Source: Tetracentron sinense
Taxonomy: Eukaryota > Streptophyta > Magnoliopsida > Trochodendrales > Trochodendraceae
Direction: 5' to 3'
Assembly: GCA_015143295.1 (NCBI GenBank)
Contig: CM026562.1
Coordinates: forward strand, 7,778,041-7,842,040
DNA: 64,000 nucleotides
Shown: positions 1 to 64,000 of the stretch, in pieces
Layout: the number at the start of each line of letters is the position of its first letter
Position numbering within the stretch: the first letter of the stretch is position 1
The notes under the pieces: generated by a model
Seen by the model: the letters and a program-made list of their open reading frames with translations, nothing else
Databases searched by the model: none
Told to the model about the DNA's origin: nothing
Translations under genes and position numbers: made by a program

Positions 1-399
1 TTTTTTACGTACGAGTTTGGGCGATCAATCTCTCTTAGGGGCGATCGATCGCCAAAAACGCCGAAATTATACAATTTTTTTTTTTTTTTTAACTCCAAAC
101 CTAGACTCTTTTATAAATTCCTAACCTAAACTCTTAGAGAATTGGATGGATGTTAAATCCACCCTAAACTTATATTCTAACTATCTAAAGGAAATAGAGA
201 ATGATTCTAAACTGGATCCAAGAGATTGGGTTGCCTCCCAACAAGCACTGAGTTTCACGTCTTCAACCAGACAACCTCAAAAAATTTCAACCATCTAGGT
301 AGACGGGAACTTGGGCCTTAGCCTTGAGCACACGCCCATCCAGGTCAGAAAAGAAGGATTTTATATGCCTTTGTAAGGTCGCAATTTTATACTTGATCC
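1..399 (-). other. Non-coding 3' tail of the Athila-like element
   Basis: No coding capacity is seen. It holds a 14-nt perfect palindrome ggcgatcgatcgcc at 40-53 with a second partial unit at 20-30, a T-rich tract near 71-90, and the ggaggcaaccc motif on the minus strand near 230-240. The palindrome type recurs in other LTRs of this window. Confidence 0.5.
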
Positions 400-1467
400 T
401 CACTTTATGTTTTTCCAATGGAAACCTTTTAGATGAGTGAGATCAAGCAAAGAATTTTCATCCCCTATGGAATTTTCTATGATGGGGTCCGGGGGTTTAA
501 GATGAGCGAGTGATGCCTCAAAAGGATTATTAATTAAAACATAAGGAGGGGCATCCTCAACTATCTTATCAAGCATATCAACCAGGAAACAATCTTCCCC
601 TTTCGATTGTTGTTCGGAAGTAGTGAAAACGTTCAACCGAACTTTCATGTTACCAAATGACACATTCATCACCCCAGTCCTATAGTTTATGCAAGCATTG
701 GTAGTAGCTAGGAAGGGACAACCAAGGATGACTAGAATTTGACTTTTTAAATTGTGCATAGGAACCATGTCAAGGACAAGAAAGTCGACAGGAAAGAAAA
801 ATTTGTCGACTTTAATCAAAGCATCTTCAACTACCCACGAGGTTTTTTCGTGGATCTATCCACTAATTGTAATACAACGGATGTGGGGCGAAGCTCTCCT
901 AAGTCAAGTTTCTCATACATCGAGAAGGGTAATATATTAACACTAGCTCCTAACTCAAGGAGTGTCCGATCAATGGAGTGATCTCCAGTGATACATGAAA
1001 TAGTAGGAGCACCAGGGTCCTTAAATTTTGGAGGAGTGTTGTGCTGGATAATGAAGCTCACTTGCTCAGTGAGGAGGACTTTCTTGGCAAATGAGTCCTT
1101 GATTTGCGCTTTTGAGTGCACATGTCCTTGAGAAATTTGGCATACGCCGGAATTTGCTTGATAGAATCTATGAGCGGAATGTTGATTTTGACTTTTTTAA
1201 AAACCTTCATCATCTCATCAATTTTAGTTTCCTTTTTCCAAAAGGGGGAGAATCTTTTAAGCACTGAGGGTAAGGAACTTTGGGTACATAGGATTCCGGG
1301 GGATGTTTTGGGCCTACATTGGGCTCTTTTTCCTCACTCTTCTTCTCCCTAACCTTGTTTTCAACTACTTTCCCACTCCTTAGGGTGGTAATGGCAAGAA
1401 CGTGCTCACGATGTGTTTCATTGTTTTGAGCATCGTCAACCATATTTGCACCCTTAAGATTGCTCAC
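400..1467 (-). pseudogene. Athila-type retropepsin (protease) region with gag linker, disrupted
   Basis: Aspartic protease region of an LTR retrotransposon, which would cleave the Gag-Pol polyprotein. Three overlapping frames (1467-1210, 1264-1058, 1121-400) carry, in order, a TTLRSGK-type linker motif, a lysine-rich segment, and the retropepsin core. The core contains a GDHSIDRTLLELGASVN stretch, a PRG motif, and downstream an ILGCPFLAT flap-side motif followed by an SFGNMKV strand. The catalytic aspartate expected in LLDLGAS reads as glutamate (LLELGAS); the second copy at 38411-38806 keeps the aspartate. Frame changes split the reading frame, so it is non-functional as it stands. Family assignment rests on the motif string and on similarity to the plus-strand copy. 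Confidence 0.82.
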
Positions 1468-1764
1468 CTGTTGGCTTGAGAGCTTCCCTTCTTCTCTCTT
1501 GTATACTATACTAGCTAATTGTCCTAATTGAAATGCAATCCTCTAGATAGATTGAGAATGAGAGTGTAGAGGTTGGGTGTTGGCCTCTAAACCTTTAAGA
1601 GCTTGCAACACTTTCTCCTCGAAAGATGGCTTCCTTTGAGGAGGAGGAGGAGGAGGAGAGTGTTGGAATTCCTGTTGTTGGTGAGGATGGTAGTTAGGCT
1701 GATTTTGAAAAGGCCGGACATTCAGCCCATGAGGTTGGGGGAAGAAATTTCCTTGAGCTTGGGG

Positions 1765-2345
1765 CTACCATGAGAAATTAGGATGGTTCCTCCATCTCGG
1801 GTTATATGTATTCGAATATGGATCATTACCCCGGCAGATATAGGTAGCATTGGCATGCTCTTGGACAAGGTCCGGGAATTGGGCAGTAGACGGACACTCA
1901 TGCACATAATGTGTAGGATTAGAACAGATAGGACACACCTCCCTCTGAGTAGGAGTTGGTTGATGGGGTGTGTAAGAAGATGACCCTGTAGCCATGAGCT
2001 GGTCTAATTTTTGAGACAACTCATCCACTTTAGATGAGACATCTATAGAAGTGCCTATTTCATAGATGTCTCTTTTGGAATTTGAAGTAGATGGTTGTCT
2101 CTCAGAACGGCTATTCGAGGTATGATAGAGAGATTTTTCACTAAGATTTTCAAATAGCTCCCATGCCTGAGCCTCATTTTTCATCATAAATGTCCCACCG
2201 AAGAGACATCAACCAGTTGACTGTAGTAATGAGGCAGTCCATCATAGAAAGATTGGACTAATTGCCATTTTGGAATTTGGTGGTGGGGGTATTTACAGAG
2301 AAGATCTTTGAATCTTTCCCAAGTTTCATGAAATAGTTACTTGGC
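1765..2345 (-). pseudogene. Athila-type gag, C-terminal half with CCHC zinc knuckle
   Basis: Capsid/nucleocapsid fragment. The upstream part (2345-2190) encodes a degraded retrotransposon-gag domain (a WERFKDL-like motif near 2320 and a QSFYDGLPHYY-like motif near 2230). The intact 140-codon frame 2187-1765 contains a heptad-rich segment (SSKVDELSQKLDQLM) and the zinc knuckle CPICSNPTHYVHEC (CX2CX4HX4C) followed by an NPRWRNHPNFSW motif. The copy at 37400-37660 has the same order and near-identical wording, so both derive from one family. At about 2345 the gag joins directly to LTR sequence, without the primer-binding site and leader that should separate them. Confidence 0.82.
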
Positions 2346-2845
2346 TAGGGTTTCATCGAAACCCTAGAATGGAAATTAGTTCATCGCGAGGGAGGAATGC
2401 ATCATCTTCATAGATAAAGCTGTTGCATTCTTCTTCATGGCTTCCTTTGATCTCCAGAGCTTTTCTTTCTAATTCAAAATCTCTACATAGAATCTTTAAT
2501 AATGGTCAGGAATTCTTCATTTTATAGAGAAAGAGAGAAAGATAGAGTCCTTATACAATAAAGACTTCAAATTTGGCTACAACTCTTATTCTCTCTTTTC
2601 CCTACGAAATTTGGGCCTTTAAGAATAGTCAAATTGGGCCCAAAGGAAGTTTTTCACAGAAATACAAGATCCAACACGCAGAGAGGGCGATGGATCACCT
2701 AGGGTGAATATCCCCAGTTTGCTTTGGGTTTTGATCCTTTCTTCTTCACTTTTGCTCCTGTGATCCTTCTAAGTCTTTAATGCTCTTAAAACCTTCAATT
2801 TTAAGCTATTTTTCTCGTATGAACCTGAAACAAATGTAAACAACC
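2345..2845 (-). repeat. Partial LTR of the Athila-like element
   Basis: The minus strand matches parts of the LTR at 30460-31838 in the same order: the region around 30490 (tttcagg..catgcgag) matches about 2830, the gctctggagat segment near 30920 matches about 2450, and the ctagggttt..gatgaaaccctagccaagtaa segment near 31010-31040 matches about 2345-2385. The LTR breaks off there and is followed directly by gag. Confidence 0.7.
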
Positions 2846-2934
2846 AAATAGCATAAAAATATTTAAAAGAATACTCTACAGGGTTAACAAGTTAAGTTTG
2901 AGGTGCATATATGTATAACATTTAGCACCAATCA

Positions 2935-3136
2935 TGTCGTAAGCCAATTAATGAGCTAAGGGGCTTCTACTCATTTGTTTTTTTGGTTAAAGGAACACAA
3001 CACCTAATTACTCACACACAGTCAAACCTAAGGTTACCGCTAAGGTGCCACAAGCGTAAAGAAACCAAATCCTCTACAGTGATAACCGGATTTGGCAAAT
3101 CCACTTATCACCCCTTGAGGTCGCCACGTGTCCCTT
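2935..3136. repeat. Fragments of dispersed repeats, including the hairpin MITE family
   Basis: About 2945-3015 resembles 25663-25725 (a ttggttaaaggaacacaac type stretch). About 3058-3136 carries the outer part of a terminal-inverted-repeat family found several times in this window: accaaatcctctacagtg, ataaccggatttgg, then ccttgaggtcgccacgtgtccc. It abuts the RTE LINE fragment. No gene is seen. Confidence 0.6.
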
Positions 3137-3199
3137 TGACCACATTGGTATCTATTAACCATGAGAAATTTAGGATGAAGAACAAAAATGTCCACATGG
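3137..3199 (+). mobile_element. RTE-type LINE copy A, left segment
   Basis: Encodes VSINHEKF and NKNVHMV-like peptides that match the reverse transcriptase of RTE-type plant LINEs and the copy at 56500-56770. It is cut at 3199 by the long LTR; the sequence resumes at 13140 with the duplicated catgg. Confidence 0.6.
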
Positions 3200-3224
3200 T
3201 GTAAACACCCAATTTTTACACCCC

Positions 3225-3474
3225 TCCTTAAATATGGTTAAGTAATTTAACCATGGTTAAATCTCATTCTAACCCTAGGTCAACTCTAGTCAAACCCTAG
3301 ACAAACCTTAGTCAAACCCTAGTTAAAACCTAGGTCTTAACCCTAGTTAAACCCTAGGTCAACCCTAGTCAAACCCTAGTTAAAACCTAGGACCCAACCT
3401 TAGTTAAACCCTAGGTTAATCCTAGTCAAACCCTAGTCAAACCATAGGCAAACCCCAGTCAAACCCTAGGTCAA
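3225..3474. repeat. Degenerate tandem repeat based on aaaccctag
   Basis: About 20 imperfect units of 11-13 bp of the form (gt)caaaccctag lie in the 5' part of the long LTR. The similarity to the plant telomere repeat is superficial, because the unit length and register vary. Confidence 0.75.
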
Positions 3475-3485
3475 AGGTCAACTCT

Positions 3486-3489
<4 letters not shown>
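3475..3489. repeat. Target-site duplication of the L1 LINE, left copy
   Basis: aggtcaactctagtt, 15 bp, identical to 10063-10077. It lies next to the poly(T) tract, which is the element's poly(A) tail read from the other strand. Confidence 0.93.
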
Positions 3490-3520
<31 letters not shown>

Positions 3521-3521
<1 letters not shown>

Positions 3522-3782
3522 GAAAAGCCACTCAAAAGGAGTGGGGGGTTTGGCAGACCCCTACCTGTTTATTAATAAGAAAAATGGGGGGGGGGGGGGG
3601 GGGGACATAAAACCTTACCCCTACAAATACACAACCAGGGGGGGGACATAAAACCTAACCCCTGGTAAGACATTACAAGGGGGGGACATAAAACCAAAAC
3701 CCCTTAAGGAACACAAAAAGCCAGGGGAATTAAAAACCCCCAACCTAATACAATGACACAAAGAAAAAAATAAGAAAAAACA
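3521..3782 (-). other. LINE 3' UTR with homopolymer and short direct repeats
   Basis: A 19-nt G run (3586-3604; C run in the transcript) is followed by acataaaacc. The unit ggggggacataaaacc then recurs near 3639 and 3680. Three copies in about 100 bp suggest slippage or serial duplication in the UTR. A tail begins at 3520. Confidence 0.8.
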
Positions 3783-6700
3783 TTATGATCTTCTGATATT
3801 CCCTATACCCAATTTATCCAGGAAAAGAAGAGATTGGAGCCTAGGCGGGCACTCCTGTCTAGAAAGAAATGTACCATTATGCTGGGTATCACATCCATAA
3901 TTGGCTAAAAAATCAGCCACCTGATTAGCTTCCCTGTATATGTGGCATATGTTAGAAACAAAACTGGAAACTTTATTGATCTGTTTATTCCAATACCAAG
4001 CATTCCATGGGTGAGAAGAATTCCCATTCCAAGCTTCAACCAGAGATTTAGAGTCAGATTCAATATCAATCTGTGAATAACCTCTAGATAGACAAAGCAA
4101 GATACCATCAAGTAAAGCTCTAGATTCAGCCACATAACAGGAACAGTGATCATAATAAGCAAAGAAGCAAGCTATAATATCTCCATTATGGTTTCGAATG
4201 ATACCCCCTCCTCCTGCTAAGCCTGGATTACCTCTTGAAGCCCCATCCACATTAAGCTTAATTCTTCCAATAGAAGGCCGAATCCACTTGACAATAGAGA
4301 TTAACTCTCGTTGCTTTTGAGGAGAGGTACCAATGTTTAATATAGAGAAGTCCAATCTCTTCTTTCTAGGAATGCTTCCGATGGTCTTCATTCCAATCTT
4401 AATTCGGGCTATAATACTATCAGAAGATTTTTTGGTTCCTTTGAATCTTCGCGAACACCTTTCTTTCCAAATTTCTCATATTATGAGAAGAGGAAGCAGT
4501 ATGAAGAGCTCATTCTGGGTGCTGTCATAAACTCTAAACCATCTCGTCAGAAAACATTGGATGGTATCACTAGACTGAATGATAATGGAACAATAACCTG
4601 CAAAATATCTCCATATACAAGCTGCAATATGACTATTAAAAAGGAGATGAGATAAGTTTTCAATGTGGCCATTAGTGCAACAAGAGCAACAACTAACAAA
4701 AGGAATACCAGCAGATTGGATCTTATTATCAGTTGCTACTGCACCATACATTACCTTCCATCCAAAAATTTGGATTTTCTTTGGGACAATGGAATTCCAA
4801 ATATACTTACTCCATTCCTTTCTAGGATAAGGATTTCTAAAGTTCTCCCAAGCAGACTTAACCGAAAATTTACCAGTAGAACTAGGATTCCATATGAAAA
4901 CATCCTCAGACTCAGAAAGGAAAAATCCAGCATTTTTTATAGCTATCTGAAGATTATCAGGCAAAAAGACATTAACCATAGAGAAATCCCAATTAGCATT
5001 ATTATCGAGCATATTAGAAATAGCTGGAAAAACATTAGGAGTAGAAATAGCATATTCAATGAGAGGAACCTCTCCAAACCATCTATCTAGCCAAAAATTA
5101 ATTTTAGAGCCATCACCAATAAGAGAAGTCGAGTTATAAATCACATCCTTACAAAGAAGGCTAATTTTTATCCATGTTTTAGAAGAACCCGCCCAATAAG
5201 AAGCATTCCAAATATGAGTAAATTGATATTTAGCTCTAAAAAATTTAGACCAAAGATTAGAGGATTGATATAGGGTCCAAGCTTGTTTAAATCTAAGAGC
5301 TAAAGCTAAGTCATTCATTTTCCGAATTCCTAGTCCACCTTCCAAATGGGGAAGGGAACAGATATTCCAATTAATCCAGTGACGCTTTTTAGCTTCATTA
5401 GTATTATTCCAAAAAAATCTAGCCAAAATGCAATCAATTTGGTTGGTTATGGCTTTTGGAACATGAATACCAGTTAGTAAATAAGTGGGAATGGAGGATA
5501 AAACGTGCTTAATCAAAATTAATCTCCCACCCGAAGATAAAAATTTGGCTTTCCAACCTTCCACCTTAGAAGTAATAGATTCAATAAGAGAGTTAAAGTA
5601 AATTTTTTTAATACGACCTTTATAAATGGGAACCCCTAAATAACGGAATGGAAAATTTTTACTAGAAATCCCCACCCAATTAGAAATAGAATCAGATCTT
5701 CTCCTAGACATTTTATCAGAACAATAAAAAGCACTTTTTTCTCTATTAATCATTTGTCCTGACGACTTTTCATAAGATGAAATAAAATCAAAAAGTTTCT
5801 TGATATTATTCTTCTTACCATTGCAAAATAAAAGAATATCATCTGCAAAGAGAAGGTGGGTAACTGGATTGCCAAATCTCCCTAATTTATAAAAGGAAGA
5901 AAGACTCACAGAAATATTTTTGATGCCCCGACTAAGAACTTCTTCAGCAAGAATAAAAAGAGCCGGAGAAATAGGATCTCCTTGCCGAAGACCATGCGAG
6001 CTCTGAAAGAAACCTTGAAGACATCCATTAATAAGAATAGAAAAGGATTGAGTAAGGAGACAGCCACGAATTAATCTCATAACCCGTTCATTAAAACCCA
6101 TTTTTCCCAAGACTGCAAAGATAAAATTCCATTCCATTCGATCATATGCCTTAGACATATCAAGTTTAAAGATAGCGTTACCTCCAATAGATTTCCTATC
6201 AATATCCTGCACCATTTCCTGAGCAATGTTAACATTTTCTAAGATATTTCTACCTTTAACAAAGGCGCTCTGCTCATCAGAAATAAAGTTAGGAAGTAAT
6301 AAACCAATTCTATCAGACAAGATACGTGAAATGATTTTATAAAGGAAATTACATAAGCTAATAGGTCTAAATTCAGAAAAAGAAGTAGGAGAAGTACTTT
6401 TTGGAATTAGAACAATAGCAGTCGCATTTATAGCTCTAGGCATTTCAGCAGTCAAGAAAAAATATGTAATAGCATGGAAAAGATCATCTTTAATAATGTT
6501 CCAACAAGACTGAAAAAAATGCCCAGAGTAACCATCTGGACCAAGAGCACTATCAGCCGACATACTAAAAACAACCTTTTTAATTTCTTCGATAGAGGGA
6601 GAAAAGGAAATAGTATTATTATTTTCCTCAGTAATAAGACTAGGAATGAAGCTCAATAAATTATTATCAGTCAGAGGATTTTCAGAATTAAGCAAATTTT

Positions 6701-7900
6701 GATAAAAGGATACTGCTTCCTTACCAATATCCTCCTGATTATCCAACCAATTACCTTGAACATCTCGGATTCTATGAATACCATTCCGACATCTTCTAGA
6801 ATTAGTGAACATATGGAAAAATTTTGTGTTATTATCCCCTTCTTTCAGCCATTGGATTCTTGATTTTTGTCTCCAATAAATTTCTTCTTGGAGGAGAACA
6901 GACTGCAAATCCATTTTAAGCTTAGATAATCTATCATTTTTTTCCTCATCCCAGGAATATTGAATCTCTTCTTCCAGCTGACCTATTTGATTTTCTATGT
7001 CTTTCAGTTTTATGAAAATATTACCAAAAACTTCTCTATTCCAGATTTTTAAAGTTAATTTTAATCTTTTAAGTTTTAGGAAGAAAGACATAAGGGGATT
7101 GGCTGAAATAGGGGAATTCCAAGAATCAGTCACAACCCTATAAAAGTCTGAATGAGAAATCCACATTTGCTGAAATTTGAAAGATGAGGGACGATTAATG
7201 GAAGCTTCACTAAATACGAATAAAAGAGGAGAATGATCTGATGCAATTCTAGATAAGTGAGTAACCGATGAGATATGAAAGATGTGACTCCATTCAGGGT
7301 TAATCAAGATACGATCAAGACGGGCGTAAATACGATGAACACCCTGTTGATTGTTGCACCAGGTAAATTTACTACCAGAAAAACCAGGATCCATGAGACC
7401 CAAATCATTGATCATATTTTTAAACTCTCCCATATAATCATAGTTTACTTCCCTACCTCCCATTTTTTCATTAAAATCTGCGATAGCGTTAAAATCACCA
7501 CCAATGAAAAATGGCCCAGAAAAATTATTAAATGCAACAATAAGATCAGTCCAAAGAGATAATCTCTCCCGTCTAGTACATTTGGCATAGATGAAGGCAC
7601 ATCTAATCTGACCCATAGAGTTATCACTAACATCTACAATAATCATTTGATCTGTAGCAGATATATATGATACTTTAATATTATTTTTCCAAAACAACCA
7701 TATCTTGTCATGATTAAGGTTATCATTTAAGTGATTATCCATACCAACGAAAGAACATATTTCATGGACAGATTCAAATTTTTTTTTGGTTCAATAATAA
7801 CCGCTAAAGAAACTAGGTTAGAGGAAATTAAATTTTTTAGTCTAGCTTTAGAAGCCAAATTACCAACACCTCTTATGTTCCAAATTAAATAATTATTCAT
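3783..7900 (-). pseudogene. L1-type LINE ORF2: endonuclease-reverse transcriptase-RNase H
   Basis: Would encode the enzyme that nicks genomic DNA and copies the LINE RNA at the nick. The ATG at 7900 overlaps the end of ORF1 by 8 nt in another frame. In order: the start of an AP-type endonuclease (WNIRGVGN), a one-base frameshift in the nine-base run at 7779-7787, then the rest of the endonuclease (GGDFNAI, RLDRILI, SDHSPLL), a reverse transcriptase (PISLCNFLYKIISRIL, FVKGRNI, LDMSKAYDR, HGLRQGDPISP and the catalytic FADDILLF), and a zf-RVT-like Cys/His region (CCSCCTNGHIENLSHLLF). A TGA at 4476-4478 interrupts the frame. The same frame continues through 4391-3783 with an RNase H (NVDGASRGNPG, then conserved Glu and Asp, and EANQVADFLA). 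In relatives Trp is common where the stop stands; a TGG to TGA change is my inference. Confidence 0.92.
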
Positions 7901-9962
7901 TAATAATATTTGTGGAATTTGTATCTTTGAAAAGAACCGCAGTTCTAGATCGGGTAACTCTGTCCGTAGTAGCAATAATTTTATTTAAATTATTTTTCCG
8001 TTTTTGAATTTCCAAAGGCTGAGATTTAAATAATTCTGAATTAAGGAGTTTTTTGGAGAACTTTACTCCATCTTTTTTAAACTCTTCTATATTATTTAAG
8101 GAACAAAGTTTAAAATTGGAATGGAATTCCATAGTTTGAGATTGTTCCTTAAACTTTTTTTCCAGATTTTGATTATGAAAGGGAAAATCTTGATTTTCTA
8201 TAGCCTCCACTAGTTTATTCCACATACAATAACGATTAAAGAATTGAGATTTATTTTGAGAGAATATGTTTTCTGTCATCCTAAGACCATTTATCTCAGC
8301 TTGAGATAGAATAGCAATTCTGTCCAAATCTCTATTAGTTCCATTAATAAACTTATCAGAATTATCAGAGTTATAGGACGTATCTATAGGCAGAAAACGA
8401 TTGCTTCCATTTTTCAAATCCCATCTTTGATTTTGTCTAACTGAATTTTGGAAAGATTTGCTATTCACTATCAATTCTTCTGCTTGAAATTCCTCATAAT
8501 TTTCAATGTTGTTATCAACAGAAAAAATAGCAGAGATCATACCTTCCAACTCTTGCTGCGAATTTTTACCATTAAGCAATTCCACCCTGTTGGCCTTAGT
8601 TGTATCTGATTGCGATTGCATTAAGGCTTCTATTTTATCATCTTTAGTATTCTCCACTATAGCTACTGTTTTTTTGGCGAAAGATGATCCACCATTGCTA
8701 TGCAAACAATCTAAAACATAAGGAGTTAGATGTTCAGAATTAGTAAGAGATAGAGAAGACTTACCAATCACGACATCTACTGGAGATGTTTCCTCGTCTC
8801 TGCAGGAACTTTTAGGAATTTGTTCGTGATCCAAATCTGGAATGAAAATATTCATTGGATCTGCAATATTGATGTTTTTAGATCCTTCTTCTCCAGCAAC
8901 TGAAGAATGAAGCAACTCTCTATCTTGTTCTATATTTTGATCAGAGATTGATGAAGTATGAGGATCTAGGTTAATAATAGCAATCTCCCTTGATATTGCA
9001 GCAATTTTTGGAGAAGGAAACCCACGCTCAAGATCTGAGTGCTGAACTGTATTAGGATTTTCAAAGTTAACCGGATTGGAGGGGTCTTCATTGTGAATTT
9101 GATCCAAATGAAACTTCTTTAGAACCCATTGTTTAGTTTGGTTTTTGAGTGGGACAGCTTCATCCTTTCGTTGATCTTCATTACTGTTCTTGTCTTTGCC
9201 AACCGAACATGAGATAATGTTGTGACCCAGTTTTTTGCATCTAACACAGAACTGAGATTTCTTTTCGTACTCCACTGTTTGCCATCGTCCATGATCTCCT
9301 AAACCCAGCCAAAATCGTTTTGGGTTGGGTTTTAGAATATCCATCTCAATACAAATTCTAGCAACACTCGGTCTGGATAGGGTCTTTGTTGCTCCATCAA
9401 TCTTTAATACCTTTCCGAATATGCTTCCAATAGAGATGAGTGCTGATTCATTGAAGAGATGAAGGGGGAGGTTTGGAAAACTCACCCAAATAGGAACTAT
9501 GGATGGTTCCGCCCCTGATAAAAAAGATGGAGTCCATTTGAAAAATCTGAAAAGGTATCCATTGATATATAGAACTTCCTTAAGCCATATCATTAAATAA
9601 TCTTCCTCCGATGCAAATCTGAAAAGAAGATGCCTTGTATCCAGAATACCAACAGAGAAATCCAGACGTATTCCTGCTGATTTTTTCATATGGACCTTGA
9701 TAACATCCAGCGATGGTCTTCCATATGAGCACTTTGCAACTAAGGATAGTCGATGAGGGGCTGCAAGCTTTGATGATTCTTCTTCAGAGAAAAGTATGGC
9801 TGGTTCTCCACGGTATACTCCTGGTTTTTTGAGAGGGATAACATCATTTTGAGAGGATGAAGAAGACGTTTTACCAAGCACAGCCGCATAAAAAAGGGGA
9901 GGATCCGGCGGTTTGAGGGAGGAGGCTCCCCCCTCACTGCCGGCGGCCCTGGGGTTTAGCAT
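7893..9962 (-). CDS. L1-type LINE ORF1: nucleic-acid-binding protein (DUF4283 and zinc knuckle)
   Basis: An open frame of 689 codons. The N-terminal third resembles the DUF4283 domain of plant LINE ORF1 proteins (FRFFKWTPSF and WVSFPNLPLHLF around residues 135-175). It is followed by a single CCHC knuckle CVRCKKLGHNIISC near residue 240 (CX2CX4HX4C). The remaining 430 residues are polar, low-complexity and not recognisable. Family knowledge says ORF1 binds the LINE transcript to form the ribonucleoprotein used in target-primed reverse transcription. The first ATG follows a 100-base leader. The stop overlaps the ORF2 start, suggesting coupled translation of the two frames. No frame-breaking change is seen, in contrast with ORF2. 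Confidence 0.9.
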   Translation of the reverse strand: MLNPRAAGSEGGASSLKPPDPPLFYAAVLGKTSSSSSQNDVIPLKKPGVYRGEPAILFSEEESSKLAAPHRLSLVAKCSYGRPSLDVIKVHMKKSAGIRLDFSVGILDTRHLLFRFASEEDYLMIWLKEVLYINGYLFRFFKWTPSFLSGAEPSIVPIWVSFPNLPLHLFNESALISIGSIFGKVLKIDGATKTLSRPSVARICIEMDILKPNPKRFWLGLGDHGRWQTVEYEKKSQFCVRCKKLGHNIISCSVGKDKNSNEDQRKDEAVPLKNQTKQWVLKKFHLDQIHNEDPSNPVNFENPNTVQHSDLERGFPSPKIAAISREIAIINLDPHTSSISDQNIEQDRELLHSSVAGEEGSKNINIADPMNIFIPDLDHEQIPKSSCRDEETSPVDVVIGKSSLSLTNSEHLTPYVLDCLHSNGGSSFAKKTVAIVENTKDDKIEALMQSQSDTTKANRVELLNGKNSQQELEGMISAIFSVDNNIENYEEFQAEELIVNSKSFQNSVRQNQRWDLKNGSNRFLPIDTSYNSDNSDKFINGTNRDLDRIAILSQAEINGLRMTENIFSQNKSQFFNRYCMWNKLVEAIENQDFPFHNQNLEKKFKEQSQTMEFHSNFKLCSLNNIEEFKKDGVKFSKKLLNSELFKSQPLEIQKRKNNLNKIIATTDRVTRSRTAVLFKDTNSTNIINE

Positions 9963-10062
9963 AGAACCCTAACAGAATTTCACAAAGTTGTGCTAACATG
10001 CACCCAAAAAATTCTTCCGCTAACTTGCACCTCCAGAGCCAAATTTTTTTGTTGCTTTAATT

Positions 10063-10077
10063 AGGTCAACTCTAGTT
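10063..10077. repeat. Target-site duplication of the L1 LINE, right copy
   Basis: aggtcaactctagtt, identical to 3475-3489. It marks the 5' end of the minus-strand LINE at 10062. Confidence 0.93.
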
Positions 10078-10200
10078 AGCCTTAGCCTAGCCCTAGCTAA
10101 CCCTAAACCCATAGGCAAATAGCCCTGGGCCCATACAAGGCCCATAGACCCTAGCCAAGCCCTAGGAAGGGGGGCCAGCCCTAAAAGTCCAAAAATTCCA

Positions 10201-11484
10201 GAATGTCGGTACTCCATCTACCGACATTCCTTTTATGGTTAAAAACTGTACCACGTGGGGTGTATTTAAGGCAAGCTAGGCCCATTTTTAGAAAAGATCA
10301 GGAATTGCAGCAAAACATCTACCGCCATTCTCAATCTCAGGGGAATGGCGGTACTGGTTCTACCTTCATTCCCTATTTTTACGTGTAAACCAGTCTGCAC
10401 GCCCCCTGCGCACTCCAGTTGCTCCAAGCACGCCTCTGGTCTCCTCCACTCCCTCCCTCCACCTACCCTAGTACGAATGCCCAATGAGTCCCAGGCCTCC
10501 CCTGCTATAAGTACTCACCCATCTTCAAATTCTGGAGAGGATCCAAAAATACCCAAAAGAAATCCTTGTGAAAAACCCCCCTGTATAATCCGAAGCATAT
10601 CTCGCCTTGTATGGGAGTCCTGCGAACCTAGGGGATCAACCTTGGCTCTCATTTTCTTGGAGGTTACTCAGCCACAGCCATTACCATCACCAGTAAAGCA
10701 TGGAAAAATCAACAGGGTAGGGTGCTCCCCTACACCTTTTCTTTTTTTCTTCTGTAAAGCTCATGTGAGCTCCTGGTCCAATTCCAGGAGACTTTTGTTT
10801 CTTCCAAATCCAAGAGTAGAGGTCACCATGCCTTCCCATAGGCATGGGGGCCCTCTCCAGGGAAAAAGGTTGTTATTCGTCTGTGATCCGGCCTCACCAT
10901 GGCATCAAGCCATGCCCCAGGATCCCCCAAACTTCTAAAGTGTCCTTAGACCAATAAAGAAAACTCTAGAGTAGCCCTGGTTCGAAGCCCATAAGAAAAC
11001 ATTAAAATTCTGAAAAAATTCAAAAATGGCGGTAAACACAGTACCACTATTTCTGGGTTTTCCCATTGCAGTGGCTCTGAGTTGAATTTTTGGGGTCCTG
11101 GTCCATTCTAGGGCCTGGACTTGGTCCCTGAAACTCCCCCTGTCCTCCCCTGGTCCTTCCAGGCTTACCAGATCACTCTAACTATGGTTAAAATCCACTG
11201 AACCAGAGAGGACACAATGTCGGTGAACTATTCACCGAAATTCTGAGTTTTCTTCTTATTGGCACAAATGGCCACTGTAGGCCCAATCCAGACCAGGCCC
11301 ATGACTTTTGACAAAGTCTCCTGAATACCCTCAAAGGTCCAAGACCCTCTTGGGTTCACCCCTGACCTTCACCTTGGCTGCAAAGCCACTATTTCAAAAA
11401 TAGTGACATTGGTGATACTCACAGTACCGCCAATTCCATTCTGTGAAGAAATAGAATTTACGGTACTGTATCTACTGTAAATTC
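10201..11484. repeat. Run of seven 29-31-nt inverted-repeat units with 7-nt spacer inside the long LTR
   Basis: Units at 10201-10229, 10302-10330, 10343-10371, 11024-11052, 11215-11243, 11407-11435 and 11454-11484. Each has an arm like GAATGTCGGTA, a 7-nt spacer, and the inverse arm TACCGACATTC. Unit 1 is a perfect 11-bp inverted repeat. Unit 7 pairs GAATTTACGGTA with TACTGTAAATTC. Units 2-6 have some unmatched positions. Arm 2 of unit 2 and arm 1 of unit 3 also pair perfectly (TACCGCCATTC with GAATGGCGGTA). The spacer is 7 nt in every unit, often of the form CTNNATC or CTNNTTC. Confidence 0.8.
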
Positions 11485-12042
11485 CAGTGCTTTTATATAA
11501 TAGTGACCTTGCATAGGGCCCAGACCAGTAGGAGGTCAGTCTATGCCTTGCTGCACTGCCTGGGTCCACCTCAGACCTGCCTAGACCCTTAACCGGGGTT
11601 AGACTTAATCCCGGTTAACTTTTAACCATGGTTTAGACCATTTAGTTTTAGGAAAATCCGAAAAAAAATCCTTTAAAAATCTAAAAAATTGCGTCATCTC
11701 TCATGTTCCTGCTCGTCTTTCATACTCTATCTCTTTCGATTCGCCCATGATCTTCATATGGGTAAGTAGAACTAATAATCCCGTATTAAATTGTTAAACA
11801 TCTGCAATCTATTTTCAAAAATATCTGCAAGGAACCAGATCTTTATACTTAGAATTGGGGCATAATTTTTTTATTTTTTATTTTTTGGATTTTTTGGGGT
11901 ATGGATACTTGGAATTGGAGCAGATTTGTTATAAAATTTTTGGGAGTTTTAATTTTCCAGTTCTACAACAAACGTACCAAGTCACATCATCAATATTTTT
12001 TAGTTGTTTGAACTTTTTACCATGATTGCTCTTAATGTTATC

Positions 12043-12084
12043 TACAAACACTTGGGGGGGTAAAGTCCACACCAAGTGTTTGTA
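12043..12084. repeat. Perfect 13-bp inverted repeat (hairpin)
   Basis: tacaaacacttgg (12043-12055) and ccaagtgtttgta (12072-12084) are separated by 16 nt. It lies inside the long LTR. Its sequence is unrelated to the 29-nt units at 10201-11484. Confidence 0.85.
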
Positions 12085-12479
12085 ATTTTGCCAAAGTGAA
12101 AACCCTTATTAGTATTGTCTCTGAGACAAATACCCACAACTGCAACACAATACTCTTATCTTGTTCTATTCTATTATGTAGACAGCAACCTTACTCAACA
12201 CTGTATGTATATGCACACACACATATATCAAGGATCATATGCATCCATAATTCTCTGGGTTGTTCAGAAACATGCACTCATGTTTGAATCTAAAATTCTA
12301 AATATAACTCATTCATTTAATGCAATTATATATATGCATATGTTGTGCACTTCACTAACGTTCACCAGCAGAAATATTTTCTAAACAAACCAAAAAAATA
12401 TGATTTGGACCTTTTAACCATGATTAGCAATCCTAACCATGGTTAAATCACCATTTAACTTTGGTTAAGCAACCCTAGG

Positions 12480-12706
12480 CCTCCAGGCTTACACCCTTGT
12501 CCTCTAGGTCCTTGCCTTAGCCTCCGATCTTAAACCCTAGCCTTCGAGCTCAACCCATGGCCTCCGGGCCCAATCTTTTGGCCTCCAAGTCCAATCTCTT
12601 GGCCTTCGGGCCCATGCCTTAGCCTCCAGGCCCAATCCTTAGCCTTCGGACCCAACCTTAAGCCTCCGGGCCCAATCCTTAGCCTCCGGGCCCAATCATT
12701 CTAAAC
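12480..12706. repeat. Tandem repeat of about 20-21 bp, roughly ten degenerate units
   Basis: The unit resembles ccttagcctccgggcccaat. The last units (about 12645-12700) are nearly identical and the earlier ones have diverged. GC-rich minisatellite near the 3' end of the long LTR. Confidence 0.85.
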
Positions 12707-13139
12707 CATGCACTTGACCAACTCAGCCAATCAAACCTTAGTCCCCGAACTAAACCCTAGCCACCCCGGTGCACACACACAGTCCCCTAGTCTCGACACG
12801 GGCTCAGGTACTAGAACTACGCTCGGTTTGATCTCACCCCATGTGAGTACATAGGAAACTCAATCTAGGTTCGACCTTAGTTAAGATTTTCTCCTTTCTA
12901 AGATTAGTATACTCTAAAACTTAGGCATTTGATTAAAACTTTGACATTAATTTGGCTTATACCTAGGGAGTAGGTCCATTGTAAAATGGGGGTCCCAGGG
13001 TGCCTAACACTTTCCCTGAGACTTAATCGAACCTCTTACCTAGACTCTCATTGAGACCGTTAGATCTTATCCAAATTCGGGACTTATCCCTCATAATTAA
13101 TAAGTGGCGACTCGAGTGGGCCCAAAAACCGTGCTCAGA

Positions 13140-13327
13140 CATGGTATCTATCAGTGTAGAAAAAAAGTCGTCTAGCCAAGACTTTTAACACCTAGATTAT
13201 GATATAGTGAAGCACTCACTAAATCTTAGCATCGCCTCACCTTGGGAATCCTTTATCGTATATGCATTACTTGGATGCTTTGACCACACTAGTATCTATT
13301 GACCATGAGAAATTATATGACAGTCCT
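13140..13327 (+). mobile_element. RTE-type LINE copy A, middle segment
   Basis: Continues the segment ending at 3199 and matches 56516-56760. It contains the same roughly 200-bp non-RTE insertion found in copy B (the aaaaaagtc...gatgctttgaccacact stretch), then a peptide like VSIDHEKLYD. It is cut at 13327 by the Tekay-like LTR. Confidence 0.7.
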
Positions 13328-15225
13328 TGTAGAGACCCAAAAATTTCTACGTATTGGAACTTGTGCAACTGAATGAAAACATTGAAATTGTGTTCAAACA
13401 TCTCAATTAATGTTATTCCGTGTTTAACTAAGTTAAACCATGTTGTGTGACCAAAGACTAAAGTGTACTATTAAGAAAATAAGAAAAACAAAGGAATCAG
13501 GGCAAACCGGTCGACCGACTGGTGGGAAAAATGCATAAAATCAAAATAGTAGCCTCCTAAGCCAAACCGGTCGACTGATCAGCAACTGGTCGACCGCCCA
13601 ACCAAACCGGTCGACCATCTGGCCCTAAATTTGCCTAGAAATCCCAATTTATGTCGAATTTCGAGATTTAACAATTTTTAATTAACCCTATGCCTATAAA
13701 TAGATCACTAACTCGTGGGTTTTAGGGTTTCAAACATTCTAAGAGTTTTAGAAATTCCAGAGAGAGTTTGCACAAGGTTTTTACAAGGAAAAGAAGGAAA
13801 AACTTGGAGATCTCATCCAAAACCATTCTCAAGCGATTAATCGAAGGGAAGCAATTCGAAAGGTACTATATATATTGTACTTTTAATGATACTATGATAA
13901 GAATAAATCCTAATTAAGATCTGAATATGCTTGCATGATGGAAACAAGGTATGGGGTTCAATGTTAGAATGGATTATGGGAAAATAATGTGATATGGTTA
14001 TTGTTTTTAATGGAAAATGATATTGGAAATTTTTATATGGTAATGAGAATGATGATATAGTGTTTCGAATGGATATATGATGGAATTGTTGATGGGATTA
14101 TGGTTACGGATTTATGATCATGAGATTAGGGTTACGGGATTATGATCATGGAATGATGATTATGGAATTGAGATTATCAAATTGTTTTGATGTTAGCAAC
14201 CCTATTAACATGATTTGAATGTAAATAACCTACATGAATGATAAGTATTATGGTATGATGTTTACATGCTAAATTATGAATAATTATGCATTTATGATGG
14301 TTGAATTTCAGATAGGTAAATACTTAAAGGATGATATTAACAACCCCAAATTCTCTAACCATCATTATATGGGTGGCTTTTGTGCACTTTCGCTTATGAG
14401 ATATCAGAATCTAAGAGATAACCTAGATGAAATTTAATCATGACATTCAAGCACATTGTTCACGGCATGGTAAGTTATTAAGTCTACACAAGTCTCACAT
14501 GATCATGCATGGATACAGAACTGACATAACTCTGGTGTGTAACTGGTATGGACATTGAAATCTGGTATAGACCTTGGTATTGAAATTTGGTATGGACATG
14601 AGAATTTGGTATGGACTGTCATGTTACTATTGTGATTTTACATGCATATGCACATGCATCACAAGTCTCCACGGAATGATGATATGGATATGTTTACATG
14701 TTTCCGCACTCTGATTATGTAAAATATGGATATGTATGATATAATTGAAATTGCATGATATGATATGTTATATTGTTAATTGTACTTTATATACACTGAG
14801 CGTTTTCAATGCTCAACCGAATTAATACTGTCAGCAGGTTTAGGAGGATTCGATAGTTGTGCTACATGACCTTGGATTGAGGAAGAATATACTGAGGAGC
14901 AGGAAGGTGATTACCAAAATTAAGAAGTCGATTTAGATCACTATCTATATTATTGATCCTTTAGTTAGTTGTTTTTATTTCAATTTTGAGAGAGATGTAA
15001 TAAGATACAATTTAAGTTGATGTTGCTTAGGTTTAGTTTTGTAATTGAGATCATATGGGTGATCAGATTATTCTGCTAGTTTTACAACAGTTTAAATAAT
15101 TTATATTATAGAAGAAATTGTGAGGCTCACTTTTAGCATGCCTTTTATGTTGTTAATTTAATATGGATATGTAGTGTCATGGGTCCAAGGTCTCATTGAC
15201 CAATATGAGATTTTGGGGCGCAACA
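13328..15225 (+). mobile_element. Solo LTR, Tekay/Del-like gypsy element
   Basis: Starts TGTAGAGACCC and ends ttttggggcgcaaca, close to the end sequence usual for Tekay-type LTRs. Flanks are gtcct on the left and atccc on the right, a poor 3/5 match for a target duplication. However, the RTE sequence resumes in register at 15226, which supports the insertion. It has the same organisation as the LTR at 33551-35695 (for example aatgctcaaccgaatta near 14810 beside atgctcagtcgaatta near 35343). Palindromic units based on ccggtcgaccgg lie at 13507-13623. No internal coding region remains. Confidence 0.78.
13506..13623. repeat. Palindrome cluster (ccggtcgaccgg type) in the Tekay-like LTR
   Basis: Four units: accggtcgaccgac near 13507, accggtcgactg near 13567, actggtcgaccgcc near 13585 and accggtcgaccatc near 13607. 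The core ggtcgacc is self-complementary. Confidence 0.8.
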
Positions 15226-16235
15226 ATCCCAAAGAATAATTATTGTGGGTGTTGGTAAAGAAAATAGTTGCGAGAAAATATATTGATATCATTAAGAACA
15301 TGTATGGGGAAGCAGTAATTATCATGAAAAAAATTGTTGACATGACAAATGATTTCTTTGTGATAATAAGATTACATCAAGGGTCAATTATGAGTCTTAA
15401 TTGTTCTATATTGTAATGGATGAATTAGAGGGCTCAAATTATATGAGAGGTCTCTTGGTGTATTTTATTTGCAGATTACGTAGTATTAATTCATAAAACT
15501 AAAGTGGGGGTAAATGCAAAACTAGAATTTGGAGGGACATCTTGAAATCTAAAGGTTTCAAAAATAAGTCGGACTAAGACTGAATATATGAAATGCGCCT
15601 TTCGTAAGAACATAATTTGGGTAGAGGTGGTAGTTAAGATATATTATCAAGAGATGCCTCAATGTGACTATTTTCAGTATCTCAACTTAGTTATTCACAA
15701 GGATGGAGAGATTGAGGAGGATATTGTCCATAGAATTAGAACTGGCCGGCTAAAGTGAAGAAGTGCTTCTGAGTGCTCTGTGGCTGATGCATTCTGATCA
15801 ATCTAAATGAATTTTTTTATAAGACAATGATAAGATCATCTATGCTTTATGGAGCAACACATTGGGCTACTAAGAAATAACATATTAATAAACTTAGTGT
15901 AACCCGAGTTACGGATGTTGAGAGAATGAGTGGCTCTACTAGGTGATATAATAAGGGAAAGTCTACTGAGATTGTTTGGACACGTTCAACAAAGACCATT
16001 AATGGCTCTTGTGAGAATGAGTGAATTGGTGCAATTTGATTCTATAAAAGGGCAAAAGAAAGGTAAGAAATGATGTGGATGGACTATGGAGATAGTGTGA
16101 AAATCTTTAATAAAACAAGTTTTACCAGAAGACATGCCTTTTAATCAAACAAGATGATAGAAAAAGTTTTGTCTTGTCGATCCCAATTATTTGTGATAAG
16201 TCATTGATGATGAATATTATAGTTATTGTAAATGG
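15226..16235 (+). pseudogene. RTE-type LINE copy A, reverse transcriptase C-terminal part and 3' end
   Basis: Degraded reverse transcriptase and downstream region, with many stops. Peptide fragments across frames include KYIDIIKNMY, IRLHQGS, IHKDGEIEEDI and, at the end, a DPNYL-like string followed by ttgatgatgaatatta, a 3' terminus typical of plant RTE LINEs. Copy B (56300-58165) aligns over nearly all of it. It provides no active enzyme. It is the host sequence for two LTR insertions (3200-13139 and 13328-15225). Confidence 0.8.
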
Positions 16236-17470
16236 ATGGTTTATGGGTCAGCTGACCAGCCAACGTCTGGAGGATAGTGCTAGTAGCACTGCTTGAAACA
16301 AGGTTTTCACCCAAGTTATGGATCTGGACACACATGGGCGCGTCTGCACATATGGACGGGGTGCTACCCCTGCACAGTTCTGTGTTACAGAGGCAAATAA
16401 TTGGAGGAGAAGGGCAGATGAATTGAGGTAGTGAACTAGTCTCTGGTGGCTCGCCAAATGACTATGAAGGCTGAAATAACTGAAGTTAGAGACCGGTTGA
16501 GGGTGTTTCAGGAGTTCATGGAGCACAAGAACGCCCAACATTTTCCCTCCTTCCCCACACCATCCCCTTTTCTAGATCGCAATGCTACCCAACCTCTAGA
16601 TGATCCCACTGGACCATTTTCTTGCTCATGTTGTATTACACAATTATTATTTCTAAAACACATTGTTGAGCAATATTTATTGTTCATGTTCACTATTTGG
16701 ATGGTTTTGATATGTTATCTTTTTTTCATATTGAATGAAAAGGAATTAGCCATGTTTTTGTATATGCATGTTACGGAATGTGAATGAACAACTGTGAATG
16801 AACAGGTTACAGGTGTACAGGTTATTATGATTGTGCTAAAAAGATTATTTTTAAAAAATATATAGACATTAATGATGGAAATTAATCCAGCGCTAATGGT
16901 GTTTCCAAATTAGTGATGGGCAATTCCCATCGCAAATGTGGCATTAGAGACGAAATTGTTACGGTCACAAATTCTTCATTAGAGACGGAAAATAAACCAT
17001 CATTGTTAATAATTAGAGACGGCATAATTCCCGTTGCTGATGTTGTAAAATCTATCGCAAATACCATTTTTCATCACTAATGATCATTTTTTAACCAACC
17101 GAAATAAACCCATTAGAGACAAAAATAAACCCGTCGCAAAATGTATTAGAGATAGAAAATAAACCGTCATTGTTAATAAATAGAGACGGAACAATTTCCA
17201 TTGCTGATGTTGTAAAATCCGTTGCAAATACCATTTTCCATCACTAACTATCCTTCTTTAACCAACCGAAATAAATCCATTAGCGACGACAATAATCCGT
17301 CGCTAAATAGCAATGAAAAATTATTACCGTCTCTAAAACCCATTAGTTGCGGTCGCATTAGCAACAAATTAGCGACGAACACAATTTTTGTCGCTAATGA
17401 TTTTAGCGATGAAAAATGGACTTTTAGAGATGGAACAATTCTGTCGCTGATCGTTAGATTTGTTGTAGTG
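16236..17470 (+). mobile_element. CACTA element, truncated 3' part with terminal repeat
   Basis: The right terminus ttgttgtagtg at 17460-17470 is the inverse of CACTACAACAA. Upstream, 16860-17450 holds many subterminal units such as ttagagacgg and cccgtcgctaat, as in plant CACTA elements. The left end is missing; the element begins where RTE copy A ends. Confidence 0.8.
16446..16640 (+). pseudogene. Fragment of a CACTA-encoded protein C-terminus
   Basis: About 60 codons with the motif TEVRDRLRVFQEFME, a charged helical stretch that resembles the C-terminal end of proteins carried by plant CACTA elements. A proline-rich tail follows. Only this piece is readable; upstream frames (16290-16440) hold short similar words with stops. 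Function cannot be assigned beyond origin in the element. Confidence 0.5.
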
Positions 17471-17814
17471 GGATACCGAATCCACTGAGTACTTTGTTTA
17501 AGGGTTTATAATTAATAACTAGCCTGAGAACTCATCTTTCGAGTTCAGTAGCATTTTCAACATAAAAAAGTTGAGCAACTCCAGGGAGTAGAGCTAGGCC
17601 TAGTTAAGCCTTTTTTCTAAGAAGACCTTTAACTTCTTCTTCATAGAACACTAAGAGTGGTTCATTCATATGAATGGCATGAGCCTTAGTTGGGATATGT
17701 ATTTAATCGGAGTTTGTAACATATGGAAGGCTCATCATATGTTTCTTGTTGTGTAGCGTTAATTATTCTAGGTGAGGGGGTTAATGCCCAACATTTGGAG
17801 AGCAAATCTTCTAG
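17471..17814. other. Spacer without recognisable feature
   Basis: Non-coding sequence between the CACTA end and the left arm of a long inverted repeat. No conserved protein words and no clear repeat are seen. Confidence 0.6.
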
Positions 17815-17990
17815 TACGCACCTAATACCAAAATTGGTATTAGGAACCCACATACCCAATACTAGTGTTATACCGCAAACAACATTTGGTTTTATCTCAT
17901 TTAATGCACTTTCCGGTATACAAACCAGAAAAGGATAAAAACGTCATTTTAGTTTTTGCCTTATGGTTTTCTAAATTTAAGGTTGTTAGG
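17815..17990 (+). repeat. Left arm of a long inverted repeat pair
   Basis: Matches the reverse complement of about 21865-22040 over about 150 bp with scattered differences. Shared words include ttggtattagg, cacatacccaata, aaacaacatttggtttt and ttttagtttttgcctt. The arms enclose the CACTA element and MITE pieces. Confidence 0.75.
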
Positions 17991-18097
17991 TTTTCTTACT
18001 TTATCTGGTGATTAAGGGACTTGTAAGTTGTAAGTTTCTTAGGAGCAGTGAAATTCAAGTTAAACTATGTCTCCTTTACTTTGTCGAAACTTGGCCC

Positions 18098-18167
18098 ATA
18101 CTAATGTTTTTAAAGATGGAACCAAATTCTCTTCGGTGATAGCCGCATTTGGTAAATCCGGTTATGC
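18098..18167 (+). repeat. Hairpin MITE, left part, split by a CACTA element
   Basis: Reads accaaattctcttcggtgat, then gcatttggtaaatccggttatgc. It continues in register at 21079 with cccttgatgtcaccacatgtccc, the order seen uninterrupted at 3075-3136. Confidence 0.75.
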
Positions 18168-18520
18168 CACTACAACAAAACTACCGACTAGCAACGGAAA
18201 TATTCCGTCTCTGATACGGTTTTTCCGTGTCTAATACTCTTAGACAGAAATATTAGCCATCACTATACCGTTACGGATGCTCGCGTCACTAATGACATTA
18301 GAAACAGAACGAAGTATGCTCACATCACTAATGACATTAGAGACGGAACGAAGTATCCGTTACTAATATGGCATTAGACACGGAAGATTCCATGTCTAAT
18401 ACATTTATTCGGGAACAAATGCATACATTTATGTTGTGTCACTATTTTCGTCTCTAATGAAGCATTAGACAAGGAAATAGTTCCGTCTCTAATACCGTAT
18501 TTGTGACGGAACTATTTTCA

Positions 18521-20150
18521 CATCTTCCCATGGCTCTCCAAGTACACAATTTAGACAAGGGGTAGATGCATTTCTTGTTCAAATATGTACCCAGAGAACA
18601 ATAGGGATGACTGACTAACAAAAATATTCTCAAATTGAGTGTGTAGGAGCGACTTATACATACTTCGGGATTATGCATTCTCAAGCTATCTACACGGACA
18701 ATTCAAGAATCATTTGCAAACAATATTCCTCTTCATATACAAGACGAATCAGTTATTAGATGCAATGTAGTCCACGTAAGAACTAACCATCGTAATCTAC
18801 AACGAATCTGTCCATAGTGATGATAAGAGAGATACTTATCAGACAATGATTCTTGAACGAGAGATCTAAGTTTCAATGCATGCACATTCACAATGACCTT
18901 GAGGGATGCATGAATCACTATTTGTCTTACAACCCACTGATCATAACTATATGGACAATCCGCCCACATGATAATGTACGTATCAAATACATTATCATGC
19001 TCCATTCGAACACAATTATGCACGTAAAGGATCAACAATCTCGTAGTTTTAACAAAAAGGATGAACATCAAATAAACATGCATTACAATCAAAGGGAGTC
19101 TACAATAAAAGTATTGAAAAGAATCCTTTTATCAGACTATACATCAAAGAGATATTAATTTATATATTTTTAAATATTTTTGAGAGGTCTGGAAATCCAG
19201 AGCTTAAAATATTCATTCAACTCATGCTTGGTAAGGAAAGAGTCGACCATGCCTACTTTTTTTTTTTGGAAGGTAAGAGTCGACCATTACTCACCACTTG
19301 CGAGAAAAGTCACTTTGTGATTGAGCAAAGCATATATGGATTTTGGTTTGGAGTTCGTTCAAACTCGTAAAAAAGAAGAATGGCTGTGAAATTGGAGTAA
19401 TATCCAAGGTTGTAGGCCTTAGGAGAAGGAATTCCTCAGGAGGACTCTATCATGGCTCTTCTTTTCTCTATAGTTGGTAACGTAACAAGGAGCTTAAATC
19501 ATATTCGTGAGCTGTTTTTTCTTCAAGAGCTCAAATGATGAATATATCCTTGTGTTGGTCACACAAATCCTATTCTTCCATCTCTCGTCAATCCTCGTCT
19601 TTGTATCGTTTTATAGATAATTTACTTCAGAATATAAGCAAACAAACAGAGAAAACAAGAGAATAATCCATGGCACTAAGCTTCTTCAGAGTATGGGAAT
19701 ATAGTTAGATGTTGGGACTTACTCAAACTCCCTGAATCTCAGTGCTTGAGTAGGTGTAGATATTGGACTTGCTCTTCCCCTCTAATTCACAATTTTTCTG
19801 AAGTGCTTTTTTTTTTAAACATATATTTTGATGAAAACTGATCCTATACCCATATCCTGTTACTTCAACGCGAGTAACCGTGAGAGCTAGCAGAGGATCT
19901 AGGTACCATTAAAACTTGTCGATCTCATGAGCAACTTTTTTTGGTTGGGATTAAAAGTGAAATATCAAATGAAATAGAGAAAAATCCAGTATATCAATGA
20001 ATTACAATCTGGAAGAAATGAAATGGAGAATAAGGAACCAAATCATTTCAGTTTACCATCGAAATCGAAATATGAACATATCAGATGCTATGAAAGATCT
20101 AGGGTTATAGAAATCCAGAATGACAATCAAATCAAAATTTAAAAAGAAAT
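18521..20150. other. Interior of the non-autonomous CACTA element, no recognised gene
   Basis: About 1.6 kb of unique-looking sequence with short open frames of at most about 120 codons that show no family features. No transposase words are visible. It could be captured host DNA or internal-deletion filler. Confidence 0.55.
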
Positions 20151-20195
20151 TATTACCGAGGGTTGAGAAACTGATGATGAGCGTGGAGTTGGTGG

Positions 20196-20640
20196 CACTG
20201 TTGGTCTAGGGAGAGACAGAAATACAGAGAGAACATGCACAGAGTCCACAGATAGAAAGCATAGAGGGAGAATGAGAGACAGAAATACAGAGAGAGAATA
20301 GAGCAGAGAGAGAGACAGAGACAGGAGAGAAAGAGATAGATAGAGAGAGAGAGAGAGAGAGAGCTCGGCAAAGAGAGAGAGCGAGAGAGACAGAGAGAGA
20401 GCACAAGGGACTTATGAGATTCGCGGCAGTGGTCGGAGCCGAGAGAGACAGAGAGAGAGCACAAGGGACTTATGAGATTTGCGGCAGTGGTCGGAGCAGA
20501 CAGAGACATGAGAGAAAGAGATAGATAGAGAGAGAGAGAGAGAGCTCGTCAAAGAGAGAGAGCGAGAGAGACAGAGAGAGAGAGCACAAGGGACTTATGA
20601 GATTCGCGGCAGTGGTCGGAGCCGAGAGAGAGAGAGCTCG
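20196..20640. repeat. GA-rich microsatellite with a 40-bp unit repeated three times
   Basis: gagagagacagagagag-type sequence is interrupted by a near-identical 40-bp unit starting gcacaagggacttatgagat at 20401, 20459 and 20584. Open frames crossing it are composition artefacts. Confidence 0.9.
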
Positions 20641-21078
20641 AGCTCTGTATAGGAGATGGTTTTAGGGGGAAATACAAGTTTCGCGGGTTAGGGATTAAGT
20701 CATCTGAATATAAGATTATTAAAGACGAAAATATTTCCGTCTATAATACTATTTTTTGCTTTAGAAACGGAAACATTTATGTCTCTAATCATGTTAGGAT
20801 TTAGATATGGAAATATTTCTGTTTCTAATGATCCTTTAACTTAGAGACGGATATTTTGCGTCACTAACAACAACTTTCGTGTCTACATACATTAGAGACG
20901 AAAACTATTATGTCACTAATCTATGTTTTATTAAGAAAATGTACATAAAATTTGGAATATATATTAGAGACAGAATATTTGTGATAGAATTTGTTTCCGT
21001 GTCTATAAGTGAGGTATTAGAGATAGAACTGTTTCCATCTCTAGTATTTTGTTGCTAGTCGGTAATTTTGTTGTTGTG

Positions 21079-21310
21079 CCCTTGATGTCACCACATGTCC
21101 CTTTTGATTCCCTTAATTGTAGTTAAGATTCACTCACCCATTCTTAGTTTTTAGAAAAAATATTAATTTTTTTAAAAATATTTTAATATTTTTTTCTAAA
21201 AACCAAGGATGGTGAGTGAACTTTAGGGGTGGGTGAATCTTAACCACAGCTAACGGGTGTAAAAAGGGACACATGGCAACAACCTCATGGGCATAACTGG
21301 ATTCCCCATA
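21079..21310. repeat. Hairpin MITE, right part (rejoins 18098-18167)
   Basis: Arms: gttaagattcactcacccat, then cttagtttttagaaaaaata (21122-21165), and the inverse near 21190-21265 (ttctaaaaaccaagg, gtgagtgaa, ggtgggtgaatcttaaccac). An AT-rich centre lies between them. The outer wings are ccacatgtccctttt (left) and aaaagggacacatgg (right). Confidence 0.85.
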
Positions 21311-21864
21311 ATCTAACTGTGGTTAAGATTCACTCACCCTTAGGGTTAAAACATCTAACTTTGTTCTTTAGAAAAAAATAATAATAATAAAGTTAACGTG
21401 TCTTTTAACTCCTTTAAACCTTGGTTAAGGTTCAATAACCCTTACGATAAAAGAATTTAACATTGGTTTAAAAATTAAAATTTTAAGGTGCATCCTTTAA
21501 ATTCTTTTAACTGTGGTTAAGATCAACTAACCCTTAGGGTTAATGGATCTAACCTAGGTCCTTGGTATTTAAAAACTTTTAACATGTCCCTATCCATAAG
21601 GGTTAGTGAACCCTAACCATGCACAGTTAAAGGGAGTCCAAAGTTAATTTTTTTTCTAAAATCCAAGGTTAGATGCTTTAACCCTTTAGTTGATCTTAAC
21701 CACAGTTGAAAGGAGTTAAAAGAGGACACCTTAAATTTTTTATAATTTTTTTTAAAAAAAAGCAAAGTTAGAATTTTTAACCCTAATGGTGAGTGAATTA
21801 ACCCTAGTTAAAGGGAGTTAAAAAGGGACATGTGTAACACTTTTTTGAGAACGGGCTCCAAAAA
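21311..21864. repeat. Serial partial copies of the hairpin MITE family
   Basis: ggttaagattcactcaccc and its inverse, together with aacccttagggtt and ttaaaagggacatgtg words, recur about every 100 bp in both orientations. This looks like several nested or tandem MITE fragments. No coding sequence is seen. Confidence 0.7.
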
Positions 21865-22040
21865 AATTTTAAATGCAGAAAACCCCAAGGCAAAAACTAA
21901 AATATCGTTTTTACCCTTTCTTTGATTTGGATACCAAGACAATGCAGTGAATGAGGCAAAACCAAATGTTGTTTGAGATGAACACTGTTATTGGGTATGT
22001 GACCCCTAATACCAACTTTGGTAGGCATTGGATTATCTTA
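21865..22040 (-). repeat. Right arm of the long inverted repeat pair
   Basis: Reverse complement of 17815-17990, with shared words listed there. The inter-arm distance is about 3.9 kb including the 2.9-kb CACTA element. Confidence 0.75.
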
Positions 22041-22170
22041 GGGATGGGTGAATCTTAACCACAATTAAGAGGTGTCAAAAGGGGCATGTGGCAGCGTCAG
22101 TGGCGTAATTGGACTCCACCAAGTCCAGTTACAACTGGAGACAATCACGAGTCCTTGACTTATATAATAT
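22041..22170. repeat. Hairpin MITE family, one wing
   Basis: gggtgaatcttaaccacaat, then gtcaaaaggggcatgtggc, ending ccagttacaactggagacaa and tcacgagtcc. The end wording is the inverse of the terminal repeat at 44931-44956. Confidence 0.7.
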
Positions 22171-22280
22171 TCTTACATGCCTTATTAGCTATCCTGCCTA
22201 TCAGCTAATTAAACCATCAATACGCGTCCTGTGACTGGTCAAGGCCGGCTCATGTATGCATTTGAAATTGTAGGAAGGTC

Positions 22281-22285
22281 ACTTT
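22281..22285. repeat. Target-site duplication of the copia element, left
   Basis: acttt, identical to 25140-25144. Confidence 0.85.
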
Positions 22286-22847
22286 TGTTATGGGAAAAAA
22301 CAACCAATAGAAATAACCAGACGGAAAAGAATAAATCAAAACACACACACAAAGGAACACAAGAGATATACGTGATTTGGTAACAACCTGCCTACATCCA
22401 CGGGTCAAGATCCAATCACTTCTTTATTCACAGAAACCTTGAGGAACCAGTACAAAAGCACTCAATTCATCTTCACTATGAAAACCCAAAGAAGAATCTC
22501 TATCCATCCTCCCTAAACTTTTCCCAAACCCTAGTATGCTTTAACCCTTTCTATTATCTCTCACTCTCAATGCAAAAGCATTTCCTTGATCCTTTTAAGA
22601 TGATTAGATTCAAACGCTAGACCCATAATCCCCTATTTATAGGCCTAAACAACAGACCTAGAGTAATAGAAAGTCCCTCAATCGGAATAGGGGTTTCTCA
22701 TGCCAAAACATATAAAGGCTAAAATAAAATTTTCCTGAAAAATTCCATGCAAAACAACGCCCCCGGGCGATCGATCCCCACTAAGGGCAATCGATCGCCC
22801 CTAGTGGGAATTGATCGCCCTCCCTTAATTTTTGCCAAATTTTAACA
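22286..22847 (-). repeat. 3' LTR of the non-autonomous copia element
   Basis: Starts TGTTATGGGAAAAAAC and ends ccaaattttaaca. A palindrome cluster of the gggcgatcgatcgccc type lies at 22764-22820, three units in 57 bp. Confidence 0.9.
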
Positions 22848-23504
22848 ATCTCCACCTTTTGCGAAAATTTTGCGACACCTCCGCAACCAAGAGAACCAAT
22901 TTGTTAATCGTCAAGCAAACCTTTAAGATAGAACACCGCATCGCCCACATCCAGAGAGCATCTCCACCTCAAACTAAAATCTCTCTCAAAATTTTGAAAC
23001 ACCGTTTGCAATTACCGCAAACCCGTTTGCAAATACCGCAAACACCTACTTTGACCTTGTCCGCCTCTGCACCATCTGTGAAAGAAACCCACTAGCTACA
23101 CACACCCTCGAATCCAACCTCGGAAAGTACTCAACCGAATTCGATAAAACATGGTCAAAACCCATGTGTAGCCTGAAAACTCATTCTCCAATCTAGAAGA
23201 ATCCTGGACGAGGACATAGACCCGTCCTCTCTGTCAAAGGCACATCATCACCATCTCCACCCTTACGAAAACTTACCGGAATACCCATCTCTGCACCAAC
23301 TGTGAAAGAGGCTTTAGGTGAGCTTTCTACACTCTGCACAACATCAGGTTTTCATTTTCCTGCAGACCTTGTAGTCGCTCCACCTACTACCGTATTCCCC
23401 TCCAGAAAATATAATACACCACACTTCTTCTCCTTCATCAAAACTAAGCAACCCTGCTTTCCCCGCTTTATTTTGATAACTCCACCTACAAAGCCATCGG
23501 AGTC
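22848..23504 (-). pseudogene. Copia internal region downstream of the protease start, non-coding debris
   Basis: Begins with the polypurine tract beside the LTR. About 650 bp without recognisable integrase or reverse transcriptase motifs; short open frames here are low-complexity. It represents the scar of the pol deletion plus 3' untranslated sequence. Confidence 0.55.
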
Positions 23505-23726
23505 TTATTGTCCGAGTGATATTAAATTCCTTCGCAACTTAGGGACACAAGCTACCCCTCCCAAAGTCCGAATAACTTCATCAAACGTTTTTATCTTCAC
23601 ATTACCAAACCCCGTGATTTCACATTTAGATTCATCACCCAAGAACACTTTTCCTGTCCCCTTTTGGAATGTATCAAAAAATTTCATATTTGAGCAAATA
23701 TGACATGAAACCCCCGAATCTAAAAT
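23505..23726 (-). pseudogene. Copia protease N-terminal part, truncated
   Basis: Follows gag after a stop. The peptide ILDSGVSCHIC has the DSG active-site triad of copia proteases, then a FDTFQKG segment, a GFGNVKIKT strand and VPKLRRNLISLGQ, which marks the protease to pre-integrase boundary. The sequence ends there, so cleavage and integration functions downstream are missing. Confidence 0.85.
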
Positions 23727-24582
23727 TCACTCACTAGAAGAATTGTCCATACCTTTGGAGACTATGAAAACATCTCCAATGTATTTCTCATTGTCTGTTC
23801 CTATTGCCGCCCGAGAATCTTCTCCGGAAGAATTCCTCTTCCCATCAGCACGCCTCAGACACTCCCTTTTGAAGTGATCTAATCTTTTGCAATGATAGCA
23901 CTGGATCCCACCTTTTCCCTTGGATTTGGATCTGCCCCTGCCTTTTCCAGATCCTCTCTCTAAGTCCCTTCCTCCTCCCCGAGCAACCATGGCATGATTA
24001 TTCAAATCATGCGATGGCTTCTGCCTAATCTCGTAAGAGAGTAGCGCCGCCGTGACCTCCTCCATTAGTAATGTCTCCTTACCATACATAAGAGTTGTCT
24101 CAAGTGATCATATGAGTCTGGAAGAGATGTAAGAAGTCTCACGGCCTGGTCTTCTTCATCCACCTTGACATCAACTTTCAACAGTTGATTCAAGATCTGG
24201 TTGAATACATTAATGTACTCCATGAGATTTGCATCATCCACCATCTTTAAAGTATTGAACTCCTTTTTCAAGTATAACCTGTTGGTAAGGTTATTTCCTA
24301 TATAGAGCGTTTCCAACTTCTTCCAAAGATCCGGTGCCAATTCTTCATTCATAATGCTATGCATCACGTTATCTGCAAGACAGAGGCGTATTGTGCTGAC
24401 TGCCCTCGCCTCAATATCCTCCCAATCTGCATCGGGCATCTTTTCTGGTTTATCGGACTTCCCCTTCAACGCCTTTGTGAGACCCTGTTGAACTAGGATA
24501 TCATTTACCCTCCTTTACCATAGATTGAAACTCCCTTTTCCATCAAAATTCTCTAGGAAAAATTACCCAGAATTTTTCATAC
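23727..24582 (-). pseudogene. Copia gag (UBN2-type) with CCHC zinc knuckle
   Basis: Would form the virus-like particle shell and bind the element RNA. The upstream frame (24582-24065) has DWEDIEARAVSTIRLCLADN, LWKKLETLY, RLYLKKEFNTLKM, NVFNQILNQLL and LLTSLPDSYDHLR, the usual order in copia Gag. A frame change near 24080 leads to the downstream frame with YGKETLLMEEV, an Arg/Gly/Lys-rich stretch, and the knuckle CYHCKRLDHFKREC. A stop precedes the protease. The ATG near 24582 begins an MKNSG peptide interrupted by stops, so the N-terminus is also damaged. Confidence 0.88.
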
Positions 24583-24606
24583 CAACTAAAAAATAATTTA
24601 ACCCAA

Positions 24607-24623
24607 AGCTCTGATACCAATTG
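24607..24623 (-). promoter_or_regulatory. Primer-binding site (tRNA-Met type)
   Basis: The minus strand reads ttggtatcagagctt directly after the 5' LTR end. Complementary to the 3' end of initiator tRNA-Met, the usual primer for copia first-strand synthesis. Confidence 0.85.
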
Positions 24624-24625
24624 AT

Positions 24626-25139
24626 TGTGTGAAAAAACAACCAATAGAAATAACCAGATGGAAAAGAATAAACCAAAACACACACACAAAGGAACACAAG
24701 AGATATACATAGTTCGGCAACAACCTGCCTACGACCACGGGTCAAGATCCGATCACTTCTTTATTCACAGAAACCTTGAGAAACCAGTACAAAAGCACTC
24801 AACTCACATTCTCTATGAAAAACCAAAGAAGAATCCTTATCTATCCTCCCTAAACCTTTCCTAAGCAATCTCCTACTCTCAATGCAAAAGCATTCCCTTG
24901 ATCATCTCAAGATGATTAGATACAAACCCAAGACCCATAATCCCCTATTTATAGGCCTGAACAAGAGACTTAGACTAATAGAAAGTCCCCAAATCGGAAT
25001 AGGGGTTTCCCAAAACATATAAAGGCTAAAATAACAATTTCCCGAAAAATTCCACGCAAAACGGCGCCTCGGGCGATCGATCTCGATCGCCCCTAGTGGG
25101 GATCGATCGCCCTCCCTTAATTTTTACCAAATTTCAACA
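24626..25139 (-). repeat. 5' LTR of the non-autonomous copia element
   Basis: Same word order as 22286-22847, with deletions. Palindromic gggcgatcgat and gatcgatcgccc units lie at 25070-25113. Target duplication acttt follows at 25140-25144. Confidence 0.9.
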
Positions 25140-25234
25140 ACTTTTTGGTTCTTTTGTTCAGAAAGGATTCTTGTGGAGTATCTTAGAACCAACCACGTAC
25201 AAAATAAGGGAACTTTTGCCCCCCATAAGTTTTT

Positions 25235-25415
25235 GTTTTAGGAACAAAATCCTCTACGGTTATAACCAGACAGGACTCAGTGGGTGAACCCTAGGTGTGG
25301 GTGAATTTTAACCACAATTAAGGGGTATCAAAAGGGACACTTGGCAACCTCAACGGCATACCGGGCTCCCTCAGATCCGGTTATGGTTGTAGAGGATTTG
25401 GTTTCTTTGTTTATT
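25235..25415. repeat. Hairpin MITE family, short copy with terminal inverted repeats
   Basis: The left end aaaatcctctacggttataa and the inverse of the right end aaatcctctacaaccataac match. The centre has gggtgaattttaaccacaat and aaaagggacacttgg. It lies 0.5 kb upstream of the WAK start. Confidence 0.8.
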
Positions 25416-25924
25416 TTTATTATAATATAGAGTTAAGTACCCTCTTTTTTTTTGCCTTGAACTAAAAATATCATTGGTTAGGGCATGATTTGAAAATTTT
25501 TCCCGACGAGGGTATATATTCCAATTTTACCCTAATAGTGTTTGGTATAAGTTCCATTCCATCCCCCTCAAATGATGTAAATGCACTGATAAGTCTGATA
25601 TACACCAGGTCAAGTCGCCCTATCATCCACCAAAATGTCTCCGTAATGAAAGAAAAGAGAGTGCCGTAAGCCAATGGGCTACTCATTTTTTTGGTTAAAG
25701 GAACAGAACACCTAATTTCTCATGAAGGAACAGAACACCAGGTCAAGTCGCCCCAGAGCCCTTTCCGGCAGAGACAATCCGAGGCCTATTGGGAAATTGA
25801 TGACTAAGTCAAAAAAGGTAGCGATGGACTTTTCTTCGAAGATTAAATAAGGGAAGAGATTTCAGTTGGTGTATCCCAGGCCCTAATCACATCTCTACTA
25901 CTAGCAGTAGCACATGAACAAAAG
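25416..25924. other. Upstream region of the WAK gene
   Basis: No convincing TATA box within 100 bp of the start codon is recognised. At 25602-25753 a perfect 19-bp direct repeat (acaccaggtcaagtcgccc) flanks a 114-bp insertion that shares wording with 2945-3015. AT-rich stretches such as ttattataatatag near 25424 lie about 500 bp from the ATG. Confidence 0.55.
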
Positions 25925-28900
25925 ATGAAACAAATTACAAGTGCAGCCATGCTGCTTCTGCTTCTGGTTCTTCTGTACTTTATTCATCTCATCCTAGTAC
26001 CCATAACGGCAACGAATCTGACATCACAAACGTTGCCCGGCTGCCGAACCAATTGTGGTAGCGTGAGCATACCGTATCCGTTCGGCATCGGAGAAGGCTG
26101 CTATCTGGATGTTGGGTTCAACATAACTTGCAATGAACATAATCTTAGCAACCCCTTACCATTCCTTGGAACTGGTAACATTGAGGTTCTAAACATACAT
26201 CATGATGCTCAAGTGCTTATCAGTGGCTGGTATGCCGTGGACTGCTACAATTCAGGCGGTAAGAGACTTGAAAATGTAAAGGCCTGGACGGATTTGAGTG
26301 AATCTCCATTCTGGTTCTCGGCCACCCACAATATATTCACGGCCATCGGATGCGACACTATCGCTTTCTTCAGTGAGTCTGAGGAGCAAGATTTCGTAAG
26401 CGGGTGTGTATCCTTTTGCAACGATAAAGAAAGTGTAATCGAGGGGTCCTGCTCCGGTATCGGTTGTTGCCAGATCACCATTCCCCCGCAACTTAAGAGG
26501 TTTAACGTTACCCTTGAGAGCAATGACAACCACAATAAGTCCTGGAACTACAATCCTTGCAGCTATGGCTTCCTGGCCGAAAAAGAATGGTTCAACTTCA
26601 CATTATCGGATCTCGCCGCTGATGGTTACGTGGATAGAGAAAATATTCCTGTGGTGCTAGACTGGGCGATCGGAAACAAAACATGTGAGGAAGTTCGAAG
26701 AGAAGACTCGGCTTCTCTTGCTTGTGCCCCAAATAGCAACTGCACCACCAATGGCCCTGGATATCGGTGTTACTGCAACAAAGGTTACCAAGGGAACCCA
26801 TATCTTTCCCAAGGATGCCAAGGTAACTCCATATTTTATATTTCCAATTCGTAGCTTAAAAAGTGATCCTTAGGTTCTCCATAGCTCTATTCTCCCCTTT
26901 TGGGGAGGGGGGGGGGGGGCAAGAAGAAAAGAATTTTGTGTAGTACTGCAATACCTTGTCTTCTTGCCCTTCAGAGGAGTGAGGAGGAATGTCAGCCCTA
27001 CTCTCACCCTCACCAACCTCATGTCCAATTTGTAATAATTAAAGCACTCTCTCATGTTATATGGACAGGTGGTTGGTAGAGGGTAAGAGTATGAGTTGAT
27101 TCAAGACTAGGGCTAACACAATAGCACTATTCAAGGAAGGTCAGGGAGTGAGATCTCCAAAAAAAAAAAAAAAAATTAAGGGAATTACTAGTTAGACAGC
27201 AAAGTGCCGAGACCACACTGAGACCGTGCATGTGATAAGTGGATCTCAAAAAAGATAATATCATATTTATGAAAATTTTAAGATCCGCTAATCACATGCG
27301 CGCGGACTCGATATGGTCGCGGCCCTCTGCGGTCTTAGTAGCAAAGTCCAAAAATTAATGCGGGGAGTAGAGTTGGCAAAATCCCCCAGTCCATTTTGTC
27401 CACTGAGCTCGAGATTTGGATCACATGCAGTCAATTGCACATGAACTCTCCCCGAAATCAATCTCACTCACATATCAACCCGCGTCCTCTTTTAACTCCT
27501 ATTATTAGCCGGTTAAAATTCACTAATTGGTGAGATTCAACAATATAATCTTGGTTTTTTGGAAAAAAAATTATTAAAGCATAAATGTTAAAAAAAAGTG
27601 GGAAATGCTTTTGAGACCGCATAAGGGGAAGAGATATCAAATGGGGAGAAGTCAAAATCATGGGGAGAAAATGGAATGACTTCTCCCCATATTTTTGCCA
27701 ACTGTCGCATAATGTATGGAATCCCGAGACCAGTTTTTGGCTTCCCCAGAGACAATGCGAGGCCTTGGCCTATATTGGGAGTGATTGAACTCGGAGTGAG
27801 TTGAATCACAATTGACTGTGATCCAAGCTCACGGTGACAGTATTGCATTTATTTAAATTGTTGAAACCTAAGGTTTAGTAAATGTTGACCACAGTTAATA
27901 GAGACTGGCCAGTGGGTGCGACTGAACTCTCCTCGAGTTCAATCGCGATTGGCTTTGATCCCATCTCAGCCCGGCTTGTGTATTGATGCATATTGCTTAA
28001 CATGGGTATGAAACACCAACAAACGCACATCCCATGAATTGCAATTGTTAATCGAGTATGTTTTAATTTTGTCGGTGAAGACATCAACGAGTGTGAAGAC
28101 AATCCCTGCGAAGGGCTTTGCCACAATACAATTGGAAACTATAGCTGCTCTTGTAAAGATGGCTACCATGGCGATGGCAGAAAGAATGGGAGCGGTTGTA
28201 CCCCAGATACTTTTCCAGTGATCATCGTTGTCTCAGGTACTTACTCTCTTAATCACACCCAAGTAAAACTAGGCATATACGTACCTTTATGAGTTGTTTT
28301 GAAAATCATCAATGTGAAGGCATTTGGTTGAAGAGAATGATCAAACATTTAAAACTGGCTCTCAATGCAGGAATTGGTGTAGGCTTTTTGTTTGTATTTG
28401 CTTCCAGTTCGTGGTTATATTGGGCACTCAAGAGAAGAAGGCTTATCAAACTTAAAGAGAAATTCTTCCAGCAAAATGGAGGTATGGTATTACAGCAGCA
28501 AATTGCTAGGCATAGAGGTGTATCGGAGATGGCAAAGATCTTCACTGTACAAGACATGAAAAAGGCAACCAACAACTACCATGAGAGTCGAGTTCTTGGC
28601 CAGGGAGGCTACGGTACGGTTTACAAAGGAATTCTACCAGATAACAGAGTAGTCGCCATTAAAAAGTCCAAAATTATGAACCAAAGCCAAATTATACAGT
28701 TCATAAATGAAGTGGACATTCTTTCTCAAATCAACCACAGAAATGTGGTGAAGCTCTTGGGTTGTTGTTTAGAGACAGAGGTTCCCTTGTTGGTTTATGA
28801 ATTCATTTCCAACGGAACCCTCTTCGAGCACATTCACGATGAGAGGCACGCAACATCTCTTTCATTGGAAAACCGTTTAAGGATCGCCGCCGAGACTGCT

Positions 28901-29551
28901 GGATCACTATCCTACTTGCACTCGGCACACTCCATTCCGATTCTTCACAGAGATGTCAAGTCTGCCAATATACTCTTGGATGATAACTACACAGCAAAAG
29001 TGTCTGATTTTGGAGCTTCAAGGTTGGTTCCTCTGGAGGAAACTCAAATGACGACACTGGTTCAAGGTACCTTAGGATACTTGGATCCAGAATGCTTTCA
29101 AACAGGTCAACTGACGGATAAAAGCGATGTTTATAGCTTTGGCGTTGTTCTTGCTGAGCTCCTGACTGGGGAGAAGCCACTATCGCCAGATAGAAGCGAG
29201 GAGCATAGGAGTCTAGCTATGTACTTCATTGCTTCCATGAAAGAAAATCGCCTCTTTCAGATTCTCGAGGATCGAGTTGTGAACGAGGGGCAGAGAGAGC
29301 AACTAGTGGCGGTTGCTGAGCTTACAAGGAGATGCCTGAAGGTGAAGGGGGAGGAAAGGCCGACAATGAAGCAAGTGGCTGCAGAACTGGACGGGCTGAG
29401 AAAGTTCCAAGAGCATCCATGGGTACAAGGGAAGCAGCAGGAGGAAACTGAGAGTTTACTAGGTGAACCATCTAATCGTTTGGTTGGCAATGCTAGTGGC
29501 CAAGATAGTATGGAGAGCCAGTTCATGATGTCATTGGAAATTGCACGATAA
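25925..29551 (+). CDS. Wall-associated receptor kinase (WAK), three exons
   Basis: Plasma-membrane Ser/Thr kinase whose ectodomain is expected to contact cell-wall pectin. Exons are 25925-26822, 28081-28236 and 28371-29551, all joined in phase 1 at AG/GT borders, giving 744 residues, the usual WAK size. Signal peptide about 1-29. Galacturonan-binding GUB_WAK domain from Cys40 ([14 protein letters not shown] 49-56). EGF-like region about 252-299. Calcium-binding EGF 300-339, which opens [10 protein letters not shown] and corresponds to exon 2. Transmembrane helix about 353-371, followed by basic KRRR. Kinase: glycine loop GQGGYG 428-433, Lys449 in VAIKK, HRD 544-546 followed by [11 protein letters not shown] 564-566 and GTLGYLDPE. 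The HRD arginine makes it an RD kinase, and no key residue is missing. The first in-frame ATG is chosen because a hydrophobic leader follows directly. I cannot assign a family member number. Confidence 0.95.
27206..27339. mobile_element. Small MITE in WAK intron 1
   Basis: 134 bp flanked by agcaaagt (27198-27205 and 27340-27347), a perfect 8-bp target duplication. The interior is self-complementary (gcatgtgataagtggatct with agatccgctaatcacatgc). An 8-bp duplication fits hAT-type mobilisation. Confidence 0.8.
27641..27690. repeat. Hairpin of a MITE fragment in WAK intron 1
   Basis: atggggagaagtca and tgacttctccccat form a 14-bp perfect inverted repeat with a 22-nt loop. The surroundings (gagatatcaaatggggagaa) are the inverse of the core of the MITE at 40284-40506, so it is probably an older copy of the same family. 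Confidence 0.75.
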
Positions 29552-30459
29552 TCCTCTTCTTGATCAGCTTCTAATTTGCACTTTTCTTTTTTTTGGCTCA
29601 TATCAAGGAAGATTAGTCTCCCATTTCAATTATGGGTTTGAAATAGTAAGGCCCTCGTGTACTAGACCGTGGATCTATTTACAGTATTTGTAACACTTGG
29701 GGTCTGTTTATCTATCTAATAAGAGCTATTTTAAATAAACCTAAAATTAGACATCAATTTGTAAACCTCTAATCATATAATAAGTTTGTTTGGTAATGTT
29801 ATTGTTTTGCAAGAAAAAAAAAACTCTCATTTATTAAAAGTTTGTTTGGTAAACCTATACAAACCATAGCTTATTAGAAGGGCATTTATTATCAATTCTA
29901 AAAATATTATTCTCTTTAAAAAAAACTGATATAGAATGTGAGAAACCCAATTACAAACAATTCAACATTCGTATTGCAAAAGGACCCTGGGGGGATTTCT
30001 CTCACAACTGCTAGCTCCACGTGTTTCTGAATAATTAGTAGAAGAATGAAAAGTTTGTTGTGGAGTGATTGTCCAACCTATTAAAGACACTCCGAAGTTT
30101 AATTAAGTCAGAATTGGGTTAAATGGATGCAAAAGTTCAATAAGTTCAGAGGTTTCATAGTTTAGGAAAAGGATCGTTTTGTCTTCTTGGACTCACAAAT
30201 TCATATATTTATAAGCAAACAAATGTCCAAATGTCAACACATGTAAGAGACAGTTTGTGCATTTTATTCTCTTTGCTGACAACTCTTATTATGATGTGAT
30301 AATGCTTCTATCTTGAGACTCATGTGATCTCTATATAATCCTTAATGAAGAGCCATTATAATCATCTAAATCTATTCAATAATTGATCGGTGCTAATTAT
30401 TACACTTTAATGAACCTCAAACTACACTCGTTAGTTTCTTAAAGTTCTCTTTTGAATCC
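29552..30459. other. 3' flank of the WAK gene
   Basis: AT-rich non-coding sequence. An aataaa-type poly(A) signal candidate lies at 29734. No element termini or conserved protein words are recognised. Confidence 0.6.
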
Positions 30460-31838
30460 TGTTATGGTACTTGGTTGCTTTTATCTATTTCAGGATCATG
30501 CGAGGAAAATAAGGCTAAATTGAAGAATTACAAGATGCGAAGCCTGAGAACAATATCATCCAAGAGAAGACCAGAAAGGAAGAAAGAAAGAAGAAAACTG
30601 AAAATAATTAAGTGACGATCAATCGCAGATCAAAACAATTATGATCGATCGTTCACCACCTTACGATCGATTGTCCATAAAACAGTAACCTACAGAAATT
30701 TATGACAAGTGATGACCGATCATTGCTCATTGGCGATCGATCGTCATGATCGGCCTTTTTTGGCCTTGGAGTTTGCGTGCAAGAATAAGGAAGTTAACCC
30801 TTTTGGGGGTTTCTAAAAGCCGAATTAACAACAAAGAGAATTCTCTATAAAAAAATAAAAAAAATAAAAAAAGGTCACTTGCCCTACAAAAGGTTCTGAA
30901 TTTTGAGATTTTGAAAAAATAAGGCTCTGGAGATATGTGAAGGTTGGGTTCTTCGTGTTCTTCGTTAAAAGCAGTGTTCTTCGCCCTCGCCATGAACTGA
31001 TCTCTTTTTCTAGGGTTTAGATGAAACCCTAGCCAAGTAATTTTATCTCATGTATTTTATTTAGGTTTTCTCACTTTTATAAACAATGATTGCATAATGA
31101 GAGAGTTTTTCTTCAACCATATTTAATGGATTCAATATTCAATTTCAATATGATCTTATCCTTGCCTTAGGTTTTACTGCGTTGAGATTGAGATCATTTA
31201 TATCATCTTTCTGTGATTGCTGATATAAATTTATGCAATGGTTTTACTGTCGAATAATTGAATTATAAGATGTTCTATGCCTAGGGAAGACGAGTAATTT
31301 CGCAACCCTAGTTTAATGTGTATCACTCGTGCTAACCGTAAATAGGGCAAACTAGAGTTTGATCCCTTGAATCATTCTTGTTTCGATGAGTTGAGACTTG
31401 TAGTCACTCTCATCCCTATTGTTTACACTTGAGAGGCCTGAATGGATAATACATATAGGTTTAATTAAGAGGTTCTTGTTTCGATGAATTGAGACTTGTT
31501 GTCACTCTCATCCCTATTGTTTACACTTGAGAGGCCCGAATGAATACATGTAGGTTCAATTATGAGGTTAGTGATGGATTTTAACACCCTAGAACTTCTA
31601 TCATTGTTATCACAAAAACTCTTAGTTTAGTTGATTAAAAGAGAAGTCATTAGTTTAAATTATGTTCTTAGTTTAAAAACCATTAAATCAAATCAACTTT
31701 TGTCACTCCTTGACTTAGAAATAATCTTAAGAAAAAGATAACAAAACCAGCGCAATCTTCTATGGTTCAACACCGGCCCATACTAGTTGATATTATATGG
31801 AATTGTAACTATTACAAGGTTTATTTACTTGACAATCA
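30460..31838 (+). repeat. LTR of the Athila-like element
   Basis: Starts TGTTATGGTACTTGG (approximate) and ends gacaatca just before the primer-binding site. A palindrome cluster of gatcgatc type is at 30613-30753. A duplicated block (cttgtttcgatgagttgaga) lies near 31376 and 31466. No coding sequence. Confidence 0.75.
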
Positions 31839-31843
31839 ATTTT

Positions 31844-31861
31844 TGGCGCCGTTCACGGGGA
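31844..31861 (+). promoter_or_regulatory. Primer-binding site, Athila type
   Basis: tggcgccgttcacgggga, close to the tggcgccgttgccgggga form that is characteristic of Athila-type elements. Two bases differ. Confidence 0.85.
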
Positions 31862-32282
31862 TTATTGGAACTGTTTAGTTGCTTAATTTTAGAGATTAAG
31901 TCTGAGTCAATCTTATCCAAATCACAAAAATATTTATGTTTACTGAATTCAAATTCCTTTGATTGACAGGTACCAAATTGCTTGACTTGAAAACCGCTTG
32001 GCAACAACTTCCTCAAATTTTGGAAAGCGGGAGAGAACATTATAAGTATCTACTTCCTTTAAGTTAGAAACTTAGATTCATCTTGCAAATTGGTGTCAGT
32101 CAAATATAGAGTACTTCTCTAGGGTGTATGCATGATAAACAGTCTTGTAATCCAGAATTATTCCCTATCAATTCAGAGTTAGAGCGTACCGCTAGGTTTC
32201 TCAAGACTTCGGCCCGATTCTATTTCAACCTAGAAGCTACTCCTTTTCTACAATGACAGAAGAATAAGAACCAAACAAATCC

Positions 32283-32432
32283 TTGAGTGAATACTTTATT
32301 CCTTCCGCATACTCATCTCCCGCATACATCCGATTGCCGGACACTAACACAGTCTACTATGAAATTAAGTCTAGTACAATCCAAATGTTACCATCTTATC
32401 ACGGAATTAATAACGAAGACCCTTATAAGCAT
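32283..32432 (+). pseudogene. Athila gag, N-terminal piece
   Basis: Peptide with SEYFIPSAYSSPAYIRLPD, then EIKSS, QMLPSYHGINNEDPYKH. This is the usual Athila Gag start up to the point where the alpha-helical capsid domain begins. It breaks after KH, where the foreign block starts; the missing continuation is found at 36847. Confidence 0.8.
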
Positions 32433-33549
32433 CCCCTTGCCAAGGACAACAAGGGCATCCAATGCTATTTGGGTTGTAGTTGATCGATTGACAAAGTCTG
32501 CACATTTCCTACCATATCAGACTACATCCAGTATGAGCCAGCTTGTAGTCTTGTACACCAAGGAAATAGTTTGGTTGCATGGGGTGCCAGTAAGTATCAT
32601 GTCAGACATGGATCTGAGGTTTACTTCTAAGTTCTGGAAGATTTTTCAGGATGCTATGGGTTCCTGTCTGGACTTTAGCACTGCCTTCCATCCTCAGACT
32701 AATGGGCAGACCGAGAGGGTGAATCAAGTTATAGAGGATATGCTCTGAGCCTATATGTTAGACTTCTGAGGTAGTTGGGAGAATCATTTTTCATTAGTGG
32801 AGTTTGCTTACAATAACAGTTACTAGGCGAGTATTCAGATGGAACCTTTCGAGGCCTTGTATGGGAGAAGTTGTAGAGCTCCTCTTTACTGGGATGAAGT
32901 TGGAGAAAGAAAAGTTTTGGGGCCTGAGTTGATCTATCAGACTGTTGAGAGATTCAGGATCATTTGGAAGAGGTTGAAGACTGCTCAAGACGGGCAGAAG
33001 AGCTATGCGGATACTCGCCGCAAAGACTTAGAATTTCAGGTTGGGGATTGGGTCTTTGTGAAAATTTCTCCAAGTCGGGGGATTATGAGGTTCGGAAAGA
33101 AGGAGAAACTTAGTCCTAGATATGTGAGACCTTTTGAGGTGATCACGCGTGTGGGTGAAGTTGCTTACAGAGTAGCTCTACCTCCTCGCATAGCGGCGGT
33201 CCACAATGTCTTTCATGTTTCCATGCATCAAAAATATGTGTCGGACCCCTCACATGTTATTGATCTTGATCTAGTGGAGATTGGCGAGGATCTCACATTA
33301 GTGGAGTAACCGGATCAGATCTTGGATCATCGAGATCAAGTCTTATACACCAAGACGATTCCACTTGTCCTCGTGAAGTGGTAGCACCATTCCGCGCGCA
33401 AAAGAGGCTACTTGGGAGTGTGAGGCAGAAGTGAGGGAAAAATACCCTCATTTGTTTGTAAAGTTCATGGTTGATTTTCATGTAATTTTTTTCTTTTGTA
33501 TGTTTTGTATCATCCAATTTCGGGGACGAAATTTCTGTAAGGGGGGAAG
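32433..33549 (+). pseudogene. Tekay/Del-type chromovirus integrase C-terminal region
   Basis: Part of a gypsy Pol protein inserted into the Athila gag. The integrase core is partial (AIWVVVDRLTKSAHFLP, VSIMSDMDLRFTSKFW, FHPQTNGQTERVNQ), so it begins at the first catalytic Asp region and extends past the Asp and Glu that complete the triad. Then come MEPFEALYGRSCRAPLYW, FQVGDWVFVKISP, and LSPRYVRPFEV with VFHVS, which lead into a chromodomain region that decays after LVE. Three in-frame stops lie between 32748 and 32839. It ends with a polypurine tract aaggggggaagga followed by the LTR start. Confidence 0.88.
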
Positions 33550-33550
33550 G

Positions 33551-35695
33551 ATGTAGAACCCCGGATCTCGCTTGCGTAGTGATGTGAATAGTGCCTTCAA
33601 GGCCTAAAGTCCTAATGAAATTGTGGGTTCATGTTTTAAAATGAAATGAGATTTCGAATGAATAAAAATATGTATGGAAAGTGTTTTGAGGGGTTAGGAA
33701 CAAATGAAAAATGAGAGTATAATATACTCCAAGTGTCAAAGAAATGGATGCCTAAACATACCCTCAACTTTAAAAAGCTCTAGATTTCTCACTGCTGATT
33801 GGAATCGAGCGATTCTTGAATTTTTGGAAATATATCAAAACCCTCTTCGAGATTCATGTGTATCACTTTTTCAGATTTTGAGTAGAAGTTGGGTCAAACG
33901 TCAGAATTCTGAAAACTAGTCTGCTGAAATTCTGGGCTGCTGAAATCCATTTTCAGACCAGTCAGCCTTAGATCCAATTTAGACAATTAATCACTCAAAA
34001 TTAGGATTGGTCCATTAGACTCAAAATTGTTCTTATTTGAAAGACGAGTCCAAAGCAAACTGAATTGTCAAAATCCGATAAGCGAGTCAAAAGTTATGGT
34101 CAAAATACCAAAGCAGGAAAAACTCAACCAAGTCAAAGTACTCACTCGTCGCCGAGCGCCATTCACTAGTTAACGAGTGCGAACCACAAGTCGACGAGTG
34201 AATGCCCAAAACACCCCAAACCGACCCAGAACTCTTCCACCGACCTTGGGAGATATTTTGAGATATTTTGCAAGGACTTTTAAGGGTTTTGGCAACCCTT
34301 AGACTATAAATAAAAGGAGATTTCGTGGGTATAGTTTACTAAACCCTAAGCATAGATTTTGGGGAAAATTGAAAGAGAAGAAGAAGAAGAAGAACTCTGT
34401 GATTTTCAAAGTGTTCTTCCCAAAGTTGAAGCTAGGTTCCATTCTTGTTCCAGAAGCTCAGGCTTCACTCCTTGAGTGATCTCAGACTCAAATTTCATAC
34501 TCAAGGTGATTCTCAAGCTTGGATTTCTCCAATTCAAAATACTGTTCGTGTCTTTTGAGAAAAGGGTTTTGACTTTAGTTTTCTCAAAGCTTCAACCTAG
34601 TTTCCTCAAGCTTGATTCTTGTTCTACAGAAGTGTAAAAACTTCCTTTTGAGGTAGATACAATCTACTATCTACCCTTGTGCCATTATTTTTAAGAAAAA
34701 CTATATTGCACAGTATGCTCTTGGATGATGATTTTGACATTGGATGTAAAATATCACTAATATTGAATTTCTATGAATATGATTACATGTTTACAAACTT
34801 TCTAAGGATACTATGGTGTTCACAAGTACTTTATACACTCTATGTTAACAAGTATCGCATGATTCGATGATTTCTTGTAAGAACGGTGTTTTATAAAGTT
34901 CATAAGTAAGGTTTTTGTCAAAGAAATCTCACAAGTTCACAAGTATTGATAAGGTCAAACAGTGGGTTAGTAAGTGACAATGCCAAACTTTGGGTTGGTG
35001 TTCTAAGATCGTTTCAAAGCTCACAAAGAATCCCACTATACATGGACTCACAAGTAGTCATGTCTCACAAGCTCACAAGTTCACAAGAAAATCATGCTTA
35101 CTCAAATCTCGCATGCTCATAAGGAATCCCAACTATCGCAAGAATTCACAAGAACTCACAAGAACTCACAAGAACATGATTATCATATGACTTCACAAGA
35201 TTTATATGGTTTTGATTTCACATGAACATTATTAAGGAACTAATTTTGGGAAACTACTTTCAAGAATGCTACTCTCTATGCTTTTGCATTTCCATGATAT
35301 TATTTATTGTTAGCTAGTAGTTTATATGTGACTGAATATTCCATGCTCAGTCGAATTATTGACTTCGGCAGGTTCTTATGACATGTATGCTCCTGAGCGT
35401 TAGGTCGAGAAGGAATACTACGAGCCGGAGCCTACCATGGACCATCACCAGGATGATGGAGCACGAGATAGGTTGCCCTACCCAGACTATTGCTGAGAGA
35501 GATAGGAGAGGGGATTTTGTGTATGTTGAGAGTGGGACTTGTCCACTCCCTATTTTTTGGATACATTCTGTTGGTTCAGACTTGGACCGAATTATAGGAG
35601 TGTTTTATTATAAATTGTTTTCGGTTTGTTTCTGCGAGATTCAATCTCCTCACTCATGGCTACAGTCCACTTTGTTGATTCTTCACTAGTAATGG
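33551..35695 (+). repeat. 3' LTR of the Tekay/Del-like element, truncated
   Basis: Starts tgtagaacccc immediately after the polypurine tract. Its organisation matches the solo LTR at 13328-15225. A palindromic cluster with actcgtcg, cgagtg and gtcgacgagtg lies at 34141-34200. A short repeated word series ctcacaag lies at 35010-35200. The end is lost where copia sequence begins. Confidence 0.75.
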
Positions 35696-35751
35696 CCTCT
35701 TGATAGGTACTAGGTTCCTAAACCTCAATGTCTTCTGTCACACTAATTAGA

Positions 35752-36725
35752 GCATATGCAACCAGGTCTTTAAGATGAAGGAAGGAACTCCAGGGGTGGA
35801 GGATGCAAGGTACAAAGCTCGATTGGTGGCAAAAGGTTATTCACAGAAAGAGGGCATTGATTTCAATGAAGTGTTCACCTGTTGTGAAGCACAGTTCCAT
35901 TCGGATGCTACTTTCTATGGTTGCCTTATTTGATTTTGAGCTTGAACAGCTTGATGTCAAGACTGTTTTTCTGCATGGTGAGCTAGAGGAGCAGATTTAC
36001 ATGCATCAGCCTCAAGGGTTTGAGATTCAGGGAAAGGAGGACCATGTGTGCTTGTTAAAGAAATCTCTGTATAGTTTGAAACAATCTCCTAGATAGTGGT
36101 ATAAGCGGTTTGATACTTTCATGATTATAAAGGACTACTGTAGGAGTAAGTATGACAGTTGTGTCTATCACAAGAAGTTGTCTGATGGTTCGTATGTTTA
36201 TTTGTTGTTGTATGTTGATGACATGTTGATTGCTTCTAAGAACATGTCTGAGATCAAGAATTTGAAGACTCAGTTAAGCAGTGAGTTTGAAATGAAAGAC
36301 TTGGGTGCATCCAAGAAGATATTGGGAATGGAGATTCACAGAGACCGAAAAGTGGGCAGATTGCACTTGTCTCAGAAAAGGTACATTGAAAAGGTACTGG
36401 AATGCTTTGGTATGCAAGGGTTGAAGCCAGTGAGTACTCCACTTGCAGCTCATTTTAAACTTTCAGCTGCTTTATCACCGCAGACTGAGGAGGAGGTGGA
36501 ACACATGTCACGTGTTCCTTATGCTAGTGTTGTTGGGAGCATTATGTATGCTATGGTTTGCACTTGGCCAGACATTTCACAGGCAGTTAGCGTGGTAAGC
36601 AGGTATATGGATAAGCCTGAAAAAACCCATTGGCAGGCAGTGAAATGAATACTTAGATATTTGAGAGGTTTGGTTGGTGATCTTGGGATGCAGCAGGAGC
36701 AATCTACTGTGTTTTGTGACAATAT
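35752..36725 (+). pseudogene. Ty1/copia reverse transcriptase fragment
   Basis: Would copy element RNA into DNA. In order: [22 protein letters not shown], a frame change near 35877, [28 protein letters not shown] with FLHGELEEQIYMHQP, SLYSLKQSPR and an in-frame TAG, then YDSCVYHKKLSDGS and the catalytic YLLLYVDDMLIAS, FEMKDLGASKKILGMEI, and CTWPDISQAVSVVSRYM. It stops early in RNase H. No LTR of its own is recognised on either side, so it is a solitary fragment in the block that splits the Athila gag. Confidence 0.9.
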
Positions 36726-36841
36726 ATGTTGTGTGTTTCATAAGGTGGTATGTATGCCTCATGTGTCATATGAGAGGGTATGTCACGGCGGTCACGAGCT
36801 AAAGTATCCCTAACTCCTAGGGGGTATTTTCGGTCGCGAAA

Positions 36842-37660
36842 AGCATCGATATGAATTTAATGAGATCTGCACAACCTTTAGGCTATAGAATTTTTCAGAT
36901 GATGCCCTCAGTTGTGCCTCTTCCCATTCTCCTTGAAAGATAAAGCCAAGTACTGACTTAACTTTTTAGAGGTTAACACTATTCACTCTTGGACTTAATT
37001 GCAACAAGAATTTCTTTATAAATTCTTTCCCATAAGCAAAATCAATCAAATGAGGCGAACCATCACGAGTTTTTCTCGAATTGATGGTGAGCTATTTCAT
37101 GAGACTTGGGAGAGATTCAAAATCTTCTCCGTAAGTGTCCTCACCACCAAATTCCTAAATGGCAACTCATCCAATCATTCTATAATGGATTTCCTCAATA
37201 CAACCGTCAAATGATTGATATTCCTTGTGGAGGGGCATTTATGATGAAGAGTGAAATTCAGGCATGTGAACTCTTTTAAAATCTGAGTGAAAACTCTCAA
37301 CACCATGCCTCCAACAATCGTTTTGAGAGACAACCTTCCATCTCAAATCTCAAGAGAGACATCTATGAAGTAGGCACTTCTATTTATGTCTCATCTAAAG
37401 TAGATGAGTTGTCTCGCAAATTGGACCAACTCATGGCTACAGGGCCGTCTTCTTATAAACATCCTCATCATCCTCCCAATCTTAATGAGGTATGTTCGTT
37501 ATGTTCCAGCCCTGCATATCACATTCATGAGTGTCCCTCAACATCCCAGTTTTCAGAATATGTCCAAGAGCATGCTAATGCTGCCCACACTCACCCGGGT
37601 AATGATCTATACTCGAACATCTATAACCCGGGGTGGAGAAATCATCCCAATTTCTCATGA
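36842..37660 (+). pseudogene. Athila gag, main part with CCHC zinc knuckle
   Basis: Resumes the gag interrupted at 32432. Peptides across frames include TTFRL-NFSDDA, ITSFSRIDGELFHETWERFK, a NTVK-type helix end, and in frame 37409 a VDELSRKLDQLMATG region followed by CSLCSSPAYHIHEC (zinc knuckle) and NPGWRNHPNFS. Stops and frame changes are frequent. The sequence is nearly the same as 2187-1765 on the minus strand. Confidence 0.82.
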
Positions 37661-38410
37661 CAACCCCAAGCTCAAGGAAACACTTTTCCCCACGCTCAAG
37701 GAAACTCTTTTTCCCAACCTCAAATGCCAAACAATTGGCCTTTCCAAAATCATTCTAAATATCAATCTCAATAACAATTTCAACACTTTAATCATCTCCC
37801 TCCTCCTCAAAGGAACTCATCTTTCGAGGATAAAGTGTTGAATACTATAAAAGGATTAGAAAGCAACACCTAATTACTCCATTCTCACTCTGAATCCATT
37901 CAAAAGCTTGAATCCTAAATGGGACAATTAGCTAGTTTCATTAATAGGAGAGTGGAAGGAATGCTTCCAAACCAACCTGTGAGCAATCCTAAGGGTGAAA
38001 ATCAAGTTGATGACCCAAATCGAGAACATTTTTAGGCCATTACAACCCTAAGGAATGGAAAGGTAGTAGACAATCTGGTTAGAGAAAACCAAGGCCCTAG
38101 AAAAGAGCCCATAGTTGATCCATCAAGTTTTAAGGGCGAGGAAGGGAACATCAATAAGAAAGACCAAGGTTCTTCTTCATCTTCACTTATTCCCATTTCT
38201 GAGGCACCCTACATGCCTAAAGCTCCATTCCCAACATGGTTAAAATACCCACCCCCCTTTGACAAAAAAGGAATAAAAATGGATTATATGGTTGAGGTCT
38301 TCAAACAAGTTAAGATCAACATGCCTTTACTCAATGTTATCAAGCAAGTGTCGGCTTATGTCATATTTCTCAAGAACTTGTGAACCCAAAAACGTAAATC
38401 AAGGACTCAT

Positions 38411-39162
38411 GTGTCCAAAAAAGTCCTTACCGAGCAAGTGAGCTCAATCCTTCAACACTCCGCTCCTCCAAAATTCAAGGACCCCAGTGCTCCTACCATC
38501 TCGTGTATCATTGGAGATTACTTCATTGACCGGACACTCCTAGATTTAGGAGCAAGTGTTAACCTTTTCCCCTTCTCGGTCTATGAAAAACTTGGTTTGG
38601 GTGAGCTTTGCCCTACATCAGTCATCCTGCAATTAGCTGACAGATCAGTTAAAATGCCTAGAGGAATTATTAAAGATGTCTTAATCAAAGTTGACAAATT
38701 ATATTTGCTCGTCAACTTCTTAGTTCTTTATATAGAACCAGTCTCGAATCCTAAAAAGCAGATTCTGGTGATCCTCGATCGACCCTTCTTGGTTGAACTG
38801 GGGTGACGGATATCTCTTTTGGAACTATAAAGGTCCGGTTAAACATCTTCAGCACTTCTCAACAGCCTTCGAATGATGAAGAATGTTTCATGGTTGATTC
38901 TATTGAAGAGATAATTGAGAACACCCTTCCTTACATCCTATCTAATGATTCATTCGAGGCATGTTTGGCTCATTTCAATACAGATGACTATTTTGTTGAG
39001 GGATCCATTAAAGAAGTCAGCCACCTTTTAAATTCAACGCCTCTTATGGATTGCCCTTCATGGAAAGTCCGGAATGAACCTCTTCCCACCACCTCTAGAA
39101 TCTCAGCCATCCCATCTCTCGAGGCACCACCCACTCTTGAGTTAAAGTCACTCCTAGCTTAA
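38411..39162 (+). pseudogene. Athila retropepsin (protease)
   Basis: Two overlapping frames (38411-38806, 38803-39162). The active-site motif is LLDLGASVNLFP, with the catalytic Asp present, preceded by PTISCIIGDYFIDR. Then follow LQLADRSVKMPRGI, KVDKLYLLVNFLV, ILVILDRPFLVELG, and after one frame change the DISFGTIKVRLNIF strand. Gly of the usual LGRPF motif reads as Asp. Stops upstream (37660-38410) separate it from gag. Confidence 0.85.
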
Positions 39163-39213
39163 CTCAAATATGCCTTTCTAGGACCTAAAGACACTCTCCC
39201 TGTCATTAGTGCC

Positions 39214-40260
39214 TTGGATTTATCAGATGACCAAGAGAGTAAATTGATGGTTGTGCTTAAAAAGCACAAGGGAGCTATGGGATGGACCATTGCTAATTTG
39301 AAAGAGATCAACCCCTTTGTGTGTATACATCGCATCCATCTTGAAGAAGATGTTAAACCTTCAAGGGAGGCACAACGGAGATTAAACCCAAACATAAAAG
39401 AAGTGGTGATGAAGGAAGTTGTGAAGTTACTTGTTGCGGGTATTGTATTCCCCATCTCGAATAGTAAATGAGTAAGCCCCACTCAAGTGGTACCAAAAAA
39501 TTCTGATATCACAGTTGTGTTGAATCCGAAGGGAGAGTTAGTCCCTACATGTGTAACTACAGGTTGATGTGTTTGCATTGATTATCGGAAACTCAGTTCC
39601 ATGATTAGGAAATATCACTTCCCACTTCCATTCATTGCTCAAATCCTAGAGAGGTTAGCAGACAAGAGCAACTATTGTTTCCTAGATGGTTATTCTGGAT
39701 ATAACCAAGTGTCTGTTTATCCTGGGGACTAAGAGAAAACCACATTCACATGCCCTTTTGGCACTTTTGCTTATAGGCGCATGTTATTCGGCCTATGCAA
39801 TGCACCTATGACTTTTCAAATGTGTTTGATGTCTACTTTCTCCGACATTGTGGAGAAATTTTTCAAAGTTTTCATGGATGATTTTTCTGTATTCGGGACC
39901 TCTTTTGATGATTGTCTCCATAATCTAACCTCAGTCCTACAAAGATGCGAGGAGACAAATTTGATTTTAATTTGGGAGAAGAGTCATTTCATGGTTAAAG
40001 AGGGCATTATTTTGGGACATGTTGTGTCCAAACGGGGCATAAGGCCAAGATCGACCTTATTGCAAGTCTCTCTCTACCAACCACGATGCAACAAATTCAA
40101 TCTTTCCTTGGTCATGCGGGGTTTTATCGTCGCTTCATTAAGGATTTGAGCAAAATTTTTGGACCCTCGAGCAATTTACTTACTAAGGATGTCCCTTTTT
40201 ACTTTGATAAGGCATGTCTAGAGGCCTTTGACAAAATCTAAAATCTACTCTCTACAACCC
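39214..40260 (+). pseudogene. Athila reverse transcriptase
   Basis: Peptides in order: KKHKGAMGWTIANLKEINP, CIHRIHLEEDVKPSREAQRR, then with stops a CIDYRKLSSM segment, PLPFIAQILERLA, CFLDGYSGYNQV (first catalytic Asp), FGTFAYRRMLFGLCNAPMTFQ, and the FMDDFSVFG box with the two catalytic Asp. GHVVSKRGI closes the domain. At least four stops or shifts are visible. Confidence 0.88.
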
Positions 40261-40283
40261 CGATAATGCAGCCCTTAGATTGG

Positions 40284-40506
40284 GGATGGGATTTGATCTG
40301 GATCTCACCGGATAAAAATCATCTGGCCTAATGCCTTTGCCCGATATGTGGCAATAAAGGGGGAGAAGTCATTTCATTTCCCTCCTATTTTTTGACTTCT
40401 CTCCATTTGATATCTTCTCCCCTTTTTATCACCACATGTCACTCACAAAGGAGAGGCCAGATGATTTTGATCCGGTGAGAGCCAGATCAAATCTCATCCA
40501 ATCAAA
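40284..40506. mobile_element. MITE inserted in the Athila RNase H region
   Basis: 223 bp. Terminal inverted repeats of about 45 bp (left gggatttgatctggatctca and on; right, inverted, gagatttgatctggctctca) both continue through ccggat-aaaatcatctggcc. attgg is duplicated at both edges (40279-40283 and 40507-40511), and the flanking frame (PLDW, then SLPFELMCDAS) rejoins exactly when it is removed. Confidence 0.88.
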
Positions 40507-40509
40507 ATT

Positions 40510-41335
40510 GGTCTCTCCCTTTTGAATTGATGTGTGATGCCTCGAACTATGCAGTCGAGGTAGTTTTAGGGCAAATGGTGAATAGGACCCCTCATGCTAT
40601 CTACTACGCTAGTAAGACTCTTTGATGCCCAACTAAATTACACAACTACCGAAAAATAATTATTAGCCATTGTCTATGTCCTAGCAAATTCTGATTCTAT
40701 CTCCTAGGATCCAAAATCTTGGTGTACACCTATCATGCCACTTTGCGGTATCTCCTTTCCAAAAAGGACACTAAGTCTAGGCTGATTAGATGAATCCTCT
40801 TACTTCAAGAGTTTGACTTCGAGATCCGGGACAAGAAGGGTTCTGAAAACGTGGTCGTCAACCACCTATCTAGACTCAAAGTCAACTCTTCTCAAGATCC
40901 GTGCCCCGTTCAAGACTCCTTTTCGGATGAACAACTGTTTGAGGTCCTCCAAGTGCAGCCACCTTAGTTCGTCGATTTTGTTAATTTCCTCATAGTTAGG
41001 AAAATTCCTTCTCATTGGTCCAAAGAAGGCAAATCCCGATTCTTTGCCCAAATTAAATACTTTTTCTGGGAAGATCCGGAGTTGTTTAAATATTGCCCAA
41101 GCTAAGTGATCCGACGATGTGTGAAAGTGAGGTTCATAGCATGCATTTTAACTTTTTGTCACTCTCTTGCATGCGGAGGTCACTTCGAATGGAAGAAGAC
41201 CGCAACTAAGGTTTTACAAAGTGGTTTCTATTAGCCCTTACTCTTCAAGGATGTTCATGACTTTTGTCGGGCTTGTCTAAGGTGCCAACAAATGAGAGCA
41301 ATGTCCCGGAGAGACGTGATGCTGAAAGTATGCCT
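40510..41335 (+). pseudogene. Athila RNase H and integrase N-terminus, truncated
   Basis: RNase H words: SLPFELMCDASNYAV, a HAIYYASKTL stretch, then FDFEIRDKKGSENVV, HLSRL. After several stops, the integrase zinc-finger part CRACLRCQQMRAMSRRD closes the recognisable sequence at about 41333. The integrase core is missing, as is the 3' LTR. Confidence 0.82.
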
Positions 41336-43040
41336 CTTTTTTAATTTTATAAAATCAGTTCTTGGAGAGTATAAATCGAATTCTAAGATCCGACTGTAGT
41401 TCTAATTGATTTTATTCAATGAAGGATAGAACAATACTTACAAGACTTTGCATGTGAAAAGTCTCATTCGCAATTCAAAAGATAGATTAATACCTACAAA
41501 ACTTCGCAAGTGAAAAGTCTCATTCACGATTCATACGAACCTTCTTTTATTCTCTAAAGCTTTTCTCCAATGAAATCTAATGACCTTTTTGATCCAAGCT
41601 CTTTAATCTTTCTTCTTTTCTTAATTACAAGAACTCTTCTTGATCAACAATAATCAATCTTGATATTCAAAGAATTAATCTTGATCAATTTTTAAGATCA
41701 AAATTCAAACCAAGGTTGAAGATGGGAGAGGGGTGGGCATGAACTTTTGAGAGAGAGAGAGAGAGAAAGAGAAATTTTGATAGTTGGACGTTCCACACTA
41801 AGGGTATATATATAGACTCCCTTGATTGCTAACTTGTAGATCAAGTCTAACTCCACTTTCTAATTCTAATCCAATTAGAATTCTCTTTCTATTTTAATTC
41901 CTCATTATCTCTTTCTTATTCTCTAAGAAATAATAATTAATCACTAACTTTTAGTAACTAATTAAAGAAGGAATTATCAATAATATGGGGCATCCCACCC
42001 TAGGTGGGCCCCACATATCTCACGCCCCTTTTTAAAGTTACACTCCATATTGGATACCTCTTGATCTTTATAAAATTCTCATATGGGTCCTACCTAATTG
42101 GTTAATCACATCTTATGTGATTTCACCTATTAGAGCTTCACAATACCATATAGTGAAATACATAGAGAAATTAATTAATTTAATTCTCAATTTTATTAAA
42201 AGCTTTAAGAAGGTCCTAGTGTGTAGGATCTTAAGGGATCTCCTATTTGCAGTTGTGGGACAAGTGCTTCACCTTTTAGGGTGTAGCTTTATTGTTAGGA
42301 AACTCTTTCCGATAATTCTATTAAGATCATAGAATGCTATCTAAGTCACTGGAATTCCACTTATCACAATATGTCTATTAATACAATGTGACTAACCCCT
42401 AGAAATTAGAGAATCACTTGCAAATATATTCTATTAAAAGATTAGTTTACACATACGTCCTTCTACCATCTAACATCGTTATAAGATTATGAGACAATAT
42501 CTTATACTGTCTGTAATCCCTACCTTATATTGAAAACTCTTTATCTTTGATACCTTTAGTCAAACTTGGACTTTCAAACATAATTTGAAATTCATTAAAA
42601 GATTAATAATAATTACTTTTCTTTAATTCAGGAAATAATCATTTCGATAAACACCAACTGGATTTCCAAGTCCAGTTTGAGCATGCACACACTTCTTCAA
42701 GTATAGCATACATAACTCAACGAGCCCGTATTTAGTCCGATGTGTTGGACATTGACGATTTGCTACATCAAAACAATACATGCAAATAACAGAGAAGATG
42801 TCGACCTCTCAGATTAAGGATATTCTGTCAAATGGACTACCCTAAATATATAGACAATATATTTCTAAGTGTATCCACTATGCAATACTGTTACAATATA
42901 AATACATGTTACTTATATCCACATCTTAGTCAAGAGACTCTTCTCTCAGTGATTGAGATTCATCACTACATCTTATGGAACTAACCATGTATAAGTTAGT
43001 AGGAATATATTCTCCATATGTATCCTAAATAACTTAGAAC
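41336..43040. other. AT-rich non-coding region, possibly a decayed LTR
   Basis: About 1.7 kb with a duplicated block (caagtgaaaagtctcattc near 41450 and 41510), a short GA run (41750-41775), and no protein family words. The leader-like wording suggests a retroelement LTR or UTR, but termini were not found. Confidence 0.45.
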
Positions 43041-43200
43041 ATACTACAAAATTCAAGGTTTTTAGTGGCGGTTCAAAACTGTCGCAGGAATTGATAAAAC
43101 CGCCGTTACACAAATAAAGGTGGTTTAAATAGCTTATCGTAGAGGTCTCTTACGACGGTTTTAATAACCGTCTCTATAGACGAATTTATAGAAAATGGAT
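43041..43200. repeat. CACTA-like terminus with subterminal repeats
   Basis: atactacaaaattcaagg followed by agtggcggtt, aaaaccgcc, aggtggttt and acgacggttttaataaccgt. One end only; a partner end is not seen. Confidence 0.5.
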
Positions 43201-44140
43201 TTTTGACTAGTTTAAAAAAAATAAAATGGGGTGACTTAGTGAAAACCGGCCAAACCAGTGTGACCCAGTCGACCTGGGTGGTTTTTGTTGAACCTTCCGG
43301 GGCATGGAAAATGTATTTTTTGACTTATTTATCTTAAAATACAATATATTAAACAAAAGTAGAACTCAAGCCAATGTGAGGTGAGATCAAACCATTCTTT
43401 TTTTTATTGATTTGAAAGGTTCGTATATGTTTTTTTGCTTAGTTTTGAAATTTTGAATAATAATATCATTTTTTATTAGTTCATAATTGGGGTTTTCCAT
43501 TGATTTCAAGAGGTGTTTCCTCTTATTTAAATTATGTATTATTTTAATCTCTTGAATCACCCAAAAAATTATATATCTCGAATCAAATTTGTTAATCGGG
43601 GAAAAAAATTAATATTAAATATTTTTAGCATTACTTAGTGTCGTTAGGTCAACCTGGATTGACCCGACGGTCCGACCGGTTTGGACCAACCCACCCCCTT
43701 GACCGGATTAATGTCCGATCTGAGTTTTAAAACATTAGATGTGAGGATTTAAATGCTCTTGATGATTCATCGTTAAATCCTAATGCTATAATGAGGGCGG
43801 AAGCTGTGGGATTTTGCTCAGTGTTATAAAAACCTGGATCGACCCGTCCGGTTGGACTGGTTGACTCATGAACTAGGACCCTCAATGGGTTGGGTTGAAC
43901 TTTGCATGGTCATGTCTAACTCGGATTGACCCACTTAAAACTACCTAACCCACCACGACCCAATTGACCTAGATGGTTTTCTTTGAACTGCCCGAGTTAT
44001 GGAAAAAGCCTAATTTTCACTTATCCATTCTAAAATTTATGGGATCTAATATTCCAACTAAATATTGATTACTAAATAAAATATATAAAAATAGGGATTT
44101 TAACATTGTGCTAATATCTTTGCAATTTGCAGGAATTAAA
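43201..44140. repeat. Two related repeats rich in accggt and gacccg words (hAT-like MITE debris)
   Basis: 43240-43735 and 43820-44000 share cgacctgggtgg-, gaccgg- and gttttaaaac/gttataaaaacctgg end wording typical of short hAT-derived elements. Boundaries are not defined. No coding sequence. Confidence 0.45.
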
Positions 44141-44238
44141 GAGCCGGACTAAAAAATTATTATTGAAATAGGGTGATTCAAAACAACGAAAAAACCTTAC
44201 ATTCACTTTGCCATCATTCTAAACTCAAAATAAAATTA

Positions 44239-44862
44239 GTAGCTCTGATACCAAGTGTTGTGCGGAAGCACCTAATGAATATAAACAATGACAATGGTAA
44301 AACAGTAATAACAAACAAGAACACACACCATAAAGCAAGATATACGTGGTTCGGCCTAAAACCTACATCTACGGTCGAATCAATCAAAACAAACTTTACT
44401 AATCCAAGAGAAGAATACAACAGAGGAGAAGAACCCCCATCGAAGGTCAAACCCAACAAAAAGCCACAATGTTCCCTCTCGCACAAGTCTTCTTGTTTAC
44501 TCAACTCTTAACTAAGCTTGACACTAACTTCTTTGCTTAACCCTAATCCTAGAATCACTTTTTCATAGCCCAAAAAGAGTCCAAAAACAAATGGAAACAG
44601 CTCCTTACCGAATTAGGAGTTTCCAAAATGATTTTCCAAGTTCCAGCTCGCCTAAGACCGCTCGGGCAGTACCTAGCTCCGCCCGAATGGAATGCTCCAG
44701 AGACTTCCCCACTCATCCTGTCGTGAAACCGCTCGAGCAACCCCTAGTCGCGTTCGAGCGGAGCCTCTGAACTATCGCAACAAAAAAAACCGTTGATCAC
44801 CACTCGAGAGGCCACCAGCTCTACCTAAGCGGTGAGATCTAGAGAGAGCCAAATTTTCACAT
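44239..44862 (-). mobile_element. Copia LTR with primer-binding site (element remnant)
   Basis: The minus strand reads LTR (about 44862-44257), then the tRNA-Met primer-binding site ttggtatcagagct (44242-44255). The rest of the element is missing. A palindrome cluster of accgctcgagc and ttcgagcgga type is at 44655-44835. The LTR inner end tgttgtgcggaagc resembles the copia LTRs at 48216 and 53373. Confidence 0.75.
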
Positions 44863-44930
44863 AGCTATCTTTATTTGTTTTTGTTAATGGAGCTATTGTA
44901 TAATTACGTGTTTTAGGGTATCTTTTGGAA

Positions 44931-45283
44931 GACTCTAATCTTCCAGTTGTAACCGATTTTTCCAAAACTGGTTTTGCCTCCTGAGGTGGTCACATGTCCC
45001 TTCTTCAAACCTTAACTGTGGTTAAGATTAACTCACCCCTAGGGTTCATCCACCCATCTTTGGGTTTAAAAAATTATTAAAAAATTAAACTCTAGGAGTT
45101 AGTGAATTTTAACCACGGTTAATAAATTATTTTATTTTATTTTTTATTTTTCTAAACACCAAGAAGGATAGGTGGGCGAACCTTAAGGGTGAGTGAATCT
45201 TAACCACAGTTTAAAAGTGTTAAAAGAGACATGTGGCCACCTCATAGGCGTAGCCGGTTACAATTGGAGAAGATTACGAGTCC
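44931..45283. repeat. Full copy of the hairpin MITE family (about 353 bp)
   Basis: The left end gactctaatcttccagttg, taaccg matches the inverse of the right end ggactcgtaatcttctccaa, ttgtaaccggc. Both wings then carry ggtggtcacatgtccctt, ggttaagattaactcaccc and their inverses around an AT-rich centre. This is the best-preserved copy and defines the family ends. Confidence 0.85.
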
Positions 45284-45417
45284 TGTTGGAATGTAGCTAT
45301 CTTTACAATTACGTAGAGAGTGTTTGCCTCAAGTTTCTCTTTTCATCACTTTCTCTAGGAACCAATGCCTATCCACACTTATTCCAATTGCTTAATCAAA
45401 TCAACTGTTCTCCCATG

Positions 45418-45788
45418 GGGTGTGTTCGGTTGAGGGGTAAATGGGTGGGAGAAAAGAAACTGAAGTAAAATAAAGTAAAGTAAAGTAAAATAAAAGAATT
45501 GTATCAGGGGAAAGTACAATTTTTTCCAAAATTACCCTTTGCTCTCTTTAAGAATATAATCATACAAAAGGGTAGATTTGAAATTATGAAGTTTTTTCTT
45601 TACTTTCTTTCACAATTCTAGCATTTTGGTGGAATAAGGTTTGGGTGAAAGTGAGAGATAGTAGTACACTATTGAGAAAGTTGAGGTTTCACTTTACATC
45701 AAAATCCCTCAAACCGAACAGGGTGAAAGTGGTAGTTTCTCCCGCTTTCACCTACTTTCCCTCACTTTCCCCTCAACCGAACACACCC
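45418..45788. mobile_element. MITE with 19-bp terminal inverted repeats
   Basis: gggtgtgttcggttgagggg at the left and its exact inverse at the right end (45769-45788). The interior is symmetric as well (agaaactgaag/cactttcacc stretches). 371 bp, non-coding. The ends resemble PIF/Harbinger or hAT MITEs; target duplication is unclear, so the superfamily is open. Confidence 0.85.
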
Positions 45789-45837
45789 ATAGAGAAAGTG
45801 AGGAAGAGAGAACCCAAGACTAGCATTCCCCTCCAGC

Positions 45838-45968
45838 ATTGACTTCGTGCATTTTATGCATCGACCCTGTGCAAAATGCATCTACCGCATACAAAATGCA
45901 CTAGGTCGATATAGTGCATCGACCTCGTGCATTTTGTGCATCGACCCCTTGCAAAATGCATCGACTGT
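45838..45968. repeat. Palindrome-rich array: tgcatcgacc and tgcaaaatgca units
   Basis: gtgcattttatgcatcgacc, tgtgcaaaatgcatc, cgtgcattttgtgcatcgac and ttgcaaaatgcatcgac alternate in both orientations over 130 bp. Each pair can fold on its neighbour. Confidence 0.8.
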
Positions 45969-46186
45969 CGTCTTCAAGCTTGGAAACATGACTGTAAATC
46001 ATAGAAAATGAAAAAAAATACATGTAAACACATATATAACATGAAATTTAAGGTTTTAAACCATAAATACAATGATTATAAATATTTTTCCATAAATTAA
46101 TCATACATGCAATGATTTTTTTGAATTCATTTTTTTTAAAACACAAGAAACCCGAAAATGAGGGTTGTTCTTCGGTTAATGACGCT

Positions 46187-46285
46187 CTTGGAACAAAGAT
46201 CTCTCACCGGAAATGGGGTGGGAACAAAGTTCTCTCGTCGGAAATAGGGTGGGGACGAAGAACTCGTCGGAAATGAGGTAGGGAT
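46187..46285. repeat. Short tandem repeat, three units of about 33 bp
   Basis: The unit resembles aacaaagatctctcaccgga with aatggggtggg, repeated at about 46193, 46226 and 46257 with decay. Confidence 0.65.
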
Positions 46286-46439
46286 ACCCAAAGTCTTTTT
46301 TCTAAAATGATTTGGATAAAATGGGAAAAATTCGCATGTGCGAATAGATACACATGTGTGTGGGGGCATTTAGAGAATGGTTTTAAAACCTGGTTATTTG
46401 GGGAAGAACCCCATACTAAAGGGGCAATCTGGGAAAAAC

Positions 46440-46960
46440 CCATTTGACAAATCCGGTTATCCTCCCTTGAGGTTGCCGTGTGTCTCTTTTGACACCCATG
46501 TGATTAAGATTCACCTACATTTAGGATTCATCCACCCATTCTTAGTTTTTAGGAAAAAATATTATTTTTTTTAAAAAATTTTAAAACTATTTTAAGGATT
46601 TTTTTATTATTAATTTTTTTTTTTAAAAAAATAATATTTTTATCTAAAAACTAAGGATGGGTGAGTGAACCGAAGAGTGAGTGAATCTTAACGACAGTTA
46701 AAGGGTGTCAAATTCTCTTCAAATGTAACAGGACTCTAAGGAGTCCAGGTTATGCCCCTGAGGTTGTCACGTCTTCCTCAGGTTGAACCTTAACTCTTGT
46801 AGTTAAATTGTTTAACTCTTGTGGTTAACCTTTTTAAAATACATTTTTCAAAAATTAAGGTCGCATGGTTGAATAAGAGGTATTGAATCTTAACCACAAT
46901 TAATTAAAGAGTATGAAAAGGGACACGTGTTAACCCGTTGAACAAGGGCAAGACAGTTTT
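46440..46960. repeat. Hairpin MITE family, one copy plus partial copy
   Basis: Left arm at 46505-46570 (gattaagattcacc, cattcttagtttttaggaaa). Right arm at 46640-46715 (tctaaaaactaaggatgggt and gagtgaatcttaacgacagt). A second, partial copy (46745-46935) starts gtccaggttatgcccctgag. It lies 0.8 kb upstream of the Ca2+-ATPase exon. Confidence 0.8.
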
Positions 46961-47214
46961 CGACTGGCTTGGGTCAGACGAAATCCATTCCCCGCGCGTC
47001 TCGTGGCTCTGTAGACACACACTACACACTCTTTTACGGAAAAGAGAAAAGTGTTTAAAGATGACGGGAAGCTTCCGTTTTAGTGTTGTTAAATCAATGG
47101 CAGGGGAGGAATGTATTTAAAAAATTACCATTCACCTCTAAATAATTACAAAAATTACCACCTATCTAAAGCTTCATTTCTCAAGAACGCTCCTGATTTT
47201 GAAAGCTCAACCTC

Positions 47215-47450
47215 ATATTAACTCTGACTAGGGGGTGGCACGTGAGATGCACGTGAGAGCAAGGGGAAGGAGTTAACTACAATTAAAAGGGACACCTGTT
47301 AACCCGTGGGTGTGATTGAACTCGCTAGTGACACGTGATGCACGTGAGAGCGAGGGGAAGGAGTTAACCATAGTTAATAGAAGTTAAAAGGGACACGTGT
47401 TAACCTCACGGGTGTGATTGAACTCTTACCGAGTTTAATCGCGATTGGCT
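47215..47450. repeat. Direct duplication of about 80 bp with cacgtgagag words
   Basis: gcacgtgagagcaaggggaa (about 47250) and gcacgtgagagcgaggggaa (about 47340) are followed by the same gttaac, aaaagggacac, gtgttaacc, gtgtgattgaactc series. The final cgattggctgtga resembles WAK intron 1 at about 27945. Confidence 0.75.
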
Positions 47451-47557
47451 GTGATTTTAAATAGATAGATGAGCAAGTGGTAGTTTGGAAATTAAATCAA
47501 AGGCAAGGGGTGGGTAGTTTGAGTTTTAAAGCAAAACATTAAATAAAAATTTGTTTT

Positions 47558-47566
47558 TATATAAGG
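47558..47566 (+). promoter_or_regulatory. Candidate TATA box of the Ca2+-ATPase gene
   Basis: tatataagg lies 195 bp upstream of the ATG and is followed by a pyrimidine-rich leader (47700-47745). Position and sequence fit a plant core promoter, but this is inference only. Confidence 0.4.
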
Positions 47567-47760
47567 ATAGTATTAGAATTTTGGAAAAATCATCGACGCC
47601 TGCCTCTCCCATTATAATAGCAAAGATAAAGAAAACAAAAAGGATACAACTAACGAGCTTCCATTGAAGTGACAAAACGATTTTCTAGAAAACCCTACCC
47701 ATAATCTTAACCTTTCTCCCAACTCTCTCGAACTTCTCAGGTTCTGGTAGATTTTTGGGA

Positions 47761-47934
47761 ATGGAGAAATACTTGAAAGAGAACTTCGACATTCAATCGA
47801 AGAACACATCCGAAGAAGCTCTAAGAAAATGGAGATCTGCAGTTTCAGTCGTCAAGAATCCTCAAAGGAGGTTTCGTATGATCACAGATATTGTTAAGAG
47901 AAACGAAGCCGCAAAAAAGAAGCTCAAAATCCAG
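47761..47934 (+). CDS. Autoinhibited P-type Ca2+-ATPase, coding exon 1 only
   Basis: 58 codons matching the N-terminal autoinhibitory, calmodulin-binding domain (CaATP_NAI type) of plant type-IIB Ca2+ pumps. It starts MEKYLKENFD and continues SSE/TSEEAL-like with a WRSAVSVVKNPQRRFR segment (residues 24-39), where Trp24 and the basic cluster form the expected calmodulin anchor, and ends KKLKIQ at a phase-0 donor (ccag, gtgtgt). In the family the first intron falls just there, before EKIRVA-like sequence. The start is the ATG at 47761; the in-frame TTG upstream is not a start. No further exon (pump core, DKTGT phosphorylation loop, membrane helices) is found up to 64000. Either intron 1 exceeds 16 kb, or the gene is broken by the insertions beginning at 48216. 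Confidence 0.85.
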
Positions 47935-48215
47935 GTGTGTTTCCCTTTCTCCAACTCTTATTTTCCAGACTTCCTAACTTTTTTCTCTACTTAAATCGTC
48001 AATAAGCTGTTGATTATCATTTGATTAATCGCTTTATTCCAACGGATCTGTGTTTTAGTCGTTCAATTCGCTGTTTCAGATCTTGAAATGGTAAAATAGT
48101 GAATCGAATTTGAGAAACTTTGCTAATGTAGTTTGAACGCTTGGATTTCACGGTTTTCTGCGAGATTTGAAATTTAGACTGGAAATCTTCTCGTTTTAGA
48201 TTGATGATTCTGCAA
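47935..48215 (+). other. Start of presumed intron 1 of the Ca2+-ATPase gene
   Basis: T-rich sequence following the gtgtgt donor, without coding potential. It runs until the copia element at 48216. Confidence 0.6.
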
Positions 48216-48569
48216 TGTTGTGCGAAAAACAGTAAACAAATAAAATGAATCGGAACAAAAACAAACCACAAGAGAGACACGATTTATGTGGTTCGGCAAG
48301 ATGCCTACGTCCACGGGCAGTGGTGATCGATCACTAATTCAACATGAAGATTTTACAATGATCTCACAAACCTTCTTCCACAATACAACCGAAAAACTGC
48401 CCTCTTTCTCTCTATCCAATAAAACCCTAAAATATTCCTTTTATATTAGAGTTATAATAAATTGGTAAAATACTCAAAACAGGTCGGGCCATTAAACGGG
48501 TAATCGGGTCATCCGGGTCGCCATGAATTTGGGTTGAATTCATGACAACTTTTCAATAAATCTCCACCT
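48216..48569 (-). repeat. 3' LTR of the rearranged copia element
   Basis: Starts tgttgtgcgaaaaacag. It shares long words with 53373-53751 (gatgcctacgtccacgggca, gggccattaaacgggtaatc). It is followed by polypurine tract ccaaggtggaga on the minus strand. Confidence 0.88.
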
Positions 48570-48639
48570 TGGCTTGAATTCTACCAAACCATCCAAAACA
48601 ATAGGAATGGATCAAAGCTGCCTCCAAATGCGTCCTTAG

Positions 48640-49142
48640 GCGATATGCACCCGAAGGTGCTCAAACATGAGAGATATTGATCAAGTCCAAACAGTGCTTG
48701 AACTTGACCTCAGTCACCACCTTAGTAAGCATATCTGTAGGGTTAAGCATATCTGTAGGGTTATCTGCAGTCCCAATCTTTTAAAGAGAATGTCACCTTC
48801 ATCCACAACTTCTCGAACAAAATGAAAACGGACATCGATATGCTTTGTTCGAGAATGATGAACCTGATTCTTTGCCAAACAAATTGCACTCTTACTGTCG
48901 CAGTAGACCTCAATGTGCTTCTGAACAATCCCCAAGTCTTCAATCAACCCATGTAACCAAATGACCTCCTTAATAGCCTCTGTCACTGCTATGTACTCTG
49001 CCTCAGTAGTAGATAAAGCAACTATTGACTGTAACGTCGATCTCCAACTCACCGGTCCCCTAGCAAGAGTAACTATATATCCTGTTGTTGATAGGTGTTT
49101 ATCCAAATCACTAGCATAGTCTGAGTCCACATATCCAACCAC
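48640..49142 (-). pseudogene. Copia RNase H
   Basis: Would remove RNA from the DNA-RNA hybrid. It has GYVDSDYASDLDKHLSTTGY (first catalytic Asp), SWRSTLQSIVALSTTEAEYI (Glu), YCDSKSAICLAKN (Asp), and HSRTKHIDVRFHFVRE. The C-terminal end repeats an LQICL peptide, from a 20-bp duplication near 48730-48765. A stop separates it from the RT part. Confidence 0.92.
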
Positions 49143-49673
49143 GTGCTAACTAAGCATATCATCTCTCTCAAATATCAAACCAACATCTATTGTACCCTAA
49201 ATGTATCTTAAGATCCATTTTATTGCCAGCCAATGTCCTTTTCCTGGATCATGCATATACTTGCTCACCATATTGACGGCATGTGAAATATCTGACCTAG
49301 TACACACCATAACATAAATTAAAGCAACAATTGCGTTCACATACAAAATCTGAGCCATATACTCACGCTCCTCATTTGTGCTCAGAGACATCAAAGCACT
49401 AAGCTTAAAATGAGGGGTCAAAGGTCTACTTACAGGTTTTGTTTTGTCATCCATACCAAACCGTTGTAGCACTTTCTTCAACAACTGTGTATGTGACAAA
49501 CAAACTGTCCCCTTCGCTTTATCTCTTTTAATTTTCATATCCAATATTTTCTTAGCTTCCCCAAGGCCCTTCATTTCAAATTCATTCATCAACTGAGTCT
49601 TCAGCCTGATTATCTTCACATTGCTCTTAGATGCAATGAACATGTCATCTACATATAAGAGTAAATATATGAA
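49143..49673 (-). pseudogene. Copia reverse transcriptase, C-terminal half
   Basis: YLLLYVDDMFIASKS holds the catalytic Asp pair. Then FEMKGLGEAKKILDMKI, HTQLLKKVLQRFGM, and CTRSDISHAVNMVSKYM. The N-terminal half, including the first catalytic Asp, is missing. The frame starts exactly at the hAT-like insertion. Confidence 0.9.
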
Positions 49674-50677
49674 CATATTTTAAAATATCGATACGTATCG
49701 ACCGATACGGGTTGATACGTATCCTTTTTGGAGCTACCCGATACATTGGTACGCTGGAAAAAAACTCCCCCGTATCATACCGATACAGGCTTGATATGGG
49801 GGATTTCTCAGTAATTTTTTTCTTTTCGTCCATTTATAGTAGGATCTACAACACAGACTTGATACGCACAACTTATTTATATAAAATATTATTTAAGTAA
49901 ATGATTTTAAATTAATATTATTTTTATTTACTTAAGATATTAATATGCAAATAAGGTTATCCCCCTATTTGAATTCAACAAAAATTATCTTGATTCAAAT
50001 TTATTAATAATAAAAAGTCAACTTTTAGACTTTCAGTTCAAGAACAAAACCCTCTTTTTAGCACCTTTTAGGGACTGGCTCAAAATTTCAACTTTTAAAT
50101 GATAAGGAATTTCTCAAATATCAAAATTTTATTAACTTTATTATATAAAACATTATCAAAACCCAAAATTTTGGTAAAAAAAGTCTCACACTTTAGTCTT
50201 AAAAAATATTTTCATTTACAGGTTCAAAAAGTCAACAAACAGTGTAACAATTTAACATAAAAGACTTACATTAAGCTTAAAATTTATGTTTATAATTCAA
50301 TACATTCTTATTTAACTCATTGAATGTAAGATTTTAATATCTAAATTATTTTTCTTATACTTAGCTAAATGACTATGGTTTATATTTTCATGCATTCTTA
50401 TCAGCATAGTATGCACGTCTTTTTTAACTTATAAAATTCTCAACTCTCATATGTATGGTTATGAACATAATTGGAGTTTATTTAGTTTGTTAATAGCTTA
50501 TATTTGCATTAAAAGAAATTTTATGTAAGATATCTAAGTTGTTCATTGCGTATCCAAGCATTTCTTATCGTATCCTAATTTTTTCCGCCGTATTCATCCG
50601 ATACGGTCTGATATGTCGATACATATCCTGTTTTGGACTTACCGATACAGCAACCGATACCGATATTTTGAACTATG
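49674..50677. mobile_element. hAT-like non-autonomous element (1.0 kb)
   Basis: The ends catattttaaaatatcgata (left) and catagttcaaaatatcggta (right, inverted) match at most positions. Flanks tatatgaa (49666-49673) and tatttgaa (50678-50685) agree at 7 of 8, as for hAT target duplications. Subterminal gatacgtatcgaccgatacg-type words lie near both ends. The AT-rich interior has no transposase. Confidence 0.82.
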
Positions 50678-50685
50678 TATTTGAA

Positions 50686-51018
50686 GGAACTATCACATAG
50701 TGCATAGGCCACCAAGTTAGTAAACCTTGCAGGTTTTCGAGCTTCTCTTTTAGGTCTACTTGCTGCAATAAAATCTGGTTGTTGTGGGGTTACATGAACT
50801 GGAGCCTCCTCCTCAACTTAGCCTGAGTCCTCACCACCTAAATCTCCTATAAGACTATTGACTGTCTGAACAATCTTTATTAGAACCACCAGAGCCTCAA
50901 ACTCTACCTGCTACGAAGTACCATTTTTCATATTTTCCTTCTGAGAATCCTTCAGCTTCATTTGATTTACCATCTCAGACTCCACAAAAGTAACATCCTG
51001 GCTAGAGACACTTCCGTT
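50686..51018 (-). pseudogene. Copia Pol segment between integrase and RT
   Basis: Minus-strand peptide DVTFVESEM, an acidic/proline linker, and SRPKREARKPARFTNLVAYAL, words normally found just ahead of copia RT. Stops are present. The orientation flips at about 51018. Confidence 0.8.
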
Positions 51019-52647
51019 TTCAGTTTAAATCATATACTACTGTCATTGAGCATTTGGATAGTTATAATAATATTCTCGTTGATTTGCAAAATCTTGAAGT
51101 GAAAATAGACGATGAGGACAAGGCATTATGATTGATAAATTCCTTACATGATAGTTATGAACATCTATCTACTACTTTAATGTATGGAAAAGATGAACTT
51201 AAATTTGATGATGTATAAAATGCTTTGATGAATAATGAGTATCGAAAGAAGGACCAACAAGCCCATTATAGGGACTCAACATCAGAGGCTTTAACAGAAA
51301 TGGACAGGTCCGATGATAGAAAATCTGGTTGGCGGGGTAAATTTTGTTTGAAGTCAAGAGCACCATCATCTGAAAGAAAAATTCTAGCAAAAGAATGAGT
51401 GTGCCTTTTGTCGCAATAAAGGGCACTGAAAAAGGATTGTCTAAAATTGAAAAACAGGGAAAAGAAGGATTCGAATGCGAACTTTGCATAGGTTGAAGAT
51501 GATGATTTAGAATTTGCTTTGACTGTTTCACTATCAGTTAGCCATTCTGATGAGTGGATTTTGGACTCGGGCTGTTCCTACCATATATGTCCTCACAGAG
51601 ATTGGTTTTCGAGTTTTCAGGAGTTGGATGATGGAATTATATTGATGGGAAATGATAGTGCCTGCAAAACAAAGGGGATATGAAAAATTCGTTTGAAGAT
51701 GCATAATGGAGCAGTTAGAATTCTAACAGATGTTCGGTATGTAACGGACTTGAAGAAGAATCTAATCTCATTGGGTTCTTTAAACTCAAAGGGGTTTGGA
51801 ATTACTATGGAAGGTGGAGTCCTACAGGTGGTTTTTGGTGCACTTGCTATAATGAAGGTTATTTGACATGGAAATTTGTATTTTCTAGATGGAAATACAA
51901 TCACAGGTAGAGCAATATTTCTAATAGCTCAGATGAGATTGTGTATGATATTTCCAGACAATGACACATGCGCTCAGGGCATGCAGGAGAGAAGACTTTG
52001 CAATGATTGGTGAAGCAAGGACTGTTAAAAGGCGCCAAGACTGGTAAATTTGGATTTTGTGAACATTTGCTTATGGGCAAGCAAACTAGAGTCAAGTTTG
52101 GGAGTGCAGTTCATCGTACTCAGGGGACTCTAGATTATGTTCACACAGATGTATGAGGACCTACCAAAGTTGCATCTTTGGGAGGTAAACATTTGTTTGT
52201 CACTTTTATTGATGATTTCTCAAAATGAGTTTAGGTGTACACAATGCAGTATAAAAGTGAAGTTCTAGATATGTTTCTTCATTGGAAGAAATTGATCGAG
52301 ACCCAGACTGACAGAAAGATAAAAAGGCTCAGGTCAGATAATGGTAGTGAGTACAAATCAAATCCATTCTTGAAAGTATGTCGGGACGAAGGGATAGTTA
52401 GACACTTCATGGTTAGAGACATGCTGCAACAAAATGGAGTGGCAGAACGCATGGACCGTACTTTACTGGAGAAAGTCCGATGTATGTTGTCCAATTCTGG
52501 ATTGAGCAAGACGTTCGGGGCTGAAGTAGTGACATATGTATGTCATCTCATTAACAGGTTGCCTACAGCTGCAAATGATGGAAAAACGCCCATTAAGTTA
52601 TGATCTGGAAAACCTGCTACATATTATGACTTCTTGCATATATTTGG
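51019..52647 (+). pseudogene. Copia gag C-terminus, protease and integrase, inverted block
   Basis: Plus-oriented peptides: EHLDSYNNILVDLQNLEVK and SLHDSYEHLSTTLMYGKDE (gag), a degraded zinc-knuckle region, DEWILDSGCSYHICPHRDWF (protease, DSG present), VRYVTDLKKNLISLGSLNSK, then integrase words KIKRLRSDNGSEYKSNPF, and QQNGVAERMDRTLLEKVRCM. At least eight stops or shifts are seen. It ends at 52647, where LTR sequence takes over. Opposite in orientation to its flanks. Confidence 0.87.
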
Positions 52648-52931
52648 TGATTTTACCCATTTATTATAACCCTAATATAAAAGGGATGTTTTAGGGTTTT
52701 ATTGGATAGAGAGAAAGAGGACCATTTTTTCGGGTGTATTGTAGAAGAGAGTTTATGAGAATATTGTAAAATCTTCCTATTGAATTACTGATCAATCATT
52801 GCTGCCCGTGGACATAGGCATCTTGCCAAACCACGTAAATCGTCTCTCTTGTGGTTTGTTTTTGCTATGATTCATTTTATTTGTTTACTATTTAGATCGT
52901 TATACTATTTTTTGCATGCTTTCGCACAACA
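52648..52931 (+). repeat. Partial copia LTR, plus orientation
   Basis: Inverse of most of 53373-53640 (aaaaccctaaaacatttctt region, gatgcctacgtccacgggca region). It ends tttcgcacaaca, followed by a degraded primer-binding site ttgatatcaaagc at 52932. Confidence 0.85.
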
Positions 52932-53347
52932 AATTGATATCAAAGCACCCAGGTTCTGACCTAGGTAATGTTTGATTTTTTGTGGATTGGTTTATGGTAG
53001 ATACGACTGAAACAGTTGTTGAGGGTTCATCTTCAAGACCCACATCGGTGGCAAGAACTATGGTTTCGAATGCAAAATTTGAAGTAGAAAATTTTGATAG
53101 AAAAAAAAACTTTGGCATGTAGCAATGCGAAGTTTTGGATGTTTTTAATCCAACAAGAGTTGGATATTACTCTGGAGGATAAACCCAATGATATAGAGAA
53201 GAATGATTGGAAGAAGATTAATTGACAAGCTTGCGGCACCATCAGACTTTGCCTTGCTAAGGATTAGAAATATTTTGTGATGAAAGAGACTTCGGCTAAG
53301 GAGTTATGGAAGAAATTGGAGGACTAGTACATAACTAAGAGCATTGA
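52932..53347 (+). pseudogene. Copia gag, N-terminal part, plus orientation
   Basis: Peptide with VEGSSSRPTSVARTMVSNAKFEVENFD, then across frames QCEVLDV, a QELDITLEDKP-like piece, and KETSAKELWKKLE. This is the usual start of copia Gag. It breaks off after SIEN, and the rest is found at 51019, upstream of it. Confidence 0.8.
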
Positions 53348-53372
53348 AAACTTGACTCTGATACCAATTTGT

Positions 53373-53751
53373 TGTGCGAAAGCGTGCAAAGAATAGTGTA
53401 ACAATTTAAAACAGTAAACAAATAAAACGAATTGTAACAAAAACAAACTATAAGAGAAACATTATTTAGGTAGTTTAGCAAGATGCCTACGTCCACGGGC
53501 AACGGTGATCAATCACTAATTCAATAGAAATATTTTACAATGTTCTCACAAACCCTCTTCCCCAATACACCCGAAAGACAACCCTCTTTTTCTCTATCCA
53601 ATAAAACCCTAAAACATTTCTTTTATATTAGGGTTATAATAAATGAGTAAAATACCCAAAACGGGTCGGGCCATTAAACGGGTAATCGGGTCATCCGGGT
53701 CGCCAACGGGTCATCATGAATCCGGGTTGAATCCATAACAACTTTCTAACA
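53373..53751 (-). repeat. 5' LTR of the rearranged copia element
   Basis: Begins tgttgtgcgaaagcgtgc and ends ctttctaaca. The minus-strand primer-binding site tggtatcagagtcaag lies at 53353-53368. It shares most words with 48216-48569. Confidence 0.88.
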
Positions 53752-53892
53752 GGCAATTCTCACTCTCTTTGAAATTCATGTAGTAATTTTAGGGGAGTAA
53801 AGGCACACACCTTTAACGCAGTGGAATTACAATGCTCATAGGCGATGGATAGATTCGTTCCTGTTCTAATCGGCACTACTAGAATAATTATA

Positions 53893-54540
53893 TGTGCTTT
53901 TCTCTCTTCCCAAATTAAAAGGAGAAATTAAATAAGAAGGGGAAATGGTTTGATCTTATTAAAGGGGGAGATCTGTACCTTTTGGGCTCATTCAAGAGAA
54001 TCCAACTCCAATGCCTCCCAATTCTCTCTTTGGAAAGAAACTCATAATTACACAATAATCAATTATAACTACCCACTACTAGTAAACTACCCATTACTTT
54101 ATAACTACCCATTTACTACACCTACTAAACCACTAAATAAGCACATAAAATTCTACCCCCTTAATTTAACCTTGTCCCTCAAGGTTAAGTCAAAGATACA
54201 TATTCTCTTCTTCTTCATCACCGTAAACCATGGCCACATGAACGATGCTCTGATACCATCTGTTTCGTGCTTTTTTCTATTTTCAAATAAAAAAGAGAAA
54301 TTAAATGAGGAGGATGAAATTGATCTCCTCAAAGGGAGATCTACTCCTTTTGGTCTCATTTGAGAGAGACCAACACCTCCCAATTCTCTCTTAAGAAAGA
54401 AATTCATTTCGTTCATTCATTAAATTCAAAATAAATGATTAAAACTCTTAAATAGATACAAGATACAATACTTAGTTCTAAACTACATACAACTAATAAA
54501 CTACCCACTTACAACCCTCACTAAACCCACAAAATAAGCA
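53893..54540 (-). mobile_element. TRIM-like miniature LTR element
   Basis: Two direct repeats of about 250-280 bp (53893-54145 and 54261-54540) share aaattaaat, tttgatct..tt, gggagatct, ccttttgg-ctcatt and ccaattctctctt. They surround only about 115 bp. On the minus strand the spacer has a primer-binding site gatggtatcagagca (54246-54260) next to one LTR and a polypurine tract ttaagggggtag (54150-54163) next to the other. This is TRIM architecture, with no coding capacity. A target duplication is not found. Confidence 0.75.
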
Positions 54541-56300
54541 GAGGGAATAGTTTGATCTCATTTTTTTGATCAGTAATCAAGCATTTCATGTATAGAAAAA
54601 GGAGGATACAACAAAAGCCAAAAGACAAAGTTCACTGAGCAGTAAACTTCAACTAGATGCTGAAATAGCTAAGAAAGAGGAGATCCTAACTGAGATAGAG
54701 AAGCAAGCAAAAAGATAACATCAAAGTATGGCAACGATCTTGATCTCAATCTTAAACCAGATATTCCTCCAAGTTAACTGCCTCTTGACGGCTTGAGCAT
54801 CAGAGAATGATTATGCTTCTGATGCTAGAGCATAGACGAATATGAGAAGGAGAGTGAGATTCTTCAAATACCCTCATGTTTCTCTCATTCCAAATCGTCC
54901 AAACGATAGCTCCTGGTCACGCGGCCCAGATCTCTCCCCGAGTATCTTTCATAAACACCCTAGACGAATAAGATAAAAAGTTCAGTAAGGATAAAGGGAA
55001 GACTCAATTCACCCCAAGACGAGACAAAAAATACCCCAAATATCACACGCAACAGGGCAATGTAAACAAAGATGGTCCACGGATTCTTCCGCATAGAGGC
55101 ATAAAAAGCAACAATTAGCCATACTCCACTTTTTTTTTTTTCAAATTATCACACGTGAGAACTTTGTTTAGAACCGTAGTCCAAAGGAAAAAAGATACCT
55201 TTTAAGGTATTCGGGGATTCCAAACAGTTGTATGAGGAAACAATGTCGATGGAGGTGGGACTAGTGTCGGTAACAGAGTTCTAATTGAAAATCGACCATT
55301 GAGACCTCGAGAACAAATTCTAATATCCCAAGCATGGGAGCCAATGAAGGAGGAACTCAGTTGCAAAAGCAAATGGGTCAAATCCTCAAGTTCCCAATTG
55401 ATCAAATTTCGCATAAGTATAGGACACCAGATCACACCATTATTCCTAGACTCAAAACACAGTGAAACCAGAGCCTCTTTATCAGATGCTAGGAGAAAAA
55501 TATTACCGAAGCTATCTTTGAGTTTGACCGGACCACATCATAAGTCATTCCAAAATCGGACCTCCTACCATTCCCAACTTTAAACCTTATGAAAGGTGCC
55601 AAGAGGTTAGTGACCAACATAATTCCTTTCCAAAGGCCCAACCCATGAGAACCCCTAACCTCTATTGGGTATCAACAAGAGGATGCACCATACTTAGCAA
55701 CTATTACCCTTCTCCAAGCTTTCCCTCTCCTCCCCAAACCTCCACACCCATATTCCTAGTAGAGTCTTGTTGACTATAGATAAAGGTTTCAGATTCAGGC
55801 CTCCCTCCTTTAGAGGCCGGTAAACTTGGTTCTAAGCGACAAGATGATACTTAGATTTTTCTCCTTTACCATCCCACAGGAAGTTCCTTTGCATCCTCTC
55901 CAGGTATCCGTAATCGATCTTGGAATGGAAAAGGATGACATATAGTATGTTGGAAGACTGTACAAAGTGCTTTTGATGAGTGTCAATTATCGTCCCTAAG
56001 AGAGGAATTTCGATTTCCAACAATCCACATCTTTCTATGACTAGGGACCAAGAAACCTTAGACTTAAAGCTTGAGCCGAAAGGCAAACCTAAATAAACTG
56101 ATGGTAACTTTCTGCACCTTTTGGGCTCATTCGAGAGAGTCCAACGCTTCCAATTCTCTCTTATGAAAGAAACTCATAATTCATTCATTGATTCCAAAGT
56201 TAAATGATTACAATTCTTTTATAGATACATTAATCAATTACAACTACCCACGTTTAGTAAACTACCCATTACTTTATAACTACCCATTTACTACAAGAAT
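54541..56300. repeat. Third copy of the TRIM LTR, split by an L1 fragment
   Basis: 54541-54560 (gagggaatagtttgatctca) matches the LTR start region at 53938-53958. 56112-56295 continues (caccttttgggctcatt to cccatttactac). The sequence between is L1. It may be the remains of a tandem TRIM or of a second element. Confidence 0.7.
54561..56105 (-). pseudogene. L1-type LINE fragment, 3' part of ORF2
   Basis: 5'-truncated minus-strand LINE. Peptides with many frame changes: SFKSKVSWSLVIERCG, RMQRNFLWDGKGE with HLVA (56086-55832), and HAWDIRICSRGLNGRFSIRTL (55435-55202), then a zf-RVT-like Cys region near 55070-55150 (CCFLCLYAEESVDHL). A short A tail (ttttttt on the + strand at 54560-54567) marks the 3' end. 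It is older than the LINE at 3490-10062 and of a different subfamily as judged by wording. Confidence 0.78.
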
Positions 56301-56526
56301 AAAGGAAATGTCCAGAGTTGCACCAAATGTCGTGGAATCATACTTATTTGTCATACTATGGAGTTATGAGAGAGTGACAAAACAAAGACTAAGGCATGCA
56401 ACTAAGGTTTTCGAAAACCAATTTAGATTCATGTCGGGGGGAGATTACCATTGAGGCTATATTCTAAAATAGATAATTGTTGGAGAAGGTTAGGGCGAAG
56501 AACAAAAATGTCCACATGGTATCTAT

Positions 56527-56734
56527 CCTTGTAGTAAAAAAGTCACCTAGGTAGCACTTAGGCCACCGCCTCGCCTAGCAAGGACCCTTATCGCCTAAAT
56601 TATGATCTAGACAAATACTCACTAAATCTTATATAATGTAGATAGAAAAAGTAAATTTTAGTCTTAGGCACTGCCTCGCCATAGGAGCCCTTATCGTATA
56701 GGCTTTGCCTGGATGCTTTGACCACACTGGTATG
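56527..56734. repeat. 208-bp insertion shared by both RTE copies, flanked by atggtatctat
   Basis: The 11-bp word atggtatctat occurs at 56516-56526 and 56735-56745. The sequence between has no RTE coding and contains gcctcgcctagcaagg-type words. Copy A has the same insertion at the same site (13146-13290), so it predates the split of the two copies. The duplication length suits a SINE-like retroposon. Confidence 0.7.
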
Positions 56735-57395
56735 ATGGTATCTATTGACCTTGAGAAAGTATATGATGCTCTGAGAGAATAATTCTTGTGGGAGTTGGGA
56801 AAGAAAAGAGTTGTGAGAAAATATATTGATATCGTTAAGGACATGTATGAAGAAGCAGTATTTATCATGAGAACAATTGGTGATGAGACAAATGAATTCT
56901 TTGTGATAATAAGATTACATCAAGGGCCAATTACGAGTTTTAATTTTTTTTACATTGGTGATAGATGAATCAGAGGGCTCATATTCTATGAGAGGTCTCT
57001 TGGTGTAGGTTATTTGTAGATAAAGTGGTATTAATTGATGAAACTAAAGTGGGGGTAAATTCCAAACTAGAATTGTGGAGGGACATCTTGGATTCTAAGG
57101 GTTTCAAAAATAAATCAGACTAAGACTGAATATATGAAATACACCGTTAGTAAGAACACAATTTGGGTAGAGGTGGTAGTTAACATAGATTTTCAGGATG
57201 CCTCAATGTGACTATTTTCGATATCTCAACTTAGTTATTCACAAAGATGGAGAGATTGAGGAGGATATTGCTCATATGATTAGAACTGGGAGGCTAAAGT
57301 GAAGATGTGCTTCTGTGTGCTATGAGGCTGACGTATTCCGATCAATCTAAATGAATTTTTTTATAAAACAACGATAAGATCATCTATGCTTTATG

Positions 57396-58001
57396 CAATG
57401 GTTTAAAAAATCGCTGAAACCGTTACGTAACGCCCGTTACGTAAAGGTTTCGGTGGCCTCCGATACCCGATACTGTACCTTTACCCGTTTACCCCGAAAC
57501 AAAACCGTAACGCCTGAAACCGTTACGTAACGGCCGTTACACTTGATACGTAAAAGTTTCGGTCGTAGTACTGGGTTTTGAAAATCCTAAAACTCATTCT
57601 AAAACCTCATCTTTGCTCCCTCTTTTCTTCTCTACCTATTCTTAGTACATTTTTTTTCCTTAAAATCATTTTGTTTTTTTATTGATTAACAACTTGATTT
57701 GGGGTTTAATTCATAGATTTGAAGGAATCTAATGCATGTTTTTTTATTTTGGGTATGTTTCAACCCTCGACCCATCTAATTTTCTTATTTCTAAATTTTG
57801 AGTTTCATATTGGCTTTAATAGTATCTTGTTACTCATTTATTATATGTTTTTTTTTTTTCTATTTATTGGAATTTATTGAATTTTTTTTAAGCAAAAAAG
57901 AAAAAAAAAAAAAAGTAAAGGCCGAAACCGTTACGTAACGGCAAAACGTAAAAGTTTCGGCTGTGTCCGTTACGGTGTCCGAAATCGTTTTTTAAAACCT
58001 T
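57396..58001. mobile_element. hAT-like MITE with 8-bp target duplication
   Basis: gctttatg at 57388-57395 and 58002-58009. The ends caatggtttaaaaaatcg and (inverse right) caaggttttaaaaaacga match well. Subterminal repeats gttacgtaacg occur near both ends (57421-57545 and 57925-57975). The centre is T-rich and non-coding. Confidence 0.9.
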
Positions 58002-58165
58002 GCTTTATGGAGGGCTACTATGGAGATAGTTTGAAATCTTCAATAAAACACGACTTACGAGAAGACATGCCTTTTAATCAAACGAGACGATAGAAAATGT
58101 TTCATCTTGTCGACCCAAATTATTTGGGATAAGTCATTGATGATGAAAATTGTAGTTAATGTAGC

Positions 58166-58781
58166 CTTGAGACTTGAGAGGATGGTGTTAATGTTGCCAG
58201 ACCACCCTTAATTTTGTGAAATAGGTGTTCAACTGTCTTTATTTGTATTCTAGGAGTTTGATGTAAAATTTAATGTTACTTTGTGAGTTAGATCTAAAAT
58301 TTAATATGAAATGATTTGTGTTGCTCTACATTCACCTGAGTGCGAAACTCACGTAGACGAGTTTCATACCCACGATGTATCATGCAGGGTTTAAAATAGT
58401 GAAAAGAATGGAGTAACCCAGTTAGAGTTTCATGTTATAACATTATAATTTATGAGAAGGTGTTCTTCTTGCAACTAGCATACACATAACACATGAACAA
58501 AAAAGTTGGGTCCACCATTTGAAACTCCTGTTAAGTTTCTCTCTCCCATAAGTTATTTTTCTTTTCTTCTATTTTTTTTGAAGATGATCCTATTAAGATC
58601 TCATGGGTACAAATTTTACATGGTCTTACCTATCTTGTTACTCTGTTTTGGGCTGGTCGTAAAATACATGGATAATGGTTCTGAAATTGAAGAGTTTGAT
58701 TGATATATATATATATATATGCACAATTACCAATCAAAAAACAAAAACAAAAAATTGAGTAGTGAATTGTAATTAACCTTG
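58166..58781. other. Spacer with (TA)n microsatellite
   Basis: No coding or element termini are recognised. (ta)9-type run at 58702-58720. Confidence 0.6.
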
Positions 58782-60288
58782 TGATGTAGACTATGCAATG
58801 ACCTAAAATCTAATGAGCAGAGATCAAGATTGAATTAACAATAATAATGAAAATCATAAATCAGCAATCTTATCACAAATAATTATCCAGAAAATTCAAG
58901 AAAGCAATTTTAGGAAGATTCAAGGCCATGTCACAAACCTACAATAATGACCCTTAGTTATATCTGCGAGGGTTAATGGAATTCTATAATCCCACAAGCT
59001 TAGGGGATTAGCTCTCAATTCAATGCAGAATTTCTATCCTTTTCTAGGGTTTCAAAGATGGAAGGATCAGGGTTTTGAGAATTTAATGTTTAGGGTTTTG
59101 GGAAATTCTGTTTTAGGGTCTTTGAAAATTCTGTTTAGGGTTTTCAATTGTAGGAAACCTGTATTAGGGTTTCAAGAAGGCTGTTTTTGGCTTTTGGGAC
59201 TGTAATAGGGCTTCAAGAAGGTTGTTTTAGGGTTTTGAAATTATGGGAGTGTTGTATCTGTAATGAGGATGGATTAAGAATGCTCTTACAGCACTATTAA
59301 TGGCTGCAGGAATCTACCATAGCAATAGGAATAAATCCAAGGGCCGTGACAGCAATAGGGAGGGAGGAAAAGGTTGTAACAGCTAGGTTAGGGACTGTAG
59401 GATGTTGGACGCAAGGGTAGAGGTACAGAAGCTTGTATCAGCAAGGAAAACCCCTGCAGAGATTGTAGCAGTTCTGGGACAGCAGGGATAGGGGTTGTGG
59501 CAGTGCCTGGGGAATAGGGTAGGGGCTGTGGCAGTGTTTGGGAATGGCTAGAAATGCTGTTGGCTGAAGGGAAGTGCCAAGGTTGGGTGGTTTCAATGAT
59601 AGAGGAGATCTAGGGTTTGGGATGTTAGGGTTTCACCAAGAAAACAGAAAATAAAAAGAAATGATGGAGAAGAAGAGAGAAAATCTGAAGAACATACGTT
59701 AGATTTTTAGGGAATCACTCACTAGAGCTTTAGGGAATCATTCCCATGGCATCACACCAATTTCCAATCACTTGAGAATACCCAAAAGTAGGCTTTTCTT
59801 TGTTTCTTATTCATTAACTCCCAGTTTACAGCAAAAAGGGGTTTTAAATAGATGAAGCCTTCATTGTAAAGAGACCAAAATAACCAAAACATAATAAAAA
59901 GACTCTAATAGACCAAACTAATGAAATAACTAATAAAATAACCCTATTAAGCACGAATCCAACCCATTGGGCTTTTCCTAACTAAAAAGAACCTGCTAAA
60001 TCCGCCCATATGCAAAAAAAAAACCTGCTAAATCCACCCATATGCAGATAGAACCTGCTAAATCCCCCTATATGCAAATAGAACCTGGTAAATCTGCTCA
60101 TATGCAAATAGAACATGCTAAATCAACCAATATGCACATCTCTCCAATGTGGGGCCTTCCTAATGCTCTATGTATGCATATGAGGTCTTTAATGCGCCAA
60201 GTCATCTATCCAAAGTGACATGGGAGTCCTCTTCTTCTTCCACCTATGATAAACCTGAAATTCCTTGTGATGCGTGATGTCTGCATCA
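58782..60288 (-). repeat. 3' LTR of the chromovirus-like element
   Basis: Contains a run of tagggttttgaga/aattctgttt units (59040-59240), a ggggctgtggcagtg repeat (59480-59535) and a 31-bp tandem (59990-60136). It matches 63195-63475 over the first 280 bp, including an internal caataataatgaaaat word. Confidence 0.88.
59990..60136. repeat. Tandem repeat, five units of about 30 bp
   Basis: The unit aacctgctaaatcc(a/g)ccc-atatgcaaatag is repeated five times inside the chromovirus LTR. Confidence 0.9.
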
Positions 60289-60431
60289 ACTCTCCCCATC
60301 TGAAAAGGATTCATCCCCGATGAATCATATAATCATGCCAATGCTCCAAAATGTCAGGATCAATCCTTTGTAGCTCGTCTCTTGTAATCCGTCTCTAGTA
60401 ACCCATGTGCAATCTACTTCCAGCGACCTTC

Positions 60432-60650
60432 TCATTTGACAAGATACTTTTGGTACCCTCCATGTTTGGTGGAAACCACGTTCTCATCTAAGAGATGATC
60501 AATTTCTTCCTTTATGTGAGGCATTGGTGGTGGAGGAGGTGGTAGTGGTGGTTGGGATTGGTCAAGTATAGTATCATGGTTAGAGAATGGGTTTGGGGGT
60601 GGGCCAAAAGGTACAAGATCTTCTACATTGAAAATTGGACTAATATCCAT
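60432..60650 (-). pseudogene. Chromodomain-like C-terminus of the chromovirus Pol
   Basis: Peptide FNVEDLVPFG, a run of prolines, then EEIDHLLDENVVSTKHGGYQ with KYLVK. The last part matches the start of integrase-linked chromodomains (HxxLDExVVSTRxGGYQKYLVKW type), which steer integration to particular chromatin. The downstream WKG part is lost. The frame is offset from the integrase. Confidence 0.82.
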
Positions 60651-60765
60651 GTCTGGTGGAAGATCTAGAATTCACGCATTGGAACCATCACACTTCAATA
60701 CCCTGAATGGACCAACACTGCGGGCTTGTAAATTTTTTGCAACCCCTTGCGGGAATCGCTCAGGC

Positions 60766-61206
60766 CTAATCCCTCATAACAAATTTACTGACCTGGTATT
60801 CCTTGTAATTATGATGTGAATCAGCAATAAGTTTATATTTCTTATTATTCATTGTAATTTGTTTCTTAATCTTAACATGCAATTCATGAATATGATGTGC
60901 AAATGTGTCTGCAAACTCAGATGACCTATGTGTAGCTGACATGGGGATGAGATCTATGGGTGTCCTAGGTTTATAACCATACACTACCTCGAATGGACTC
61001 ATGCCTAAAGTTTTGTTGATAGAATTATCATATGAAAACTCAGCTATAGGCAACACTAGATCCCACTCCCTAATTTGATCACCAACTAGGCATCGCAACA
61101 AGTTTCCCAAACTTCTATTAACAATTTCAGTTTGACCATCTGCCTGTGGATGATAGGCAGATGAAAATTGAAGTTTAGTACCATCATGTGCCAAAGTGTC
61201 TTCCAA
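60766..61206 (-). pseudogene. Chromovirus integrase, C-terminal half
   Basis: LQFSSAYHPQADGQTEIVNR contains the final catalytic region with the Glu; SLGNLLRCLVGDQ, LPIAEFSYDNSINKTLGMSPFEVVYG then YKPRTPIDLIP follow. The first catalytic Asp and the zinc finger are absent because the deletion joins this piece to the protease region at about 61240. Confidence 0.9.
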
Positions 61207-61242
61207 AAAAATAACTCATGAGCTTTACATCATTGTAAGACA

Positions 61243-61734
61243 CTATGGGTTTTGGTGTAGGCAACATGGTAATTGTGTGTTGGATGTCACACACGGGTGT
61301 TGGATGGCACGCATGGGTGGGAGCCTATCTGGTAACTCTTTAGGAAATATATCCTGATACTCTCTCAATACAGGTTCCACCTGTTGTGGATACTTGACAG
61401 TAGGCTTAGAGGATGTTTCTCTAGCAACAAGTGCGAAAATCATAGCCTCTTCTCTAGTCTCTTTCTCAAACTCTTTAGGACTGATGATGTGAAGGACTTT
61501 TGTTTTGGGCCCCTTATTATTCTCGCTTTTACTTTTGTCTCCCTTCTCATTTGTGGGGATTTTGGGTAGGAGGGGATTTAACTTGATCCTCTTGCCATTA
61601 TGCGTAAAGGAACGCATATTCGATTTGTCGAATAGTGTCACATCCATGTCGTATAACCATGGCCTACCCAAAATTATGTGCCCTACATCCATAGACACAA
61701 CATCACACCACAGGGTGTCCTTACATTCGTACAA
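61243..61734 (-). pseudogene. Chromovirus protease to RT linker
   Basis: The C-terminal part of the retropepsin (DVVSMDVGHIILGRPWLYDM, VTLFDKSN) continues to a SFTHNGKRIKL strand, a basic Lys/Ser-rich linker, and VLREYQDIFPKELPDRLPPM, the stretch that normally opens RT. The active-site Asp lies upstream in a damaged frame. RT itself is missing. Confidence 0.88.
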
Positions 61735-62046
61735 CTCCTGCTATCGATGATAACTTTGCAATTCTTATCACCACATTTGGCATAGGTATAAAAGATGGAA
61801 TTCCTACGCCAGTCATCATTTCCTTTTTGTTGAGCTAGGGCACACCTCACTACTATCATTCGAGTGGTGTCACTCTCTCTAGGATGGTACGAGATTGTCC
61901 TAACACTAGCGAGACACTTTTCAATGCTCTCACAATCCTCATTACTAGCTCCGATGTCAGGCTCATGGATTTTTTCGTCCCATTATCTCTCCTCTTCCTT
62001 GTCTGTCCCTTCGAGAAACAAGTTTTTGGTAGTCTTTCGTGGGACA

Positions 62047-63060
62047 CTAATATGCATAGTGCCCGGAGCTATGACATCTAAAACACTTGGTTTGACTAAT
62101 CCCCTTGAAGTTCCCACCAACTGCTTCTTTTCCTTTATCGAATCTAGAATTAAAAGGAGTATTCGGCCGACCCCTAGGCGGTTGGTTCCTGAAAGTGGGT
62201 CTTACCTCCGAAGAAGTAGATCGTGGTTCGGATCCATGGGGGTCAAAACGCCTAATGACTTGCAGTTTCAAATACTGCTCTAATTCTTGCACCATCTGGT
62301 AAGCGTGCTCAAGGCTGTCCACAATGTGGGGAAATAACTCCTTTTGGAGCTCCCATTCTAAATCTAGAAAGGGTCACAAAGGGGTCCTCTCTTATATTGC
62401 ACCCCATCATGTACTCATCGAATTTTGCAATGTAATCAGTAATTGACATGTTCCCTTGACGAAAGAATTGTCATTGGTCCATTAGCCTTTGATGATAAGA
62501 GAAGGGGAGATATTTTTCTTTAAGCTTCTCTTTCATCTCATCCCACTGAATAATGGGATACTAACCCGATCTCTCAATCTGGCGCTCCACAATGGTGCTC
62601 TACAATAGTCCAATACAATTTAGCCTGACCCACTAATTTCATTTTAGCAAACCTAACTCGTTGAGCCTCAGACATGTCATACCACTCAAATAGTGGTCCA
62701 TATTTGCTAACCAGTCAAGAAAGTCTTTGGGTCATGTCGGCCATCAAAGCTTAGGGCATCAACTCTCACTGTATTCAACATTGGGTCATCAGGATCATAT
62801 GGATCTTGGTAGACTTCATGATGTTGCAGACCAATTCTCCCTCTACCGCGCATCGCACCTACACCTCAATCACCTCTACCTCTATCATCTACCCTAGCAT
62901 TGTCATGATGAAGGAAGGTCTCGACTGCTCCTACACAGGTGATGGTATTATTGAGGGCGGTACTATGCTCCTCCATCTTGGTTTTTATGTTAGCTAGACG
63001 CTCATTGAGGGACTCTAGAAGTTTGTTCAACCAAGGAGACTCCACGTCGGGCTAGTAATC
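62047..63060 (-). pseudogene. Chromovirus gag with zinc knuckle
   Basis: Peptides in several frames: DALSFDGRHDPKTFLDWLA-like with the usual gag opening, KEKLKEKYLPFSYHQRLMDQ-like (the core helix), and C-terminally CFRCHSSGHYAY (start of a CCHC knuckle), preceded by an Arg/Gly/Pro-rich basic region. Several stops. The order agrees with chromovirus Gag. Confidence 0.8.
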
Positions 63061-63194
63061 ACAACCACTACGCGTCGGCATACACGGGGTAACTCTAGGG
63101 TGTACTAACAATGAATGCAATACAAACAATGATGATGGACTCCTAAATCTGAATGCAAGACTCACTCTCAAACCTTAAGCTCTGATACCCAAGT

Positions 63195-63475
63195 TGATGT
63201 AGGACTATGCAAAGACCTAAAATCTAATGAGCTGAGATTGAGATTGAATTAACAATAATAATGAAAATTATAGATCAGCAATCTTATCACAAATAATTAT
63301 CCAGAAAATTCAAGAAAGTAATTTTAGGAAGATTCAAGGTCATGTCACAAACCTACAATAATGACCCTCAATTATATCTGCGAGGGTTAATGGAATTCTA
63401 ATATTCCACAAGCTTAGGGGATTAGTTCTCAATTAAATGCAGAATTTATATCCTTTTCTAGGGTTTCAAAGATGG
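63195..63475 (-). repeat. 5' LTR of the chromovirus-like element, truncated
   Basis: Close match to 58782-59062. After 63475 the similarity stops abruptly at gatggatataacgac. Confidence 0.88.
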
Positions 63476-63631
63476 ATATAACGACTCAATTATATAACGA
63501 CTCTTCTTTTGCTCTTTCAGATTATATAGCTCTGGGTTGGTTTTAGGGGTGTAAATGGGCCACAAAAAAGTCTTCTAAATCTGCCGCCCTTTTCAAAAAT
63601 TGCAAAAATCTAAGTTCAATAGTTTTTCAAA

Positions 63632-63958
63632 ATGAGGAGGAAAATCATTGCAGTTGAATCTAAAACATTCGAATTTTCGAGTGTTGTCGGGAGGTCGGGC
63701 TTGGAGGTGAAGATTGTGGAGCGAGGGAGAGGACGTTCGGTTGAGATTCAACTGGATGAATGTGGGTTCTGGTGGCTGATTCGTATCCTTGGAGACTGCA
63801 TGCGTCTTCAGGAGGAAAAGTACAGGGTGGAGCGGTGCCGTCGAGACGATTCAACCTTCTTAGCGGAGCAGCGGAGGAATGCAAATGGTTTTTTTGTTTC
63901 TCTGTTGTGGATTCCTGGGGAGGGAGGAAGGAGAAAGTGGGTCATATTCCCCAAATGA
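63632..63958 (+). CDS. Unrecognised 108-codon open frame, possibly LINE ORF1-like N-terminus
   Basis: The protein starts MRRKIIAVESKTFEF and has alternating basic and hydrophobic segments (GLEVKIVERGRGRS, FWWLIRILGDCM, FVSLLWIPGE). Such beta-rich openings occur in proteins next to plant L1 ORF1, where VESKxFE and ERSRG words are common, but the match is from memory and weak. No signal peptide, membrane segment or catalytic motif. The frame ends just before the window end. It could equally be an unrelated hypothetical gene or chance. Confidence 0.35.
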   Translation: MRRKIIAVESKTFEFSSVVGRSGLEVKIVERGRGRSVEIQLDECGFWWLIRILGDCMRLQEEKYRVERCRRDDSTFLAEQRRNANGFFVSLLWIPGEGGRRKWVIFPK

Positions 63959-64000
63959 AAAAATGGGGAAGGATGGGAGGGCGTTCTGTTGGCGCTCAAA

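Follow-up and report, generated by a model that had tools for sequence, protein, structure and literature searches.

Seven spaced palindromic units around the TATA box of an abundant LTR family in Tetracentron sinense: a candidate cis-regulatory operator array

Introduction

Repeated palindromes in LTRs have been described for the Sireviruses (Ty1/copia), in which Bousios et al. (2010) found 13 palindromic repeated motifs (RMs) upstream of the TATA box, a CGG-CCG core being present in all except one (PMC2829016). The authors proposed a regulatory role and suggested stress-related cis-elements, a common binding factor could not be named, and the RM was specific to Sireviruses among the elements compared in that paper (PMC2829016). 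For maize, Bousios et al. (2016) described Sirevirus palindromes as small-RNA hotspots with predicted structure (PMC10760457, PMC5311732), the motif being CACCGGAC-N3-GTCCGGTG (PMC10760457). With regards to short plant elements, the CRT/DRE is given as TACCGACAT and the GCC box of ERF proteins as AGCCGCC (PMC8452809); the CRT/DRE is also named in PMC10096972. Among the literature matches listed, comprising titles and abstract openings with subscription journals mostly outside the scope, no paper dealt with repeated palindromes in Ty3/gypsy LTRs. In Arabidopsis, VANDAL transposons carry many short, unpaired anti-silencing target motifs per element, which are bound by the sequence-specific VANC protein. 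The units described here are likewise numerous short motifs in a transposon, but they are paired.

The units lie in a solo LTR within the window, i.e., the whole stretch of 64,000 nucleotides of T. sinense DNA that was analyzed. They are similar to the Sirevirus RMs in that an LTR carries many palindromes and in the CGG...CCG core, and their CGGTA/TACCG half-sites recur in the Inga RM AGCGGTASTACCGCT (PMC2829016). In contrast, the RM spacers read off the printed consensus (Table 3 of that paper) are 0–4 nt long, 1 nt in Inga, compared to 7 nt here. While RM identity within a Sirevirus element is mostly above 85% (66.5–100%, Table 3), the spacer sequence here differs from unit to unit, and whereas the RMs are found upstream of the TATA box, three units here are upstream and four downstream, in two half-site types (PMC2829016). 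The RM criterion was at least eight copies per element, with LTR copies counted in the 3' LTR (PMC2829016); here, an LTR has seven unit positions, a number that rises to 14 per element only with both LTRs in place. The maize palindromes also form clusters in the LTR cis-region (PMC10760457, PMC5311732), yet they are linked to small RNAs, whereas the units here are known from DNA sequence alone and have no overall G.U signature. The units share the core and the style of the Sirevirus RMs at a different spacing. The first-pass annotation of the window had known of no described function for such a run in Tat/Ogre-like LTRs, which has to be qualified, as repeated CGG-CCG palindromes with a proposed regulatory role are described for Sirevirus LTRs (PMC2829016).

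LTR copies and tallies

Genome-wide counts refer to the 1.16-Gb genome. A set of 68 LTR copies was assembled from 78 loci, minus exclusions, plus the window. The loci were 40 scored matches to one window piece and the best 30 of the matches to another, so the sample leans to the relatives of the window. Excluded were L001, L002, L049, and L050 (the window itself and the copies of its twin), L003–L008 (refetched as L010–L015), and L048, while near-identical copies were retained (e.g., L012/L013/L016, L022/L026, L031/L032, and L066/L078). The tallies of half-sites, types, and symmetry as well as the tree analysis are based on a motif-filtered set, 401 of 454 unit instances, and the filter inflates conservation.

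Results

The host LTR and its family

The solo LTR spans 3200–13139 and is split by a LINE, without which it measures approximately 3.35 kb (Table 1). The LINE is flanked by a 15-nt duplication, AGGTCAACTCTAGTT, at 3475–3489 and 10063–10077. It is of plant type with long open frames, namely ORF1 at 7893–9968 (DUF4283), ORF2 at 4476–7790 (endonuclease/RT/zf-RVT), and a further 230-codon frame at 3783–4475.

Table 1. Positions of the units and of the surrounding LTR features in the window.
Feature	Position	Strand	Basis
Left TSD of the solo LTR, CATGG	3195–3199	.	Sequence; right copy at 13140–13144
LTR 5' piece, begins TGTAAACACCCAATTTTTACACC, with AACCCTAG-type microrepeats	3200–3489	+	Matching start in many copies
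LINE within the LTR	3490–10062	-	Pfam DUF4283, Exo_endo_phos, RVT_1, zf-RVT; T-run 3488–3520
Solo LTR 3' piece, ends ...GTGCTCAGA, followed by TSD CATGG	10078–13139	+	Sequence
Unit 1, A-type (TACCGACATT half-sites), upstream of TATA box	10201–10229	.	Palindrome scan, LTR alignment, half-site tally
Unit 2, C-type, left arm decayed in window copy	10302–10330	.	LTR alignment, half-site tally
Unit 3, C-type	10343–10371	.	Palindrome scan, LTR alignment, half-site tally
TATA box	10506–10512	+	TATA-type match near it in 54 of 67 copies, same column in 52
Unit 4, C-type, downstream of TATA box	11024–11052	.	Palindrome scan, LTR alignment, half-site tally
Unit 5, A-type	11215–11243	.	Palindrome scan, LTR alignment, half-site tally
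Unit 6, C-type	11407–11435	.	Palindrome scan, LTR alignment, half-site tally
Unit 7, C-type position	11454–11484	.	LTR alignment, half-site tally

Directly 3' of the solo LTR (after 13139), a PBS was absent. In three other copies (L014, L018, and L040), the LTR end is adjoined by a PBS-like TGGCGACTCCGYTGRGGA, which we take to match a tRNA and to be tied to Tat elements, and in ten loci (L024, L041, L042, L045, L054, L056, L059, L062, L067, and L070) a polypurine-like AAAGAGGGGCAG or a variant is found just 5' of the LTR start. The solo LTR here and these flanks elsewhere indicate that the LTR family comprises longer copies besides solo LTRs. The family is known here from its LTRs and ORF-poor flanks: no ORF of at least 100 aa was found in the 9.9 kb after the PBS of L018, the frames in the approximately 8.5 kb before the 3' LTR of L059 reached at most 144 aa between stops, and an 80-aa piece of L059 that looked gag-like by eye matched 0 Pfam families. 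Tat/Ogre-like Ty3/gypsy is the label given in the first-pass annotation; a long LTR with a 5-bp TSD agrees with it, although this feature is not lineage-specific. The Retand lineage was considered as well, and the accessible part of its source (PMC11963269) had no bearing on the units.

Several other features were recorded. A block of approximately 700 bp (11690–12393), present in the window copy and its 97% twin L009, is missing or much shorter in most other LTRs and represents either an insertion or a divergent block. A nine-copy tandem array of the 20-nt unit CCTTAGCCTCCGGGCCCAAT occupies 12515–12697, and overlapping matches suggest such arrays in other LTR copies. Near the LTR start (3271–3475), there are AACCCTAG/AACCCTAGGTCA-type microrepeats with a telomere-like look, which are found in many LTR copies. 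The same LTRs contain a second palindrome class, TTAACCATGGTTAA-like and of variable spacing (11589–11636, 12413–12467, and the LTR starts of many loci), and an inverted repeat, CCATGCCT-TCCCAT-AGGCATGG, at 10821–10852, whose spacer is 6–7 nt in several copies. Finally, pieces of a receptor-like kinase gene, with a wall-associated kinase look by eye, were noted at 25847–29551 (frames 25847–26854 and 28253–29551).

Seven units at fixed positions

All seven units that had been reported from this long LTR were found at the starts given for them, which confirms the earlier observation of spaced palindromes. Their centers are at 10215, 10316, 10357, 11038, 11229, 11421, and 11469, and their pattern is AATGNCGGTA-N7-TACCGNCATT (n = 7 in the solo LTR). 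With 10-nt arms and a 7-nt spacer, the window copy had no mismatch in unit 1, one in units 5 and 7, and two in units 3, 4, and 6; unit 2 had more than two arm mismatches and was absent from the palindrome scan list. When the 64 kb were scanned for 8-nt cores in pairs, with spacers of 0–20 and no more than 3 mismatches in 14 positions, six of the seven units were recovered (all but unit 2), together with 11 other pairs, none of which had a spacer of 7. The right arm of unit 6 also pairs with the left arm of unit 7 (11421–11440 with 11450–11469, 20-nt arms, 85%, 9-nt gap), resulting in a four-half-site cluster, which has a CAATTCCATT-N9-AATGGAATTG-like form in several copies.

The palindrome scan of 10101–11600, in which nested matches within one unit are counted repeatedly, yielded 50 matches versus 11.3 ± 4.7 in 200 dinucleotide shuffles, and 9 versus 0.7 (maximum 3) for spacer 7 alone. 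In the 68 LTR fragments, 380 strong inverted-repeat axes of any sequence (spacers 3–12) compare to 42 per shuffle set (three sets). Genome-wide, 5425 exact pairs with any spacer of 0–20 were counted and only 1 for the reversed pattern. Chance palindromes are ruled out by these three controls.

When the 5' parts of the 68 LTRs were aligned, unit centers fell into exactly seven columns, occupied for units 1–7 in 57, 55, 62, 54, 51, 50, and 52 copies (at most four mismatches in 14 fixed positions); an eighth column with unit-like centers held 7 copies. Since the unit positions are common to the LTR copies, a reading as MITE-like insertions was dropped informally. Tandem or segmental duplication of the units with their flanks was rejected on the little flank similarity (0.20–0.42 at offsets 18–45), and nested-element targeting of palindromes was considered, with no bearing on the units in the accessible part of the source (PMC6911290). 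Relative to the TATA box, units 1–3 are located approximately 150–290 bp upstream and units 4–7 approximately 530–960 bp downstream. A second TATA beside unit 7 (11494), with TATA-type matches in 13 of 67 copies, was taken as chance because its column is kept in only 5 of them.

One primary half-site sequence is common to all 14 half-sites. As an inverted pair, its consensus is TACCGMCAWTY (M = C or A, W = A or T), and outward from the axis the right arm reads N N W N T A C C G M C A W T Y. Among the 401 motif-filtered units, the percentages were T92–93 A97–98 C83–89 C78–80 G80–81 N C82–83 A96–97 W T96–97. Position M is occupied by A in units 1 and 5 and by C (often T) in the remaining five, in each case on both arms. 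At offset 12, A is the W base chiefly in units 6 and 7. Half-sites lay inside units in 299 of 339 cases on the left and 305 of 365 on the right.

Constraint on spacer and arms

In the LTR copies, 352 of 401 half-site pairs had a spacer of 7 nt, 5 one of 8 nt, and 2 one of 6 nt, with the other 42 scattered over 0–30; of the 50 sites listed among the 5425 genome-wide, 47 had spacer 7 and the rest 0, 1, and 18. With flanks matching at least 7 of 8 per side, length had changed in 6 of 983 unit spacers (0.6%) versus 5583 of 42,272 other 7-nt windows (13%), a comparison in which ten reference rows are pooled, cases repeat and are non-independent, and misalignment may explain part of the change in the other windows. 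Under perfect flanks, the numbers were 0 of 155 and 512 of 6020, respectively. The proposed selection for spacing is therefore well supported.

Mean pairwise column identity over the 68 copies was 0.73 for arms, 0.58 for flanks, and 0.54 for spacers. The arm drift noted in the first-pass annotation is smaller than suggested there, and much of the arm variation is of the C-to-T type or falls on two positions (offsets 9 and 12). Without the motif filter, A/T columns of the unit arms reached 0.88 and C/G columns 0.75, compared to 0.67–0.74 in non-unit columns. CpG retention, CG/(CG+TG+CA), was 0.56–0.82 at the 14 unit CpGs, 13 of which exceeded the best (0.58) of 16 comparable non-unit CpG column pairs; with 11% of the bases, the units account for 555 of 1785 CpGs. 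In addition, spacer position 2 (offset 2), which is outside the motif filter, was A/T in 98%, a preference that held for every one of the 14 half-site columns and included all four combinations (A-A, T-T, A-T, and T-A). Among the A-type sites listed genome-wide, 46 of 50 had A/T there on both sides.

Unit types, symmetry, and covariation

Exact spacer-7 pairs genome-wide amounted to 1176 A/A, 2421 C/C, and 41 + 48 = 89 mixed A/C, whereas independent arms would give approximately 1633 mixed units by arithmetic from these counts. In the 68 copies, the type follows the unit position, so these genome-wide counts do not equal independent events. Mixed units made up 20 of 388, and no both-arm type switch within one unit occurred among the 388, which makes the genome-wide rarity of mixed units at least partly a matter of descent. 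Within a copy, the arms of one unit resembled each other more than the arms of different units did at offsets 4, 9, 12, and 14–17 only (slightly at 3), with 0.67 versus 0.31 at offset 9, 0.90 versus 0.62 at offset 12, and 0.42–0.57 versus 0.27–0.43 at offsets 14–17; at the other arm offsets, the shared half-site accounts for the symmetry. Within the spacer, position 1 had none, offset 2 gave 0.47 versus 0.50, and position 3 gave 0.39 versus 0.32.

For the covariation check, the tree was built without the unit columns, and 70 arm pairs (offsets 4–13) were compared to 200 control draws from other units. On internal branches, double changes numbered 20 against a control mean of 7.1 (maximum 17.8), while pairs shifted by 1–3 columns (49–63 pairs) gave 2–8. 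Paired-to-paired changes numbered 13 versus 4.1 (maximum 10.2), 9 of the 13 being G-C to A-T. Terminal branches stayed within the control range for both double changes (35 versus 27.6, maximum 43.2) and paired-to-paired changes (25 versus 15.9, maximum 26.5). Furthermore, 151 single changes on internal branches broke a pair, so the arms often decay unmatched. The compensatory arm change suggested earlier is hence real, to a modest extent and chiefly on internal branches, where the excess is moderate; the terminal signal is weak.

Discussion

The number, position, and spacing of the units, their half-site, their constraint compared to neighboring sequence, and the TATA box lead us to a reading that we judge somewhat better than even: the units probably form a symmetric cis-regulatory array of DNA operators for a dimeric or paired factor in an abundant LTR-retrotransposon family. 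Each unit would provide two inverted half-sites held 7 bp apart, with two unit positions being A-type and five C-type on both arms, and with three units upstream of the TATA box and four within approximately 1 kb downstream. In the most likely scenario, the units would be bound by a sequence-specific factor, dimeric or paired, which would drive or de-repress LTR transcription; binding, dimerization, and LTR activation are what the sequence pattern would predict. Several observations run against operators. Mixed A/C units are rare (89), which a dimer tolerant at M would not require, although part of this is descent. At offsets 9, 12, and 14–17, units are more symmetric than the common half-site accounts for, as would also be expected from hairpins or palindrome repair. 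The 151 single pair-breaking changes stand against only 13 paired-to-paired doubles on internal branches, and conservation of the arm columns is lower once the motif filter is dropped (A/T 0.88, C/G 0.75).

With regards to the factor, the AP2/ERF (DREB/ERF) class is a speculative candidate, brought in because the A-type half-site contains the DRE 9-mer. AP2/ERF proteins are not known to need a fixed 7-bp inverted spacing, which speaks against this candidate. The match of the A-type half-site (units 1 and 5) to TACCGACAT is exact, while the C-type TACCGCCATT has an ERF-like CCGCC, as ACCGCC and not the full AGCCGCC (PMC8452809). The two types differ at the one position that separates the DRE (CCGAC) from the GCC box (CCGCC). 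Fixed 7-bp inverted pairing is outside the DRE and GCC definitions quoted from these sources (PMC8452809, PMC10096972). The DRE match may serve as a lead to AP2/ERF; many short plant elements exist.

The first-pass annotation had left the choice between a dimeric DNA-binding protein and an RNA stem-loop. Stem-loops in LTR transcripts could act as Dicer-like substrates feeding siRNAs, a role that has been put forward for the maize Sirevirus palindromes, or as packaging or dimerization hairpins, an explanation that we regard as rather unlikely, though it has several points in its favor. Single-strand folding beats shuffles (z -5.2 for 11200–11500, 0 of 100 as good; z -4.3 for 10190–10390, 0 of 200), as palindromes would give, double changes on internal branches are in excess, and variable positions inside the units are symmetric. 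Pairing often reaches the spacer: among the 50 A-type sites listed, 34 are complementary at offset 3 and 30 at offset 2. In addition, unit 3 leans to G.T over A.C mismatches (55 versus 22). However, unit 5 leans the opposite way (17 versus 43), and the sense strand has no overall preference, with 258 G.T and 267 A.C mismatches in 4010 pairs; the inferred pair breaks (G.U versus A.C) were 50 versus 62 on internal and 147 versus 133 on terminal branches. Complementarity would suffice for a hairpin, yet all arms share one sequence with a CpG core. The fixed spacer length also argues against stem-loops, as does the A/T at offset 2, which is no more complementary within units than between them. Recognition of the duplex is thus favored over an RNA hairpin by the shared half-site, the rigid spacing, the unpaired A/T positions, the promoter placement, and the missing G.T excess, and of the two options the protein fits better. 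The extra symmetry within units nevertheless leaves room for hairpin or palindrome-repair effects.

That symmetry also speaks for a reading without present function, in which perfect inverted copies are kept symmetric by arm-to-arm copying, with template switching in reverse transcription or repair as the proposed route. We consider such homogenization improbable. The rarity of mixed units would agree with it, as would the same 7-nt spacer, e.g., CTGTGTT, occurring with either type among the sites listed, irrespective of LTR position. On the other hand, the depletion of spacer-length changes would be left unexplained, as would the A/T at offset 2 without symmetry, the better CpG retention, and the position-specific conservation, and the 68 copies had no both-arm type switch and only few mixed units. 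Ordinary inheritance, i.e., common descent of one LTR family without special constraint, seems to us very improbable. The copies are related and have inherited unit positions along with unit types, but in the same copies the arms exceed the flanks in identity, changes of spacer length are less frequent by approximately 20-fold compared to other windows, and apart from the motif common to them the seven units have little similarity in their flanks.

Returning to the operator array, a stricter version appears possible but doubtful to us. The order A, C, C, TATA, C, A, C, C would then constitute a spaced-dyad code, read by a dimeric factor that needs same-type half-sites at exactly 7 bp. Because units and copies vary in spacer sequence, in half-site type, and in symmetry, the question of operator or hairpin can be put to a direct test.

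Conclusions

The units add a second case in which LTRs carry a CGG-CCG half-site core as in Sireviruses, with a different, rigid spacing and thousands of natural variants. If a stress factor binds them, its targets could face competition from, or be rewired by, thousands of sites within a single genome. Should the spaced-dyad code hold, the LTR family described here would have acquired a CGGTA/TACCG operator system, either on its own or by inheritance, and its at least 3686 exact spacer-7 sites could represent a decoy sink or a genome-wide enhancer set.
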